Positions 1 to 64,000 of a DNA stretch of 64,000 bases are shown here, piece by piece. The DNA comes from Thermovirga lienii DSM 17291 (lineage in GTDB: Bacteria; Synergistota; Synergistia; Synergistales; Thermovirgaceae), in NCBI GenBank assembly GCA_000233775.1, contig CP003096.1, positions 1,266,501 through 1,330,500 of the forward strand, read 5' to 3'. A model generated the notes under the pieces. It searched no databases. It saw nothing but the letters and a program-made list of their open reading frames with translations, and had not been told where the DNA came from. The translations under genes and the position numbers were made by a program. Numbering within the stretch: position 1 is the first letter of the stretch; the number at the start of each line of letters is the position of its first letter.

Positions 1-400
1 TAACCCTGCCTCCAGAAACTACCTTTAAGAAATATCCCACATCAGGCAGCAAACACCACCCCATATAACTATAAGTATGGGGCTCATCAGGCCTTTTGCC
101 ACGCTCTACCACTTCTAATATCACGTTTTCGCCTAACCTCAGCTTGGAACCTATCTTTATTAAGGAGGGGCAATCCAATTTGATTCGCAGGTTCTCAGCC
201 AAAGAACCTGGAGGGAATTTTATTTTGGCCCTGTCCTCTGCCACTGCAACATCTGATGACAACAAAAGGCTGACTTCTCTGCCTTTTGTTCCCAAGTGAC
301 AATCTCCTTCTATCCCACCTGGCAAGAACAAAGCTTCACTTACAGGCTCCTTTGGTTTATCCTTAAAGGCACCTATACATATAGCTTCGACGATTCCCAA
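1..400 (-). CDS. MOSC-domain protein, C-terminus beyond the window
   Basis: Reading the minus strand from 400 gives an open frame that runs off the left edge (133 residues visible). The text fits the MOSC (MOCO sulfurase C-terminal) fold: a GDCHLGTKGREVSLL segment, a PPGSLAENLRI segment, an IGSKLRLGE segment, and a GYFLKVVSGG segment at the edge. Stand-alone MOSC proteins are usually about 140-150 residues, so nearly all of it is here. The family is linked to sulfur handling and the molybdenum/tungsten cofactor; the exact role of small MOSC proteins is not settled. I chose a TTG start at 400 because a G-rich ribosome site (GGGGGGCG) lies just upstream and the family's N-terminus is short. A cofactor role would fit the tungsten-type aldehyde oxidoreductase at 13.6 kb, but that link is inference. 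Confidence 0.75.
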   Translation of the reverse strand, partial: MGIVEAICIGAFKDKPKEPVSEALFLPGGIEGDCHLGTKGREVSLLLSSDVAVAEDRAKIKFPPGSLAENLRIKLDCPSLIKIGSKLRLGENVILEVVERGKRPDEPHTYSYMGWCLLPDVGYFLKVVSGGRV

Positions 401-509
401 AATTACGCCCCCCTACCCCGAGGATACATTATACAACACATGGGAAGGTTGCGTCTCATTTTTTTGCCTCCGTCCCACAAAATTTTAGTTCGAAGGTATT
501 TTTTCGAAA

Positions 510-518
510 TTTTACGTG
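510..518. repeat. Target-site duplication of IS256-family copy 1 (left copy)
   Basis: TTTTACGTG at 510-518 is repeated directly at 1915-1923, immediately outside the two ends of the element at 519-1914. Eight or nine base pairs is the duplication expected for the IS256 family; the ninth base may be a chance match, because the other copy shows eight. Confidence 0.9.
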
Positions 519-1914
519 GGTCAAGTCCAAATTTGTGTGTAAATTCCCTCTGGCAGATAAGATCACCCCGTTTTAAGCTACATTTACCTGGGTATCGGCA
601 TTATTCACCTCCTTCTGCTGTTTTTCTGTGTTAGCCTTCCACTCCCAATACTCTGCCATATCAAAGTAGCGCTTTCCTGTGGTCCACACCTCGTCGATCT
701 CTACAAGCACTGCTCCGATCAGTCTCACAGCCGACTCCTCGTTAGGGAAGATTCGGATCACCCGCTCCCGCCGGCGGATCTCCTGGTTGAGCCGCTCGAC
801 TCCATTGGTGGTGCGCAGCCGCTTCCGGTAGCGCCCTGGTAGTGCCATCACCGCCATTGCGTCCTCGAAACCAGCTTCAAGTCGCTCTACCGCCTTTGGC
901 GCCCGGGCGCCAAAGGCCTCTATCGTTTCGTTCAGCAACCGCCTGGCCGTCTCCATATCCGGCGCGTCGAAGATCAACCGCAGTCGCCCGTGCAGGTCGC
1001 CCTGGAGGCTCTTAGGACAGGCGTCCAGGATGTTCCGGATAAAGTGGGTCTGGCACCGCTGCCATGTCGCTCCTTGGAAGTGGGTTTCTATCGCATTGAT
1101 CAAGCCCTTGTGATCATCCGAAACAACCAAGTCCACTCCCTTGAGACCGCGCTCCTTGAGCCGGCCGAAGAACTCCGACCAAGCAGCCTCTGATTCGCTA
1201 TCCCCGAGCATAAGCCCTAAAATCTCCCGGTATCCCTCCCGGTTGATCCCTGTAGCGAGAAGTACGCTTGAAAGCCGTACCCGGCCGCCTTTACGCACCC
1301 GGATGACAATGGCATCTACCAGGAGAAATGGGTATTCCTGGCTGCTCAAATCTCGCTCGTTCCACTCCTTTACGATGTCGTCCAGTCTTTTGCACAGGCT
1401 GGATACGGTGGATTTGGAGAACTCCGTGCCGCATAGTTCATCAACAACCGCCCTTACCTTCCTGGTGGATACGCCGTTCACGACCATCTCGACCATGGCC
1501 AGCAAGAGCGCCTGCTCGCTCCGCTGGTACCGCTCGAAAAGCTCCGTGGAGAAGTGCCCGCTCCGGAGACGGGGAACCATAAGCGTAAGTTCTCCTACGC
1601 GAGACTTGAGCAGCTTATCCCGATACCCGTTGCGGTACCCCTGCCGCTCTTCGGTACGTTCGTATGGCTTGGCCCTGAGTTGTTCGGTAGCCTGAGCATC
1701 GAGTATCTGATTCACGATGTTCTCCACCAACCGAGCCAATCCATCATCCCGAATAAATAATCCTTGCAAGAGATCACAGTCTACGGTAACCTGGTAGTGA
1801 GCCATCTTTTCTCCCTCCTGATGATTAAGATTAAGCTACTTCTTATCTACCAGAGGGAGGGGTGGCTCTCCTGCTTCAAGCCATCAATTTTACACCATCA
1901 TAATGGACACTACT
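519..1914 (-). mobile_element. IS256-family insertion sequence, copy 1 (1396 bp)
   Basis: The element's ends were found by comparing it with the second copy at 8747-10142: the sequence is shared from GGTCAAGTCC at 519 to GGACACTACT at 1914, and both flanks differ outside these points. The two ends form imperfect inverted repeats of about 27 bp (both contain GTCC a few bases in and GTAAA further in). A direct duplication (TTTTACGTG) flanks it. It carries one transposase gene. It is visibly richer in G+C than its surroundings, so it comes from a different background. It sits between the divergent MOSC gene and the small gene at 1966, with its end about 50 bp from that gene's start codon, so it may have separated that gene from part of its promoter. 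Confidence 0.95.
573..1805 (-). CDS. IS256-family (mutator-type) transposase, copy 1
   Basis: A 410-residue DDE transposase of the IS256/MULE 'Transposase_mut' family, normal in length. The catalytic triad can be placed at Asp164 (LLVDAIVIRV), Asp230 (DLVVSDDHKG) and Glu337 (TTNGVERLNQE). The family's C/H pair lies between the second Asp and the Glu (WQRCQTHFIRN). A clear ribosome site (AGGAGGG) precedes the ATG at 1805. The protein is the same as that of the copy at 8801-10033, which suggests recent transposition within this genome and an intact enzyme. It cuts and pastes or copies the element through its terminal repeats. Confidence 0.96.
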   Translation of the reverse strand: MAHYQVTVDCDLLQGLFIRDDGLARLVENIVNQILDAQATEQLRAKPYERTEERQGYRNGYRDKLLKSRVGELTLMVPRLRSGHFSTELFERYQRSEQALLLAMVEMVVNGVSTRKVRAVVDELCGTEFSKSTVSSLCKRLDDIVKEWNERDLSSQEYPFLLVDAIVIRVRKGGRVRLSSVLLATGINREGYREILGLMLGDSESEAAWSEFFGRLKERGLKGVDLVVSDDHKGLINAIETHFQGATWQRCQTHFIRNILDACPKSLQGDLHGRLRLIFDAPDMETARRLLNETIEAFGARAPKAVERLEAGFEDAMAVMALPGRYRKRLRTTNGVERLNQEIRRRERVIRIFPNEESAVRLIGAVLVEIDEVWTTGKRYFDMAEYWEWKANTEKQQKEVNNADTQVNVA

Positions 1915-1965
1915 TTTTACGTGATATTAGGAAATATTTTAAACCTACTCGAAAGGTGAAGCTAC

Positions 1966-2496
1966 ATGAAAAAAAAGATAATTATCTCTCTAGCGTTGAT
2001 ACCTTTTATCCTTATTGGGTTTAGATTCATAAGCACATATCAAAGTCCTAAAACCCCAGACATATTTACGCTGCTTTCCCAGTGGAACATAGCTCCCCTT
2101 AAAAATATCAATGAAGTGATCTGGAGAGGTACAAAGGTGAACTTAGGTAATGATGGAATATCGCTCCATGGGGCAGAAGGAGAAAATTTGCCTATGGGAA
2201 TCAAGAAGATAATTGTAAGGCCCTTGGGAACCCCTTATATACAATCCATCGAAGTCATCTTCGAAGGAATCACGAAGGAAAGAATAGAAGCAATTTTGAG
2301 AAACATGAGGGATAGCTCGCACCGCTTTCAAGAGGTATTGTCCCAAGATGGACTTTGGATATTCCTTGATATCGCCTTTGAAGAACAGGAATTGATTTAC
2401 TATGTTTTATCTAAACAGAACGGAACCCTCTCTTTAGCGATTTTTACAGAAACGGCAAACAATCACTTCAAAAAAGAACAAGGGGTGGCTCATTAG
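1966..2496 (+). CDS. Hypothetical exported or membrane-anchored protein (176 aa)
   Basis: I do not recognise this family. The protein starts with MKKKIIISLALIPFILIGF, a Lys-rich start followed by a single hydrophobic stretch, so it is probably exported or anchored in the membrane with the rest outside. The remaining 150 residues look soluble and mixed alpha/beta, with no cysteines and no recognisable motif. The ATG at 1966 has a ribosome site (GAAAGGTGA) at the right distance. It is transcribed away from the MOSC gene. The IS256 copy 1 end lies only about 50 bp upstream, so its native promoter may be displaced. Its stop codon falls in the loop of the terminator hairpin at 2481-2506. Confidence 0.7.
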   Translation: MKKKIIISLALIPFILIGFRFISTYQSPKTPDIFTLLSQWNIAPLKNINEVIWRGTKVNLGNDGISLHGAEGENLPMGIKKIIVRPLGTPYIQSIEVIFEGITKERIEAILRNMRDSSHRFQEVLSQDGLWIFLDIAFEEQELIYYVLSKQNGTLSLAIFTETANNHFKKEQGVAH

Positions 2497-2506
2497 GGCC
2501 ACCCCT
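2481..2506 (-). terminator. Rho-independent terminator for the M20/symporter operon
   Basis: AGGGGTGGC (2481-2489) pairs perfectly with GCCACCCCT (2498-2506). On the minus strand the hairpin is followed by a T-rich run (positions 2480 down to 2467), as expected after the M20 gene that stops at 2531. On the plus strand it overlaps the stop of the 176-aa gene and is followed by only a few weak bases, so it mainly serves the minus strand. Confidence 0.75.
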
Positions 2507-2530
2507 AAAACTTTCAGAGACTTGCACTAT

Positions 2531-3724
2531 TCAGTTCTTTCTTCTGAAAAAATCCCAAGCAATTGCCGACAGGAGAGCACTGCCCAACGGGAGCACGTCA
2601 TCATCCACGTCATATTCAGGATGATGCTGAGGATTAACCGTACCTTTCGCCTCATTATAAGTTCCCAAGAACATAAAGGTTCCTGGGATCCTTTCCAGGT
2701 AAAGGCCCATGTCTTCTGCCCCCATCGTAGGCACCACTTCTCTAACGTTCTCATCTCCAAGAAGGGCCCTAGCGACTTCAGCGGCCCTCTCCGTGAAAGC
2801 CTTGTCGTTTACAGTAGGAGGCAGAACATTTTTGTATTTGAATTCTGATTTACAACGCATAGCGTCGCTTATACCTTTTATGATTCTTTCCATTCTCTCA
2901 GGTATAGTGCTCCTGACCTCCTGATTGAACGTTCTAACCGTTCCTTCCATGAAAGCTTTGTCAGGAATTATGTTGAAGGTGGTACCAGATTCGATATGGG
3001 CACAAGTAACGACGACAGCCTCAAGAGGGTCTATTTCTCTGCTTACTATTGTCTGAAGAGCCCCAACCATGGCCGATGCTGCAACTATGGGATCAAAGGC
3101 CAAATGAGGAACAGCTCCGTGCCCACCTTTTCCATGAACAACGCACTCCCATTCGTCGGCCGATGCCATGAATGGCCCAGCCTTATAGCCGACTATCCCA
3201 GCAGGTAAAGAGCTCCAGATGTGCAACCCAGCGATGGCGTCTACCCCTTCAAGTACACCCTCCTCTATCATGGCCCTGGCGCCACTTTTGTGTGGCGATT
3301 CCTCAGAAGGCTGGAAGATGAACCTAATACGTCCAGGAAGTTCGTTTTCCATGGATTTGAGAACTTGCGCTGCACCAAGAAGCATGGCGATGTGGGAATC
3401 ATGCCCGCAAGCATGCATTACACCATCGTTTTTTGAGCGATACGGCGGATTCCCCTGTTCCTGCATAGGCAAAGCATCTATGTCAGCCCTAAGGGCAATG
3501 CATGGCCCTTTCTTTTGAGGATTCAAGTCCGCCACTACACCGGTTTCGACTCCAGCAGTTCCGACCCTTAAATTTTGAAAGCCCATCTTCTCAAGGTAGT
3601 TTTTTATGCGCTTGGTAGTTTCAAACTCCTGGAATGAAACTTCCGGGTTTGCGTGAAACTCATGCCTCCATGCAGTTATCTGCTCCCTATGCTCCCATGC
3701 AATGTTTTTGATCCTTTCAAGCAT
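2531..3724 (-). CDS. M20 family metallo-amidohydrolase / peptidase
   Basis: A 397-residue member of peptidase family M20 (M20D: hippurate hydrolase, N-acyl-amino-acid or indole-acetyl-amino-acid amidohydrolase type). These cytoplasmic enzymes use a two-metal centre to split amide bonds of N-acylated amino acids or small peptides. Visible metal ligands: the HACGHDSH segment near residue 100, the EES segment near 138, and GLHIW near 165; the dimerisation-domain motif GGHGA follows near 196, and a final His lies in NPQHHPEY near the C-terminus. The start at 3724 has an excellent ribosome site (AGGAGGGG); an upstream in-frame Met would lie inside the symporter gene. It sits 4 bp after the sodium:solute symporter, so the pair probably imports and hydrolyses the same compound. 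The substrate is not known. Confidence 0.92.
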   Translation of the reverse strand: MLERIKNIAWEHREQITAWRHEFHANPEVSFQEFETTKRIKNYLEKMGFQNLRVGTAGVETGVVADLNPQKKGPCIALRADIDALPMQEQGNPPYRSKNDGVMHACGHDSHIAMLLGAAQVLKSMENELPGRIRFIFQPSEESPHKSGARAMIEEGVLEGVDAIAGLHIWSSLPAGIVGYKAGPFMASADEWECVVHGKGGHGAVPHLAFDPIVAASAMVGALQTIVSREIDPLEAVVVTCAHIESGTTFNIIPDKAFMEGTVRTFNQEVRSTIPERMERIIKGISDAMRCKSEFKYKNVLPPTVNDKAFTERAAEVARALLGDENVREVVPTMGAEDMGLYLERIPGTFMFLGTYNEAKGTVNPQHHPEYDVDDDVLPLGSALLSAIAWDFFRRKN

Positions 3725-3728
3725 GGTA

Positions 3729-5207
3729 TTAATTCCCCTCCTGCATGGACAGAGCCTTCTCAAAACGCTCCAATCTGGATGGCTCCACATTCTTGGTGAA
3801 GGAGCTAACCACAAGCACAACGATGAAGTTCAAAATCAGCCCCACGAAACCTGGCTGCAAGTTCAATGGTGTTTTCACCCCACCAAACTGGAAGAAGAAC
3901 AACGCGGCCAAACCGACAATTATTCCCGAGATAACCCCAGCTTTGGTGGGTTTTTTGGTAAATACACCCAGAACCACTCCAGGGAAGAACTGGGTTATGC
4001 CCGAGTAACCGACTATCAAGAGGCTCACCAACATGGAGGGCGCCAAAAACGCAAAGGCAACTGCTACTGCAGTAAAGACAGGAACCAGCAATCGTCCTAC
4101 CTTGGCCACCTGAATATCTTCCATGTGAGGCATGAAGCCTTTCTGAAGAATGTTTCTAGCCGTCAGGTTCGCCGCCGTCAAGATCAATGCAGATGAAGTA
4201 GATATTGATGCAGCAAGCCCACCAGCTCCCAATAAACCGACAACCCAAGCAGGCATACTGTCAAGAAGAGCAACGAACATGGCCTGATCAGGCTTGGCTA
4301 TCTTCGCACCGAAAGCAGGGTCCAAACCAGCCTTTGCAGCTACTGCAAAACCTGTGATTATAACCGGAACCATTGCCAGCTGATATAGGGGCAGTATGGT
4401 TGCATTCCTTCGTACAACCTTCTCGCTTTTAGCACTATAGGTAGCCATGAAAATGTGCGGCCACATCCAGAAACCCAATCCAGACAGCAAGGCAGTGGAC
4501 GTGTACCAGAAGATTCCGTTTCCAGCAGTATCGGGAAGAGTTAGATGGGTTGGCTTGAGCTGATGTAAGGTTTCGAACATGCTCTGCACACCACCAAAAT
4601 AGTGACGAGAGACCAAGAACCCAACACTTACCATACCGAAAAGCATTATGATGGCCTGAAGGAAATTGGTCCACCCAATTCCCCTGAGACCTGAAATATA
4701 AACAAATATGACCGCCGCTATGAAACTTATTATGACTGCAGTTTGCCAGGAAATAGCCCCACCCGAGGCAAGCTGCACTATCATGCCTGAACCCATTATC
4801 TGAAGCTGCAAGTAGGGTATTATGAAAATGACTCCCACCATAGCGACGAGGACACCCAAAAATTTGCTGTCGTATCTATCTTCGAGGAAATCTGGTTGGC
4901 TGACATAATTCATAGTTTTACCAAGTCTATTTATCCTTGGACCAAGGAAGAAATAGATTCCATAAGCTATAGAGCCATAGGCAAGAGCATATACTATGCT
5001 TATACCTCGGCTGTAAGCCCAGCCGGCAAGCCCCAAGAACGCAAAGGAACTATAAATCTCTGCCGCAGCGGTAGTATAGAAGAGAACCAAGCCAAAGGAA
5101 CGACCTGCTACAAAGTATTCTTCCATGCTGAAGACCCTGTTCCTTCCAGCCATTATACCTACGATCGTGGTTACAAGGAGCCAACCAAAAATGATAGTGA
5201 GCGTTAT
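3729..5207 (-). CDS. Sodium:solute symporter (SSF family), probable AUA start
   Basis: A multi-pass inner-membrane transporter of the sodium:solute symporter family (pantothenate/proline/sialate type), about 13 hydrophobic segments. The first canonical start, ATG at 5153, would remove the first membrane helix: 18 in-frame codons before it encode TLTIIFGWLLVTTIVGI, a good first SSF helix. No ATG, GTG or TTG lies in that extension. An ATA codon at 5207-5205 overlaps the stop of the upstream DUF3311 gene as ATAA, the same coupled geometry as the common ATGA overlap. I therefore place the start at 5207; a sequencing error is the alternative. DUF3311 small proteins are often found directly before SSF transporters. 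It likely imports the substrate of the following M20 enzyme. Confidence 0.85.
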   Translation of the reverse strand: MTLTIIFGWLLVTTIVGIMAGRNRVFSMEEYFVAGRSFGLVLFYTTAAAEIYSSFAFLGLAGWAYSRGISIVYALAYGSIAYGIYFFLGPRINRLGKTMNYVSQPDFLEDRYDSKFLGVLVAMVGVIFIIPYLQLQIMGSGMIVQLASGGAISWQTAVIISFIAAVIFVYISGLRGIGWTNFLQAIIMLFGMVSVGFLVSRHYFGGVQSMFETLHQLKPTHLTLPDTAGNGIFWYTSTALLSGLGFWMWPHIFMATYSAKSEKVVRRNATILPLYQLAMVPVIITGFAVAAKAGLDPAFGAKIAKPDQAMFVALLDSMPAWVVGLLGAGGLAASISTSSALILTAANLTARNILQKGFMPHMEDIQVAKVGRLLVPVFTAVAVAFAFLAPSMLVSLLIVGYSGITQFFPGVVLGVFTKKPTKAGVISGIIVGLAALFFFQFGGVKTPLNLQPGFVGLILNFIVVLVVSSFTKNVEPSRLERFEKALSMQEGN

Positions 5208-5422
5208 GGTCTTTTCGTATCATTCCTTTCCGTTGTTTTGTAGGCAAGAGTCATCAGAATGAAAGTCACAAACACCATAAAGGACTGCCAAAAGAGAAGA
5301 AAGGGCATACCAAGAACGTAAGGTTCAACCCTGTTCGCCCATATGGTGACGGGCGGCATGAAACCTAATATCGCCAGAATCAAAAACACCAAAGCTTTTT
5401 TCTCGCCTTTAGTAAGGCCCAT
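5204..5422 (-). CDS. DUF3311 small membrane protein (72 aa)
   Basis: A 72-residue protein with two hydrophobic segments (ALVFLILAILGFMPPVTIW and FLLFWQSFMVFVTFILMTL), matching the DUF3311 family by size, topology and position directly before a sodium:solute symporter. It is probably a small partner subunit of the transporter in the cytoplasmic membrane; the function is not established. The ATG at 5422 has a strong ribosome site (GGGAGGTG). Its stop overlaps the proposed AUA start of the symporter by 4 bp, so the two are translationally coupled. The operon promoter is at 5470-5498. Confidence 0.85.
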   Translation of the reverse strand: MGLTKGEKKALVFLILAILGFMPPVTIWANRVEPYVLGMPFLLFWQSFMVFVTFILMTLAYKTTERNDTKRP

Positions 5423-5469
5423 TTACACACACCTCCCGATATCTATGAATAAGGATTTATTAGCAATGT

Positions 5470-5498
5470 AGTATACATAGCTGTGACCCAGCAGTCAA
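5470..5498 (-). promoter_or_regulatory. Sigma-70-type promoter of the DUF3311/symporter/M20 operon
   Basis: On the minus strand TTGACT (5498-5493) is separated by exactly 17 bp from TATACT (5475-5470), about 48 bp before the DUF3311 start codon. The -35 box overlaps a small dyad (AGCAGT...ACTGCT, 5491-5509 region) that could be an operator, which is speculative. Confidence 0.7.
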
Positions 5499-5621
5499 CA
5501 AAACTGCTAATCAGAAAATTTTAGGAACTTGTAACTGTTTATATGGATTTATATGAAGGGGGTCTAACCATTGTATTAATCGGCAAAAAACAAACAAAGG
5601 GAGGTCAATTTGCAGCAGCCG

Positions 5622-6692
5622 TTAAAACCATCTCTTTCTTTTGAAATATAGCACCATACAGATGCTGATAAAGACCATGACTATTAACACCAAAGGATAT
5701 CCCCATTTCCAATCCAGTTCTGGCATGTACTTGAAATTCATCCCGTATATCCCAGCAATGAAGGTAAGAGGAATGAAGATAGTTGCAATCATGGTCAAAA
5801 CCTTCATAACCTCGTTCATCTTGTTGCTCAAGCTTGAAAGAAAAACGTCCAGTAAACCACTTGCCATCTCTCTATAGGTCTCCACTATGTCTATTATCTC
5901 AACTGTATGATCGTATACATCTCTAAAATAAACTGCGCAGGGCTTTATCATATCCGAATCTCCCTTGTAGAGGACTCCCAAAACTTCCCTCAATGGCCAT
6001 ATTGATTTTCTAAGCTCAATAAGCTCTCTCTTAAGATTATGAATGTTACCCACAATTTCATAGGATGGATCTGTGATAACCAGCTCCTCAAATTCTTCTA
6101 CCCTTTCCCCCAATTTCTCAAGAACGGCAAAGTAGTTGTCTACCACGGAATCAATCAATAAATAGGCAAGATAGCAAGCCTTCTCTTTTCTTACTATGCC
6201 TTTGTTATTCCTAATCCTGTCCCTTATGCCCTCGAACACATCGCCTTCTCTTTCTTGAAATGTAACAACGTAATTGCTGCCCCATATGAGGCTGACTTGT
6301 TCGGATTCCACTCCAACGCCATTGTCGTCTGCATATGTCAGCATCTTTAAAATGACAAAAATGTAATCATCGAAATATTCTGCTTTGGGACGGTGATTTA
6401 CATTGAGGACATCCTCAAGAACAAGCAGATGTATACCGCAAAGATCCCTAAGCTTGCGGAACAATTCTTCACTATCACTAAGTCCCACTACGTCCACCCA
6501 ATAAACTGTACCGCTATCTGGAGAAAAATCCCAGTCGTCAAGGCTTGAAAGCTCTTTTTCCTTGTAGGACTCCTCATCGAACTCGAATACTCTTATCCTG
6601 GGCTTTACGTCTTTGTTGTCTCCAGTGTATATCAATGTGCCAGGAGGTGTTCCTATTTTTTGAGTTAGTTTTCCTTTTCTTTTCTTCCTCAA
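5622..6692 (-). CDS. corA: CorA family magnesium/cobalt transporter
   Basis: A CorA-type divalent cation channel of the inner membrane. The signature YGMNF lies at the end of the first C-terminal membrane helix (IATIFIPLTFIAGIYGMNF), followed by MPEL in the periplasmic loop and a second helix (YPLVLIVMVFISICMVLYF), then a basic KRKRWF tail. The long N-terminal cytoplasmic part (about 290 residues) forms the metal-sensing funnel. Length is normal at about 356 residues. A GTG at 6698 is possible, but the ribosome site (AGGGGTGG) is better spaced for the TTG at 6692. It stands alone, reading the same way as the symporter operon but with a separate promoter region between. Confidence 0.95.
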   Translation of the reverse strand: MRKKRKGKLTQKIGTPPGTLIYTGDNKDVKPRIRVFEFDEESYKEKELSSLDDWDFSPDSGTVYWVDVVGLSDSEELFRKLRDLCGIHLLVLEDVLNVNHRPKAEYFDDYIFVILKMLTYADDNGVGVESEQVSLIWGSNYVVTFQEREGDVFEGIRDRIRNNKGIVRKEKACYLAYLLIDSVVDNYFAVLEKLGERVEEFEELVITDPSYEIVGNIHNLKRELIELRKSIWPLREVLGVLYKGDSDMIKPCAVYFRDVYDHTVEIIDIVETYREMASGLLDVFLSSLSNKMNEVMKVLTMIATIFIPLTFIAGIYGMNFKYMPELDWKWGYPLVLIVMVFISICMVLYFKRKRWF

Positions 6693-6698
6693 GAGCAC

Positions 6699-7377
6699 CC
6701 ACCCCTGTACTTACCTCTACTTTGTTTAATGTTTATTGTCGAGTATTGTTGAGGCCTTACCAAAGCCAAAGGATTCACTTACACAACAATGTGGGGTTTA
6801 TAAACCGACATCGCCATGAAACGCTTTAATTTGCCATACAACACACACCCAAAATTTCTATTGGGATCAAGAAAGGCTTCGCTTCTCTCATACAATCATA
6901 AAAGTGAGTCGCAACGGAATAACTCATTCTTTATTTTACACCACAAATCAAAGATTTTGGCTTAAAACTCTTTTTTACGCATATTTAATCCAGACCCAAA
7001 AATTTATCCGTCATTTACCTTCTACATCAAAATAGCACCATTGAAAAGTTCTATTAAACACATACAAAACAGAATCTAATAGAATTAACCGTATTAATGA
7101 TTTCATTAATCGATATGACATATACCTTCCGCAAGCGACCTGTCTAAGAACTATTATATTCCCAGTTGTTTTTCTAAAAAAAAAGCCTATAATAACGCTA
7201 ATATTCCAAGTGGGACTAGAGTTAATTAAAAGCCTCCCCGTCAACTCATAATCCCACTATAAATTATTTATTTGCAACTTATCACAAGCTCCCTTTCTCC
7301 AAACTAAAGAAGTCAAGGCTTATGCGGGGAGGCAAAGGGCATAAAAAACGTCTAAAAACCGAAAGGAGATGCATCAA
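6699..7377. other. AT-rich intergenic region (about 680 bp), no gene seen
   Basis: This gap separates divergent corA (minus) and the ATP-grasp cluster (plus). It is clearly AT-rich, and the short open frames in it have no ribosome site or family resemblance (for example minus 7011-7244). It should contain both promoters, but I see no strong -35/-10 pair. A ribosome site (AAAGGAG, 7362-7368) belongs to the next gene. I see no RNA gene, repeat array or insertion-sequence remnant. Confidence 0.5.
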
Positions 7378-8436
7378 ATGTTGGAAGCTTATGAAGGAGA
7401 AGAGGAAGTACCCCTCCAAAAGGTAAGAAAGGTAGGCATTTCGTTTAATCTCCGCAAAAACGTCCGCCACGACCTTCCTGAAGACATTTATGAAGAATAT
7501 GATTGCATGGAAACTATTAATGCAATTGCAAAAGAGCTGGAGAGTTATGGTTTTGATGTTTGTTTATTGGAACAAGACGCACGCTTTCTAGAAAAAGTCA
7601 ACTTCTACAAACCTGATTTTATTTTCAACATTGCAGAAGGTATAGGAAACACAAGAGGAAGGGAATCTCAGGTTCCATCAATACTAGAGAGTTTAGGCAT
7701 ACCATACTCTGGTTCGGATGGTGTAGCTCTGGCACTAACTCTGGACAAATATCTAACACATAGGTTCTTAGCATATTCAGGAGTACATGTTCCTTCTTTT
7801 TATTTGCTTTCTTATGAAGAAGACTTAGAAATAGCAGATAAGATATTCGAGGCAGGAAGTCTGTATATAGTAAAACCAAGATGGGAGGGCTCTTCCAAAG
7901 GCATATTTCCAGACTCAGTTGTGAACAATGCGGAAGAGCTTAAAGAAAAGGTAAAAATGATTTGGAATAGATATAAAGAGCCCGCACTGGTTGAAGAATT
8001 TCTCCCTGGTGATGAAATAACAGTAGGGCTTGCTGGCAACCATCACCCCAGAATACTGGGCATGATGCGTATAGTTCCTACCACCCCCAAAAATTCACAT
8101 TTTATCTACTCACTCAAACACAAAAGAGATTGGGAAAACCTTGTTAAATACCAAGGCCCAGAAAGTATCGACTCCAAGCTTAGAGAAAAGATAAGCAACA
8201 TCGCCCAAAAAGTCTTTGTTGCTTTGGAGCTTCGAGACATCGCGAGAATAGACTTCCGGCTTGATTCCAATGGGGATCCTCACGTTATAGATGTAAACCC
8301 GCTCCCAGGCCTTTCTCCTTATTACAGCGACCTGATAATCCTGTACAGGATGAGTGGAGGAGAATATCGTGAGATAATAAAGACCATACTGAAAGCAGCA
8401 TTCCTAAGGAATAACCTCTATTGGTGCTGGGGTTAG
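7378..8436 (+). CDS. D-alanine--D-alanine-ligase-like ATP-grasp enzyme A
   Basis: A 352-residue ATP-grasp protein of the D-Ala-D-Ala ligase superfamily, which uses ATP to join a carboxylate to an amine through an acyl-phosphate. Visible landmarks: an N-terminal segment ending LESLGIPYSGSD near residue 105-117 (Ddl-like), an ATP-binding Lys in YIVKPRWEGSSKG near 165, LVEEFLPGDEITVG near 205, and Mg ligands in RIDFRLDSN and IDVNPLPGLSP near 295-315. The last motif replaces the EIN-type motif of true Ddl. The ATG at 7378 is best spaced from the AAAGGAG site; an ATG at 7369 would touch it. It is followed 4 bp later by a paralogue (now broken) and a GNAT gene, so it is more likely a specialised amino-acid or peptide ligase than the cell-wall Ddl. 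The substrate is unknown. Confidence 0.85.
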   Translation: MLEAYEGEEEVPLQKVRKVGISFNLRKNVRHDLPEDIYEEYDCMETINAIAKELESYGFDVCLLEQDARFLEKVNFYKPDFIFNIAEGIGNTRGRESQVPSILESLGIPYSGSDGVALALTLDKYLTHRFLAYSGVHVPSFYLLSYEEDLEIADKIFEAGSLYIVKPRWEGSSKGIFPDSVVNNAEELKEKVKMIWNRYKEPALVEEFLPGDEITVGLAGNHHPRILGMMRIVPTTPKNSHFIYSLKHKRDWENLVKYQGPESIDSKLREKISNIAQKVFVALELRDIARIDFRLDSNGDPHVIDVNPLPGLSPYYSDLIILYRMSGGEYREIIKTILKAAFLRNNLYWCWG

Positions 8437-8738
8437 ACACATGAACACTCTAGATCAACCTATACTGATAACTACCAGCAAAGAGGAAACCTGTAGGGCG
8501 GATATGGATGATATTCTGAGGTGCAGTAAATCCATAATGGAAGCTTTGTCTTCCCATGGATATCGTGTTGAAATTTTAAATATCACCCCCAGCGATTTTT
8601 GGAATCTTCATGGATTGGTAAGCAGAATTAGAGATACAAGGCCCATTTGCATATTCAACCTTTTTGAAGGATTTAGCAACAATCCAAATTTAGAAAGCAA
8701 GTTTGCTAAAATTCTAGAAACACTCGGTATCCCTTTCA

Positions 8739-8746
8739 CAGGTAAT
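8739..8746. repeat. Target-site duplication of IS256-family copy 2 (left copy)
   Basis: CAGGTAAT at 8739-8746 recurs directly at 10143-10150, flanking the element exactly. It differs from the duplication around copy 1, so each copy inserted on its own. Confidence 0.93.
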
Positions 8747-10142
8747 GGTCAAGTCCAAATTTGTGTGTAAATTCCCTCTGGCAGATAAGATCACCCCGTT
8801 TTAAGCTACATTTACCTGGGTATCGGCATTATTCACCTCCTTCTGCTGTTTTTCTGTGTTAGCCTTCCACTCCCAATACTCTGCCATATCAAAGTAGCGC
8901 TTTCCTGTGGTCCACACCTCGTCGATCTCTACAAGCACTGCTCCGATCAGTCTCACAGCCGACTCCTCGTTAGGGAAGATTCGGATCACCCGCTCCCGCC
9001 GGCGGATCTCCTGGTTGAGCCGCTCGACTCCATTGGTGGTGCGCAGCCGCTTCCGGTAGCGCCCTGGTAGTGCCATCACCGCCATTGCGTCCTCGAAACC
9101 AGCTTCAAGTCGCTCTACCGCCTTTGGCGCCCGGGCGCCAAAGGCCTCTATCGTTTCGTTCAGCAACCGCCTGGCCGTCTCCATATCCGGCGCGTCGAAG
9201 ATCAACCGCAGTCGCCCGTGCAGGTCGCCCTGGAGGCTCTTAGGACAGGCGTCCAGGATGTTCCGGATAAAGTGGGTCTGGCACCGCTGCCATGTCGCTC
9301 CTTGGAAGTGGGTTTCTATCGCATTGATCAAGCCCTTGTGATCATCCGAAACAACCAAGTCCACTCCCTTGAGACCGCGCTCCTTGAGCCGGCCGAAGAA
9401 CTCCGACCAAGCAGCCTCTGATTCGCTATCCCCGAGCATAAGCCCTAAAATCTCCCGGTATCCCTCCCGGTTGATCCCTGTAGCGAGAAGTACGCTTGAA
9501 AGCCGTACCCGGCCGCCTTTACGCACCCGGATGACAATGGCATCTACCAGGAGAAATGGGTATTCCTGGCTGCTCAAATCTCGCTCGTTCCACTCCTTTA
9601 CGATGTCGTCCAGTCTTTTGCACAGGCTGGATACGGTGGATTTGGAGAACTCCGTGCCGCATAGTTCATCAACAACCGCCCTTACCTTCCTGGTGGATAC
9701 GCCGTTCACGACCATCTCGACCATGGCCAGCAAGAGCGCCTGCTCGCTCCGCTGGTACCGCTCGAAAAGCTCCGTGGAGAAGTGCCCGCTCCGGAGACGG
9801 GGAACCATAAGCGTAAGTTCTCCTACGCGAGACTTGAGCAGCTTATCCCGATACCCGTTGCGGTACCCCTGCCGCTCTTCGGTACGTTCGTATGGCTTGG
9901 CCCTGAGTTGTTCGGTAGCCTGAGCATCGAGTATCTGATTCACGATGTTCTCCACCAACCGAGCCAATCCATCATCCCGAATAAATAATCCTTGCAAGAG
10001 ATCACAGTCTACGGTAACCTGGTAGTGAGCCATCTTTTCTCCCTCCTGATGATTAAGATTAAGCTACTTCTTATCTACCAGAGGGAGGGGTGGCTCTCCT
10101 GCTTCAAGCCATCAATTTTACACCATCATAATGGACACTACT
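8747..10142 (-). mobile_element. IS256-family insertion sequence, copy 2 (1396 bp)
   Basis: The same element as at 519-1914, in the same orientation, offset by exactly 8228 bp, with the same ends (GGTCAAGTCC ... GGACACTACT). It has its own 8-bp target duplication and interrupts the second ATP-grasp gene. Both copies encode the same 410-residue transposase and I saw no base differences on reading, so spread within the genome is recent. Two direct copies 8.2 kb apart allow deletion by homologous recombination of everything from the 176-aa gene to the left half of the second ATP-grasp gene. Confidence 0.96.
8801..10033 (-). CDS. IS256-family (mutator-type) transposase, copy 2
   Basis: A 410-residue transposase identical in translation to that at 573-1805, with the same DDE residues (Asp164, Asp230, Glu337) and the same AGGAGGG ribosome site. 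It is transcribed against the ATP-grasp gene it interrupts, so it is unlikely to drive the downstream GNAT gene; any expression of that gene must come from host or outward promoters. Confidence 0.96.
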   Translation of the reverse strand: MAHYQVTVDCDLLQGLFIRDDGLARLVENIVNQILDAQATEQLRAKPYERTEERQGYRNGYRDKLLKSRVGELTLMVPRLRSGHFSTELFERYQRSEQALLLAMVEMVVNGVSTRKVRAVVDELCGTEFSKSTVSSLCKRLDDIVKEWNERDLSSQEYPFLLVDAIVIRVRKGGRVRLSSVLLATGINREGYREILGLMLGDSESEAAWSEFFGRLKERGLKGVDLVVSDDHKGLINAIETHFQGATWQRCQTHFIRNILDACPKSLQGDLHGRLRLIFDAPDMETARRLLNETIEAFGARAPKAVERLEAGFEDAMAVMALPGRYRKRLRTTNGVERLNQEIRRRERVIRIFPNEESAVRLIGAVLVEIDEVWTTGKRYFDMAEYWEWKANTEKQQKEVNNADTQVNVA

Positions 10143-10862
10143 CAGGTAATTCGTCAGAAACTTTGGAAAAATGTTTAAATAAGGCAACCACAAAAAAGTT
10201 CTTACAAAGCAAAAACATAAAAGTTCCACAAGGTTTTGCAACAAAAAAGCCGCTTTTAAAACCACCCAAAGGCCTTGATTATCCCCTATTCATTAAACCA
10301 TGCTGTGAGGACGGAAGCTTAGGGATAGATTGCGATTCACTTGTAGAAAGTGAAGGTGAGCTAATCAGCAAAATCGAAGCGAAATTACTGAACCATCCCG
10401 CAGGGATAATAGTTGAAGAATTCATTCCGGGTAAGGAATTTAACGTAGGTTTTCTAGGAAACACTAATTATGAAGTATTATCTGTGTCTTACCTGGATTA
10501 TTCCAAACATATGGGAATGGGGATACATCCCTTTCTATCTTACTCTGCAAAGTGGGACAGTGATTCTTTAGAATTCGGAATAAATTTCAAAGAGTTACCT
10601 ACTTCCGAACGGGATCTCAGAGAAAAAATCATAGGCATAGGTTACAAATGTGGTGCTGCGCTGGGTTGCAAGGGCTATTTCAGAGTAGACATCAGAGAGA
10701 GAAATGGGGAACTCTACGTGTTAGACGTAAACCCAAACCCAGATATAAACATAGACAGCGGATTCGTAAGACAAGGTAAAGCTGCGGGATATTCATATAT
10801 CGACCTTCTAAAAAAGATAATAGACCTTGCAATCGAAGAAAGTGCTGAAAGGAGTCGCTATT

Positions 10863-11321
10863 ATGAAGCACAATGTTTGGGAGTACATTGAAATAGCAAA
10901 GTCAACTGAGGCTTTTACACCGGCCGAAATAGATGTACTAAGAGATGTACTTGAAGAGTATCAAAAAAATCCAAACAGCGGTTATGTGCTGTTGGAAGAA
11001 AAAGACGGAGAGTCCATCCTGGGATTCCTTATCTACGGGCCAACCCCAATGACGGAAGCCAGTTACGATTTATACTGGATAATTGTGGGGAAAAACCATC
11101 AAAAATGCGGCATAGGCAAAAAACTTTTGTTAGAAATGGAAAATGACATTTTAGCTGAACATAAAAAGGCTTCTATAAGAATAGAAACTTCCGGTAAGAA
11201 CTCCTATGCAAACACTCGGCTTTTTTATGAATCAATGGGATACGAAGAGACCGGCAGAATAAAGGATTTTTACTGTGATGGGGATGATTTGATTATCTAT
11301 TGCAAAAAAATTTCATACTAA
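10863..11321 (+). CDS. GNAT family N-acetyltransferase
   Basis: A 152-residue acyl-CoA-dependent N-acyltransferase of the GNAT superfamily. Visible are the beta-4 region (SYDLYWIIVGKNHQ), the acetyl-CoA pyrophosphate loop (QKCGIGKKLL, a variant of Q/RxxGxG/A) near residue 77-86, and the C-terminal NTRLFYESMGYEETG segment typical of the fold. The ATG at 10863 follows an AAAGGAG site; an upstream in-frame ATG at 10827 lacks one. It overlaps the end of the broken ATP-grasp gene by 29 bp, so the three genes formed one operon. It may acetylate the product or substrate of the ligases, or protect the cell from it; the substrate cannot be read from the sequence. Confidence 0.88.
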   Translation: MKHNVWEYIEIAKSTEAFTPAEIDVLRDVLEEYQKNPNSGYVLLEEKDGESILGFLIYGPTPMTEASYDLYWIIVGKNHQKCGIGKKLLLEMENDILAEHKKASIRIETSGKNSYANTRLFYESMGYEETGRIKDFYCDGDDLIIYCKKISY

Positions 11322-11481
11322 TTACTGGAATAATTAAAGCCTTTCCCGGGTAATACATAAAGCTGGATTAAGTCCTATGTTTTATCCTAATCCGGTATAG
11401 GTTTCCGGCAATGGTCGTTGACTTTGCCTGTTTTTTGCGCAACGAGGTGCTTGAATTGTTTTTGCGGATATGGAAAGACCG

Positions 11482-12087
11482 CTAGTCCCTCAGCAGTTTC
11501 CTTAAAGGTCTTTCCGTTCCTTCTCTCGTTATCGTAGGAAGGTCCATTGTTTCGGCAAAATTTTTCAATTTCTTAGCGGAGACGCAAGCTGAGCCATTTT
11601 TCCATTTTACAAATACCCAATCCCCTGGAAGATTAGAGGGCACATCCTGTGAAATGCGCCAACCTTTTATTTTTTCTTTTACTGTTAAAGGAGCCCCCCT
11701 CTTCTCTGGCAAAACAACCTCTAAGCTGGGCCAATACCCATCATCTCCCCATAAGTTGGACCGGGTAAGGGAAACAACCGCCCCGTCTCTGTAGGACAAG
11801 CACACAAAGATGTCTGGAACCATATATCCTTCTATTTCAACATATCCATGCCTAGCTTCGGATCTGGTACCTTTAGCAGTATATGTCACAATATGGTACA
11901 TACCTTTGCATAATCTCCGTCTTTCCTCTTTTTGGTACTTACCTAATTCTGATAAGGTTTGGTTGTGTTGCTGGTTTTCTAAAAAGGCCTCAATCTTAGC
12001 ATCTGTTAAATGCGTATCCATAACCACTAAAGCCAAAAAAGCAATCAAGCCTGTGGAGAACAAAGCGGCCAAAATTTTAGTTTTCAC
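11482..12087 (-). CDS. Hypothetical membrane-anchored protein (201 aa)
   Basis: I do not recognise this family. The start has a short basic stretch and one hydrophobic segment (ILAALFSTGLIAFLALVV), so it is probably anchored in the membrane or exported, with about 175 residues outside the cytoplasm. The rest is charged, with two cysteines (near residues 60 and 95) and a third near 170. I chose GTG at 12087 because the AGGAAGG site lies 8 bases before it; a GTG at 12096 would touch the site. It stands alone between the GNAT gene (convergent) and the tmRNA. The 160 bp after its stop contain no clear terminator. Confidence 0.65.
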   Translation of the reverse strand: MKTKILAALFSTGLIAFLALVVMDTHLTDAKIEAFLENQQHNQTLSELGKYQKEERRRLCKGMYHIVTYTAKGTRSEARHGYVEIEGYMVPDIFVCLSYRDGAVVSLTRSNLWGDDGYWPSLEVVLPEKRGAPLTVKEKIKGWRISQDVPSNLPGDWVFVKWKNGSACVSAKKLKNFAETMDLPTITREGTERPLRKLLRD

Positions 12088-12257
12088 AATTGTCACCTTC
12101 CTATCCGGTCCACTTTCGCAGTTAAACTAGATATCTTAATTATCATAATGAAAGTATAATATCACAAAGCAACATGTATACAAGCGCAACAATAATGGAA
12201 AAGTATTTGAATCATCGCAGTAGAAGAAGAATATTATATGAATATTATATAGAAAAT

Positions 12258-12299
12258 AAAAACTCCACTTCCAGGACTAACCCTAAAAGCGGAGTTTTT
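12258..12299 (-). terminator. Rho-independent terminator of ssrA
   Basis: On the minus strand AAAAACTCCGCTT pairs with AAGTGGAGTTTTT (13 bp with one G-U pair) around a 16-base loop, and the hairpin ends in a T run. It lies 21 bp beyond the 3' CCA end of the tmRNA gene. Confidence 0.85.
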
Positions 12300-12319
12300 C
12301 TCATCAAAACTTTTTTTAT

Positions 12320-12672
12320 TGGTGGAGGCGCGGGGAATCGAACCCCGGTCCGACAGGGGCCAACCCTGTGTTTCTCCGTGCGCAGTCCCTGTTTCAGTGT
12401 CGAAACAGGTCTCCCAGGGACAGGATTCCTGTTTCCTAGCTTCCTTTATCTTTCCTGATAACCGGGAAGCGCGGTTATCAGGGCATCCGCTTTATGTGAC
12501 GCCCTTTGAAAGCCCAAGCGGAAAAGGCTTTCAAGGACGGGCTACTTCAATTAAGCAGCCAGAGCGTAATTTTCGTTGGCACTTATTGTGCGATTCCGCT
12601 TTTTAACGAGATGCGGAGAACTCGGCACGCTTCACAAGGCCCTCCATCCTGCCGTCGAAACCTATCGCCCCC
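12320..12672 (-). ncRNA. ssrA: tmRNA (transfer-messenger RNA)
   Basis: The minus strand from 12672 begins GGGGGCGATAGGTTTCGACGG, the conserved tmRNA 5' end (first 7 bases pair with CGCCTCC before ACCA). It ends GGTTCGATTCCCCGCGCCTCC-ACCA at 12320, with the CCA encoded. The tag frame lies at 12580-12551 and reads GCC AAC GAA AAT TAC GCT CTG GCT GCT TAA, giving the proteolysis tag ANENYALAA. Length is 353 nt, single-piece form. The helix AAACAGGAATCCTGTC and later inverted repeats match tmRNA pseudoknots. It rescues stalled ribosomes together with SmpB, encoded 9 bp upstream on the same strand. Confidence 0.97.
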
Positions 12673-12681
12673 ATTTATCTG

Positions 12682-13134
12682 CTAGTGCCTCTTCAGAGCT
12701 TTCTCCATTGCTCTTTTGGCATCACGCTCGGCTATAGATTCTCTCTTGTCATGTTTGGTCTTTCCTTTAACCAGCGCCAACTCTATTTTGGCCCACTTAT
12801 TGTCCTTCAAATACATTTCAAGAGGCACAAGAGTCAAACCCTTTTCTTTTATCTTGCCAATAAGCCTTTTTATCTCCTCAGACCTTAAAAGAAGCTTTCT
12901 TGGCCTCAAAGGATCGTGATTATAATACGTACCTTTTTCGTATGGAGAAATATGTACATTGTATAGCCAGACTTCCGAGCCGATTATTCTAGCATAACCA
13001 TCTTTCAAGTTCACCTTTCCAGCTCGCACAGATTTTATCTCGGTGCCAGTAAGCTGGATGCCCGCTTCATAAGTTTCAATTATGAAATAGTCATGCCGCG
13101 CCTTCTTATTTCTGGCTACAACCGTCCTTGCCAT
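12682..13134 (-). CDS. smpB: SsrA-binding protein SmpB
   Basis: A 150-residue SmpB, the partner that delivers tmRNA to stalled ribosomes. Typical text is seen: [11 protein letters not shown] at the start, [13 protein letters not shown], the [10 protein letters not shown] segment, [10 protein letters not shown], and a basic C-terminal tail ([20 protein letters not shown]) that is disordered in solution and enters the mRNA channel. Start ATG at 13134 follows a GGAGGG site; a second Met 4 codons upstream lies inside that site. It is directly before ssrA on the same strand, so both may be transcribed from the promoter at 13155-13183. Confidence 0.97.
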
Positions 13135-13154
13135 AACACCCTCCACTGCCGTGT

Positions 13155-13183
13155 ATTATACCGCTTTTGGTGCGTTTGGTCAA
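13155..13183 (-). promoter_or_regulatory. Sigma-70 promoter of smpB (and possibly ssrA)
   Basis: On the minus strand TTGACC (13183-13178), 17 bp spacer, TATAAT (13160-13155), about 20 bp before the smpB start codon: a near-consensus promoter giving a very short leader. Confidence 0.8.
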
Positions 13184-13240
13184 TAATAATCAAAACTGCA
13201 ACAACCCTTTGGTGCGCGCTTTGAAATAATGAAAATAAAT

Positions 13241-13266
13241 AAAAGGATCCCTCCTGGGATCCTTTT
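13241..13266 (-). terminator. Terminator of the tRNA-Pro gene
   Basis: AAAAGGATCCC and GGGATCCTTTT (11-bp perfect arms, 4-base loop), followed on the minus strand by an AT-rich tract with T runs. It lies 11 bp beyond the tRNA 3' end and separates it from the smpB promoter. Confidence 0.85.
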
Positions 13267-13277
13267 GATTCAAAACT

Positions 13278-13355
<78 letters not shown>

Positions 13356-13365
13356 AACGAGGTGC

Positions 13366-13395
13366 ATTCTAGCACCTATAAAGGGTTTCAGTCAA
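13366..13395 (-). promoter_or_regulatory. Sigma-70 promoter of tRNA-Pro
   Basis: On the minus strand TTGACT (13395-13390), 18 bp spacer, TAGAAT (13371-13366), ten bases before the mature 5' end of the tRNA. Confidence 0.75.
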
Positions 13396-13567
13396 CGAAA
13401 ACCTCAATTTATGTGATATCCGATATAATACAAGATTGATAAAAACTACACATAAATGATAGTATATTTGGGGTCCTTGAACAAGCACTTCAAGCATGTG
13501 TCAGTAAACAAAACTTGGCCGAAAGTTCACAAAAGTGGCCATTAAATTCAAGGGGGGAATGTAGAAA

Positions 13568-15736
13568 ATGGAGAACATGAAGCTGTTGGCCGAATGGTCG
13601 TACGAACCGGCAAAGGCCCATAGGGGCTACACAGGCAAGACCCTGAAGATCAACGTAGGAGAAAGGACGTTCGAGGCCAAAGACGTAACCGAGGATATGA
13701 AAGAGAAATTTGTGGGAGGAAGGGGTTTCGGACTTAAGCTCCTCTGGGACGCAGTAAAAGATACCACTAAGTGGAACGACCCAGAGAACGAGATAGTCAT
13801 ATCGGGGGGTCCCCTTTGCGGCATAACTCAGTATCCTGGATCAGGTAAGTTTTACGCCGTTTTTATTTCTCCTCTTACCGAGCAAACCTACGACAGCAAC
13901 GCCGGCGGGCACTTTGGACCACTGCTCAAGTTTGCCGGATGGGACGCCCTGGAAATTCAGGGCAAGTCTGACAAAGACGTGGTTGTAGTGATAGACGGCG
14001 ACGAAGGAAAGGTGAAAATTTTCGAATCACCCTTTGAGGACATAAATGCTTACTCAATCACCGAAACTCTTCATGAATATTTCAGTGACCCCAACGACAT
14101 CAACGATAGAAAACATGTCTCCGTAATTACCGCTGGTAAGGGCGCTGAGCACACATACTGGGGATGCTTGAACAGCAGTTTTTGGGACAGCCACAGAAAG
14201 ATAGCTAGACTCAAACAGGCAGGTAGAGGCGGCGGTGGAACCGTATTCAGAGATAAAAAAATAGCTGCATTGGTGGTGAAATCCCATAACCTATCTGGTA
14301 CAGCCAACGACCCCGTAGATGTAGACACCTTGACAAAAGTGGGACTTAAGCTACATAAGGAAATATTTACCTTGGACGCTAAACAGTGCCGCATGCGTAC
14401 TGTCGGAACTCCTCACCTCAACGAAATAATGAACGAATACCATCTGTTGCCAACGCATAACTATAAGTTTGGCCAGCACCCCGAAGCTGATAAGATCCAT
14501 TCGAAAGTCTATGAAAAGCTCTTTACCCAAGGGATTCCTGATGGCTGCTGGTATGGCTGCACATTGGCCTGCGCAAAGGCTGTAGACCACTACACCATAA
14601 AGACCGGACCGTGCAAAGGTCAAGTGGTCACTGTGGATGGTCCTGAGTACGAAACAGTCGCAGGGTTAGGTTCTAATGTCGGTGTATTTGATCCAGAATT
14701 TACAATTGAGGCCAACTTCTATGCAGACCATTACGGTCTGGACACCATATCTCTAGGAACCGGCATTGCGTTCGTTTGCGAATGCTACGAACTTGGTTAC
14801 ATCACAAAAGAACATACCAACGGACTTGAGCTTAAGTTTGGAAACAAAGATGACATAATGGAACTCATCCATAGAATGGCCGAAGGGAAAGATGAGTTCG
14901 CGAAGATAGTCGGTATGGGCGTTCGCAGAATGAAAGACATTTTCGCAGAGAAGTTCGGCGCTCCAAGAGATATACTCGAGAAAATAGGCATGGAAGGACA
15001 AGGCATAGAAGTGTCAGAGTACGTGCCCAAAGAATCCATCGCCCAGTGGGGAGGATACTTCCTCACGCTGAAAGGCCCCCAGCACGATGAGGCATGGCTC
15101 ATATTCATGGATCGCGTGAATAAGCAGCTCCCAACGTTCGAGGATAAGGCCGAGGCTCTGCACTACTTCCCCAACTTCCGAACCTGGTTCTCACTGGTGG
15201 GTCTCTGTAAACTACCATGGAACGATATCGAACCTGCGGACAATGCCACAAAGTATCCTCCACAGGAGGCAGCTAAAGTACCAGAGCACGTACAGAATTA
15301 CGTTGACATTTTCAATGCCGTAACCGGTAAAAACATCACAAAAGAGGAGCTAATACTACAGTCGGAGAGGGTTTACAACTTCCAGAGAGTATTCCAGCTA
15401 AGACTAGGCAAAGGCACCCGCAAGCACCACAATATCCCGGACAGGGCCCTTGGGCCAGTCTTCCCCGACGAATGGGAAGCAAGAGCTGAATACTATGACA
15501 ACGAACTAAAACAGGCAGGCGTAAGCCCCGAAGGCATGCCTACTGAAGAAAAAATCAAGAAACTGAATGAAATCCGGAGAAAACAGTGGGAAGAGCTAGT
15601 GGATGCCGTATACAAACGCCGCGGCTGGGACAGAAACGGCATTCCAACGGTGGAGACCCTCAAGAGGCTCGGCATTGATTATCCTGAGGTAGTGGCAGTA
15701 GTCGAAAAACATGCAAAACCAGAGGATAGGTGGTAA
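13568..15736 (+). CDS. Aldehyde:ferredoxin oxidoreductase family tungstoenzyme
   Basis: A 722-residue member of the aldehyde ferredoxin oxidoreductase family, cytoplasmic enzymes with a tungsten bis-pterin centre and one [4Fe-4S] cluster that oxidise aldehydes to acids and reduce ferredoxin. The N-terminal domain shows VGGRGFGLKLLW near residue 49-60, GPLCG near 81 and the pterin loop around NAGGHFGP near 111. Cluster ligands are Cys327, Cys331, Cys335 (GCWYGCTLAC) and Cys547 (LVGLCKLP). The spacing C-x3-C-x3-C differs from C-x2-C-x3-C of classical AOR and places it in a divergent subgroup; it is also longer than the usual 600-620 residues. Ribosome site AAGGGGGG precedes the ATG. Upstream AT-rich DNA has a possible promoter (TTGATA, 18 bp, TAGTAT, near 13435-13465). 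It is followed by a ThiS/MoaD-like gene. Confidence 0.92.
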   Translation: MENMKLLAEWSYEPAKAHRGYTGKTLKINVGERTFEAKDVTEDMKEKFVGGRGFGLKLLWDAVKDTTKWNDPENEIVISGGPLCGITQYPGSGKFYAVFISPLTEQTYDSNAGGHFGPLLKFAGWDALEIQGKSDKDVVVVIDGDEGKVKIFESPFEDINAYSITETLHEYFSDPNDINDRKHVSVITAGKGAEHTYWGCLNSSFWDSHRKIARLKQAGRGGGGTVFRDKKIAALVVKSHNLSGTANDPVDVDTLTKVGLKLHKEIFTLDAKQCRMRTVGTPHLNEIMNEYHLLPTHNYKFGQHPEADKIHSKVYEKLFTQGIPDGCWYGCTLACAKAVDHYTIKTGPCKGQVVTVDGPEYETVAGLGSNVGVFDPEFTIEANFYADHYGLDTISLGTGIAFVCECYELGYITKEHTNGLELKFGNKDDIMELIHRMAEGKDEFAKIVGMGVRRMKDIFAEKFGAPRDILEKIGMEGQGIEVSEYVPKESIAQWGGYFLTLKGPQHDEAWLIFMDRVNKQLPTFEDKAEALHYFPNFRTWFSLVGLCKLPWNDIEPADNATKYPPQEAAKVPEHVQNYVDIFNAVTGKNITKEELILQSERVYNFQRVFQLRLGKGTRKHHNIPDRALGPVFPDEWEARAEYYDNELKQAGVSPEGMPTEEKIKKLNEIRRKQWEELVDAVYKRRGWDRNGIPTVETLKRLGIDYPEVVAVVEKHAKPEDRW

Positions 15737-15745
15737 GTCTCCATC

Positions 15746-15943
15746 ATGATCACGGTGAACGGAGAAACCATGGAATGGGAAGAAGGTCTAACGGTACAGG
15801 ACATAATAGAGCGAAAAAAGTACACTTTTCCTCTCTTGGCCGTTTGGATCAATGACTCTCCTGTTCCCCGGGAAGACTTCAGCTCTACCAAGGTACCAGA
15901 CGGGGCTAAAGTGCAAATCATCCACATGATAAGTGGTGGTTAA
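15746..15943 (+). CDS. ThiS/MoaD-like sulfur-carrier protein (65 aa)
   Basis: A 65-residue beta-grasp protein ending in Gly-Gly (IHMISGG), the end that is adenylated and thiocarboxylated in the ThiS/MoaD family. The start MITVNGETMEWEEGLTVQDI is also family-like. It lies 9 bp after the aldehyde oxidoreductase gene, with its ribosome site (AGGTGG) overlapping that gene's last codons, so the two are made together. The context suggests a sulfur donor for the tungsten pterin cofactor rather than for thiamine; no thiamine gene is nearby. No E1-like activating enzyme gene is in the window. Confidence 0.85.
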   Translation: MITVNGETMEWEEGLTVQDIIERKKYTFPLLAVWINDSPVPREDFSSTKVPDGAKVQIIHMISGG

Positions 15944-15982
15944 ACAAAAAAGAAGGGGAGGAAACCTCCCCTTCTTTTTTGT
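15944..15982. terminator. Bidirectional terminator after the aldehyde oxidoreductase operon
   Basis: An 18-bp perfect inverted repeat with an AAA loop: arms at 15944-15961 and 15965-15982, with an A run at one foot and a T run at the other. It ends the plus-strand operon and the convergent minus-strand gene that stops at 16000. Confidence 0.92.
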
Positions 15983-15999
15983 TCTGCAATTTTCCATTC

Positions 16000-16665
16000 T
16001 TAGGTATTGCTATCTTTCTTTTTGTTTCTCTGGCTTGACATTCGGCTGGCATCCTCAGGCCACATTGCGTTTTCCCAGTACAATCTGCCGTAGGAGAAAG
16101 AATCATCAAATAGAGGTATCTCCGTCCATCCCCAAGGGGTTACCAACAAAAAACGGAAATCTACCCCCTGGCTCCTAAGAACCCTTATATGATGAATATA
16201 CCTCGCTGTGTCTGGAATGGACCAGCTCTCACTGACAACCCACACCTTCTTGCATTTACCTCTTCCGAATAAAGATGCATAGTCTACAGCCATTCGCATG
16301 CCCTCTTCCAAATCAATGGTTCCTACGCAAAGGACAACAGCATCGCTTTTCCCTTTGGGCATGTGAGGTGCAGGAAGTATATCCGCAAATTTTTCAAGCC
16401 ACTCCAAGCTGGCAAATAGAATCTCTGGATCGCCTATATTTCTTTCCGCATACCCCTGAAAGAAGTCCTCCGCCTGATAATCTATGTCACCACTCAACGC
16501 AGAGTACATCCATTCCTGAATTACATATAAAAGGTCCTTTATATATGAAGGATACTTAGGTTCCGACATTGCCTCCAAAATATCTCCAACAGTTACAGTT
16601 TCTTCTTCATCGTTAAGTTTCTTTTTGAAATTGTCTTTTTTTTCTTTTTCATCACGGGAGCTCAT
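16000..16665 (-). CDS. Hypothetical cytoplasmic protein (221 aa)
   Basis: I do not recognise this family. It starts with a highly charged, Lys/Glu-rich stretch of about 25 residues (MSSRDEKEKKDNFKKKL). A helical section follows, then a Rossmann-like section (DAVVLCVGTIDLEEGMRMAVDYA and KKVWVVSESWSIPDTARYIHHI) that suggests a nucleotide- or sugar-binding fold. There is no signal peptide or membrane helix. Start ATG at 16665 follows a GGAGGTGG site; an upstream Met lies too far. It converges on the aldehyde oxidoreductase operon and diverges from the isochorismatase-like gene. Confidence 0.7.
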   Translation of the reverse strand: MSSRDEKEKKDNFKKKLNDEEETVTVGDILEAMSEPKYPSYIKDLLYVIQEWMYSALSGDIDYQAEDFFQGYAERNIGDPEILFASLEWLEKFADILPAPHMPKGKSDAVVLCVGTIDLEEGMRMAVDYASLFGRGKCKKVWVVSESWSIPDTARYIHHIRVLRSQGVDFRFLLVTPWGWTEIPLFDDSFSYGRLYWENAMWPEDASRMSSQRNKKKDSNT

Positions 16666-16818
16666 GGTACCACCTCCATCCCCCTTCCAAGTCAAAAGAG
16701 CATATCATAAAAACGGGTAAGATAAAACATGTTTCTTCAAAAACATTCCTGACGGTATAATATACACAAATCATGAATTTTTACCAAACCAAAATTTTTA
16801 AAAGGGGTGATGACACAT

Positions 16819-17373
16819 ATGAAACTCTTTGACCTCAGTGCCCAAAAAAGTCAATTTCTACTCATCGACGCTCAGGAAAAACTAGTGCCCATGGTGGAAA
16901 ACGAGAGAAAATTCTTGAGAAATGTAAAAATCCTTCTCAAAGCCTGTGAATTAATGGAAATCCCCGTCAAATACACTGAACACTACCCCTCCGGCCTGGG
17001 GGCTACTGTAAAAGAGCTCCTTGATGGAATGCCACAGAATAGCCGAAGCTTCGAAAAGATCCATTTCTCCTGCTGTGAAGAAAAAGATTTCCACACTTTC
17101 TTGCAGTTTGCCGGAAGAGATCAAATAATCGTGGCAGGAATAGAAACTCATATCTGTGTCCTACAAACGGTGTCCGATCTGATAAATCAAGAGTATCAAG
17201 TTTTCGTGGCAGCGGATGCGTGCTCAAGTAGGAACATAGAGAACCACAACATGGCATTGGAAACCATGAGGCAATTCGGCGCAGTGGTGCTTCCGACGGA
17301 ATCTATAATCTACAGGTTGCTCCGACGCGCTGGAACTCAAACATTCAAGAGCCTTCTACCTTATTTCAAATAA
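16819..17373 (+). CDS. Isochorismatase-like cysteine hydrolase (YcaC/nicotinamidase superfamily)
   Basis: A 184-residue cysteine hydrolase of the isochorismatase-like superfamily. The catalytic triad can be placed: Asp in FLLIDAQEKL near residue 17, Lys in SFEKIHFS near 80, and Cys in GIETHICVLQT near 113, preceded by the usual cis-peptide region. Members split amides, ureido groups or vinyl ethers; this one lies closest in wording to the YcaC branch of unknown substrate. The ATG at 16819 is best spaced from GGGGTGA. A -10-like TATAAT lies near 16756 with a weak -35. It is followed 11 bp later by a metallo-beta-lactamase-fold gene in the same direction. Confidence 0.88.
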   Translation: MKLFDLSAQKSQFLLIDAQEKLVPMVENERKFLRNVKILLKACELMEIPVKYTEHYPSGLGATVKELLDGMPQNSRSFEKIHFSCCEEKDFHTFLQFAGRDQIIVAGIETHICVLQTVSDLINQEYQVFVAADACSSRNIENHNMALETMRQFGAVVLPTESIIYRLLRRAGTQTFKSLLPYFK

Positions 17374-17384
17374 ACTAAACAATA

Positions 17385-18212
17385 ATGAACGAACAAAAAA
17401 CTTTGCCAAATAGGTCACCTCAATCCTTTATTCGTTTTCTCGGCACAGGTGGAAGCCGTTTCACCGTAATGAGCCAATTGAGGGCATCAGGGGGCCTGTG
17501 GTTTCAGTGGGGGAAAATGGCCTTTTCGATAGATCCTGGCCCGGGCTCCCTGGTGAGAATGCACCAAAACACTCCCCCGTTGGACCCCGCTAGTCTGGAC
17601 GGTATATTACTAAGCCATAAACACCTGGATCACTCCTCCGATTTAAACGTTCTGGTTGAAGCCATGACTGGAGGGGGATTCACTAAAAGGGGCATCCTAA
17701 TAGCGCCATCCGATGCATTAAATGGCGAAGAAAAAATTCTTTATAGTTACTTGAAACCCAAAATATCTAAAATTTATTCATGGAGGGACGGCGAGGAATA
17801 CAGCCTTTCTCCAGATGGAAAATTGAAAGTAGAAGGTGTTTCTCTCATACACCACGGAGTTGAATGTTACGGAATGATCTTCAGAGAGGGGAATGAGCCT
17901 CTATGGGGATTAATAAGCGACACCAAGCTGGAAAGTCACTGGATAAAAAGATTCTCGGGGTGCTCTGTCCTTGTAATCAATATGACCTTGTCTCACAAAA
18001 GAGCGAACCTGGACCATTTGTCACCCGAGGATGTTAAAGTAATAATAGAAGAACTGAACCCAGCGCTAACGATCATCACCCATTTCGGCAGAGGCGTGCT
18101 TAAAGAGGGACCATGTAAAATAGCTGAAAGACTGTCCATTAATGGACATCGCATCGTACCTGCAGAAGATGGATTAATTGTAAACTTGGGTAAATTTTCT
18201 GATAACATATAA
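17385..18212 (+). CDS. Metallo-beta-lactamase-fold hydrolase
   Basis: A 275-residue MBL-fold protein. The metal motif HKHLDH (LLSHKHLDHSSDLN near residue 78) is complete. Further ligands are likely at HHG near 147, SDTK near 175 and THFG near 232. The layout resembles the RNase Z / phosphodiesterase-like branch (Lactamase_B_2), without the RNase Z exosite, so I infer a phosphodiester or lactone hydrolase without naming a substrate. No signal peptide. It forms a plus-strand run with the isochorismatase-like gene 11 bp before and malic enzyme 42 bp after. Confidence 0.82.
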   Translation: MNEQKTLPNRSPQSFIRFLGTGGSRFTVMSQLRASGGLWFQWGKMAFSIDPGPGSLVRMHQNTPPLDPASLDGILLSHKHLDHSSDLNVLVEAMTGGGFTKRGILIAPSDALNGEEKILYSYLKPKISKIYSWRDGEEYSLSPDGKLKVEGVSLIHHGVECYGMIFREGNEPLWGLISDTKLESHWIKRFSGCSVLVINMTLSHKRANLDHLSPEDVKVIIEELNPALTIITHFGRGVLKEGPCKIAERLSINGHRIVPAEDGLIVNLGKFSDNI

Positions 18213-18254
18213 CTCTGAAGGGTACGTGAATTTAGATTAAGGAGGTTTCAACCA

Positions 18255-19499
18255 ATGGTCCTGGACAAAATAAAGGCATTAGAACTCCACAGGAGAACGA
18301 AGGGCAAATTTGATATATACCCGACTATCAACATAAACAACGAGGAAGATCTATCCCTGGCCTACATCCCCGGCAGTGTACCTGCAGCTTTAGCGATAAA
18401 AGATGACATTGGGAAAAGTTATGAATATACAGGTAGGGGAAACAGAATAGCCGTGATCACTGATGGCAGCGCGGTCTTGGGATTAGGAAGGGTGGGCCCA
18501 TATGCTGCAATGCCCGTGATAGAAGGCAAATGCCTTATTTTTAAACTCTTTGGCGACGTCAACGCAATTCCTATATGCCTGGACTGCCATGATGTGGAAG
18601 AAATAGTGCATATAGCAGCTACACTTTCTCCATCGTTTGGAGGTATAAACATAGAAGACATATCCTCCCCTAGAACGTTCATGATAGTAAGGGAACTACA
18701 AAACAAAGTTGACATACCGGTTTTGTGCGATGATCAACACGGGACGGCCGTGGTAGTACTAGCTGCTCTCTGGAATGCCCTTGAGGTCCAAGGAAGAAAA
18801 ATTGAGGACCTAAAGATCGTAGTATGTGGTGCAGGAGCAGCAGGTATCTCTGTAACCGAACTGTTACTGGCGGCAGGAGCTAAAAATATAATAGTTTTAA
18901 ACAGCTCCGGCATACTTTCTGAATCCAACCCCCACATGAACAACATCCAGCAGGAACTAGCCCTCAAGACAAACCCCGAGGGTATCAAAGGCGGACTATC
19001 TGAAGCCATTGAGGGGGCTCACCTATTTATAGGGCTCTCAAAGGGAAACATCCTAAAGCCTCAACATATACGCAAAATGGGTAAGGACCCAATAATCTTC
19101 GCAATGGCTTTACCTGAACCAGAAATACACCCCGAAGAAGCTTATGCAGCTGGTGCTTCGATAGTGGGCACAGGGTTACCCGAATATCCCAACGCCATGC
19201 CAAACCTTCACACATCACCAGGCATAATGAGGGGACTTCTAGATGTGAGAGCAACTTGCTTATCAACGACCATGTTACTTGAGGCCGCAAGGGCTCTTGC
19301 CAACGTAGTAGACAGAAGACGGTTGTCCCCACAAAAAATAACCCCGGATGTCTTCTGCGACGAGGTCAGCCCATGTGTCGCTGAAGCCGTTGGACAAGCT
19401 GCAATAAGGGAAGGTTTTGCATCACTTACATTGCCAGAGGGACAAATATACCATAACCTATGGGAAAGCCTCTACGGGAACAAGTTATCCCGGCACTGA
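18255..19499 (+). CDS. NAD(P)-dependent malic enzyme
   Basis: A 414-residue short-form bacterial malic enzyme, which decarboxylates malate to pyruvate with reduction of NAD(P). The N-terminal domain has the catalytic region (SLAYIPGSVPAALAI with the conserved Tyr, and AVITDGSAVLGLG). The metal/substrate segment CDDQHGTAVV lies near residue 157. The dinucleotide fold shows VVCGAGAAGISV near 190. Cytoplasmic. Start ATG has an ideal AAGGAGGT site. Length matches the SfcA-like short family without a phosphotransacetylase domain. It links C4 acids and pyruvate in this fermentative metabolism. Confidence 0.95.
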   Translation: MVLDKIKALELHRRTKGKFDIYPTININNEEDLSLAYIPGSVPAALAIKDDIGKSYEYTGRGNRIAVITDGSAVLGLGRVGPYAAMPVIEGKCLIFKLFGDVNAIPICLDCHDVEEIVHIAATLSPSFGGINIEDISSPRTFMIVRELQNKVDIPVLCDDQHGTAVVVLAALWNALEVQGRKIEDLKIVVCGAGAAGISVTELLLAAGAKNIIVLNSSGILSESNPHMNNIQQELALKTNPEGIKGGLSEAIEGAHLFIGLSKGNILKPQHIRKMGKDPIIFAMALPEPEIHPEEAYAAGASIVGTGLPEYPNAMPNLHTSPGIMRGLLDVRATCLSTTMLLEAARALANVVDRRRLSPQKITPDVFCDEVSPCVAEAVGQAAIREGFASLTLPEGQIYHNLWESLYGNKLSRH

Positions 19500-19507
19500 C
19501 GATACAC

Positions 19508-19574
19508 AAGGGTCCTCTTAACTATCTAATTATCCAAGCGTAGCGTACGCTCAAAAGCTAAGAGGGCCTTTTTT
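19508..19574 (+). terminator. Possible terminator of the malic enzyme gene
   Basis: AAGGGTCCTCTTA (19508-19520) and TAAGAGGGCCTT (19559-19570) can pair with one bulge, and six T follow. The loop is long (38 bases) and holds a smaller AGCGTACGCT palindrome. It overlaps the end of the convergent alkyltransferase gene. The long loop makes this uncertain. Confidence 0.35.
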
Positions 19575-20035
19575 AATTCTATTCCCTCGGGACCTCCATA
19601 GCCTCTCATACTTCCGTCAGAACCTACAACTCGATGACATGGCACAAAAAGAGCCCATGGATTGCTTCTCATTATAGTACCTACGGCCCTCGAAGCTCTA
19701 ACGTTTCCAGCAAGATAAGCAACTTCTTTGTAAGTTAAGGTACTACCAAAGGGAATGGAATATACAGTCTCATATACCTTCATAGTGAAAGGCTGAGGTT
19801 TCTTGTAAGCGCAAAAAACAACATCAACTTTATGGCCGTTCCAAAAATCACGCCAGGCACATTTAAGCCAATCTGGGGGATTGGACTCTTGGATGCTTCT
19901 GAAGCGCTCGTCATTCGTGGTTGTGGTTCTAACTATTCCCTCATCACTCCACACCACCCACCAAGTACCTAAAGACGAAGAAAGACAACACTTCGCTAAT
20001 TGAGTATTCTCGGGTATGACCTTTAGCTTCACCAT
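19526..20035 (-). CDS. ogt: Methylated-DNA--protein-cysteine S-methyltransferase
   Basis: A 169-residue suicide repair protein that moves alkyl groups from O6-alkylguanine to its own cysteine. The active-site motif PCHRVVGSDGSMRGYGGP lies near residue 128-145, preceded by the helix-turn-helix region (TLTYKEVAYLAGNVRASRAVG). Its N-terminal domain is short and degenerate. The ATG at 20035 has an AAAGGTGG site. It overlaps the end of the membrane methyltransferase gene by 7 bp, so it is translated with the genes upstream although its role is separate. Confidence 0.93.
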   Translation of the reverse strand: MVKLKVIPENTQLAKCCLSSSLGTWWVVWSDEGIVRTTTTNDERFRSIQESNPPDWLKCAWRDFWNGHKVDVVFCAYKKPQPFTMKVYETVYSIPFGSTLTYKEVAYLAGNVRASRAVGTIMRSNPWALFVPCHRVVGSDGSMRGYGGPEGIELKKALLAFERTLRLDN

Positions 20036-20616
20036 AAAACGCCACCTTTGAAAATTAGAATGAAAGTGCCCAATACTGTAATTGCCAAGGAATACCTCTC
20101 GCTTATCCACAAAATTCTCAAATCGAAAGGACCTCTAAGCCTATCAAGAGCAATCATTCCTTTAGGGAAAAACCTGCCCGTCTGTTTCTTGTAATTATTA
20201 TATTCTTCAGGGAACTTGTTCCCTAAATATTTTTCTTCCCAAGGAACTATCAACATCCCGTAAAGCAACACGAAAACCACCAAAAAAACAACTAGTGCCA
20301 ATAAGCTTCCAGATATTAGAGCCCATCCAAGACCAATCAAACCATTGCCTATATATAGAGGGTTTCTAACTAGGCCATAAGGCCCCCATGTTATCAGCTG
20401 CTCTGCCTTAACAGATTCCCCTCTGTACTTTTTTATGGTCCCGGCCGCCCACAGTCGAATTAACTGCCCCAAAACAACTAAAGGTAATCCTAAATAAATA
20501 GAACCTCTACTGGGCTCCGCCAAGAAATAAACCACAAAAAATAGGAGGGTCCATACTCCTCCTCTATACTTGAAGGCCAACGCCCTGATGTGCTCTCTAT
20601 TAGTTTCAAATCTCAA
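20029..20616 (-). CDS. Isoprenylcysteine carboxyl methyltransferase-like membrane protein
   Basis: A 195-residue integral membrane protein with four to five hydrophobic segments and the ICMT/PEMT signature GPYGLVRNPLYIGN near residue 78-91, then VPWEEKYLG near 125 and FPEEYNNYKKQTGRFFP. This family uses S-adenosylmethionine to methylate lipid or isoprenoid groups; in bacteria the substrates are mostly unknown. A TTG at 20616, preceded by AGGAGAGC, starts directly after the stop of the flippase-like gene (TGATTG), so the two are translationally coupled. Confidence 0.85.
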   Translation of the reverse strand: MRFETNREHIRALAFKYRGGVWTLLFFVVYFLAEPSRGSIYLGLPLVVLGQLIRLWAAGTIKKYRGESVKAEQLITWGPYGLVRNPLYIGNGLIGLGWALISGSLLALVVFLVVFVLLYGMLIVPWEEKYLGNKFPEEYNNYKKQTGRFFPKGMIALDRLRGPFDLRILWISERYSLAITVLGTFILIFKGGVLW

Positions 20617-21669
20617 TCAGCTCTCCTCCTCGTCGTTGCTAGTATAGCCACTTAACACTTTCTCAGCCCCGCCCCACCCAAGCAATAAAACCGCGGTCAC
20701 GGCCCCCATGGCAATAGACAAATATTCTGTGAACAACCTCCAAGTTATAGCTACAACACCCGCCATGTTCCAGGGAACCAGAAAAGCAAATATAGCAGTT
20801 CCTCCACCCTCTGCGACCCCGCTTGCTCCTGGCGTTGGAACGAAATACAAAAGAAACATAAGCAGCGCCTGGGCAAAAAAAGCTTCTATATAAGACACAT
20901 TAAAACCTAACGCCCATATAATACATGGTAGTATGGAGAATAGCGCTATCATTTGGAGCCAGGATACCAAGAAGGCTAACAAAAACTTTGCAAGGCCTGA
21001 CGTAAAAAACAGCTGGAAATTTCTATTGTAATTATCTATTTCTCTGTAAGCTCTCCTGACAAACTTAAGCACTCTTTTCTTCCTTACTAACCCCCATCTG
21101 TTCAAGAATAAAATAATCGCCCCAGACAACTTCTTTATCAAATTGGGACGAAGCAAACTGAGAACTACTATCACCCACATAGCCATCACAAATATGGCAA
21201 CGTAATATAACGCTCCCTTCAGGAGGAGCTTGCCCTTCATAAGCTCAGGCACATATAGCAAAGCCATAGGAACCACGATGCCTATTTGAAGCAGCGTCAT
21301 CAATGTCCCTACTAAAGTAATAGCTATTCCTTTCCCTATGGGGATACCACTCTTATAGAGGAAATAGACTTGGAAAGGTCCTCCGCCACTCTGCATGGGC
21401 GTAATTGCACAGCCAAAATACCTCAGCCAATTGAGCAAAAATGCAAATTTATATGAAATATGCTCTCCTGCCGCAGCAACCACAGAGTGTAGCTTATATG
21501 CATCCAGACACCAAGAAAGGATCAATAATAGGAAAACGTAACCTAGCATCTTCACATTTGCTTTGGCAAGCACATCTATGGTATTCAAATCTATGCTAGA
21601 TAATAGTACTATAGAACTTACCAAAAACGACAGGCCCAAAAACAATGCCAGGCCCTTCCTCACCGTCAA
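20617..21669 (-). CDS. Lysylphosphatidylglycerol-synthetase-like TM protein / flippase-like
   Basis: A membrane protein of about 350 residues with eight or more hydrophobic segments. It fits the UPF0104/LPG_synthase_TM family by the segment TPMQSGGGPFQVYFLYK near residue 95 and PTPGASGVAEGGG near 282. Proteins with only this membrane half are called flippase-like; the soluble lysyl-transferase half of MprF is absent. The start is uncertain: TTG at 21669 is well placed after GAGGTGA, TTG at 21687 would overlap gmhB. It lies directly after the GDP-heptose genes, so it may move or process a glycan-lipid. That is inference. Confidence 0.82.
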   Translation of the reverse strand: MTVRKGLALFLGLSFLVSSIVLLSSIDLNTIDVLAKANVKMLGYVFLLLILSWCLDAYKLHSVVAAAGEHISYKFAFLLNWLRYFGCAITPMQSGGGPFQVYFLYKSGIPIGKGIAITLVGTLMTLLQIGIVVPMALLYVPELMKGKLLLKGALYYVAIFVMAMWVIVVLSLLRPNLIKKLSGAIILFLNRWGLVRKKRVLKFVRRAYREIDNYNRNFQLFFTSGLAKFLLAFLVSWLQMIALFSILPCIIWALGFNVSYIEAFFAQALLMFLLYFVPTPGASGVAEGGGTAIFAFLVPWNMAGVVAITWRLFTEYLSIAMGAVTAVLLLGWGGAEKVLSGYTSNDEEES

Positions 21670-21679
21670 TGAGATCACC

Positions 21680-22258
21680 TCAAGCAATAAGTTGACTTTC
21701 TTTCAAAATAACTTTAGCCGCCGCCTGTATATCTTCGCACACAGGAACCTTTATTCCGGCCTTCACTAGCTCTGCCTCAGTCTCTCGGCCGTAACCAGTT
21801 AAAACTAACACGGCTTTTATTCCAACGCTTTTAGCAGTCATTATATCCGACTTTTTATCTCCTATTATCCAGGAACGGCGCAGATCCAAGTCGTGTTCAG
21901 AAGCTGCCCTCAATACCATGCCCGGTTCCGGCTTCCTGCAATTACATTTCTGCCTGTAGCTTTCCTTTCCCTCTGTGGGGTGGTGAGGGCAAAAGTAAAA
22001 TCCATCTATCTCGCACCCCTGCTTTCCTAATATGTGCGATATAAATTCATGGGTCTTTTGCACAAAAGTCTCAGTGAAATAGCCTCTTGCCACACCACTC
22101 TGGTTAGTTACGACAAACAGCTTGAACCCTCCAGCACGTAAAGCCGATAGTGCCTCAGGCACTCCTGGGAGGAGCTCTACTTTCTCCAAGGAATCCAAAT
22201 AATCAACTTCCTTTATTATCGTTCCATCCCTATCCAAAAAAACTGCTGGCTGCTTCAT
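21680..22258 (-). CDS. gmhB: D-glycero-D-manno-heptose 1,7-bisphosphate phosphatase
   Basis: A 192-residue HAD-superfamily phosphatase of the GmhB/HisB type. The nucleophile motif is FLDRDGTI at residues 7-14, motif II is VVTNQSGVARG near 50, and motif III/IV is IIGDKKSDIMTA near 132. The zinc loop CPHHP...CNCRKPEPGM near 90-113 is intact. It removes one phosphate from heptose 1,7-bisphosphate in the nucleotide-heptose pathway. It is the fourth gene of the sugar cluster that starts with gmhA. Confidence 0.93.
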   Translation of the reverse strand: MKQPAVFLDRDGTIIKEVDYLDSLEKVELLPGVPEALSALRAGGFKLFVVTNQSGVARGYFTETFVQKTHEFISHILGKQGCEIDGFYFCPHHPTEGKESYRQKCNCRKPEPGMVLRAASEHDLDLRRSWIIGDKKSDIMTAKSVGIKAVLVLTGYGRETEAELVKAGIKVPVCEDIQAAAKVILKESQLIA

Positions 22259-22294
22259 TGGACCCGTTCCTTCAAGGGGCAGTCATATACTATA

Positions 22295-23260
22295 CTACTC
22301 TTTGTTGGACAAAATAGTTTTCCACCAATCTACCATATCTTTTACGGTCTTACGCAAAGGGATTTTCTGGAACCATCCAGTTGCTTCCTTGAGTTTGGTT
22401 AAATCGCTCCAATATATGGGCTCATCAACTTCTCTAACCAGTGATGGGTCCGTTACAACTTCGGGCTTTTGAGGACAGTCTTCCAATACCAAATCTAATA
22501 ATTCCTTTATTGAAAAGGCCTTTTCACCGGCTACGTTATAAGCCTCTCCTGATTTTCCCTTCTCCTGTAAGCTCAAAAAGGCTTCTACTGCATCTCTGAC
22601 ATCCAGGAACGCTCTTTTGGTGTGAAGGTTGCCAACTGGGAATCCCCCCTGCAGTTTTCCTAAATCCCACAGTGCCCTTCTATAGGTGAAATCTGAGACG
22701 ACCTCTCCAGTCCTCCTGGGACCTACACAGTTTCCGATTCTGAGCCTTATTATATCAAGACCGTAAGCCCTGAAATACGTGTCTCCCAGTAAATCCTGCC
22801 CTGCTTTCGACATTCCGTAAACATGGGCGGGGCGAAAAGGTTGATCCTCCCCCACCGGAGTCTCCTCGACCTTTATGAAACCATAAGCGGCCGTAGAAGA
22901 AGCAAGCATTATGCGACAAGATGAAAGGCCTGTCCTTATGACGCTTTCAAACAGGTTTAAGGTTCCGAGAACGTTGGTTTCCACAGTGTAGCTGGGAAAT
23001 TTATAAGACTCCATGGGATAGCTTTGAGCAGCCAAATGATAAATAACATCCGGCTTGAAATCTGCCAAAGCCTCTTCAATGTGGGGTCTATACCTGACAT
23101 CAATGTTGTAAAGTCTTTCCGCGTACCTAGAAGGAACTTCCATGGTGTTTGTAGGCCTAAAATATGAACCTCCCACCACAAAACCTGCCTCAGCTAGTCT
23201 TTGAGCTAAATGCCCTCCGATAAAACCACCAATCCCAGTGATAAAAACTCGTTTACCCAT
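22295..23260 (-). CDS. NAD-dependent epimerase/dehydratase (GDP-mannose 4,6-dehydratase-like)
   Basis: A 321-residue extended short-chain dehydrogenase/reductase. The NAD-binding motif GIGGFIGGHLAQ lies near residue 9-20. The catalytic Ser/Thr region is LASSTAAYG near 123, and Tyr-x3-Lys is VYGMSKAG near 148. LRIGNCVGPRR near 173 is the substrate loop typical of GDP-mannose dehydratases. In this cluster it may act on GDP-heptose, for example as a GDP-heptose 4,6-dehydratase (DmhA-like) leading to 6-deoxyheptose. That substrate is inferred from neighbours. It lies between the nucleotidyltransferase and gmhB. Confidence 0.85.
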   Translation of the reverse strand: MGKRVFITGIGGFIGGHLAQRLAEAGFVVGGSYFRPTNTMEVPSRYAERLYNIDVRYRPHIEEALADFKPDVIYHLAAQSYPMESYKFPSYTVETNVLGTLNLFESVIRTGLSSCRIMLASSTAAYGFIKVEETPVGEDQPFRPAHVYGMSKAGQDLLGDTYFRAYGLDIIRLRIGNCVGPRRTGEVVSDFTYRRALWDLGKLQGGFPVGNLHTKRAFLDVRDAVEAFLSLQEKGKSGEAYNVAGEKAFSIKELLDLVLEDCPQKPEVVTDPSLVREVDEPIYWSDLTKLKEATGWFQKIPLRKTVKDMVDWWKTILSNKE

Positions 23261-23293
23261 AATTCTTACTTCTCCTTCTCTTTGGTATCTACA

Positions 23294-24034
23294 TTACTGA
23301 CCTATAATCTTTTCACAAATCAAAGGTATATCGCCTTGCGCCTTATAAAAATCCTCCGGCACTCCAATATCTATGAAATATCTGCCTTCTTGTGGAAATG
23401 CATACAGGGCCTTTCCCATGTCTATAAACTGAGGAATCAGCTCATATTCCCAAGAAATCTTCCTGCATGGCACATGTTCCACTAGGGACCTTTCCACCAC
23501 ATACACTCCCCCGTTTATAGACCATTCCCCATTGCTATCTGGAGGCAAGTCCTTCCTTCCAAAGCTTATAACTCGATGATCATCTGCTATCTCCAGGGGG
23601 TCAGTTCTGCTTATGTTCGCCCACTTCCTCGTAGCTATTGTAAGGTCCGAAGCTTTATCTAAGTGGAATCGCGCCATACCGTCAAAATCCACATCGAAAA
23701 AAGTGTCTCCGTTCATAAAGAAGAACCTATCCGCATCTATCCCGTCCAAGGCCAATCTTAATGCTCCTCCTTTATCCATCGGCTCGTCTTCCACACTAAA
23801 GCTTATTGATATTCCCCACTCCTCGCCGTCTCTGCAATACTCCATAATTTGCTCGGCCTCATACCCTAAAAGCAACATGGTCCTTTTAATTCCCCTAGCT
23901 GAAAGTAACGATAAAAGCCAAAATAAGAATGGTTTCCCCCCGACTGGAGCCAAAGCCTTCGGCACATGGTCCACTACGGCCTTGAGACGGGTCCCAAACC
24001 CACCTGCCAGAATTACTGCATAATCAATCACCAC
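23294..24034 (-). CDS. hddC: Heptose 1-phosphate nucleotidyltransferase
   Basis: A 246-residue NTP-transferase. The signature AVILAGGFGTRLKAVVDHVPKAL starts near residue 5, GKPFLFWLL near 31, and the metal-binding MNGDTFFDVD near 105. It lacks the left-handed helix domain of larger enzymes. Size and context match HddC (D-glycero-alpha-D-manno-heptose 1-phosphate guanylyltransferase), but close relatives act on hexoses. I chose GTG at 24034; GTG at 24031 is equally possible. It overlaps the gmhA stop by 11 bp. Confidence 0.85.
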   Translation of the reverse strand: MVIDYAVILAGGFGTRLKAVVDHVPKALAPVGGKPFLFWLLSLLSARGIKRTMLLLGYEAEQIMEYCRDGEEWGISISFSVEDEPMDKGGALRLALDGIDADRFFFMNGDTFFDVDFDGMARFHLDKASDLTIATRKWANISRTDPLEIADDHRVISFGRKDLPPDSNGEWSINGGVYVVERSLVEHVPCRKISWEYELIPQFIDMGKALYAFPQEGRYFIDIGVPEDFYKAQGDIPLICEKIIGQ

Positions 24035-24617
24035 ACAACCACTCCTCAACCAAGCCGCATATTATATGACCTAACATTATATGGGTCTCTTGTATCCTAG
24101 GCGTGTTTGTAGAAGGAACTGATAAAACAACATCACAATACGGTTCGAACGAACTCCTATGGGTTCCAACTAATCCTATAGCCTGCATATTCTTGGTCGT
24201 AGCCGTCTTCAGTGCAGCCAAGACGTTCTTACTCTTCCCGCTAGTGGAAATGGCCACCAAGACATCTCCTTCTTCCCCTAGCCCTTCAAGCTGTCTGGAA
24301 AAAACTTCATCATAAGACATGTCATTTGCCACTGCAGTTAGCACACTTGTATCAACTGTGAGGGCGATCGCCTTGAAGGCCCGCCTATTTTTCTTGTAAC
24401 GCCCCACAAGCTCAGCTGCCATGTGCTGAGCATCTGCTGCAGAACCACCATTTCCGCAGAAATAAACGCATTTCCCTTTGTTTATCGCTTCAGCTATAAT
24501 GTATGCTGCTAAAGCCACATCATCGCAAAAAGCCTTGAAACTTTCCTTGACCTCGATTGCTTCTTCTATCTCGCTTATTACCCTATTCCTAGCCATGTCA
24601 AAGAAAACGTCCCTCAT
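24024..24617 (-). CDS. gmhA: Sedoheptulose 7-phosphate isomerase
   Basis: A 197-residue SIS-domain isomerase. The substrate loop GNGGSAADAQHMAAELVGR near residue 55-73 and STSGKSKNVL near 124 are diagnostic, with the C-terminal TPRIQETHIMLGHIICGLVE segment. It converts sedoheptulose 7-phosphate to heptose 7-phosphate, the first step to nucleotide-heptose. The set here is gmhA, hddC, dehydratase-like, gmhB; the heptose kinase (HddA or HldE) that should act between is not in the window. Confidence 0.94.
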   Translation of the reverse strand: MRDVFFDMARNRVISEIEEAIEVKESFKAFCDDVALAAYIIAEAINKGKCVYFCGNGGSAADAQHMAAELVGRYKKNRRAFKAIALTVDTSVLTAVANDMSYDEVFSRQLEGLGEEGDVLVAISTSGKSKNVLAALKTATTKNMQAIGLVGTHRSSFEPYCDVVLSVPSTNTPRIQETHIMLGHIICGLVEEWLCGD

Positions 24618-24629
24618 TTTCCCACATCC

Positions 24630-25310
24630 TCACTCATCACAACATATGTCCTTCAGTGGCTTCTCCGCCAAGCCTGTTTTCCAGCCTAACACGGCTACCT
24701 GCACTCGGTCCTTCAAGTCCAGTTTCTTCAAAATTCTGCTTATATGGTTCCTCACTGTCTTCTCCGACAACACCATTGCCTTGGCTATCTGCCCATTTGA
24801 GTAACCTTGACTCAACCAATAAACTATCTCCTTCTCTCTTTTGGACAGCTCGTCCAGGCATCTTTTCTGGTATCTTGACATCTTTATCACATCCGGGATT
24901 TCGCCATCAAGATGCCTATCCATATAAGTCTCTCCCCGCAAAAGAGCCCTCACACACCGAATTAATTCTGAGGCCCCGGAAGAGAGCATGACACAAGAGC
25001 AAAAACCACTATCACACAACGTGTAAGCTTTTTCTATCTCGTCATCCTCCAGCAAGACTATATAATTGACACCGCTAGCAACGTTCTTGCATCCAGCCAA
25101 GGATTTCTCGGGCTCAAAACCCAGATCTTTCCCTCTACAAATAACAAGTCTTATGTTGTTTGTCTTCACAACGGTAAGGGCCTCCCAAATATTCGAAACT
25201 CCCTCTACCTTTCCGAGGTCTTTTTCATGGCTCAGGAGTTTAACGAGCGCTTCCCTATACAACCTGCAAGGATCCACAACCACTACCGTCGCATGATCAG
25301 CCAATTTCAA
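24630..25310 (-). CDS. LuxR/NarL-type regulator with degenerate receiver domain
   Basis: A 226-residue protein with the architecture of a NarL response regulator: a receiver-like N-terminal domain (residues 1-125) and a C-terminal LuxR helix-turn-helix (LSKREKEIVYWLSQGYSNGQ to ILKKLDLKDRVQ, about 155-212). In the receiver the phospho-accepting Asp is missing: the strand that should end in Asp reads IRLVICRGKDL. The early acidic pair is reduced to VVDP. It is probably not phosphorylated in the usual way. Cysteines are frequent (about nine), so a redox or metal signal is conceivable but unproven. No kinase gene is adjacent. It lies directly upstream of gmhA (12 bp) and may control the sugar cluster. 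Confidence 0.85.
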   Translation of the reverse strand: MKLADHATVVVVDPCRLYREALVKLLSHEKDLGKVEGVSNIWEALTVVKTNNIRLVICRGKDLGFEPEKSLAGCKNVASGVNYIVLLEDDEIEKAYTLCDSGFCSCVMLSSGASELIRCVRALLRGETYMDRHLDGEIPDVIKMSRYQKRCLDELSKREKEIVYWLSQGYSNGQIAKAMVLSEKTVRNHISRILKKLDLKDRVQVAVLGWKTGLAEKPLKDICCDE

Positions 25311-25445
25311 TCAGGCCCCCAATTTAATAACAACAATAAGGTGTGCTATTATTTACGGGCATTCTCAGCCCGCCAAACATTCTCAGATGTGATTATAACA
25401 TCAAGGATCGGCTTAAATTAGATTAAAGAAGGAGAGAAACATAAA

Positions 25446-26183
25446 GTGAACCTGAATCAAGGCATAAGGAAGAAAGTGACAAAGGCAATATCCGATTACA
25501 ACCTGATAGAAAATGGAGACAAGATACTGGTAGGGCTCTCGGGAGGAAAAGATAGCACTCTTTTACTAGTCGCTCTATCGGAGATAAGAAAGATAAGCCC
25601 GGTGAAATTTGATCTTGCAGCATTCACCATAAACATCGCAGAAGGGCACATGGATCTGAATCCCATAAAAAAATTTTGCGCTGATCTCGGCATAAAGCAC
25701 GAAAGCATCTCCTATCCAATAATAGACATCATAGAGGAAAGAAATGAACGCTCTCCATGTAGTCTGTGTTCGAAATTGCGAAACGGCATACTGATAGACT
25801 TTGCAACAAAAAACGGCTACAACAAGGTAGCTTTAGGTCACCACCTAGATGACGTAGTGGAAACAGCATTGCTTAATTTGTTCTTGGCAGGAAGGTTCAA
25901 ATGTTTCCCCCCTCTTTCGTGGAGGAGCAGAAAGAAAATATGGGTAATAAGACCCTTGGTTTACCTATCTGAAGAGGCAATCAGATCTGAAGCGAAGCGC
26001 CTTGATTTTCCTGTTATGAAATGGAAATGCCCTCATGAGGATGAAACCCAGAGGGCAAAAATGAAACACCTTATAGCTACGCTTGAGCCTAAATTCCCTG
26101 CCTTGAAATCCCAAGTTCTTCACGCCCTTACCCATGTTAGAGGAACGGACGTATGGAAAATAGAAGAACCTCTTGAAAAATAG
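25446..26183 (+). CDS. ttcA: tRNA 2-thiocytidine biosynthesis protein TtcA-like
   Basis: A 245-residue PP-loop ATPase of the TtcA/TtuA family, which thiolates tRNA (position 32 cytidine for TtcA). The PP-loop SGGKDST lies near residue 34-40. PCSLCSKLRNG near 104 provides the CxxC pair and KWKCPHEDETQR near 199 the third conserved cysteine; together they hold a [4Fe-4S] cluster. The GTG start is preceded at a distance by AAGGAGAG. It is divergent from the LuxR-type gene and converges on sufB with a 2-bp gap and no visible terminator between. Confidence 0.9.
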   Translation: MNLNQGIRKKVTKAISDYNLIENGDKILVGLSGGKDSTLLLVALSEIRKISPVKFDLAAFTINIAEGHMDLNPIKKFCADLGIKHESISYPIIDIIEERNERSPCSLCSKLRNGILIDFATKNGYNKVALGHHLDDVVETALLNLFLAGRFKCFPPLSWRSRKKIWVIRPLVYLSEEAIRSEAKRLDFPVMKWKCPHEDETQRAKMKHLIATLEPKFPALKSQVLHALTHVRGTDVWKIEEPLEK

Positions 26184-26185
26184 CA

Positions 26186-27133
26186 TTATCGCAATAGACC
26201 TGAAACTATTATCTCTATGGCCTCCTCCTCCGTAAGCCCTTTGGCCATAAGGCCTTCTATTTTCTCATCAGCAATCCTGCCTATAGCAGCCTCATGAGTA
26301 ACCTCAGCCTCTGGGTGAGATGCTCTCACTACAGGTGAAGCCTCTGCCATTGCGTTCCCCTGCACAACCTCGGTACAGTCTACATGTCCTCTTGCACCCG
26401 GAGCAGCCCCATCTACCAACCCCAAGAAGTTTCCCCTGCTATCGTCCTTGAGTACCACTCTTGCCTTTACCAGAGCAGAGCTTCCTTCTCCTTTTAGCTT
26501 TATTATGTCCCTTATCTTACACACATCGTCGAACTTGCCGTATATCTTGGAGTTTATGTCAACGTGACTGTGGGCACCAACTGCGTCCACTTCAATTTCT
26601 ATATCCAAATCGCCAACTCTTCCCTCAACCAAGGTAAAATCACCAACGTACGTGGCCCCTTCGCCTACCATAACCTTGCTCCTGGGCTTGACTTGTATCT
26701 TGCCCTCTGGACCGTGTACATGAACTTCCTTGTACGCAAAACTGGCCCTTTCTTTCAGGTAAATCTCGCCTTCCATAGCATGCAAAAATTCTACGGCATT
26801 AGGGAAAATACAATGAGCCAAAAATTCTGCCTTGGCTCCTTCCTCCACAGTCACCCTGCTTTGTATCACTTGCTTCCCTTCATGCCCTAAATGGCCAAAA
26901 CAAAGATGCACAGGTTTTTCTATAACAACTCCTTTTTTTACTGTTATCTTTGCATCTATACCTTCGTCCGTCTCCTCTGCTTCAATTTCGACTCCTGGAA
27001 GCACATTTTTGTCGATTATTTTGTTGGCATGTACTACCACGTAGATAGCATCTTTATCTCCCAGAGAACTTGCCAAACCACCCGTTCTGGAAGCTATTTC
27101 CAGAAGTTGTGCATATTCTTCTGTTATCTTCAA
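26186..27133 (-). CDS. sufB: SufB/SufD family Fe-S assembly protein
   Basis: A 315-residue SufB/SufD-type scaffold protein, shorter than the 420-480 residues of proteobacterial SufB, as in minimal SUF systems that have a single sufB with sufC. The beta-helix core is seen, with the conserved end ASPVVRASHPEAEVTHEAAIGR near residue 263-285 and a C-terminal helix pair (LTEEEAIEIIVSGLL). With SufC it assembles and delivers Fe-S clusters. The TTG at 27133 follows AGGGGGA. No SufD, SufS or SufU is adjacent. Confidence 0.9.
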   Translation of the reverse strand: MKITEEYAQLLEIASRTGGLASSLGDKDAIYVVVHANKIIDKNVLPGVEIEAEETDEGIDAKITVKKGVVIEKPVHLCFGHLGHEGKQVIQSRVTVEEGAKAEFLAHCIFPNAVEFLHAMEGEIYLKERASFAYKEVHVHGPEGKIQVKPRSKVMVGEGATYVGDFTLVEGRVGDLDIEIEVDAVGAHSHVDINSKIYGKFDDVCKIRDIIKLKGEGSSALVKARVVLKDDSRGNFLGLVDGAAPGARGHVDCTEVVQGNAMAEASPVVRASHPEAEVTHEAAIGRIADEKIEGLMAKGLTEEEAIEIIVSGLLR

Positions 27134-27145
27134 TTCGCTATCCCC

Positions 27146-27895
27146 CTATCCTTCGGTCTCTCCTGTTTCCCCCGCATGCTCCGGACAAGGCATGCATTGA
27201 GACAAAAAATACCGCCTTACTGCCTCAGCTGTCCCTTCCAATACTATGCTTCCGCTACACATTAAGTAGGACCTATCGCACTGAGAAGCTACATCTTCTC
27301 TATGGGTTATTATCAGAACACTTCGGCCATTCTCGGTCATTTTCCTGAACAAGTTTATTATGTCCGCCATTGCAAGGAGATCAACGCCTGAATCAGGCTC
27401 ATCCAATATGGTAAGCCGAGAGTTCATCAAGTAAACCGAGGCCAATTCTATGCGCTTTCGTTCTCCCCCAGAAAGAGTCTTATCCACCTTTCTCTTCAAG
27501 TAGGAGCTTTCAAGTTGGACCAAAGCCAACGCCTCTTCCATCTGGGATTCTCCTATCTTATCCCTTGAAGAAATCCTTAAATACTCGGCAACACTTATTC
27601 CCTCATATCTAGCTGGATGCTGCCACGCCAGCGTGATTCCTAACCGCGCGCGCTCCGTTATGCCTAACTCAGTGATATCTTGTCCCTTGAAATAGATTGC
27701 TCCCTTTTTCGGTCTATAATTTGGAAGACCCATGATCGTGTAGGCAAGACTCGATTTTCCAGCACCATTTCTCCCTAGTATTCCCGTTATTTCTCCAGGC
27801 AAGACCCTAATAGATACATCCTTTAATATCTCCTTGTCATCTCTGACGACAGTTATCTCATCTACATAAAGTAACGATTCCTTCACTTGCTTCAC
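27146..27895 (-). CDS. sufC: SufC Fe-S assembly ATPase
   Basis: A 249-residue ABC ATPase that powers the SUF scaffold. Walker A GRNGAGKSS near residue 40, Q-loop TLAWQHPARYEGIS near 88, signature TLSGGERKRIELA near 140, Walker B LTILDEPDSGVD near 160 and the SufC-specific GVDLLAM segment are all intact. The start is GTG at 27895 or GTG at 27886 (after GAGGTGA); the panB stop is 2 bp upstream, so translation is coupled. The C-terminus carries an acidic tail with CPEHAGETGE that is not typical. Confidence 0.92.
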   Translation of the reverse strand: MKQVKESLLYVDEITVVRDDKEILKDVSIRVLPGEITGILGRNGAGKSSLAYTIMGLPNYRPKKGAIYFKGQDITELGITERARLGITLAWQHPARYEGISVAEYLRISSRDKIGESQMEEALALVQLESSYLKRKVDKTLSGGERKRIELASVYLMNSRLTILDEPDSGVDLLAMADIINLFRKMTENGRSVLIITHREDVASQCDRSYLMCSGSIVLEGTAEAVRRYFLSQCMPCPEHAGETGETEG

Positions 27896-27896
27896 C

Positions 27897-28742
27897 TCAT
27901 ATCGATTCCTTTTTTAAGGCTTCCATCACTTTTTCATCCATGGCAAAAGAGTGTTCTTGGGTTGGAAAGGCTTTGTTTTTTACCTCCCTAACATACCCTT
28001 CAAGACCTGAACCAAGGTATTCTGCTCCATTTGCGTATGATTTAACGAATTTAGGCTTAAACGTCTCAAAAAGACCCAATATATCATGAAAGACAAGAAC
28101 CTGGCCGTCGCATGAACTTCCTGCTCCTATACCTATGGTGGGAATACTCAGCTTCTGAGTTATAAACTCTGCGAGTGAAGCTGGGACGCACTCCAACACC
28201 ACGGCGCAGGCTCCTGCTTCCTGAACTGCAATGGCGTCCTCAAGGACTCTTCTTGCGCTTTGTTCGTCCTTACCCTGTACCCTGTACCCCCCCAGCAAAG
28301 TAGCCGTTTGAGGAGTTAGCCCGATATGTCCGACAACTGCGATGCCCGCATCGACGATCGCCCTTATAGTGCTTACCCTATTTTTCCCTCCCTCGAGTTT
28401 TACTGCATCCACACCGGCTTCCTTGACCAATAAGCCTGCGTTCCTTATAGCTTCCCTTTCATCTACCTCATAACTCAGAAAAGGCAGATCTCCAACCACG
28501 AAAGCTCTCTGGCGAGCTCGCATCACTGCCTTGCAGTGCATGAGCATCATTTCCATGGTCACACCCAGAGTATCTTTCAATCCGTGCTCCACCATTCCCA
28601 CGGAATCTCCGACAAGAATCATATCTGCTCCTGCCTTCTCGGCCAGCCTTGCTTGCCAGTGGTTGTATGCAGTAACCATCACTATCGGCTCTTTTTCTTG
28701 CTTCATTCTCATGAAATCTGGAATAGACAACACCTTACCCAT
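27897..28742 (-). CDS. panB: 3-methyl-2-oxobutanoate hydroxymethyltransferase
   Basis: A 281-residue PanB, which adds a hydroxymethyl group from methylene-tetrahydrofolate to 2-oxoisovalerate, the first step to pantothenate. VMVTAYNHWQARLAEKAGAD, LVGDSVGMV near residue 44 (metal Asp) and VKLEGG near 112, with GHIGLTPQ near 134, are diagnostic. ATG at 28742 follows GGGAGGAC; longer frames overlap panC. It lies 29 bp after panC and is coupled to sufC. Confidence 0.97.
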   Translation of the reverse strand: MGKVLSIPDFMRMKQEKEPIVMVTAYNHWQARLAEKAGADMILVGDSVGMVEHGLKDTLGVTMEMMLMHCKAVMRARQRAFVVGDLPFLSYEVDEREAIRNAGLLVKEAGVDAVKLEGGKNRVSTIRAIVDAGIAVVGHIGLTPQTATLLGGYRVQGKDEQSARRVLEDAIAVQEAGACAVVLECVPASLAEFITQKLSIPTIGIGAGSSCDGQVLVFHDILGLFETFKPKFVKSYANGAEYLGSGLEGYVREVKNKAFPTQEHSFAMDEKVMEALKKESI

Positions 28743-28771
28743 AATCAAAGTCCTCCCTCGGCATGGATTCT

Positions 28772-29617
28772 TCAAGACTCAAGGATCTTATTGTCTATCA
28801 GTCTGGCTTTTCCAACATACGCTGCCACAGCTATCACTACTTTACCTTTTATTTCATTCACCTCTTCCAAGTTCTCCGCATCCCGAATCTCTACGTACTG
28901 AACTTTTAAACCATCACCCTCGCTCAAAATCTCTCTTACCTTAGCCTCTAAAGCTTTGACATCCTTGACTCCACTTTTGAACAAACGCTCAGCTTCCTCC
29001 AAAGCTTTAGGTATCTTGAGGGCTTCTTTTCTCTGCTCCTCTGTGAGATATACGTTGCGGCTGCTCAAGGCAAGACCATCATGGTCTCTCACTATTGGAC
29101 ACCCTATTACCTCCACGGGAACGTTCAAATCCCGAACCATTCGCTTCAACACTTGGAGCTGTTGATAGTCCTTCTGACCAAAGTAAGCCCTCCCAGGCTG
29201 AACTATATTGAACAATTTTAGTACTACCGTACAAACGCCATCAAAGTGACCAGGTCTAAAAGCACCACACATGTACCTACTCAGCTTGTTTTCTTTTACC
29301 ACCGTTGAGAAATCAGGGTAATACATATCTTCCTCTCTTGGAGCAAAAAGAAGGTCCACACCTTCCTTCTCCAATAAGGCACTATCTCTATCAAAATCCC
29401 TGGGATATGCTGCTAAATCCTCGCTGGGGCCAAACTGCAGAGGGTTAACGAATATGGAAACCACACAAAAGGAATTTTCTTGCTTGCACCTTCTAACTAA
29501 GGACAAATGCCCCTCATGAAGATAACCCATTGTAGGAACAAAGCCAATTTCCTCCCTATTTAACCCCTTTTGCCTGATGTATTCTCTTACTTCTGACGGC
29601 TCTTTGATTATTTTCAT
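28772..29617 (-). CDS. panC: Pantothenate synthetase
   Basis: A 281-residue PanC, which ligates pantoate and beta-alanine using ATP. The HIGH-type motif is [15 protein letters not shown] near residue 27-41. [18 protein letters not shown] near 56, [10 protein letters not shown] near 148 and the ALSSRN motif near 184 are all present. The start ATG has AAGGAG before it. It forms the pantothenate part of the CoA pathway with panB here and coaX at 48 kb. panD is not in the window. Confidence 0.97.
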
Positions 29618-29651
29618 ATTCCCATCTCCTTACTAGCAAAAAAATAGGAAC

Positions 29652-31010
29652 CTAGATAACAGAGGCCAAAGACCTTATATGTCTCATGTACGACTCTGCC
29701 TCTTTTTTCTCTGTTTCAGCCCCCTCTTTTCCCAGAAGGGCCCGTGTGTAAACTTTCCCCTGCTCTACTCCAGGTTGATCAAAGGGGTTAACTTTCATAA
29801 GTCCACCTGTTATAGCTGTCAGGTACTCAAAAAAGTAGATCAACCCTCCTAAATGATAGGCATCCAAATTGGGCATTTCCATCCAAGCAACTGGCTTTCC
29901 TGATTTGGCAAGGGCAGCTAGAGTTCCTTGAGCCTCACAGTTCAGCATGCTCTTCATGTCCTTGCCCAAGAGGTAAGACAAAGAATTCAGTGAATCTTCC
30001 TCCAGTTTTTCAGGGAAAAAGACGTTTCTCTTGCTTTTTTCCTCAGTCAATATCAAAAAAAGCTTGTCATTCGGACCGGACGTATAGAGCTGAACCTGAG
30101 AGTGTTGGTCTATGGCGCCAATGGCCCGAATTGGAGTTATACCTTTACCATCCTTTCCAAGGCTCTCGGCCCACAACTGGGCAAACCACTCGGTAAAACT
30201 ATTCATTCGACTCAAATAAGGCATAAAAACAAGCATATTCCTACCCGCAAGACAATGTTCCATACTCAAAGCAGCCAGAATCCAAGCAGGATTGTTATCT
30301 ATTGAATTTCTTTCGAACAATTTCTTTTTCATGTCCTTTGCTCCATGGAGAAGCTCCTCAATAGCTACCCCCTGGACGGCCGCAGAAAGCAACCCCACAG
30401 GGGATAACACGGAAAACCTTCCGCCAACGTTTTGGGGCACCTCCAAGGTGAGGCAACCTATTTCATTTGCAAATTTCCGCAGAGCGCCTCTGTTGGGGTC
30501 AGTTATGACCACGATCCGTTGAGCTAGATTTGGTAACTTGTTCTCTTTAAGCTTTTCCCACAGAGCGAGGAAATTCGCCATGGTTTCCGCCGTGGTGCCC
30601 GATTTACTTACAACTATAAACCCCGTTCTGGATAAATCTACCATATCCAGAACCGATAAAAATAAGTGAGGATCAGAGTTATCAAGAAGATAAAATCTGG
30701 GTCCCTTCCTCTCCTCCCTAGAAAGCTCGTTATAAAATGGATGAGTAAGACAATCAAAAAGCATTTTATTGCCCAAAGCGGAGCCACCTATACCAATATG
30801 AATCAGGGAATCAAAGCTCTTCAGTGCTTCAGCCACTTTAATTATCTGCTCATGCCCTTTCTCGGGCAAATCTACCCATCCATAGCCATCCTTACCCTCA
30901 GATGCCCCTATTAACAAGTCTCCAGATACCCTAGAAAGGACTTCTTCGTAATTTTCCAGCTTCGCTTCATCAACTAAAGCCGCACCGTAAAAAAGCTTCA
31001 GACGACTCAT
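29652..31010 (-). CDS. pgi: Glucose-6-phosphate isomerase
   Basis: A 452-residue bacterial-type phosphoglucose isomerase of the short form. IHIGIGGSALGNKML near residue 70, VVSKSGTTAETMANF near 135 and QLWAESLGKDGKG near 285 are the family signatures; the C-terminal active-site segment FDQPGVEQGK near 415 is present. ATG at 31010 follows GGGAGGAT. It leads the pgi-panC-panB-sufC-sufB run, with short gaps throughout. Confidence 0.96.
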   Translation of the reverse strand: MSRLKLFYGAALVDEAKLENYEEVLSRVSGDLLIGASEGKDGYGWVDLPEKGHEQIIKVAEALKSFDSLIHIGIGGSALGNKMLFDCLTHPFYNELSREERKGPRFYLLDNSDPHLFLSVLDMVDLSRTGFIVVSKSGTTAETMANFLALWEKLKENKLPNLAQRIVVITDPNRGALRKFANEIGCLTLEVPQNVGGRFSVLSPVGLLSAAVQGVAIEELLHGAKDMKKKLFERNSIDNNPAWILAALSMEHCLAGRNMLVFMPYLSRMNSFTEWFAQLWAESLGKDGKGITPIRAIGAIDQHSQVQLYTSGPNDKLFLILTEEKSKRNVFFPEKLEEDSLNSLSYLLGKDMKSMLNCEAQGTLAALAKSGKPVAWMEMPNLDAYHLGGLIYFFEYLTAITGGLMKVNPFDQPGVEQGKVYTRALLGKEGAETEKKEAESYMRHIRSLASVI

Positions 31011-31082
31011 CGGATCCTCCCTTAAACTCCTTTATAATACGTTAAGACACCATAGATTATATTCCACAAATCCATTTTCACA

Positions 31083-31110
31083 AAAAAAGGAGCCCTAAGG
31101 CTCCTTTTTT
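31083..31110 (-). terminator. Terminator of the glutaredoxin-like gene
   Basis: A 12-bp perfect inverted repeat (AAAAAAGGAGCC, CTAA loop, GGCTCCTTTTTT) with A/T runs at both feet. It lies just after the glutaredoxin-like gene on the minus strand and before the pgi leader. Confidence 0.9.
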
Positions 31111-31143
31111 GATATCTATACTATAACTATACTAAATATACCA

Positions 31144-31389
31144 CTACAAGATGCCGTTTTCCTTCAGCGCCTCATCAATGGCATCCTTATCAAAACCCAC
31201 GATATACGTGGAACCTATTTGCACTACAGGCACACCCATCTGTCGGGTTTTTCTCACCATCTCCATGGCAGCCTCTCTGTCTTTGCTAACATCCACATCC
31301 TCAAAATCAACGTTTATGCTCTTCAAATAGTCCTTGGCCTTTACACACCAAGGGCATGTAGGAGTAGAATAAACTTTAACCGTCGCCAT
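31144..31389 (-). CDS. Glutaredoxin-like protein (NrdH/Grx family)
   Basis: An 81-residue thioredoxin-fold redox protein. The active site is STPTCPWCVKAKDYL with CPWC at residues 12-15; the cis-proline region is MGVPVVQIG near 50 and the C-terminal GFDKDAI is glutaredoxin-like. It reduces disulfides in the cytoplasm; the partner is unknown. ATG follows AAGGAG. It is monocistronic, between promoter 31454-31481 and terminator 31083-31110. Confidence 0.93.
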   Translation of the reverse strand: MATVKVYSTPTCPWCVKAKDYLKSINVDFEDVDVSKDREAAMEMVRKTRQMGVPVVQIGSTYIVGFDKDAIDEALKENGIL

Positions 31390-31453
31390 ACTATCAGCTC
31401 CTTACAAATTTCTGTTTTTTATATTTTATGTTCAAAAATACCCCTGTATGGTT

Positions 31454-31481
31454 ATTATAGTATAACAGTTGCGCTTGTCAA
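31454..31481 (-). promoter_or_regulatory. Sigma-70 promoter of the glutaredoxin-like gene
   Basis: On the minus strand TTGACA (31481-31476, full consensus), 16-bp spacer, TATAAT (31459-31454, full consensus). The start codon is about 65 bp downstream. Confidence 0.82.
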
Positions 31482-31615
31482 GGCAACATCGCTCCAAACA
31501 ATGATTTTTTCTTTACAGTGCATGCATTTACGAAATCTTTCACATTTTGGTGTATAATTCGATATTGTGTGTTAGAATTCTCACAGCTCTATTACTCCGG
31601 GGGGGAGATGTGCGG

Positions 31616-32113
31616 ATGACAGATGTTGTTAAGGAATCTACCGAAGAAATGCAACAGGTTTTGGACAAAATCATCGAAAAGTACCGGGGAAAACCGGGAA
31701 GCACCATAGGCATTTTGTCCGCTATCCAAGAGAAGTTTGGCTACCTACCTGAAGAGGCAATGGATTATGTCTCAGAATCTTTGAACATACCTTCGGCCGA
31801 GATTTTTGGTGTTGCCTCCTTCTACTCCATGTTCCGTTTCCAACCAGAAGGAAAATACGTGGTGAGATTATGCAGAGGAACCGCCTGCCATGTCCAAGGT
31901 TCATGGCTGGTTGGAGAGCAACTGCAAAGGCATCTGGGCATTGAAGAAGGGGGTACTACCAAAGATGGCCTTTTCTCTCTTCACTACGTAGCATGCCTTG
32001 GGTGCTGCAGCCTAGCACCAGTTATGATGGTCAACGGAACAGTTCATGGCCGTCTTACGCCAGACAAGGCTGTAGAAGTTTTGGAATCCTACAGACGTGA
32101 AGGCCAAGAATAG
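31616..32113 (+). CDS. NuoE/HndA-type [2Fe-2S] subunit
   Basis: A 165-residue thioredoxin-like [2Fe-2S] protein, the 24-kDa-subunit type of complex I and of soluble NAD-linked bifurcating enzymes. Ligands are Cys86, Cys91, Cys127 and Cys131 (LCRGTAC and ACLGCC). The segment EIFGVASFYSMF near residue 62-73 is characteristic. ATG at 31616 follows a GGGGGGAG site. A -10-like TATAAT (31553-31558) lies 58 bp upstream without a good -35. It heads a three-gene operon with a NuoF-type subunit and a 1241-residue fusion. Confidence 0.93.
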   Translation: MTDVVKESTEEMQQVLDKIIEKYRGKPGSTIGILSAIQEKFGYLPEEAMDYVSESLNIPSAEIFGVASFYSMFRFQPEGKYVVRLCRGTACHVQGSWLVGEQLQRHLGIEEGGTTKDGLFSLHYVACLGCCSLAPVMMVNGTVHGRLTPDKAVEVLESYRREGQE

Positions 32114-32130
32114 ATTAGGAGGACTCAAAG

Positions 32131-33897
32131 ATGACAAAAACAGTCATTAAAGTAGGAATGGCAAGCTGTGGTATAGCTGCAGGAGCCCGTCCAGTTTATG
32201 AGTACCTGCTAGATAAGCTGGGCGACAGAAAAGACGTAGAAATAAAACAAGTAGGTTGTATAGGACTCTGTTTCAGAGAACCGCTGGTGGAAGTAATCAA
32301 AGATGGTACCAGAGTAATGTACGGAGAGGTAGACATTGATTCCCTCGAAAAAATAATAGAAACCCACATTCTAAACGGCACCCCTGTCGAAGAAAAAATA
32401 ATCTTAAGCGATTCCACAGAAGCTCCAGAAAACAAAACCATTGACAAACAGGTTCGAATAGTCCTCAGAAACACGGGAATAATAGATCCCACAAAAATTG
32501 ATGAATATCTGGAAAGAGACGGCTACAAAGGACTCACGAAGGCTCTACAGATGGATCCTGAGGCAGTAATAGACGAGATCCTGGAAAGCGGCCTGAGAGG
32601 AAGAGGCGGAGCAGGATTCCCCACCGGTCTAAAATGGAGGTTTGCGAGAAAAGCTGCAGGTGACGAAAAATACGTTGTTTGCAACGCCGACGAGGGTGAC
32701 CCAGGAGCTTTCATGGACCGATCAGTCCTTGAAGGAGACCCCCATTCTGTCATAGAAGGCATGTTGATCTGTGGTTATGCCATAGGAGCAAAGCACGGGA
32801 TAATTTATTGTAGAGCTGAGTATCCTCTGGCTATAAAACACCTCAACATCGCAATTGAACAAGCAAGAGAAAGAGGTTTCCTGGGCAAGAACATTCTAGG
32901 ATCGGGCTTTGATTTCGATATTTACATCAAGGAAGGTGCCGGGGCGTTCGTGTGCGGCGAAGAGACGGCACTAATGGCCTCGATAGAGGGTAAAAGAGGC
33001 ATGCCCAGACCACGACCGCCATTTCCTGCAAACAAAGGAATCTTTGGAAAACCAACAAACATCAACAACGTTGAAACGCTGGCGAATGTGGCATGGATAA
33101 TCCTTCACGGCGCCTCCGAGTTCAATAAGTATGGTACGGGCAAGAGCAGAGGGACCAAAGTGTTCGCCCTCGCTGGAAAGATAGTGAAAGGCGGCTTGGT
33201 TGAGGTTCCAATGGGAATGCCCCTAAGAGAAGTTATCTTCGATGTTGGAGGCGGTATTCCAGACGGAAAGGAATTTAAGGCTGTTCAGCTTGGAGGCCCA
33301 TCAGGCGGATGCCTTCCAGCGTCCGAGCTTGACACTCCTGTTGACTACGAATCCATAAACGCCACCGGCGCAATCATGGGATCTGGTGGAATGGTAGTCA
33401 TGGACGAAGATACCTGCATAGTCGACGTCGCGAAATTCTTCCTGAGCTTCGTCCAAAGCGAATCCTGTGGCAAGTGCCCCTTCTGTCGTATAGGAACCAA
33501 GAGGATGTTGGAGATCCTTGAGAGAATATGTGACGGAAAAGGAACTCCGGAAGACTTGGATCTGCTGGAAGACCTGGCCTACAAGATAAAGGACGGATCA
33601 CTTTGCGGCCTAGGGCAAACTGCTCCTAACCCCGTTTTGACTACGCTAAAATATTTCCGCCACGAATACGAGGCCCACGTCAACGAGAAAAAATGCCCCG
33701 CAAAGGTATGTACAAACCTTATTCATTACACAATAGATCCAGATACGTGCATAGGCTGCACAAAATGTTCTAAGGTCTGCCCTGTGGGCGCCATTGAAGG
33801 CCAAATCAGACAGCCTCACAAGATAGATGACTCTGTTTGCGTACGTTGCGGACAGTGTAAGTCTGTATGCCCAGTAAAAGCCATCTCCGTAGAATAA
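32131..33897 (+). CDS. NuoF/HndC/HydB-type NADH-binding flavoprotein subunit
   Basis: A 588-residue NAD-binding subunit of soluble NADH-linked complexes. Order: N-terminal thioredoxin-like [2Fe-2S]-type domain (residues 1-90, Cys13, Cys43, Cys47 visible); NADH/FMN domain (GLRGRGGAGFPTG near 152, VCNADEGDPGAFMDR near 180, GAGAFVCGEETALM near 270); SLBB-type domain; [4Fe-4S] motif ESCGKCPFCRIGTKRM near 444; and a C-terminal double ferredoxin domain (CIGCTKCSKVCP, CVRCGQCKSVCP). This layout is that of HydB/HndC/NfnB-type enzymes rather than membrane complex I. It feeds or takes electrons from NADH for the fusion protein encoded next. Spacing is 17 bp on each side. Confidence 0.95.
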   Translation: MTKTVIKVGMASCGIAAGARPVYEYLLDKLGDRKDVEIKQVGCIGLCFREPLVEVIKDGTRVMYGEVDIDSLEKIIETHILNGTPVEEKIILSDSTEAPENKTIDKQVRIVLRNTGIIDPTKIDEYLERDGYKGLTKALQMDPEAVIDEILESGLRGRGGAGFPTGLKWRFARKAAGDEKYVVCNADEGDPGAFMDRSVLEGDPHSVIEGMLICGYAIGAKHGIIYCRAEYPLAIKHLNIAIEQARERGFLGKNILGSGFDFDIYIKEGAGAFVCGEETALMASIEGKRGMPRPRPPFPANKGIFGKPTNINNVETLANVAWIILHGASEFNKYGTGKSRGTKVFALAGKIVKGGLVEVPMGMPLREVIFDVGGGIPDGKEFKAVQLGGPSGGCLPASELDTPVDYESINATGAIMGSGGMVVMDEDTCIVDVAKFFLSFVQSESCGKCPFCRIGTKRMLEILERICDGKGTPEDLDLLEDLAYKIKDGSLCGLGQTAPNPVLTTLKYFRHEYEAHVNEKKCPAKVCTNLIHYTIDPDTCIGCTKCSKVCPVGAIEGQIRQPHKIDDSVCVRCGQCKSVCPVKAISVE

Positions 33898-33913
33898 GGA
33901 GGAACTAGAAATC

Positions 33914-36900
33914 ATGGAACGTACAGTTTCTGTAATCCTAAATGGGAAAACCGTAAAGGGATACCCGGGACAAAAAATACTGGACCTATGTGCAGAAAAT
34001 GGTATTGAGATACCCACACTCTGTTACGATAAGCATCTTTCCTTGTATGGAGGATGCTCCATATGCCTGGTGGAAGTCAAAGGTGCAAGAAGCCTGGTTA
34101 GGGCATGCGCTACCCCTATCCAGGAAGGAATGGAGATAGAGACCCATACGGAACGAGTCAAGGGAGCCAGAAAGCTTGCTCTAGAGCTTCTACTTTCAGA
34201 CCACGTTGGAGATTGTAGACCTCCCTGTCAGTTGGCCTGCCCTGCCCGTGCTGATGTAAAAAGCTACGTAAACCTGGCAGCGGAGGGCAAATTCCGTTCA
34301 GCTTTGGATGTACTTCATCAGGGAATCACCCTCCCTGCAAGCATAGGGCGGGTCTGCCCTGCTCCGTGCCAAGAGAAATGCCGAAGGCATTTCGTGGATG
34401 AAGAACCTGTATCAATAAGAGAGATCAAACGATACATAGGCGACTGGGGATTGAGCCAAGGAGATTTGGGAGAGATACCTCAGATAAAGGAAAATGGAAA
34501 GTCTGTAGCCATAGTAGGAGGAGGCCCGGCAGGCTTATCTGCGGCCTACTACCTCAGATTGAAGGGTTACAAAGTAACTATATTTGAAAAAGAATCCAAA
34601 CTTGGCGGAATGATGCGCTATGGTATCCCAGATTACAGACTTCCACAGGAGATACTTGAAAAAGAATGCCAGTGGTTGCTCGCACACGGCATAGAAACCA
34701 GAATGAACACTGCCCTGGGCAAGGACGTAACCCTGGAGGAACTAAAAAAGCAATATGACGCCGTACTGTTGGCCATGGGCTGTTGGAAATCCACCCCCAT
34801 GCGCGTCCCTGGTGAAGACCTTCCGGGAGTCATAGGTGGAATCGAATTCCTGTACAAAGTAAACAATAAACAAGAAACCGGTATCGGCAAAAAGGTTGCC
34901 ATAATAGGCGGCGGTAACACCGCTATGGACGCAGCAAGATGTTCCCTGCGCGAAGGTGCTGAAAAAGTCTACGTAGTCTATCGCAGAACCAGAGAGGAAA
35001 TGCCCGCTGAAGACATTGAGATAGAAGAAGCAATGGAAGAAGGGGTAGAATTCATTTTCTTGGCCGCACCCACTGCAATAGAGGGCAATTCCAGGGTAGA
35101 ATCGATAGTCTGCGAGAAGATGGCCCTCGGCGCACCGGATGCTTCTGGAAGGAGAAGACCCATACCCACCGGAGAAACCTTTACCTTGGAAGTAGACACT
35201 GTAATAGCAGCCATAGGCCAAAGAATTGACCTTTCTTCACTGCCGCAAGACATCCATGACGGCAAATGGCTCAAGGTCGACGAGCACTTCGCCACTCCAT
35301 ATGAAGGAGTTTTCGTGTGCGGCGATCAAAAAACTGGCCCTGGCATAGCCGTTGAAGCCATTGGAAGTGGCCACTGGGCAGCGGAATCCATTCATCATTA
35401 TCTCACAGAGGGCATTCCCCATAGGCCCTTTGAGTGCGACGTAGTAAGAGATGATCTTGGACCTGAAGATTTCTTGGATGTAGAAAAACAGCCTATGGAG
35501 AAACCCTTGATCCTGGAACCACAAGAAAGGTTATCCAAGCCCTACGAAGAGTTCAATAAGGGGCTCACCGAAGAGCAGGTTACAATAGACGGCAGCCGAT
35601 GCATGAAGTGCGGATGCCCAGATATCCATGAATGTAAGCTAAGGGAGTACAGCATAGAATACGAAGCCTCACCCGATGCTTTCCCGAAAGAGCTATACTC
35701 TAGGCCAGACCGTCCAGAGGAAGCCAATACGTACTACATAAGAAACATGGATAAATGCATCCAGTGCGGAGTCTGCGTCAGGACATGTGAAGAAATAGCC
35801 AATTGTCATGCCATAGACTTCCAAAAACGAGGTATCAAAACCTTCGTTGGCCCCGGTGTAGACCGCACAATAGAGCATTCGGACTGTATATTCTGCGGAC
35901 TTTGTGTGCAAAACTGTCCCACCGGAGCCCTTGTAGAGAGAACATCTTTCGGCATATCCAGACCTTCAAAGACAAAACTATCGAAGACCATATGCACCTA
36001 CTGCAGCGTCGGTTGTGAACTGGTTGCTCACACGGACCTTTTGACAGGAAGAATAGATAACGTAACCGCAGACCTAGACAATCAAATGTCCATAAACAAA
36101 GGGAAAATATGCGCAAAGGGTCGATTCGATTGGCAATTCGTCAATAGAGACGACAGGATAAAAACTCCTCTAATCAAGGTAAACGGCACTTTCCAAGAGG
36201 CCTCTTGGGTTGAGGCACTGGAGTTCGTGTCCAAAAAACTGATGGCCATAAAAGACCAATACGGGTCTGATTCCATTGGTTTCTGTGCCTCTAACCATTG
36301 CACCAACGAAGAAAACTACCTACTTCAGCGTTTTGCCAGAGAAGTTGTTGGTACTAATAACGTCGATACTGTAGACAGCACATACTACATGCCTGTAATA
36401 AATGGCCTCACATCCACCCTTGGAACAGTTGCCATGACTAATGATTTCGACTCACTCAAGAATGCAAACGTGATTCTGTTGCTTGAGGCAAACCTGGCTG
36501 AAACCCATCCAGTAGCAGAGATGTGGATAAAGGAGCTCAAAAAAGCTTCTTCAACAAAGCTTTTGATAAGCAACTCCACCCCAACCAAACTGGATAGATA
36601 CGCAGACATTACATTGCAGCAAAATAAGGGCACAGCTGTGGCACTGCTTAACGGGTTAATGCACATTATAGTGGAGGAAGGCCTTTACAATAGTGATTAT
36701 GTTATGAACAACACAGAAAACTTCGGTGAGTTGAAGAAGCTATTGTCCGAGTACTCTCCTTCTAAGGTAGCAGCCATAACAGGAATTCCTGAGAAAGCCC
36801 TAAGAGAGGCTGCCAGAACCTTCGCATCTGGACCCAACTCCGCAATAATATTCGGAGATTGCCTATTGCAGCTTGAAAACGCAGAAGAAACCGTAAAATC

Positions 36901-37639
36901 CATAGCCAACTTGGCTCTACTCTGCGGAATGCTTGGAAGGCCAGGTACAGGCATTTATCCTGTAGTAGGCGCAAGCAACACTGTAGGAGCTTTTGATATG
37001 GGATGCACGCCACGCCTCTTACCAGGCTATCTGCCATCCAATGATGAAACGGCGCGCAGCAAGGTAGAAGCCATTTGGAACTGCTCCCTTCCAACCAGAG
37101 AAGGCCATGGGATACTCGACATGATAGATAAAGCATCAAAAGGAGAACTAAAAGCAATGTACATCATGGGTTCTGACATAGCAAAGAAGCTCTCCTGCAA
37201 AGATGCTCTATCCAACCTAGACCTACTTGTGGTGCAAGACATATTCCTTAACGAAACTGCTCAACTGGCAGACGTAGTGCTGCCAGCGGCGTGCTGGGGA
37301 GAAAAGGACGGCACAAAGACAAACGCCTGCAGGGTCGTTCAGAAGACATCCAAAGCTGCCGAAGCACCCCAAGATGCAAGGCCCGACTGGTGGATACTGA
37401 CTCAACTTGCTGAAGCCTGTGGACGTTCCTGGTCCTTTGAAAACCCAGAGTCCATAATGAACGAAATAAGCAATGTGGCGGATATTTATGGTGGAATAAC
37501 TTACGACAGGCTAAACACCAAGGGCTTAGCATGGCCTTGCTGGAACTTAAAACATGAAGGAACACCTATACTGTTTACAGAAGGTTTCCACAACAGAAAG
37601 GCCCGTTTCGCTCCGTGCGAATGGAAGTCCGCTAACTAA
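33914..37639 (+). CDS. Fusion: 2Fe-2S / GltD-type NADPH-FAD module / ferredoxins / inactive formate-dehydrogenase-like domain (1241 aa)
   Basis: Domains in order: NuoG-type [2Fe-2S] (Cys37, 48, 51, 65); GltD-type Fe-S domain (Cys101/105/109 and Cys148/152/156); GltD flavin/NADPH module (VGGGPAGLSA at 201-210, IGGGNTAMDA at 331-340, VVYRRTREEMP near 354); ferredoxin clusters (CMKCGC near 563, CIQCGVCVRTC near 615, CIFCGLCVQNC near 658); and a formate-dehydrogenase alpha-like domain whose [4Fe-4S] ligands are intact (Cys694, 697, 701, 733). In that domain the catalytic Sec/Cys position after NNVD is Tyr824 (codon TAC at 36383), the next His is Tyr825, and the usual C-terminal pterin-dinucleotide domain is absent. 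So it is probably not a formate dehydrogenase. With NuoEF-type partners it recalls the Stn-type NADH/ferredoxin:NADP transhydrogenase. Function is inferred. Confidence 0.9.
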   Translation: MERTVSVILNGKTVKGYPGQKILDLCAENGIEIPTLCYDKHLSLYGGCSICLVEVKGARSLVRACATPIQEGMEIETHTERVKGARKLALELLLSDHVGDCRPPCQLACPARADVKSYVNLAAEGKFRSALDVLHQGITLPASIGRVCPAPCQEKCRRHFVDEEPVSIREIKRYIGDWGLSQGDLGEIPQIKENGKSVAIVGGGPAGLSAAYYLRLKGYKVTIFEKESKLGGMMRYGIPDYRLPQEILEKECQWLLAHGIETRMNTALGKDVTLEELKKQYDAVLLAMGCWKSTPMRVPGEDLPGVIGGIEFLYKVNNKQETGIGKKVAIIGGGNTAMDAARCSLREGAEKVYVVYRRTREEMPAEDIEIEEAMEEGVEFIFLAAPTAIEGNSRVESIVCEKMALGAPDASGRRRPIPTGETFTLEVDTVIAAIGQRIDLSSLPQDIHDGKWLKVDEHFATPYEGVFVCGDQKTGPGIAVEAIGSGHWAAESIHHYLTEGIPHRPFECDVVRDDLGPEDFLDVEKQPMEKPLILEPQERLSKPYEEFNKGLTEEQVTIDGSRCMKCGCPDIHECKLREYSIEYEASPDAFPKELYSRPDRPEEANTYYIRNMDKCIQCGVCVRTCEEIANCHAIDFQKRGIKTFVGPGVDRTIEHSDCIFCGLCVQNCPTGALVERTSFGISRPSKTKLSKTICTYCSVGCELVAHTDLLTGRIDNVTADLDNQMSINKGKICAKGRFDWQFVNRDDRIKTPLIKVNGTFQEASWVEALEFVSKKLMAIKDQYGSDSIGFCASNHCTNEENYLLQRFAREVVGTNNVDTVDSTYYMPVINGLTSTLGTVAMTNDFDSLKNANVILLLEANLAETHPVAEMWIKELKKASSTKLLISNSTPTKLDRYADITLQQNKGTAVALLNGLMHIIVEEGLYNSDYVMNNTENFGELKKLLSEYSPSKVAAITGIPEKALREAARTFASGPNSAIIFGDCLLQLENAEETVKSIANLALLCGMLGRPGTGIYPVVGASNTVGAFDMGCTPRLLPGYLPSNDETARSKVEAIWNCSLPTREGHGILDMIDKASKGELKAMYIMGSDIAKKLSCKDALSNLDLLVVQDIFLNETAQLADVVLPAACWGEKDGTKTNACRVVQKTSKAAEAPQDARPDWWILTQLAEACGRSWSFENPESIMNEISNVADIYGGITYDRLNTKGLAWPCWNLKHEGTPILFTEGFHNRKARFAPCEWKSAN

Positions 37640-37656
37640 AAAATAGCGCTTATATA

Positions 37657-37688
37657 AGTAGGGGCCAGCTTTAAAGCTGGCCCCTACT
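37657..37688. terminator. Bidirectional terminator between the redox operon and the EF-G-like gene
   Basis: Arms AGTAGGGGCCAGC (37657-37669) and GCTGGCCCCTACT (37676-37688) pair perfectly, and the TTTAAA loop can extend the stem. A CTTTT run follows on the plus strand. It separates two convergent genes. Confidence 0.88.
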
Positions 37689-37722
37689 CTTTTAAACTCA
37701 AATATTTTAATTGATATTGATG

Positions 37723-39804
37723 TTACTCTTCCTCTTCCTCCACCTGCGCCTGAGCTATTATCTTTTTGGCAATATCGTGAGGTACTTCTTCGTAGTGAGA
37801 AAATTCCATGGTGAAATTACCCCTTCCAGAAGTCATGGATCTCAGGATTATGGCATAACGGAACATCTCTGCCAAGGGAACCTGAGCCTTGACTACCTGC
37901 AAGCGCCCCCTACTGTCAATACCCATGATCTTTCCTCTACGGCTGTTGAAATCACCCATTACATCCCCCAAGTATTCCTCAGGAACAACAACTTCCACGT
38001 TCATTATGGGCTCCAACAGTACTGGAGAAGCTTCCTTAATACCTTTTTTGAAAGCCATGGAGGCAGCTATCTTGAACGCCATTTCTGATGAGTCAACCTC
38101 GTGGTATGAACCAAAGAACAATATGGCCTTTACGTCAACTGTAGGATATCCAGCCAATACTCCTTTCTGCATGGCTTCCCGAAGTCCCTTCTCAACAGCG
38201 GGAATGTAAGATTTGGGAACGGCTCCGCCTACTATTCTGTCTTCGAATTCGAAACCTGTTCCTCTCGGGAGGGGCTGGAACTCTATATGCACATCTCCAT
38301 ATTGCCCTCTACCGCCAGACTGTTTTTTGTACTTACCCTGTGCCTTGGAGGATTTTTTGATCGTCTCTCTATATGGCACTTTGGGCGTCTGGGTCTCCAA
38401 ATCCACTCCGTACCTTTCCTTGATCCTGGAAAGCATTATGTCCAAATGCACATCGCCCATCCCGGATAGGACACTGTCATGAGTCTCCGCGTTCTTCTCG
38501 AAATGCAGTGTCGGATCTTCCTCCAAGAGTTTGCTCAAGGCGCTAGCCAATTTATCTTCGTCGTTTCTGCTCTTTGGTAAAACTGCAACGCTGTATACTG
38601 GCTTGGGGAACTTTATGGGCGGGAAGATTATGTCGGTCCCCTTCTCCGCCAAGGTATCTCCCACGGCGGTGCTATGGAGCTTAGGAATGGCGACTATATC
38701 TCCTACGATGATCTCCTTTTCATCGTCCCCATCTTTTCCCTTCATCATCTTGAAGGCGCTGATGCGCTCTTCCTCACCCTTACTGACATTGTAAATAGGA
38801 CGATCGCTTGTAAGCTTTCCAGAGAATACCCTCAAGAAGGACAGTTTTCCTACGTAAGGATCAACCATTATTTTAAAGCACAAAGCTGTAAAGGGACCGT
38901 TGGGGTCTGGAGCGACCTCAATCTCTTCTTCTCCTTTCAGGGCCTTGCGTGGAGGCATATCAAGCGGGGAGGGGAACAATGAAGCAATGGTATCAAGAAG
39001 CTGCAATACTCCTACGTTTAAAGTGCTTGAGCCAGGTAATACGGGGAAAAGTTTTCTTTCTTTCACGGCCTTCTTGAGCGCAGGAAGCAACTCATCCAGG
39101 GTAAGTTCCTCTCCGTCAAGATAGCGCATCATGAGCTCGTCATCAGCCTCAACTATTCGTTCCAGCAACTCCTCCCTAGCATCTGAAGCCTCTTGCGCCA
39201 AATCCTGGGGTATCTCTTCTTCCTTGAATTCTTTGCTGCCATCTGCCTTGTAGACGTAAGCTTTCTGGGACAAGACATCTATTACACCCTTAAAATTGGC
39301 TTCTTGTCCTATGGGGAGAAACAGGGGCACTGCCTTATCTGACAAGTAGCGCCTTATGTCACTCAAAGTCCTGCTGAAATCTGCATTATCCCTATCCATT
39401 TTGTTTATGTAGAAGGCTACAGTCAAGCCCATTTCTTCTGCAAAATCCCAAGCCTTCTCCGTCTGAACTTCGACTCCGTCTACACCGCTTACGACAATAA
39501 CCGTACCATCGGATACCCTCATGGCAGATCTTAAGTCTCCGATAAAATCCGCATATCCAGGGCAGTCCAGAATGTAATATCTTTTGCCAGCGTGATCCAA
39601 CGTCAGAACAGAAGTGTTGATAGATATTTGGCGTTTCTTCTCCTCCGCTCCAAAATCACTGAGAGTATTACCGTCTTCAACCTTGCCCAATCTGGTAGTT
39701 ACCCCGGTGTCGAAGGCCATAGCTTCCGCCAGCGAAGTCTTTCCAGATCCACCGTGACCTGTAAGAGCCACAGTTCTCGTGTTCTCGGGTAAGCGTCCTG
39801 CCAT
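37723..39804 (-). CDS. Elongation factor G-like GTPase
   Basis: A 693-residue EF-G homologue with all five domains. The G motifs are GHGGSGKTSL near residue 17-26 (G1; standard EF-G has AHIDAGKTT), DCPGYADF near 80 (G3) and YINKMDRDNADF near 138 (G4). Domain IV shows GGRGQYGDV near 520. The divergent G1 and DCPGY instead of DTPGH place it in the EF-G-like paralogue group rather than with the main translocase. The paralogue's role is not established; ribosome recycling or stress translation are possibilities. The ATG at 39804 follows GGAGGAGG. It closes the gatCAB-containing run, 71 bp after gatB. Confidence 0.93.
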   Translation of the reverse strand: MAGRLPENTRTVALTGHGGSGKTSLAEAMAFDTGVTTRLGKVEDGNTLSDFGAEEKKRQISINTSVLTLDHAGKRYYILDCPGYADFIGDLRSAMRVSDGTVIVVSGVDGVEVQTEKAWDFAEEMGLTVAFYINKMDRDNADFSRTLSDIRRYLSDKAVPLFLPIGQEANFKGVIDVLSQKAYVYKADGSKEFKEEEIPQDLAQEASDAREELLERIVEADDELMMRYLDGEELTLDELLPALKKAVKERKLFPVLPGSSTLNVGVLQLLDTIASLFPSPLDMPPRKALKGEEEIEVAPDPNGPFTALCFKIMVDPYVGKLSFLRVFSGKLTSDRPIYNVSKGEEERISAFKMMKGKDGDDEKEIIVGDIVAIPKLHSTAVGDTLAEKGTDIIFPPIKFPKPVYSVAVLPKSRNDEDKLASALSKLLEEDPTLHFEKNAETHDSVLSGMGDVHLDIMLSRIKERYGVDLETQTPKVPYRETIKKSSKAQGKYKKQSGGRGQYGDVHIEFQPLPRGTGFEFEDRIVGGAVPKSYIPAVEKGLREAMQKGVLAGYPTVDVKAILFFGSYHEVDSSEMAFKIAASMAFKKGIKEASPVLLEPIMNVEVVVPEEYLGDVMGDFNSRRGKIMGIDSRGRLQVVKAQVPLAEMFRYAIILRSMTSGRGNFTMEFSHYEEVPHDIAKKIIAQAQVEEEEE

Positions 39805-39875
39805 AAGTCCTACCTCCTCCATACATTCATAATTGTTTTTGTATGTGCCACTGCTTCGACTATGCTTCAGCAAAA

Positions 39876-41342
39876 TTACTGCCCAATTTTGCTTTTCAAC
39901 ATATCTTCTACCATCTGAGGTTTAGCTTGTCCTCTCGTCTCCCGCATCACCAGCCCCATTAAGAATTTTATCTTCTTTCCTTTGGTGTCTTTACCTTCCA
40001 GTATTTCCTTTACCACATCCTGGTTTTGCTTCAAAATTTTATCCACTATTTCCTCTAACTTTTGATCATCTATCCCACCCACTGCTATGCCAGCATCTTT
40101 CATTGCCTCTTCAAGGCCAACCTTTTTATCGAGCATTATTTGCCATAAATCTTTTCCAGCGGTATTGGATATTTTCTTTTCGTCCAAAAGTTTAATTAGT
40201 TTAGCCAGAGTCTGAGCTTCAATCTCGGGGTTCTCCAGATTGAACTTACCCTCTTTGTTAGATCTGATAACCTCGGTCTTCATCCAGTTTACCAAGGGTT
40301 TGACGGGAGCACCAAAAGAAAGGGCATTCTCAAAATATCTGGCCAGCTCAATTTGGGATGTCAAAATTTCCGCCTCTTCTTCGCTGATGGAGAACTCAAA
40401 CATGTACCTTTCCTTTTTTTCCCATGGGAGCTCTGGTATAGAGCTTGCCACCTCTTCTACCATCTCTTCGCTAACTACAACCAAAGGCAAGTCTGGATCG
40501 GGGAAATATCGGTAATCATGGGCCTCCTCTTTACTTCTGCTTGAGACGGTGATTCCTTTAGCATCATCCCAGTGGCGAGTCTCCTGAACCACTGTGCCTC
40601 CTGACATTAAAAGTTCCTTCTGTCTTTTCTGCTCATATTCCAGAGCACGCTGGAGGGCCCTTAGGGAGTTCATGTTCTTGATCTCCACCTTTACACCGAG
40701 GGGTTGCCCTTCCTCGTTCAACGATATGTTGGCATCCACTCTCATGGAGCCAGACTCCATATCACCATCGGACACTCCTAGATACCGAACCAACTTTCTC
40801 AATGCAAGAACGTATTCCTTAGCCTCCTCAGGAGTGGAAATTTGAGGTTCCGATACAATCTCTATCAGCGGAACACCTGCCCTATTATAATCCACATAAG
40901 AAGCTCCAGAACCATGAAGTCTTCCATCCAATGTGGCATGCACAAGTTTGCCTGCGTCCTCTTCCAGGTGCAATCGAGTTATTCCTATAAATTTTTCCCC
41001 TTGCTCTGTCTTTATAGGTATCTTGCCACCAAAGGAGATAGGGCGGTCGTATTGGCTTATTTGATAGGCTTTAGGTAGGTCCGGGTAGAAATAGTTTTTC
41101 CTATGAAAGCGGCTCTCCTTTTGGATGTTACCGCCAATGGCGCACGACATTTTCAATGCCAGCTCCACAGCCTTTTTATTTAGGACTGGCAGGGTGCCAG
41201 GAAGTCCTAGACAAACTGGGCAAACGTTGCTGTTTGGCATAGCACCTATGTAGTCGGTGGAACAAGAACAAAAAAGTTTGCTTTTAGTCTTTAATTGTAC
41301 GTGTACCTCTAATCCTATAACGGTTATGTACTTCTTAGACAC
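39876..41342 (-). CDS. gatB: Asp-tRNA(Asn)/Glu-tRNA(Gln) amidotransferase subunit B
   Basis: A 488-residue GatB, which binds misacylated tRNA and phosphorylates its side chain before ammonia attack. GLEVHVQLKTKSKLFC at residues 10-25, CPVCLGLPGTLPVLN near 42-56 (zinc/Cys region), and DYNRAGVPLIEI near 154 are typical; the C-terminal YqeY-like tail domain ends MVEDMLKSKIGQ. It lies 2 bp after gatA and works in the GatCAB complex, indicating that Gln-tRNA and/or Asn-tRNA are made by transamidation. Confidence 0.97.
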   Translation of the reverse strand: MSKKYITVIGLEVHVQLKTKSKLFCSCSTDYIGAMPNSNVCPVCLGLPGTLPVLNKKAVELALKMSCAIGGNIQKESRFHRKNYFYPDLPKAYQISQYDRPISFGGKIPIKTEQGEKFIGITRLHLEEDAGKLVHATLDGRLHGSGASYVDYNRAGVPLIEIVSEPQISTPEEAKEYVLALRKLVRYLGVSDGDMESGSMRVDANISLNEEGQPLGVKVEIKNMNSLRALQRALEYEQKRQKELLMSGGTVVQETRHWDDAKGITVSSRSKEEAHDYRYFPDPDLPLVVVSEEMVEEVASSIPELPWEKKERYMFEFSISEEEAEILTSQIELARYFENALSFGAPVKPLVNWMKTEVIRSNKEGKFNLENPEIEAQTLAKLIKLLDEKKISNTAGKDLWQIMLDKKVGLEEAMKDAGIAVGGIDDQKLEEIVDKILKQNQDVVKEILEGKDTKGKKIKFLMGLVMRETRGQAKPQMVEDMLKSKIGQ

Positions 41343-41344
41343 CT

Positions 41345-42817
41345 TTATTCACCTCCTGGAGCCAGAGGGCAGGCTCCTATTACTTCTTCTATTTTCATTG
41401 CAGCTCTTAAGATGCGGCTCTCATGCCACTTTGGAGCTATGATCTGAATGGACTTTGGCAAACCTGCCTTGTTTTGTCCCATCCAAACGGACATTCCAGG
41501 TAAGCCCGCCAAATTTACAGGAAGGGTAAATATATCACTCAAATACATCTGTATTGGGTCGTTGACAAGCTCCCCTTTCTTGAATGGAGGGGTGGGAGTG
41601 GAAGGCATTACAATAATATCGACCTTTGAGAAAGCTTCCTTAAACTTGTCGCAAACATATTTTCTCACCTTCAAACCCCGCAAATAATAGGCATCATAGT
41701 AACCAGAGCTAAGGACGAATGTGCCTATCATTATTCTTCTTTTGACCTCATCTCCAAAACCTTTGCCCCTCGTCTTTATATACTGCTCCAAAAGGCTGTA
41801 GGCTTCCTCACGGAGTCCGTAACGCACTCCATCGTACCTGGCCAAGTTGGAGCTGGCTTCAGCTGGAGCAATTATATAATAACAAGGAAGAGCGCATTCC
41901 TTGATATCACCAAGGTTCAAATCTACGGGCACAGCCCCATTCTCCACTAGTATATCCAAGCCCTGTTCAACGGCATGAGCCAATTCAGCATCTAAACCTT
42001 CTTCCATGAAGTCTCTAACTATCCCTACCCTCATGCCCTTGATGTCAGCACCTTTTGCTATAGACTCATAGTAAGATGGTCTACTGCCCGTCCAACATGT
42101 GGAATCCTTTGGATCATGCTTGGCTATAACATCAAGCGCTAGGGCCATATCCCCGACTGTTCGAGTAAAGGGTCCTATTTGGTCAAGGGATGATGAAAAA
42201 GCAACTAACCCGTACCTGCTCACAAGGCCATATGTTGGCTTCATGCCATGAACCCCACAAAAAGCTGCAGGCTGCCGTATGGAGCCTCCCGTATCGCTGC
42301 CAAAGGCCATAGGAGCGTACCCAGCAGCGACGGAAGCGGCACTGCCACCTGAGCTACCTCCTGGAACCCTCTCTAAATCCCACGGGTTAGAGGTTGGACC
42401 GAAAGCGGAATGTTCCGTAGAACTACCCATGGCAAATTCGTCCATATTACTTTTGCCTATGAGGATAGCTCCTGCTTCCTCCAGATAGGTCACTATGCTG
42501 GCATCGTAAGGCGAGACCCATTTTTCAAGCATCTTGCTTCCGCAACTGGTGGGATATCCTTTCACACATATGTTGTCCTTCAAAATGACTGGTACTCCCA
42601 GAAGGGGTTTGTCCCTCCAACGCCCTTCGAAAACTTCCTTATCTATTTCTTTTGCTCTCGTTTTCGCTTTTTCCTCCATTAAGGTTATGAGAGCATTGAG
42701 CTTATCTTCTTTAGATTTTATCTCTTCAAACACGGCTTCAACGACTTCTTGCGCCTTCAATTCCCCACTTCTTACAAGTTCAGATATCTCTTTAGCTGAA
42801 AGATGCGTAACTCTCAT
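41345..42817 (-). CDS. gatA: Asp-tRNA(Asn)/Glu-tRNA(Gln) amidotransferase subunit A
   Basis: A 490-residue amidase-signature protein that releases ammonia from glutamine. The Ser-cisSer-Lys triad is visible: Lys in GVPVILKDNICVKG near residue 75, and Ser residues in GGSSGGSAASVAAGY near 150 with DTGGSIRQPA near 172. The ATG at 42817 starts one base after the gatC stop; longer in-frame starts lie inside gatC. Length is normal. Confidence 0.97.
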   Translation of the reverse strand: MRVTHLSAKEISELVRSGELKAQEVVEAVFEEIKSKEDKLNALITLMEEKAKTRAKEIDKEVFEGRWRDKPLLGVPVILKDNICVKGYPTSCGSKMLEKWVSPYDASIVTYLEEAGAILIGKSNMDEFAMGSSTEHSAFGPTSNPWDLERVPGGSSGGSAASVAAGYAPMAFGSDTGGSIRQPAAFCGVHGMKPTYGLVSRYGLVAFSSSLDQIGPFTRTVGDMALALDVIAKHDPKDSTCWTGSRPSYYESIAKGADIKGMRVGIVRDFMEEGLDAELAHAVEQGLDILVENGAVPVDLNLGDIKECALPCYYIIAPAEASSNLARYDGVRYGLREEAYSLLEQYIKTRGKGFGDEVKRRIMIGTFVLSSGYYDAYYLRGLKVRKYVCDKFKEAFSKVDIIVMPSTPTPPFKKGELVNDPIQMYLSDIFTLPVNLAGLPGMSVWMGQNKAGLPKSIQIIAPKWHESRILRAAMKIEEVIGACPLAPGGE

Positions 42818-42818
42818 A

Positions 42819-43112
42819 TCAATTATCCTCCCCAAGAATACTAGGAACCTCAAAGTAATTTTCCTCGTTGAAGGTCTCCAACTCTCTGAGGGTTTCCCTA
42901 TCGTCCCACTCAGAAACGGCATCTTCCCTCATGGGGCAAACCGTATCTTCATCACCAGTAAAAGGGTCCACGTTATCCAAGGGAAGCTTCCCCAAAAGCT
43001 CGAAATAGCCCAAAATTTTATTGAAGTGACTCTGCAAGGAATCCACTTCTTCAGGCGTTACTTCAAGCTTGATAAGGCTAGCAATTCTCTCCACTTCTTC
43101 TTTATTTATCAT
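42819..43112 (-). CDS. gatC: Asp-tRNA(Asn)/Glu-tRNA(Gln) amidotransferase subunit C
   Basis: A 97-residue GatC, the small stabilising subunit that wraps GatA and GatB. EEVERIASLIKLEVTPEE and FNKILGYFELLGKLPLDNVDP, and the final AVSEWDDRETL are typical. It lies 3 bp after ligA and 1 bp before gatA, so the three are co-translated. Confidence 0.96.
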   Translation of the reverse strand: MINKEEVERIASLIKLEVTPEEVDSLQSHFNKILGYFELLGKLPLDNVDPFTGDEDTVCPMREDAVSEWDDRETLRELETFNEENYFEVPSILGEDN

Positions 43113-43115
43113 GTT

Positions 43116-46703
<3,588 letters not shown>

Positions 46704-46710
<7 letters not shown>

Positions 46711-47693
46711 AACTCCCGGCCCCTTTCGACATGATCTGAGAAATTCCTTAAGGCAGTCTCGAAACCTTCCCAATTTTTAGCACTGCCCACGTCCCTACGG
46801 AAAGATGATACACCATTAAACCCTCTAAACATACCTGACACAAGCCTCTTTATCAAGATTAACGCAACTTTTTCGCCAGCTTCCGCCTTAACGTCGTAGG
46901 CGAAATCTCTAAAGGTCTTGATGCGCACATCGATGGAGTTTGATAAATAACGGCTGTCTACCTCATACCCCAACCTATGTAATATATTAGGGAACATAAA
47001 GGGGTCTTTTATAGCTCCTCTGGCCAAAAGCACGGAAACACAGCCGTTATTGAGGTAACCCAACCCGTCATCCACGGAGAACACGTCCCCCGAACCACCT
47101 ATATAACCTGGGAACATTCTCGCAGCTTCGTAAACTACGTTCCTGTCCGCCAGCCCCTCATACTTTTGCGCAGGAGTCCTGCCATGCAGCGAAACATGAG
47201 CTGCCCCTGCATTCAGCATTCTCTCAATGAAAGAAAAAGTATCGGCGTAGTTATCAGAGAGCTTGCGAATTTTCACCCAAACCGGCTTGCCCAGGAGGCT
47301 AAGGGATTTCACCATTCTCTCTGCTTCCTCTGGTTTTTTCAAGAGAGCAGCTCCCGCTCCCTTTTTAAGCACTTTGGGCATGGGACACCCCATATTTATG
47401 GATATTGCCGCCCACCTGTCCTCCTTCAGGGCAAGTTCTGCCCCTCTCAAAAGAACCTCCTCGGAACCGGCAAAAAGTTGAAGAACCACTGGAGGATCCT
47501 CGTTAAGGGTCTCCAGCATCCTGAAGGTCTTTTTACTGCCATGCACCAACCCTGCACAGCTAACCATCTCGGTATGAGTCAATCCAGCACCCAAGCGTTT
47601 AAAAAACCTCCGTACGGCCGGTACGGTTATACCGGCAAGAGGCGCAAGCCACACGGGGTTGAGTTTGTCTCCTGCAAACCTGGCATCCAACAC
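46704..47693 (-). CDS. dus: tRNA-dihydrouridine synthase
   Basis: A 329-residue FMN-dependent Dus family enzyme that reduces uridine in tRNA. LAPLAGITVPAVRRF near residue 17-31, INMGCPMPKVLKKGAGAALL near 99-118 (the catalytic Cys in GCPMPK), VSLHGRTPAQKYEG near 175 and YIGGSGDVFS near 205 are typical. It starts at a GTG 4 bp after the coaX stop. The closest named type (DusA, B or C) cannot be assigned by eye. Confidence 0.93.
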
Positions 47694-47696
47694 CTT

Positions 47697-48476
47697 CTAT
47701 ACCTCTTTGGAACCATTCTTGTTTCTCTCATAAATAAACCGAAGGCCTTCCAACGTAAGCCAGGGGTCAACATGCTGAATTTTTCCCGACAGAGAAGCTA
47801 TCCGTTGAGCGTCTCCTCCCGTCGCTATAACCGTGACCTTTTGTTCCAACTCCTCCTCTACCTTCTCGACCAAGTGATCGACCAGTCCTGCAAATCCATA
47901 TAAAATCCCTGCCTGAATGGATTCCATGGTGTTTTGTCCGATAACCGTTTTCGGAACCTCAAAGGAAACTTTGGGCAACTTGGCAGTCCTTCCAAATAGC
48001 GCCTCCACACTGGTCGCAAGGCCCGGAGCTATCACACCTCCGAGGTATTCCCTTTCCCGTGAGACCACATCCAGGGTTATGGCTGTGCCAAAATCCACTA
48101 TAGCCATGGGAGCAGGATACTTCACCAATCCAGCCACGGCATTGACCAACCTGTCAGCACCGACTTCCGAAGGGTTCTTGTAAGCAATTTTGATACCCAA
48201 ATCCAACTTACTGCTCACCATGAGAGAATCCACACCCAAGTACTGCTTTATCCCAAAAGACCATGGATAATCCAGCGGTGGAACCACACTACTAATGACT
48301 GCACCTTCTATTTTATCGATAGGGATTTCGCCGACCTTGAGGAGGTTCAAAAGATAGACGCCTATCTCATCCGGCGTCCTATTGTGAGATCTCAACCTCC
48401 AGTGACACACAAGATCTTCTCTTTTGAAAACCCCCACCACTGTATGGGTATTCCCTATATCTACAACTAAAAGCAT
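47697..48476 (-). CDS. coaX: Type III pantothenate kinase
   Basis: A 259-residue CoaX, which phosphorylates pantothenate in CoA synthesis. LLVVDIGNTHTVVGVF at residues 2-17 is the ATP/phosphate motif; GADRLVNAVAG near 99 binds pantothenate; VDFGTAITLD near 120 is the second phosphate motif. ATG at 48476 follows GAGGGGAT. With panB and panC at 28-29 kb, the first enzymes of CoA synthesis are present. Confidence 0.96.
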   Translation of the reverse strand: MLLVVDIGNTHTVVGVFKREDLVCHWRLRSHNRTPDEIGVYLLNLLKVGEIPIDKIEGAVISSVVPPLDYPWSFGIKQYLGVDSLMVSSKLDLGIKIAYKNPSEVGADRLVNAVAGLVKYPAPMAIVDFGTAITLDVVSREREYLGGVIAPGLATSVEALFGRTAKLPKVSFEVPKTVIGQNTMESIQAGILYGFAGLVDHLVEKVEEELEQKVTVIATGGDAQRIASLSGKIQHVDPWLTLEGLRFIYERNKNGSKEV

Positions 48477-48497
48477 CACAACCATCCCCTCAGCAAC

Positions 48498-49922
48498 TTA
48501 TGGCAAAATGCTATCTATCAAGGCCACAAAAACAGCAACACACACAGAAAGGCAAACAGACAAAAGGCCCGCTCCCCACGATCTTTTATATACAAAATAC
48601 ATTATCATCAAAGCTACGATCGGGAAAGGGAAAAACTTAGCACCGACCGTAACCGGTAGAATAGAAGCTATCATATCTGCAAAATTGTGCCACAAAGACA
48701 AAAGAAACTCCACAGGCAAGACAAAATATTCCCACGTTCCTGCCCCGCCAAAAACAACAGGGAAAACGGCCAAAAACGATCCAAGGGGCAGGATAAAGCT
48801 AAAAAATGGGATAGCAAGCATGTTTATTATAATACCTGCTATGGGCACTCCACCAAAACTTCTAGAGATAAGGACTCCCGTGGTGAACCAAACAGCTGGC
48901 AAAACAATCAATTTTCTCCAAGCAATACTACCCGCTCCCACAACACTCAATGTGAGGGCCGCCATGACGGAAAGCCGAAAACCCAAATCCCAAAACCAAA
49001 GAGGTCTTATCAAAAGAAGCAACACAGAAGCAATACAAACAGTGTTCAGCGCTTTTGAGGGCCTTCCCACAACTTTGGCCAAAAGGAATATCTGAATCAT
49101 CACCGCTGCCCTCACTGCGCTCACTTGCGCCCCCGAAGCCAAGACATATAACCAAAGAACGATGGATTGAAGCCAAACAGCTCTTTTTGCAAAAAAGGCG
49201 ACTAAAAAGACAAGAAGTCCTACGTGAAAACCTGAAATAGCCAATATATGCGATGTTCCCCACCTAGCGTGAGCATCTTGAAGCACCGGGTCCCTCACTC
49301 CAAGCCACGCTGCCAAAAGATAGCCTCTTGTATTAGGCGGCAAAGACAAAAGAAGCTTCTCCCTCAATAACCTCCGCCACCTAGACAATGAAAAGCCACT
49401 ACTACCCACCACAGTAACCCTAGGGGAGGTCAAAACTTGATCTACCCCCTTGGTCTTCCAGTACAGGCTTTCATTGAAACCTTTCGAGAAGTCCAGCTTG
49501 AAAGATTCAGATTTACCTGAAATCTCCACAATGTCTCCCTCTCTAAATGGTCTTAAAGGCGAGATCTTTATCAAGTATCTTTTGCCATCCTCAGCATCGA
49601 CGATCAAGGAGCGCCATCTTCCCCAAGGCCTCTCGAATACTATAGTGCCTTTCGTTTTTACTACTTGCGCGGGCAAAATTTTCCTTTGGTCCAAATCCAA
49701 TCTAAAGACCGAATAAAGCACAACAGACAAAAAAACCAGACTCAGAATCACAAAAAAGGGAACAAAACCTGGAGGAGGTTCTGGAGTGCCTGAAAGGACA
49801 AGAAAGACAAAGAACAAAAAACCAACTACACAACATGCCCAAATGGGCAACCCTTTACCGTATAGATAAAGGGTTGCCCAAAACCCCGCCGCCAACGGGA
49901 ACCCAGGAGCAAAGGACAGTAT
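48498..49922 (-). CDS. comEC: ComEC-type DNA uptake channel, without metallo-beta-lactamase domain
   Basis: A polytopic membrane protein of about 475 residues. The N-terminal soluble/OB-like region (about residues 75-160) is followed by the Competence domain with the signature WGTSHILAISGFHVGLLVF near 235-253 and many membrane helices. The C-terminal MBL nuclease domain of long ComEC proteins is absent; the protein ends in ALIDSILP. The start is uncertain: ATG at 50009 would overlap comEA deeply; ATA at 49922 lies 2 bp after the comEA stop and gives a full first helix; TTG at 49895 is also possible. It imports single-stranded DNA with ComEA. Confidence 0.87.
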   Translation of the reverse strand: MLSFAPGFPLAAGFWATLYLYGKGLPIWACCVVGFLFFVFLVLSGTPEPPPGFVPFFVILSLVFLSVVLYSVFRLDLDQRKILPAQVVKTKGTIVFERPWGRWRSLIVDAEDGKRYLIKISPLRPFREGDIVEISGKSESFKLDFSKGFNESLYWKTKGVDQVLTSPRVTVVGSSGFSLSRWRRLLREKLLLSLPPNTRGYLLAAWLGVRDPVLQDAHARWGTSHILAISGFHVGLLVFLVAFFAKRAVWLQSIVLWLYVLASGAQVSAVRAAVMIQIFLLAKVVGRPSKALNTVCIASVLLLLIRPLWFWDLGFRLSVMAALTLSVVGAGSIAWRKLIVLPAVWFTTGVLISRSFGGVPIAGIIINMLAIPFFSFILPLGSFLAVFPVVFGGAGTWEYFVLPVEFLLSLWHNFADMIASILPVTVGAKFFPFPIVALMIMYFVYKRSWGAGLLSVCLSVCVAVFVALIDSILP

Positions 49923-49924
49923 GC

Positions 49925-50632
49925 TTAATAGGTTATCGTCACATGTTCCTTTATTTTTTCCAGCTTCTTGGGTCCAATCCCCTTTACGGAAAGAAGATCT
50001 TCCACACATTTGAAAGGACCGTTACTATCTCTGTACTGAATTATTGCCTCAGCTGTTTTAGGACCTATGCCAGGCAAAGACTCCAACTCCTCAGCGGTTG
50101 CACGGTTGATATCCACTTTCCCATCTTTATGTTCTACTGCCTGGCCTTTCCCTTCAATCACAATACCTGATGCCTCACCATTGGAGACAAATGGCCTGCT
50201 GGGGACATCGTCCCCTTTTCTCGGCACATGCAAGTGTGCTCCGTCGAACAGAGGGGCAGCCATGTTGAAGGCTTCGCTGTCAGCCTCCTCCGTAAGCCCG
50301 CCAGCTTTCTCCACCAGCTCATATACCCGTGCGTCCTTGTGAATCTTGTAGACCCCAGGATACCTCACAGCCCCTGTGACATATACGACCCACGGCTGAG
50401 CTTCTTTTACCTTTGTATTGGCGTAATAATCCTCCGAAACGCCAAGATCCTTTACATTTGAAGTGTCATCCAGTTTTATATTGAGCGCAGGGCCTGCTAT
50501 GTTTTTAGGTTCCTCTTTAGCCCACGACCCGGCAAACAAAGCGATTATACCTGCAGCTAAAAAAAGGCAAAGAAACCCTCCTAGCAAAAGAAGTAAGGGT
50601 TTCCATTTGTTCATGTTCCCGCCAAGGCCCAT
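49925..50632 (-). CDS. comEA: ComEA-type DNA-binding competence protein
   Basis: A 235-residue membrane-anchored DNA receptor. One N-terminal membrane segment (PLLLLLGGFLCLFLAAGIIALF) is followed by a SLBB domain (VVYVTGAVRYPGVYKI near residue 83) and a C-terminal helix-hairpin-helix pair (VDINRATAEELESLPGIGPK near 173 and LLSVKGIGPKKLEKI near 211). ATG at 50632 follows AAGGGTGA, overlapping the miaB end region. It passes DNA to ComEC, encoded next. Confidence 0.94.
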   Translation of the reverse strand: MGLGGNMNKWKPLLLLLGGFLCLFLAAGIIALFAGSWAKEEPKNIAGPALNIKLDDTSNVKDLGVSEDYYANTKVKEAQPWVVYVTGAVRYPGVYKIHKDARVYELVEKAGGLTEEADSEAFNMAAPLFDGAHLHVPRKGDDVPSRPFVSNGEASGIVIEGKGQAVEHKDGKVDINRATAEELESLPGIGPKTAEAIIQYRDSNGPFKCVEDLLSVKGIGPKKLEKIKEHVTITY

Positions 50633-50643
50633 GTTACTCACCC

Positions 50644-51969
50644 TTAACCAATGATCTTTTCCAATTTGCCTCGGAGGCACCAGTGCTCTGCTTCAGTTAT
50701 GCTCACCTCTACGAACTTACCCAGAAGTCCAGGGTCTCCTTCCACCAAAACCACCTTGTCTGTAGGTGTCCTTCCCTGCAACAACCCTTCACCTTTGGGC
50801 GGCAAACTGTCCAAAAGCACTTTATATTTCTTGCCCTTCAAACTTGCATTTATCTCATAAGATATCTTGTTTTGTAGCTCGTTAACAATGTTGAGACGCC
50901 TATATTTTTCTTCCTCTGAAAGCTGGTCTTTCATCTTGGCCCCAGCGGTTCCCTCCCTAGGCGAATATGCTGCTGTGTGCACAAGGTCGAACCGAAAACG
51001 CTTGAGGGCATCCACTGAAGCATTGAAATCCTCTTCGGTTTCTCCCGGAAAACCTACTATCAGGTCGCTGGTTATGGCAACCTCTTCCAGCTTGTTTCTT
51101 ATTGTCTCAACTATTTTCGCATATTGCTCAACCGTATAGCCCCTGTTCATCAAAGATAGAATTCTGTCGCTTCCTGACTGGATGGGCAAATTTATGGCTG
51201 GACAGATCTTCGAATTCGATGCCATAACATCCACTATGTCTTCCGTAAAATCCTTTGGGTGGGAGGTCAAGAACCTCACCAGATCCACCCTTTCATCCGA
51301 GGCTACGTCTCTAAGCAAATTGGAAAACCTATATCCGTTATCAAAATCGGCACCGTAAGAGTTGACGTTTTGTCCCAGCAGAATTATCTCTCTTACTCCG
51401 TCAGCCACCAGAAAATCTATTTCTTTGAAAATTTCCTCAGGAGCCCTGGAACGGAACCTGCCTCTAGTAAAAGGCACTATGCAGTAAGTGCAGAAATTGT
51501 CACAGCCGTGAGCTATAGTTATATAAGCCCTCCAAGGGTTATCCCGCCTCAAAGGAGGGCAATCTAGATCCGAAAGCTCCCTTGGGTCATCCAACAACAA
51601 AACCCTCTCCTCGTTCTTTGCAATGTTGGAAAGAGCCTCAGGGACCTTTCCAAGGTTTCTCGGACCCGCAACCAGGCAAACGCTCTTGAACCTATCCATG
51701 AACTTGCTTCCCAGCCTCTGAGCCATACAACCAATAACGGCCACCTTAGGTGCCCCTTTCCTTCTCCACTGGGAATCCAACCTTCCTATTTCACTCCAAA
51801 CCTTCTGTTCTGCCTTCTCTCTAATGCTGCACGTGACAAATATCACCAGCTCAGGCTTTTCCTCCAAAGACACCTCGCTGAATCCTTCCTTTGCCATAGC
51901 GGTCCTGAGCCGTTCTGCATCATATACATTCATCTGGCAGCCATATACTTTTATCGCGTAACTATTCAC
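50644..51969 (-). CDS. miaB: tRNA-2-methylthio-N6-dimethylallyladenosine synthase
   Basis: A 441-residue radical-SAM methylthiotransferase. The N-terminal MTTase domain has Cys in VYGCQMN, VTCSIREKA and VIGCMAQR (near residues 11, 47, 82). The radical-SAM cluster is GCDNFCTYCIVPFTRGR near 153. The C-terminal TRAM domain ends the protein. GTG at 51969 follows GGAGGT at the right distance. It heads the long minus-strand run to the EF-G-like gene; a weak promoter (TTGTTC, TATCAT) may lie near 52015-52045. Confidence 0.96.
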   Translation of the reverse strand: MNSYAIKVYGCQMNVYDAERLRTAMAKEGFSEVSLEEKPELVIFVTCSIREKAEQKVWSEIGRLDSQWRRKGAPKVAVIGCMAQRLGSKFMDRFKSVCLVAGPRNLGKVPEALSNIAKNEERVLLLDDPRELSDLDCPPLRRDNPWRAYITIAHGCDNFCTYCIVPFTRGRFRSRAPEEIFKEIDFLVADGVREIILLGQNVNSYGADFDNGYRFSNLLRDVASDERVDLVRFLTSHPKDFTEDIVDVMASNSKICPAINLPIQSGSDRILSLMNRGYTVEQYAKIVETIRNKLEEVAITSDLIVGFPGETEEDFNASVDALKRFRFDLVHTAAYSPREGTAGAKMKDQLSEEEKYRRLNIVNELQNKISYEINASLKGKKYKVLLDSLPPKGEGLLQGRTPTDKVVLVEGDPGLLGKFVEVSITEAEHWCLRGKLEKIIG

Positions 51970-52089
51970 CTACAATACCTCCACGTGGTAAAGTTATTTA
52001 TCAAAACCAATGGAAATGATACCATTTAAATAGCTCTCTTGAACAATCAAGACATACGGAAATCTTCAAAAACAGGAGGTCTTCCTTAC

Positions 52090-52590
52090 TTGAGGATAAA
52101 CCCTTTGAAGCTTTTGGTTTTCACGTTGATTCTACTATCAAGTTTGATCATTTCAAACCCCTCTGGGGAAGCAATAAACAAAACAACTCTACCCTCCCTG
52201 GAGGGCTGGAAGATGGATAGCTTGTTCTCCGTACCATTAAAGTCAGCAAAAGGAATGGAAGGATGGTGGAGCGAAGCAACTTACAGCAACCCACCCAATC
52301 CAATCATAAAAGTGGTCATCATCGAAGGCCCTAACGTTCCCTGGTCGAACCTGAAATATATTGAAGCTTCTCCAGATAACGAAGATCTTTTCGATAGCGA
52401 AGCCACATATGAGTTAATACAAATAAACGGCAAAAAAGGCGTGCTGGAAAGCCATCCCCTTTTGGGGAACACCCTAGCGCTTTCCCTCACGCCTCAGACA
52501 ACTATAACCATGGAAACCAAGGGACCTAAAAGTTACCTATTGCAATTCTCTCAGTTGCTCCTACAAACAATACCGGAAGAAACCGACTGA
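52090..52590 (+). CDS. Hypothetical exported protein (166 aa)
   Basis: I do not recognise this family. It has an N-terminal hydrophobic segment (LLVFTLILLSSLIISNPSGEA) that reads like a signal peptide with a possible cleavage after GEA. The mature part of about 140 residues has several Trp and Pro and no Cys. I chose TTG at 52090 because AGGAGGT lies 8 bp before it; TTG at 52039 lacks a site. It faces miaB and converges on carB with a 14-bp gap. Size and topology resemble the exported protein at 1966, but I see no clear homology. Confidence 0.65.
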   Translation: MRINPLKLLVFTLILLSSLIISNPSGEAINKTTLPSLEGWKMDSLFSVPLKSAKGMEGWWSEATYSNPPNPIIKVVIIEGPNVPWSNLKYIEASPDNEDLFDSEATYELIQINGKKGVLESHPLLGNTLALSLTPQTTITMETKGPKSYLLQFSQLLLQTIPEETD

Positions 52591-52604
52591 TTTAGATTCA
52601 ACAT

Positions 52605-55600
52605 TCAGGATCTGGCAGCCAAAGAGATCGCCAAAGCCTGCAGCACCTCTATGCTGTTTACGCATGGAACACCCAATTCAATGGCAGCTCTCCTTATTTG
52701 GAATCCATCCCCCAAGGATCTGGAATTACCCGAAGGTACATTGAATATAACGTCCCACTTGTGCTTTTTTATGTCTTTTATCAGTTCATCGCCTTTAGGT
52801 TCCCTCTTGCAGTGGATCCCCCATTTTTCAAGCACTCTTCCGGTGCCTTCGGTAGCGTAAATCTCCCATCCTAGAGCCTTAAAAGTTCCCGCGATTGGCG
52901 CAACTTGGGATTTATATTCATCGCTCACGGTGAACAATATCTTACCTTTTTGGGGAATCTTCCATCCGGCTCCTTCAAAGCCCTCTTTGAGGGCCTCCGC
53001 AATGGTATCAGCAACCCCAAGAGACTCTCCAGTGGATTGCATTGCAGGTCCCAGACGATTATCAACGCCAGGCAGTTTTTCAGTCGAAAAAACGGGCACC
53101 TTGACACCAAAGGGACCTGTTGGAGCACCCTCTTCTTTCTTCAGTCCGAAATCTTTTAATTTCTTACCCATGGCTATGGCGACAGCTATCTCAACCAGCG
53201 GAACACCTGAAAGTTTGGCCGCTATTGGGACAGTCCTGCTAGCCCTGGGATTAGCCTCTATTACATACGTTTCCCCACCGGATATAACAAATTGAATATT
53301 TATAAGGCCTTTCACGCCCAAAGCCTTCGCTAACCTTGTTGTTATATCTTTAATCTTCTCTCTTTGGCGACAAGATAGTGATATGTCGGGGAATATCGAT
53401 ATGGAATCCCCTGAATGAACCCCAGCAGGATCCAGGTGTTCGAAAATACCGGGGATGAATACCTCGTCGCCATCACAAAGAGCATCTACCTCAAACTCCT
53501 TGCCCGGCAAAAATTGATCCACAAGGACCTTCGCTCCTTCATTAGGCCCTATAATCCTTTCCAGCACCTCCGAAAGCTCTTCCTCGTTATAGACAACCTG
53601 CATGGCAAGACCGCCTATAACGAAACTGGGCCTAACCATAACGGGGAAACCGTTTTCCCTGACCCACGACAGAGCCTCCTCTACGGAGCTTACGGCTATG
53701 CCTTTAGGTTGAGATATATTCAAACTCGTCAAAAGCTCTGAAAAACTGCCTCTGTCCTCTGCAGCCTCCACCGCTGAAGCGGGCATTCCCAAAAGCTTTA
53801 TGCCATTTTTTTCAAGTCCCAATCCGAGCTTCAACGCAGTCTGTCCACCAAAGCACGCGAAAACCCCTAAGGCTCCTTCTCTTTCTAGGATAGGCATAAC
53901 ATCCTCTACCGTAAGGGGCTCAAAGTACAAAGCATCCGACATATCGTGATCCGTGCTGACCGTTTCAGGGTTGTTGTTTATCATTACCGCCCTGTAGCCT
54001 AGCTTTCGTATGGCCTCTATGGCCTTCACGCAGCAATAATCGAATTCAACCCCTTGGCCTATTCTTATGGGGCCAGAACCCAACACGGCTATTGTCTTGC
54101 CCTTACAATGCTCTTTCAGTTCATCACTTGACCCGGAACAGGTGCTGTACCAATACCCGGAAGCAGAAGGCACCTCGCCTGCCGTGCTGTCCACCTCCCG
54201 GTATGCCTTAGCGATAGAGCTCCAACCCTCATATCTTTCAAGATCCTCAATACTCAGACCGCAGTATCTACTGATGTCCTCCTGGGAAAAACCTAGCCTG
54301 CGCGCCTTGCTCAAAGTCACCGGATCAGGCCCTTCAGATGAAAGTTTCTTACATATATCCACAATTACTTTGGCCTGATCTATGAAGAACTTATGAATTC
54401 CGGACTTTTCAGATATGGTTTCTCCTGCATAGCCTCGCTTCAAAAGCTCAAAGGTAGCCCACATCCTTCTATGAGTTGGATTAACAAGCTCCCTAAGCAA
54501 CTCGTCATCGCTCATGGAAGAAACCTCAGGATTATCAAGTCCATAAGGCAAATCCAGGGACCTAATGGCCTTGAGCAGAGCTTCAATGTAATTTCCTCCA
54601 ATCGCCATAACCTCACCAGTGGATTTCATTCTTGTTCCCACAGTGGGCTCTGCCTCAGGAAATTTCTCAAAAGGCCATCTAGGGAATTTGACTACCACAT
54701 AATCCAATGCCGGCTCCGCAAGGGCGCTTCCAACACCTGTCACGGGGTTTGGCATATCGGTCAAATTTATACCCATGGCTATTTTTGCAGCCACCCTAGC
54801 TATAGGGTACCCTGTGGCCTTGCTGGCTAGGGCGCTGGACCTGCTGGCCCTCGGATTTACCTCTATCACCACGTACTCATCCAGCGAAGGGGACACAGCA
54901 AACTGGACGTTGCAGGCGCCTTTTATGCCGATAGCATCCACGATCCTGAAGGCTGACGAACGAAGGCGCTGCCAAAAGGCATCTGGCAAGGTCAGAACGG
55001 GAGCCACAACGATACTATCGCCGGTATGGACCCCCATGGGATCTACGTTCTCCATGCCGCAGACACAGAGCTTATTGCCCGCATTATCCCGCACAACTTC
55101 AAGCTCTATCTCTCGCCAATTTTTAAGGTATCTTTCTACCAAAACCCTATGAACAGGAGAGGCCCGCAAACCCTCCTCGGTGATTCTTACAAGTTGTTGG
55201 GCATCAAATGCCACTCCTCCTCCGGTACCACCGAGAGTAAAATCAGGGCGAACTATGAAGGGAAAATGCTCTTCCTTGGCAAAATCCAAAGCATCCTCTG
55301 GATTCGAGACATAGGCGCTATCTACGACAGGCTCTCCAATGGATCTCATCAAATCTCTGAAGGCATTCCTGCCCTCAGCTTTTCTGACTGAATCCGCTGA
55401 GGTTCCTAATATAGAAACTCCGTATTTGTCCCAAACGCCCTTTTCGTCCAGCTCCACAAGAAGGTTCAAAGCCACCTGCCCACCCAAGGTTGCTATAACT
55501 CCGTCGGGCCTGTGAGCTTTTAATATTTCCTCCACAACCTCTGCAGTGATGGGCCTTATATAAACCACATCAGCCACGCTTACGTCGGTCTGAATCGTAG

Positions 55601-55757
55601 CAGGATTGCTGTTTAGGAGTATGACTCGGTGTCCTTCCTCTTTTACCGCTCGACAAGCTTGACTGCCTGAATAATCAAATTCCGCAGCCTGGCCTATCCT
55701 TATAGGTCCTGAACCTATTATCAAAATGTTTAGTTTCTCCATATTGTTTTTCAACAT
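52605..55757 (-). CDS. carB: Carbamoyl phosphate synthase large subunit
   Basis: A 1050-residue CarB of normal length: two ATP-grasp halves (about residues 1-545 and 546-930) and a C-terminal methylglyoxal-synthase-like allosteric domain. IGSGPIRIGQAAEFDYSGSQA begins the first half and LGSGPIRIGQGVEFDYCC the second; VIEVNPRASRSSALASKATG and VIEANPRASRTVPIAAK are the metal-binding segments. It makes carbamoyl phosphate for pyrimidines and arginine. ATG at 55757 lies 2 bp after carA. Confidence 0.98.
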   Translation of the reverse strand: MLKNNMEKLNILIIGSGPIRIGQAAEFDYSGSQACRAVKEEGHRVILLNSNPATIQTDVSVADVVYIRPITAEVVEEILKAHRPDGVIATLGGQVALNLLVELDEKGVWDKYGVSILGTSADSVRKAEGRNAFRDLMRSIGEPVVDSAYVSNPEDALDFAKEEHFPFIVRPDFTLGGTGGGVAFDAQQLVRITEEGLRASPVHRVLVERYLKNWREIELEVVRDNAGNKLCVCGMENVDPMGVHTGDSIVVAPVLTLPDAFWQRLRSSAFRIVDAIGIKGACNVQFAVSPSLDEYVVIEVNPRASRSSALASKATGYPIARVAAKIAMGINLTDMPNPVTGVGSALAEPALDYVVVKFPRWPFEKFPEAEPTVGTRMKSTGEVMAIGGNYIEALLKAIRSLDLPYGLDNPEVSSMSDDELLRELVNPTHRRMWATFELLKRGYAGETISEKSGIHKFFIDQAKVIVDICKKLSSEGPDPVTLSKARRLGFSQEDISRYCGLSIEDLERYEGWSSIAKAYREVDSTAGEVPSASGYWYSTCSGSSDELKEHCKGKTIAVLGSGPIRIGQGVEFDYCCVKAIEAIRKLGYRAVMINNNPETVSTDHDMSDALYFEPLTVEDVMPILEREGALGVFACFGGQTALKLGLGLEKNGIKLLGMPASAVEAAEDRGSFSELLTSLNISQPKGIAVSSVEEALSWVRENGFPVMVRPSFVIGGLAMQVVYNEEELSEVLERIIGPNEGAKVLVDQFLPGKEFEVDALCDGDEVFIPGIFEHLDPAGVHSGDSISIFPDISLSCRQREKIKDITTRLAKALGVKGLINIQFVISGGETYVIEANPRASRTVPIAAKLSGVPLVEIAVAIAMGKKLKDFGLKKEEGAPTGPFGVKVPVFSTEKLPGVDNRLGPAMQSTGESLGVADTIAEALKEGFEGAGWKIPQKGKILFTVSDEYKSQVAPIAGTFKALGWEIYATEGTGRVLEKWGIHCKREPKGDELIKDIKKHKWDVIFNVPSGNSRSLGDGFQIRRAAIELGVPCVNSIEVLQALAISLAARS

Positions 55758-55759
55758 CC

Positions 55760-56806
55760 CTAAACCCCTTTCACAGACTTCAAAAAGTCATCAAAGAAAA
55801 ACTCAAAATCCAAAGGCCCAGGGCTTCCCTCTGGGTGAAACTGAACACCCCATATGGGAAGTTTCTCATGTTTGATCCCCTCGACGCTGCCATCGCCCAA
55901 GTTGATATGGGTCACTATCATGCCAGTGCCCGCCAAGGAGGATTCCACCACGGCATAACCGTGATTTTGACTAGTGACGAACCCCTTACCCGATAGGACA
56001 TTCTTGACAGCATGGTTGGCTCCCCTATGCCCGTACTTTAGTTTCTCTGTAACTCCTCCGGCAGCTAGCGCCAATATCTGCATGCCAAGGCAAATTCCTG
56101 CAATAGGTTTATGTCCCAACAATGCTGATACGGTCTTTATCTCGTCTACCAAAAGCGCTGGATCTCCAGGACCGTTGCTCAACAATATGCCGTCGGGCTC
56201 TTCTTTCAGTATCTCTTCTGCTTTGGTGTCATGAGGGTAAATCACTACATTGCAGCCCCTTTTCACCAGTTCCCTCACGATGTTTCTTTTGACTCCATAA
56301 TCTATTAAGGCAATTTTGGGGCCATCTTCTTCTCCCACTCTCATTACGCTTTTCGTAGAAACCTTCTTGACGGGGTGTATCTCTTCGGGGTGTACAAAGC
56401 TTTTTCTTTTCTCAGAACATATAATTCCTCTTATGCTCCCATGTTCCCTCAAATGAACAACCAACCTTCTGGTATCTACTAGGTCCATCCATCCTACGCC
56501 GTTATTTATGAGCCATTCGGGAAAAGCTGGTCCTTCAAAGGTTTCTTTTTCCATATTGGCCACCACGACACCGCTTGCCCAGGGCCTGTCGCTCTCAAGA
56601 CGATCAAGATCCACTCCATAGTTACCTATCATAGGAAAAGCGAAAACAACTATTTGCCCCGCAAAGGACGGATCCGATACAGCTTGAGGATAGCCAACAG
56701 GAGCCGTATCGAAGACCACTTCCCCATAGGCCTCTATTCCCGGTCCCACTCCCTCCCAGCACGTTCCATCCTCAAGAACAAGATACATAGGTTGAACTTC
56801 GTACAC
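55760..56806 (-). CDS. carA: Carbamoyl phosphate synthase small subunit
   Basis: A 348-residue glutaminase subunit. The N-terminal CarA domain is followed by a class I amidotransferase domain with GICLGMQILALAAGG near residue 235 (catalytic Cys) and the His/Glu pair in VQFHPEGSPGPLD near 325. GTG at 56806 follows GGGGGTG; an ATG 6 codons later is less well placed. The carA-carB pair is a separate unit with about 250 bp to the mobile element upstream. Confidence 0.97.
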   Translation of the reverse strand: MYEVQPMYLVLEDGTCWEGVGPGIEAYGEVVFDTAPVGYPQAVSDPSFAGQIVVFAFPMIGNYGVDLDRLESDRPWASGVVVANMEKETFEGPAFPEWLINNGVGWMDLVDTRRLVVHLREHGSIRGIICSEKRKSFVHPEEIHPVKKVSTKSVMRVGEEDGPKIALIDYGVKRNIVRELVKRGCNVVIYPHDTKAEEILKEEPDGILLSNGPGDPALLVDEIKTVSALLGHKPIAGICLGMQILALAAGGVTEKLKYGHRGANHAVKNVLSGKGFVTSQNHGYAVVESSLAGTGMIVTHINLGDGSVEGIKHEKLPIWGVQFHPEGSPGPLDFEFFFDDFLKSVKGV

Positions 56807-56911
56807 GGAAACACCCCCGAATTGTAAAATTAGGTTTACTTAAACTATACACCAAAACCAAAGTTTATTGGTCTAGATGATTATATTTTTTTTGGTTGAG
56901 ATGTCAAGCGT

Positions 56912-57030
56912 TCTTGGCGCAAGAATTGTAGATGAGCCTATATTTCGTTCCGTCTACTTTGGTAAAGTGAAAGAGATAATGGAAAAGGCGGGTACCTCTC
57001 CTTTATACTGGTGCTGCAACAACAACCAAA
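56912..57030. repeat. Left member of a diverged direct repeat flanking the DDE transposase
   Basis: The stretch beginning TCTTGGCGCAAGA (56912) matches 58207 onward: TCTTGGCGCAAGAAT is shared exactly, then AGATG-GCCT-TATTT, GG-AAA-TGAAAG--ATA---GAAAAGG, GGTACC and TACTGG-GC follow in the same order with gaps. Both copies contain the dyad TCTTG-GCG-CAAGA. The right copy is longer by insertions. The repeat holds the leader of the transposase gene on the left, and is read through by its C-terminus on the right. Confidence 0.7.
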
Positions 57031-57056
57031 ACAAAGGAAAAAGGAGGTAACCCGCC
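56987..57056 (+). promoter_or_regulatory. Leader hairpin hiding the transposase ribosome-binding site
   Basis: GGCGGGTACCTC (56987-56998) pairs with GAGGTAACCCGCC (57044-57056) with one bulged A. The right arm contains the GGAGGTAA ribosome site and ends at the base before the ATG at 57057. A transcript starting upstream of 56987 would fold and hide the site, as in read-through control of IS10 and IS50. Confidence 0.7.
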
Positions 57057-58370
57057 ATGACTTCATTATACCAGCGACTAAAGGAATCAGGGAATCCCAA
57101 AGCCCCTATGGAAGTTATATGCGACTTGATAGAAAAAGGTAAAACAGCCAAAGAAATAGCTAACATCATGGGAATTACTGAAAGATGGGTTAGAACATTG
57201 ATGAAACGGAAAAAAGATGGCCTATCTGCCAAAGAATTATTGCACAAAAAAGGTCCCAGATCCCCTCATCCAAAAAGAACTAAACCTCACATCGAAGCTT
57301 TGGTTATTGAAACTCAACAGAAAACCAACATGGGTCCTAGAAGACTTGCAAGAGAGCTGAAAAGAACCCTCAATCTGAATATATCTTCCTACACCATCAG
57401 AAACATCTTACGCAGAAACAACGTTAAAACTAAAAAAGTACGTTCTAGAAACGGAAATAAACGCTACTATGCCAACCTAAACCACTGGGAAGCCCTACAA
57501 TACTTCCAGATCGATTCAAAACATATAGCAGACGCAAAGACTCTCCCACCAAAAGCATATGCTGCCCTGTTTAAATACAGGCTTCCCAAATACCAATTTA
57601 CCGCTATCGATATCAAAACAAGAATGAGAATCTTATGCTTCTCCGATGAATGCTCTTTCGCAAATGGCTTCTCCTTCATACTTTACATCGCCTTCCTCAT
57701 GCGGGCTTTGGGCATCAGACATAGAATGTTCTTCCAAACTGACAACGGGAGCGAATTCGGCGGATCTGAAGAAAGCAGAAAAAGAAAAATATTGCAGGAA
57801 AAATTCCTAGAACCCTTAGGCGTTACTCTCCTCTCCATACCAAAAGGAGAAAAAGAAGCCCAAGGTTTTGTGGAACGAAGTCATCGCACCGATGATGAGG
57901 AATTCTACATACCTGCACTACCTCACATAACATCCCGAAAGGTCTTTATGACTTCTGCCGCAAGCTGGGTAAAATATTACAATCAAAAACGATCTCATGG
58001 AGGCAGAGATATGAACGGGAAAACTCCAAAGGAAAAAATATTTGAACTCTCACTAGTCAGTTCTAAAGCCGCTACTTCCATACCCCCTATACTCTTGGAC
58101 AAAGTAAACACCTTTATACTAAAAATGGTGGGAGCTCAAAACATCTCCTGGGACTCCCACCATCTCCTTCAACTAATTAAACGGAAGCAATTTGTGGCCC
58201 CTTACATCTTGGCGCAAGAATCGCACAGATGGGCCTGTATTTTGCTCGACCTGTTCAGGAAAACTGAAAGGAATAGCAGAAAAGGGGCACGGCTAGTTTA
58301 TGTTGGTACCCCCAAGCGGCTAAGGCCAAGCTTGTACTGGGGCTTTCTGTTTTTGTTTCTGTTTGTCTAA
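57057..58370 (+). CDS. DDE integrase-type transposase (IS481/IS3-like rve fold)
   Basis: A 437-residue protein with an N-terminal helix-turn-helix (KTAKEIANIMGITERWVRTL near residue 29-48), a second DNA-binding region (GPRRLARELKR near 93) and an integrase core with Asp153 (FQIDSKHI), Asp229 (FFQTDNGSEF) and Glu273 (GFVERSH). The catalytic triad is intact. The last 54 residues or so (from base 58207) are encoded by the right-hand direct repeat and look like read-through (many hydrophobic, no motif), so the original protein may have ended earlier. A strong ribosome site (AAGGAGGTAA) precedes the ATG but is held in a hairpin. A 10-bp inverted repeat (ATGGTGGGAG / CTCCCACCAT, 58125-58163) lies inside the end of the frame. 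The element's ends were not resolved. Confidence 0.88.
   Translation: MTSLYQRLKESGNPKAPMEVICDLIEKGKTAKEIANIMGITERWVRTLMKRKKDGLSAKELLHKKGPRSPHPKRTKPHIEALVIETQQKTNMGPRRLARELKRTLNLNISSYTIRNILRRNNVKTKKVRSRNGNKRYYANLNHWEALQYFQIDSKHIADAKTLPPKAYAALFKYRLPKYQFTAIDIKTRMRILCFSDECSFANGFSFILYIAFLMRALGIRHRMFFQTDNGSEFGGSEESRKRKILQEKFLEPLGVTLLSIPKGEKEAQGFVERSHRTDDEEFYIPALPHITSRKVFMTSAASWVKYYNQKRSHGGRDMNGKTPKEKIFELSLVSSKAATSIPPILLDKVNTFILKMVGAQNISWDSHHLLQLIKRKQFVAPYILAQESHRWACILLDLFRKTERNSRKGARLVYVGTPKRLRPSLYWGFLFLFLFV
58207..58345. repeat. Right member of the diverged direct repeat
   Basis: Begins TCTTGGCGCAAGAAT at 58207 and follows the order of blocks seen at 56912-57030. It lacks the complementary arms of the leader hairpin. 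It may be the leader of a lost second copy of the element, or part of the element's true end. Confidence 0.65.
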
Positions 58371-58965
58371 TGGTTGCGAATGGTAAATTGTAGAATAAAG
58401 AGCGATAAAGTACCCTAATAAGGCGCTCCATAGTGGCAGGCGAGGTTAGCTGTTTATTGAATTCTCGTCTTTCTTACTTGACCTCCTTGGCTACCGCCCG
58501 GCCGGTAGTCTTGATAGCTAACTGCCATACTCTTTCAACCATCCGAACTTATTCAATGTGACTTTAGGAGTGTTGTATGGCTGCTGAAGCGAACAACCAA
58601 CTCTTTCACTAAATCGGCACCCCCTACAGGTCGAACCAAAGGAAGCAATCTGGAGGCGATATCGGTGGCCAAGTAGTGTGGTTACTGTGTATGCTGGCCT
58701 GTATTTCATTCTGGTTATCTAGGCAAACTTCAAATTGAAGTAAATAGTAAAAAAGCTGGTTCACCTACTTTATATCGGTACTACCGAGCAACTAATACTA
58801 CATTTATGTTTAGGCTTCCAATTTTTCTTCAGCTCTTCGGCTTGTTTAATGAGAAAAGTAACAAAAAATAAAGATGGGCACCAAATTTACGGCCGTGCGA
58901 AACTATATAATTCAGGGAATAATTTACTCAAGACTTTGCCACGCCAACTGGTCACATTCACATGC
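58371..58965. other. Unexplained noncoding region between the transposase and the SIR2 gene (about 595 bp)
   Basis: I see no intact gene. Short frames look like decayed coding sequence: on the minus strand MVERVWQLAIKTTGRAVAKEVK ends at about 58475, shifted in frame from a stretch at 58518-58709. No tRNA, attachment repeat or CRISPR repeat is visible. A small inverted repeat (GCCCGGCCGG region, 58495-58510) is present. It is probably a junction of old insertions. No terminator for the SIR2 gene is obvious. Confidence 0.4.
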
Positions 58966-61900
58966 TCATTTCATAACACCATGACGACGGGCGTATTCAG
59001 CTAGCCGTTGGTATCGCCGGTCTTTTAGCAGTTCCGGCGAGACTTGCGAAATGAGATTTAAGCATTCGCCTAGTTCCTTGGAAGGCCACGGTTGGTCGTC
59101 GATAACAGCGTCCAGCAAGCGTAGGGCATCCTTTGGAAATTGATTCGCTAGCCTAGATTCATATAGCCGGTGCACAACATAATCTGGGTCCTCAAGAGGA
59201 CTCAGCCAGTCCATAACAGTTGATAATGCGTCAGGAAACTCGTCTCGTGCAGCTAAGGCAAGAAGTGCGAGTGACTCCGCAATGCTATTTGAAGCCAGAT
59301 CACGGGACTTTGGCCATATATAATGCAAGAAAGGCTGTATTCGATTCTTCCAGTACTTTTCTCGCTGCTCTCCCGCTGCCTCTAAAGCTTGCACAAGGGC
59401 CTGCGCAGCTTCATTCAGACCTTCTTGCGGCAGTGCTCCTATTGCCGTTTGAAAATCTTGTGCCGTGTAGCCATCCAGAGGGGTCAATGCAGCGTAAGTT
59501 AGAAACGCCGCGTATTGTCGTGCAAATTTGCCTAGTTTCGCATAGTGACTCGCAGTGTCAAGAAACGGTTTTTTTATAGCAATCAACAGAGGCTGATACG
59601 GCCGCGGAGACCACAAGAACCCACTCCACAATGCCCTTACCTCGTTGGAATCACGTGTCCAGTCAAATAAAGGAAGGAGATGAGCTTCCGTCCAAGATCT
59701 ATCCACACGGAATAACGCAATCAACCGCGATGTCAGCAATACACGACCATGTCGGAACTGCGCTTTCTGGGTGTCGCAAAGTTGAGTGAAGAGTGTTTTA
59801 ATATCTTCCGGCAAACCATCATTGTCACTTGGTTTACGTTTAAAACAAATATTTAAAAGTGCTTCTGTGACATGACCAATGGGATGATTGATGGCACGGA
59901 ATACAGGGTCTTTATTGTCCCTATTATCTTGATATGAAATATCCAAAACACGCCGGCATAGATCCATAAAGATGTCTTCGTCTGAATCAATTATTTCTGC
60001 AACCTTTCTAAGCCACCACGTCAGAGCGTGCGATAGTTCTTCAAGCTTACCATTGGGAATTGTCAACACGAGGCGAGAAAAACAGCGCCATGTACGCTTG
60101 GCAAGACAGTCAAATTCAGACCATGCATACAAGGCATCTTCCCATCGATCAATGGGCCAAATACCCTGCTGTGAAAGATCAGTTAACGCTGCACCAGCAT
60201 TGGCGAAGTGTTTTTTACAGATCTCTCGCCATGTATCCCCATGGGATGATCCTTGTTGAGCTGGTGTCTTGAGCCATTCGACTAGCTCCTTTCGCTTGCT
60301 CGGAGCTATATCGACCCCTCGGATTTCCTCAAAATCGGGATCACCAGTTCCGCTCATCCAATGTGAAAACTCCTCCCGTTCGTGTTCCGATAGCTTCCAT
60401 TCAGGATGATCCTTCGTCAGTTCATTAAATCTTATAAGTGCAGCTTCTCCCAGCTGGCAACCACCTTGATAGAGTTTGGCCAAGCGAAGCCAAACTGAAT
60501 ACTCAATAAGAGACTGCCACTCTTCTGGATTGAGATCATCAGGGTACATATAGCGAGGTGGGCCATTCAGGATGACACTTTCTAGTTTTATTTTTGCTTC
60601 CTCTGGGAGTGATCTCCCCTGTAACACCAGTAAACGCATAACCTCGCGTTTAGTTTCCGGCGACCATAGCCACCATGCATCATCAACCGTCAACCACTCC
60701 ACCCATTGTTCAGGTGCGATACACTTGTTCTGGCTAGCTGCAAAAAGAGCCAGACGCTTAAATGTAGGATAGGGTATTGTGAACCAATCCTGCGCAATCC
60801 GGCTGGCCCTTTTTCTATCAATCTTCAGAACGGCCTGCCAGGCATCTCGGGTGAGTTCGATCAACGCCACCCAATCTCGGAAGCCTCTGTTCTGCCAATG
60901 ATGGATGATTGATGGTAAGTCCCAGAAAGAACGGTCGCTGTGGTCGTCTGCTTCTCCCAGTTCACTCATTAGGTCCAGAGCGTCTTTTAGTAACTGTTGA
61001 AAATCATTTAGCAATTCAGGTAAAGCTCTGCGCCAATGCTCGGATTTCGCAAGATGAGGGAGCACGGAATTAACATGATCACTGGAGAGTACGAGCTCCC
61101 AATCGACAAGGTCTCTTATGCGTTGCGGCGTCTTTGGTTGAGCGATGCCTTCCTCGCCCCAAGGAAATGGAAAAGGTTTGCGCAGCACGATCTTGGGGGA
61201 CAGTAATTCACGTAGTTCAAGTCGCAGTGTAGCAGTTAGGCCATCACGCTCGAGCCTTTCCTTCCAGCGATATAAATCTAAGTCGTGCCCAGGTGACTTA
61301 ATCCGGCCGGTCAATAGTAGTCGCCAGAGAATTCGCATTAAGGGGGAGGGTATTGCGTTAGGTGCATTAACGCGCATTGTTTCCAGCTCTGTCGTTTTTC
61401 CTTCTTGCTCTAGACGCGTTATTCGATTTAGACGGTCCTCTATTAGCCGAATAAAACTGTGATGCAATTGGCATCCACGCTCTGCCAGCCAAAGAATCAA
61501 ATTTAGATCGTTGAGGTGGCGTGTCAACCAACGAGCTAAATGAAACATCATATCATCCCATGCAGCTCCCCTGCCGTTATCGGCAAGCAACGAGATCCAC
61601 GGTGCATGTGTATAAGGAGTGGGACGATGGACTAGGCTGAATGACAATTTCTTGTCGACTCCCTCGCGCGGCAGAATACCAAAGCGAGAAAGATCCGCGT
61701 GCCGGTAGCGGTTATCCGAAAAGGCCGCCAACCAATCTAACCGGGGAACGGGATTAAACTCCGCGAAGCGCTTGGCCGGTAGGCCTGATGGATCTGACAG
61801 CGCCCATAACATCCTGCTTACGTAATCGTCTTGCTGGGTACTGGCTGATGGTTTTGCAAGGGCATAACTTACTACGATGCGTTCTTTCCCCAAAATTCCG

Positions 61901-62787
61901 TCTCGATAGGTTTCAGCCCAGGCTTTGAGGGTACGGTGTAATGCTGCATGACCGTTTGCCGGATCGTAGAGGATCGGCGTGACACCTTTTGCTTTCCATT
62001 CAATCTCTTTGGCCTTCTCCTTACCAGGCGGACAACCACCAAAGGCATAAGCTTGGGGGATTACCTCACCTAACATCCGGTCAGCAGCCAGGGCATCCAT
62101 CATGTAACGCAACACAGGGTCATTAATACTATAACCAACAAAACAAACAATATAATTTCGGAATAATTCACTAACGAACCGAGCTGCCCAGCGTTCTGTG
62201 AGGTATGCTAGACCAAAATCACCGCTGGTCAGCACCAACTGATTCAAGGCAACTTCATCATCCTTGTCCATTGGCAACCGTCCATGCAAATATACAAGTC
62301 CATTCCATCGGCTTTTTTTTGGGATTGGCAGCATAGGCGCAACAAAGGAGTTGAATGAATGCTTATTCTTTCTGCGTAGAGCAATATGTTCAAAGATAAG
62401 ATCAAAATTTGTGGTTACTAGACGTAGGTTCCCTTCACGATCTTTAGCTAGTTGCAACAAGGCTTCGTGGGTATGGGTCGCACCTTTACGGCGCAGTTTC
62501 GGTTCCAAAATCTTAGGCAGTACCCGTCGCATTGCCTGGCGCTGGCCTGGCAACCGTCGCTCCAGTAGATCTAACGTGACATCATATTGTCCGCGCTGAT
62601 AAACCTTATCTTCTGGAGGTGTTAGAGTTGTTCCGATGAGTTTATAAATCTCATCCACCAATTCTTTAAACCCGGGTAACCCCGCTGGATAAGAGATCCC
62701 AGCACCACAAAAGAAAACGACACGTCCTTCCTCGTGTGCATCCAACAATGTTTCTGGTATATCCGGACCGTTAGATATAAACTGTAT
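58966..62787 (-). CDS. SIR2-domain protein with very long helical C-terminus (1273 aa), probable AUA start
   Basis: N-terminal SIR2 domain (about residues 20-290): nucleotide-binding GRVVFFCGAGISYPAGLPGF (GAGIS at 28-32), TTNFDLIF with the conserved Asn127, the catalytic His168 in VYLHGRL, and FVGYSINDPVLRYMMD near 216. Such domains in defence proteins hydrolyse NAD+. The other 1000 residues are mostly predicted helical, rich in Leu/Trp, without motifs I can name, and could sense phage or a partner. The frame opens before any ATG/GTG/TTG: an AAGGAGGA site lies 7 bases before ATA at 62787, and the 13 extra residues (ATA then QFISNGPDIPET) read naturally; the first canonical codon (TTG, 62748) is 46 bases from that site. 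It lies 226 bp downstream of a type III restriction subunit gene on the same strand. Confidence 0.88.
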   Translation of the reverse strand: MQFISNGPDIPETLLDAHEEGRVVFFCGAGISYPAGLPGFKELVDEIYKLIGTTLTPPEDKVYQRGQYDVTLDLLERRLPGQRQAMRRVLPKILEPKLRRKGATHTHEALLQLAKDREGNLRLVTTNFDLIFEHIALRRKNKHSFNSFVAPMLPIPKKSRWNGLVYLHGRLPMDKDDEVALNQLVLTSGDFGLAYLTERWAARFVSELFRNYIVCFVGYSINDPVLRYMMDALAADRMLGEVIPQAYAFGGCPPGKEKAKEIEWKAKGVTPILYDPANGHAALHRTLKAWAETYRDGILGKERIVVSYALAKPSASTQQDDYVSRMLWALSDPSGLPAKRFAEFNPVPRLDWLAAFSDNRYRHADLSRFGILPREGVDKKLSFSLVHRPTPYTHAPWISLLADNGRGAAWDDMMFHLARWLTRHLNDLNLILWLAERGCQLHHSFIRLIEDRLNRITRLEQEGKTTELETMRVNAPNAIPSPLMRILWRLLLTGRIKSPGHDLDLYRWKERLERDGLTATLRLELRELLSPKIVLRKPFPFPWGEEGIAQPKTPQRIRDLVDWELVLSSDHVNSVLPHLAKSEHWRRALPELLNDFQQLLKDALDLMSELGEADDHSDRSFWDLPSIIHHWQNRGFRDWVALIELTRDAWQAVLKIDRKRASRIAQDWFTIPYPTFKRLALFAASQNKCIAPEQWVEWLTVDDAWWLWSPETKREVMRLLVLQGRSLPEEAKIKLESVILNGPPRYMYPDDLNPEEWQSLIEYSVWLRLAKLYQGGCQLGEAALIRFNELTKDHPEWKLSEHEREEFSHWMSGTGDPDFEEIRGVDIAPSKRKELVEWLKTPAQQGSSHGDTWREICKKHFANAGAALTDLSQQGIWPIDRWEDALYAWSEFDCLAKRTWRCFSRLVLTIPNGKLEELSHALTWWLRKVAEIIDSDEDIFMDLCRRVLDISYQDNRDNKDPVFRAINHPIGHVTEALLNICFKRKPSDNDGLPEDIKTLFTQLCDTQKAQFRHGRVLLTSRLIALFRVDRSWTEAHLLPLFDWTRDSNEVRALWSGFLWSPRPYQPLLIAIKKPFLDTASHYAKLGKFARQYAAFLTYAALTPLDGYTAQDFQTAIGALPQEGLNEAAQALVQALEAAGEQREKYWKNRIQPFLHYIWPKSRDLASNSIAESLALLALAARDEFPDALSTVMDWLSPLEDPDYVVHRLYESRLANQFPKDALRLLDAVIDDQPWPSKELGECLNLISQVSPELLKDRRYQRLAEYARRHGVMK

Positions 62788-63013
62788 TTTCTACTCCTCC
62801 TTAAAAAATATTATCGTTGCCTCAACGCCGGATTGGTTAAGGACATTAATCTACTCAGCAGTATTTCACCCAAAAAACTGCATGGACATCATTGGTTTCC
62901 ATATCCTTTCTCCCCAAATTTCACACCAAAACATCCTTTTAAAATTTCTTACTTCAAGAGATTAAGTCCTTCGCCTATATCCGACTTGACAACCTTGAAA
63001 GCAATAATCTAAC

Positions 63014-64000
63014 TCATGAGCTCTTATCACTGTGCATTTGGGCCTTAGGATTTGTCGTGCGTGGTGATTTATGCGATAGCACATCCGCAAACTTGTTCGC
63101 AACAATATATTTCGCATGGTTTTCATGAATTTGGGCAATTGCATTAAAATGTTTCTCTCCACAGTTTATCTTGGCTCTTTCTGTATTCCGCAGATCACTT
63201 TTATAAGCGGAACCCTTAGTTTCCACCACAAAATAGAGCTTCTCGCCCTCTTCTGTGTCTACCAACACTGCCCAATCAGGAGTATAGCTCCCTAATGGCG
63301 TCGGTACCTTGAACCAACCTGGCAGCTTGGCATAGAGTTTTACCGCCTCATGCCTTTCCATGTCTTCCGCAAACCGACGCTCGACATCAGATTCGCATAT
63401 CACATGCTCATATAGTGATTTCTTAGTATTCTCAAGCATGTTCTTCAGATAACCAGAAAGTTCTTCCTGTTCAAATAGTTCTTGGGCATAATATTTGCCC
63501 AATCGCTGGTATTTGATTCCATCCACCAACGCCAGTTGTTTAGTTTTATTGATGGCATCGGCCACTATGTCTATAAATGCTTGGGGGTTTCGTCTAAAAT
63601 CATCCAGCCGTCCGCTCTCCATGACAATCTTTAACAAAGAGCGGCGGGTAAGTTGAGTGCGATCTTGAAGCACAGTTAGCAAGTCTGGAAGCTCAATATC
63701 CTGCTCATTCATAGTGGCAGAATCCGCACCTTCTTTTTCTTTTCCTTCAACTCCAGCCTTGCCAATGGCAATGTCAGCCTTACGCCATTCAAGGCGAGTT
63801 TCTCTGATTTGCGGAGCCTCCCGAACAGCTTTAACACAATCAGCAATCAATTTGTCATTGTCAAACCACACGCGATAGGTAGTCTTATGTTTGATGCGCT
63901 CCCACAACGCTTTGAAATCTTCGCTCAAATACACTTCCTTACGAAGTTTGACGGTACGACGCTCGTCGGCATTTTTGATTTCCAACCTTCCTGCGGCCTT
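63014..64000 (-). CDS. Type III restriction endonuclease subunit Res, C-terminal part (5' end beyond the window)
   Basis: The frame is open to the window edge, giving the last 328 residues. It matches the nuclease end of type III Res subunits: a PD-(D/E)XK core with TPDWAVLVDTEEGEKLYFVVETKG (Asp, Glu and Lys in PDWAVL and VVETKG) near the end, preceded by YEHVICESDVERRFAEDM and LPGWFKVPTPLGSY, and followed by AKINCGEKHFNAI. The SF2 helicase half lies beyond 64000, as does the Mod methylase if present. Cleavage needs Mod for recognition. The SIR2 gene follows, so the two probably form one defence locus. Confidence 0.88.
   Translation of the reverse strand, partial: KAAGRLEIKNADERRTVKLRKEVYLSEDFKALWERIKHKTTYRVWFDNDKLIADCVKAVREAPQIRETRLEWRKADIAIGKAGVEGKEKEGADSATMNEQDIELPDLLTVLQDRTQLTRRSLLKIVMESGRLDDFRRNPQAFIDIVADAINKTKQLALVDGIKYQRLGKYYAQELFEQEELSGYLKNMLENTKKSLYEHVICESDVERRFAEDMERHEAVKLYAKLPGWFKVPTPLGSYTPDWAVLVDTEEGEKLYFVVETKGSAYKSDLRNTERAKINCGEKHFNAIAQIHENHAKYIVANKFADVLSHKSPRTTNPKAQMHSDKSS

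Follow-up and report, generated by a model that had tools for sequence, protein, structure and literature searches.

We analyzed a 64,000-nucleotide stretch of Thermovirga lienii DNA (the window), in which three forward-strand genes stand in the operon order stnA-stnB-stnC, with intergenic gaps of 17 and 16 bases and visible ribosome-binding sites. The first (31616..32113) encodes StnA, a NuoE/HydC-like subunit of the [2Fe-2S] thioredoxin-like type (PF01257, E 4e-52); its ORF as listed begins with a TTG at 31547, and translation more probably begins at the ATG at 31616. The second (32131..33897) encodes StnB, a NuoF/HydB-like subunit with an FMN/NADH site, the NuoF [4Fe-4S] site and a C-terminal 2x[4Fe-4S] region (PF01512, PF10589 and a Fer4 dicluster), which is presumed from its sequence to be the bifurcating core. 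The third (33914..37639) encodes a StnC-like subunit of 1241 residues, identified from its ORF translation, Pfam domains and PDB matches. The closest PDB structures were 9n5u_C, 9bov_C, 7t2r_C and 8oh5_A for StnA and 9n5u_B, 8oh5_B and 9bov_B for StnB, and the top matches of all three subunits were the bifurcating NfnABC/StnABC structures 9bov, 8oh5 and 9n5u. Furthermore, T. lienii StnB fell inside the Stn-type StnB clade in a phylogeny. Judged by their top PDB hits, which are Nfn-Bfu/HydBC cores, StnA and StnB together appear to constitute a BfuBC bifurcating core. The initial annotation had proposed NuoE and NuoF partners and an electron-bifurcating transhydrogenase like Sporomusa Stn; this agrees with the genes directly upstream, with the structural matches, and with the earlier listing of Tlie_1249 (1241 aa) of T. 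lienii as a Stn homologue (Kremp 2020, PMC7483475), a gene that we equate with ours by protein length.

The StnC-like protein is a fusion of the domains first read from its sequence. Residues 1-100 (33914 to 34213) form a NuoG-type [2Fe-2S] ferredoxin domain (PF13510; Fer2_4 at 3-79), whose four cysteine ligands are invariant in 7 Thermovirgaceae and at whose end a His97/Cys-rich motif begins. Residues 101-500 (34214..35413) form a GltD/NfnB-like FAD/NADPH module (PF14691, PF07992; Fer4_20 at 101-182 and Pyr_redox_2 at 197-486) with two cysteine triplets and the motifs GGGPAG, GGGNTA and YRR. They are followed by a StnC-specific CxxCxCx5C motif at residues 563-574 (35600..35635), a ferredoxin-like 2x[4Fe-4S] domain at residues 611-673 (35744..35932; PF12838, Fer4 dicluster at 614-672), and a formate dehydrogenase (FDH) alpha domain, dead as described below, at residues 686-1241 (35969..37636), which was assigned by PF04879, PF00384, TIGR01591 and tree position (Molybdop_Fe4S4 at 688-744, Molybdopterin at 748-1167) and ends before Molydop_binding. 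All seven cluster ligand sets are present (C37/48/51/65, H97-C101/105/109, C148/152/156, C563/566/568/574, C615-625, C658-668 and C694/697/701/733), and their allocation to individual clusters is presumptive. The last set, of the FDH-like domain, is retained together with Lys735, as the initial annotation had noted for the cysteines. The NuoG profile TIGR01973 gave 300.4 bits, under its curated cut-off of 470.

Alignment with known FDHs and close relatives showed that the Sec(TGA)/Cys and His positions of the active site are Tyr824 and Tyr825 (TAC TAC, 36383..36388), as first read, and that the third residue of the Cys-His-Arg triad is gone as well, Val1018 (36965..36967) replacing the catalytic Arg of the RGQNNVQG motif. 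Two further conserved stretches, DPR (887-889) and MGITQ-H (982-987), are also lost. TIGR01591 matched with 550.7 bits over positions 1-552 of 672, below its cut-off of 666.25. The reported absence of the pterin-binding C-terminal domain was borne out: no Molydop_binding domain (PF01568) was found in the protein, in the 64-kb window or in the other FDH-type genes of the genome, and no leftover of it was seen within the window. A separate subunit that supplies this domain in homologues would have told against the original reading; a PF01568 search of the T. lienii and family genomes returned only a separate, unrelated 628-aa enzyme, which lies 66 kb away and carries the sole such domain in the T. 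lienii genome, and in relatives the domain is covalently part of the same protein. A congeneric genome (G183) encodes a 1243-aa protein with the same two tyrosines, the loss of Arg and the same truncation, which excludes chance.

Other Thermovirgaceae (L004-L009; G180-G187) carry an orthologous fused gene with the same domain order, 1367 aa long where complete, and, unlike T. lienii, with the active site and C-terminal domain in place. Residue 824 is UGA in six genomes by protein numbering and in a seventh FDH-domain fragment, and Cys in one (G184); His is retained in every sequence covering that stretch, and Arg and the C-terminal domain in all sequences covering those regions. Orthologues carrying Sec, Cys or Tyr are 64-65% identical, and one relative (L005) clears TIGR01591 with 841.6 bits. 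To judge by sequence, each of these relatives has an apparently live FDH attached to an NADPH module and to a bifurcating core. SelB was found in 10/10 genomes and tRNA-Sec above cut-off in 8, T. lienii among them, so that loss of the selenocysteine machinery was rejected as the cause of inactivation. Loss of the triad, of the last 126 residues and of fdhD is confined to the two Thermovirga species. Across 188 Synergistota genomes fdhD tracks FDH (34/42 vs 12/146, p 8e-20), and it is absent from both Thermovirga genomes; it was not seen in G181, G184 and G185 either, where absence is uninformative because the family genomes besides T. lienii are mostly fragmented assemblies.

The two halves of the protein have different ancestries. 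Sliding identity along its length shifts from StnC to FdhA, and a breakpoint scan placed the switch at about residue 613-640 (nt 35750-35833), inside the 2x[4Fe-4S] domain, with the breakpoint itself at 613-627. The N-module tree placed Thermovirgaceae in the Synergistota StnC clade (support 100/100), whereas in the FDH-domain tree they fall within the clade of Synergistota FdhA (100/100), well apart from the StnC_Syn domains. Thus, residues 1 to about 620 are of Synergistota StnC ancestry and the remainder derives from a Synergistota selenocysteine FdhA. Rather than an old remnant of StnC, the tail is a selenocysteine FDH that was inactivated recently, a point missing from the initial annotation; this origin from a live FDH is what is new here, the Stn identity and the dead domain being already known. 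It is uncertain whether the dead StnC domain preceded the FDH swap: the AU test (p 0.195) did not reject an N-module topology that excludes Thermovirgaceae from the Synergistota StnC clade (StnC_Syn as one clade), so the evidence for this order of events comes from the outgroup StnCs and from the Stn-type partners.

Evolution has been faster in the FDH part than in the NADPH module. In Thermovirga, 54/190 FDH-invariant residues are altered (live controls, 0-17), as are 2/184 invariant residues of the NADPH module, and the Thermovirga branch measures 0.58 substitutions per site in the FDH-domain tree vs 0.13 in the N-module tree. Nevertheless, the dead domain is still under purifying selection; between the two Thermovirga genes its pN is 0.137 and its pS about 0.74 (pN/pS about 0.18), dN/dS being a bound only because dS is saturated.

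Altogether, we consider it very probable that T. lienii has a Stn-type complex in which the StnC tail was swapped for that of a resident selenocysteine FDH, which later died in Thermovirga and was kept, most likely, as a scaffold. The three genes would encode an Nfn-Bfu complex coupling NADPH to NAD+ and ferredoxin. Electrons would pass from NADPH to the FAD of the GltD module and through Fe-S clusters to StnB, and the StnAB core, with its FMN and Fe-S centers, would divide them between NAD+ and ferredoxin; the flow may also run in reverse. In the Thermovirgaceae ancestor, the swap at about residue 620 would have produced an NADPH/NADH/ferredoxin/formate enzyme, which sister genera seem to have retained. 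In Thermovirga, Sec would then have become Tyr (probably via Cys), His become Tyr, and Arg become Val or Ala; with the last pterin-binding domain removed and fdhD lost, the protein would have reverted to a transhydrogenase that retains the fold of an FDH together with the [4Fe-4S] cluster. In Sporomusa StnC, the FdhF domain is inactive, and its clusters C1/C2 are off the electron path and required for tetramer assembly (Kumar 2023, PMC10482914), which favors a role for the retained fold in assembly. Of the suggestion that the dead molybdopterin domain acts as a wire or scaffold, its being dead agrees with this StnC biochemistry, and the scaffold is favored over the wire. A live FDH would thus have moved into a Stn complex and been inactivated in a single genus, a second instance of what happened to the FDH-like domain of StnC.

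We weighed this history against the possibility that the protein is an ordinary StnC, whose tail is the inactive remnant of Sporomusa and other Synergistota StnCs, inherited vertically. The operon, the first 620 residues and the triad-less state are indeed shared, and PMC7483475 lists the gene as a plain Stn homologue. However, the tail resembles live FDHs far more, and the structure prediction and alignment suggested at the outset showed that the domain (pLDDT 78) retains the FDH fold, with TM of 0.80-0.84 to active FDHs vs 0.68-0.70 to StnC. Vertical inheritance is contradicted by the fully supported place of the tail inside the FdhA clade, and family orthologues retain Sec/Cys-His-Arg and the last domain, leaving this explanation very unlikely.

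Bifurcation cannot be read from sequence, the sole type of data here, and a simple transhydrogenase or a ferredoxin:NADP reductase might also move electrons among NADPH, NADH and ferredoxin; we regard this as unlikely, since StnA and StnB match the StnAB, NfnBC and HydBC bifurcating cores best, over their full length including the C-terminal ferredoxin domain. That the domain still holds molybdopterin, by way of one pterin or a partner protein, and performs other chemistry with a Tyr ligand would fit a fold, cluster and Lys735 retained under selection, but is highly improbable given the loss of all three catalytic positions, of both conserved stretches and of the whole last domain, with no genome-encoded protein to supply it and no fdhD. 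That the gene is decaying into a pseudogene, or was misread in sequencing, would explain the faster evolution of the FDH part and is the least credible explanation, as the gene is intact in two species with identical losses, its NADPH module is 93% identical between them, and the pN/pS ratio is low.

The likeness to Sporomusa ovata StnABC (PMC7483475, PMC10482914; PDB 8OH5/8OH9) extends to gene order, three subunits, a Fer2-GltD-NuoG-like C subunit and an inactive FdhF-like C-terminal domain, the Sporomusa enzyme being without formate activity. The Sporomusa domain, however, is an old, strongly diverged remnant, and the T. lienii tail is not orthologous to it, such a domain being a common but not strictly defining Stn feature. 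The same difference in tail origin separates T. lienii from its other close solved homologues of the Nfn-Bfu class, Caldicellulosiruptor saccharolyticus NfnABC (PDB 9BOV/9BP5) and the archaeal Thermococcus sibiricus enzyme (PMC9304861; presumably PDB 9N5U), which has the C-terminal domain only in part. The T. lienii tail has its source in stand-alone Synergistota FdhA with NuoEF and in type 1 Fdh-Bfu, of which PMC9304861 gives an example from Carboxydothermus hydrogenoformans. Type 1 Fdh-Bfu places a BfuA with a pterin FDH domain beside the BfuBC core, as in the Thermovirgaceae fusion; unlike T. lienii, these enzymes lack a GltD/NADPH module and have an intact active site.

Nfn-Bfu and Fdh-Bfu are treated as separate types (PMC9304861), a Stn cluster adjoining a separate FDH gene has been noted (PMC10327494), and no description of a hybrid of NADPH module, FDH and Bfu was found in the literature searched. 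We lean toward the view that Thermovirgaceae hold a new Bfu type, in which one subunit with a live selenocysteine FDH and an NADPH module would feed one NAD+/ferredoxin bifurcating core, linking formate, NADPH, NADH and ferredoxin and turning the dead-branch clusters of StnC into a live wire; the FDH would later have died in Thermovirga with the rest kept, an independent repeat of the route of StnC to an inactive FdhF. If live, the relatives would be four-substrate hubs relevant to CO2 reduction.

Thermovirga and its sister genera thus let an apparently working enzyme domain be seen turning into what is most likely a structural part, because the nearest relatives keep the same fusion with an intact selenocysteine active site. 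The inactive FdhF domain of StnC has hitherto been termed an evolutionary remnant; here the equivalent fate is caught at close range, active site, last domain and maturation gene being gone in two species with fold and cluster kept, and 'remnant or scaffold' becomes testable through domain swaps between near-identical proteins. Automatic naming after the FDH domain would mislead for the Thermovirga gene, and gene callers may shorten those genes of its relatives that contain UGA.

Finally, a pattern search of genome contigs returned at least 80 loci, a lower bound for the distribution outside Synergistota. Single-chain proteins from Wood-Ljungdahl clusters (L078, L079 and L082, the last matching mainly from the GltD part onward) fuse a Fer2/GltD part to an intact FDH; unlike in T. 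lienii, the 5 kb upstream of them contain no StnAB genes, and their N-modules are distant.

The open reading frame at 33914-37639 (forward strand) of the T. lienii window encodes a protein of 1241 residues, in which Pfam identified a 2Fe-2S domain, a GltD-type FAD/NADPH module, a 2x[4Fe-4S] ferredoxin domain, the [4Fe-4S] domain of formate dehydrogenases (FDHs) and a molybdopterin domain. The FDH catalytic triad is Cys-His-Arg (PMC8965080). In the window protein, residues 824-825 are Tyr-Tyr (codons TAC TAC) and Val1018 replaces the Arg, while Lys735 and the FDH cluster cysteines are retained; its score against the FDH-alpha profile TIGR01591 was 550.7 bits, under the cut-off of 666.25. The initial annotation, which had reported these domains, Tyr824-Tyr825 and the conserved cluster ligands, was thus correct in every point, including the missing pterin-binding C-terminal domain, since Pfam gave no Molydop_binding, the last FDH domain, in this protein.

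Tlie_1249 of Thermovirga lienii DSM 17291, a 1,241-aa protein 37% identical to Sporomusa StnC, was previously listed as a Stn homologue (Kremp et al. 2020, PMC7483475), and the window gene is almost certainly Tlie_1249, on grounds that include equal protein length (genome, 1,999,646 bases in two contigs; chromosome, 1,967,774). The best solved-structure matches of the window StnA, StnB and StnC were the Nfn-Bfu complexes 9BOV, 8OH5 and 9N5U, with Caldicellulosiruptor NfnABC (9BOV) and Sporomusa StnABC (8OH5) both among the top matches. The FdhF domain of Sporomusa StnC is catalytically inactive, its clusters C1 and C2 lie off the electron path, and StnC without this domain or without the cluster ligands does not assemble (Kumar et al. 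2023, PMC10482914). Bifurcating transhydrogenases whose molybdopterin domain is dead are therefore a known kind of enzyme, to which this gene had already been assigned; the structure matches and the earlier listing bear out this interpretation by the initial annotation, yet it was known in outline.

Next, orthologues were surveyed in 188 Synergistota genomes. Those of Thermovirgaceae were 64-65% identical to the window protein across residues 1-1239, and in complete ones the open frame continues to 1367 residues, with one in-frame TGA in all genomes with full cover but one. This TGA corresponds to residue 824 in six genomes (loci L005-L010) and to the equivalent position in a fragment from a seventh (L054), in the context CAHL-U-HSPT or CAHL-U-HSAT. 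These relatives retain the Arg of RGQNNVQG where their sequence covers it, as well as the C-terminal domain wherever the contig is complete, and L005 passes TIGR01591 (841.6 bits vs 666.25). Another genome, G184, has Cys at the selenocysteine position (CARL-C-HSPT). Selenocysteine machinery is present in the family: SelB was found in 10/10 genomes and tRNA-Sec above cut-off in 8/10, including T. lienii. Among Thermovirgaceae orthologues, Tyr-Tyr, loss of the Arg and a shared truncation occur only in T. lienii and the second Thermovirga genome, G183, whose proteins are 85% identical.

Several signs indicate that the FDH domain died in Thermovirga, and recently. Fifteen live Synergistota FDHs share 190 invariant residues, of which 54 differ in T. 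lienii and 50 differ in G183; live FDHs each left out in turn show 0 to 17 such changes, and the NADPH module shows 2 among 184 residues. In trees, the Thermovirga branch measured 0.58 in the FDH part vs 0.13 in the NADPH module, and live branches were similar in both. FDHs need fdhD, which was not found in either Thermovirga genome (99.96 and 99% complete); it occurs in 5/8 Thermovirgaceae genomes with the live form and, across Synergistota, in 34/42 genomes with this FDH type vs 12/146 without (p 8e-20). Because G184 is sister to Thermovirga in both trees, we infer a simple path by single changes, from Sec through Cys (TGA to TGT/TGC) to Tyr (TAT/TAC).

We also considered that the gene might be a pseudogene. 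This reading was rejected, as the frame is intact in both Thermovirga species and pN between them is 0.042 for the NADPH module and 0.137 for the FDH part, vs a saturated pS of about 0.72-0.74. The dead domain is therefore still under constraint, about threefold weaker than the rest of the protein. The predicted structure of residues 600-1241 (mean pLDDT 78; first 84 residues poor) was closer to active FDHs (TM 0.80-0.84) than to StnC (TM 0.68-0.70).

Up to about residue 620, the window protein is closest in sequence to StnC, and beyond that point to stand-alone FdhA. In a tree of residues 1-600, Thermovirgaceae fell within the Synergistota StnC clade (support 100/100); with residues 640-1243 they lay inside the FdhA clade of the phylum (100/100), and its StnC domains made up a separate clade far away. 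A resident selenocysteine FDH therefore supplied the C-terminal part that took the place of StnC's own. The replaced part had likely been dead already, although this falls short of proof because an AU test does not reject Thermovirgaceae branching outside other Synergistota StnC (p 0.195). StnB is Stn-type in Thermovirga, G184 and genus g4, and in genera g2 and g5 (L047, L048, L049) the live hybrid instead accompanies NuoE and NuoF of the FDH type and one additional small ferredoxin-like gene, suggesting that the hybrid arose inside a Stn operon and that one subclade later exchanged its bifurcating-core partners.

Among the matches listed, an NADPH-module-FDH protein with a Stn-type core occurred only in Thermovirgaceae, and no description of such a hybrid was found in the literature searched. 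The Stn-type transhydrogenase with a dead domain is the known part; what is added is that an apparently live FDH moved into a Stn complex and later lost its active site in a single genus, while apparently live orthologues are available for comparison. The matches listed also included single-chain proteins that join an NADPH module to an FDH with an intact triad, from Desulfobacterota, Chloroflexota and one further genome (L078, L079, L081, L082, L084, L086, L147); StnAB was not found near them at loci with ~5 kb upstream readable. Three (L078, L079, L082) lie in Wood-Ljungdahl gene clusters with no NuoEF within 5 kb, and are possible one-chain NADPH-dependent CO2 reductases.

Judging from sequence, NADPH would reduce the FAD of the GltD module in the C subunit, whose clusters would pass electrons to StnB; there, the FMN and its neighbours would reduce NAD+ and ferredoxin together, or operate in reverse. 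By analogy with Sporomusa, the most probable role of the dead domain is to keep the T. lienii complex assembled. In live relatives, formate electrons should enter via the [4Fe-4S] clusters that lead nowhere in StnC, and a single complex should then connect formate, NADP(H), NAD(H) and ferredoxin.

The T. lienii chromosome encodes a second NADPH-linked complex outside the window (1531084-1535964, reverse strand; L156:4585-9465). It comprises a 1054-aa NuoF-GltD fusion adjoining a NuoG-like protein of 568 aa whose molybdopterin domain is truncated, and it may be another transhydrogenase carrying a dead FDH/NuoG-like part. Operons of NuoE, a NuoF-GltD fusion and selenocysteine FdhA in Synergistota and Deltaproteobacteria (L064, L065, L089, L128, L129) represent an alternative wiring of an NADPH module to formate dehydrogenase. 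Finally, a molybdopterin oxidoreductase (628-aa frame) near a hypB-like gene at 1232877-1236149 of the chromosome (L001), also outside the window, is the sole Molydop_binding protein in the T. lienii genome.
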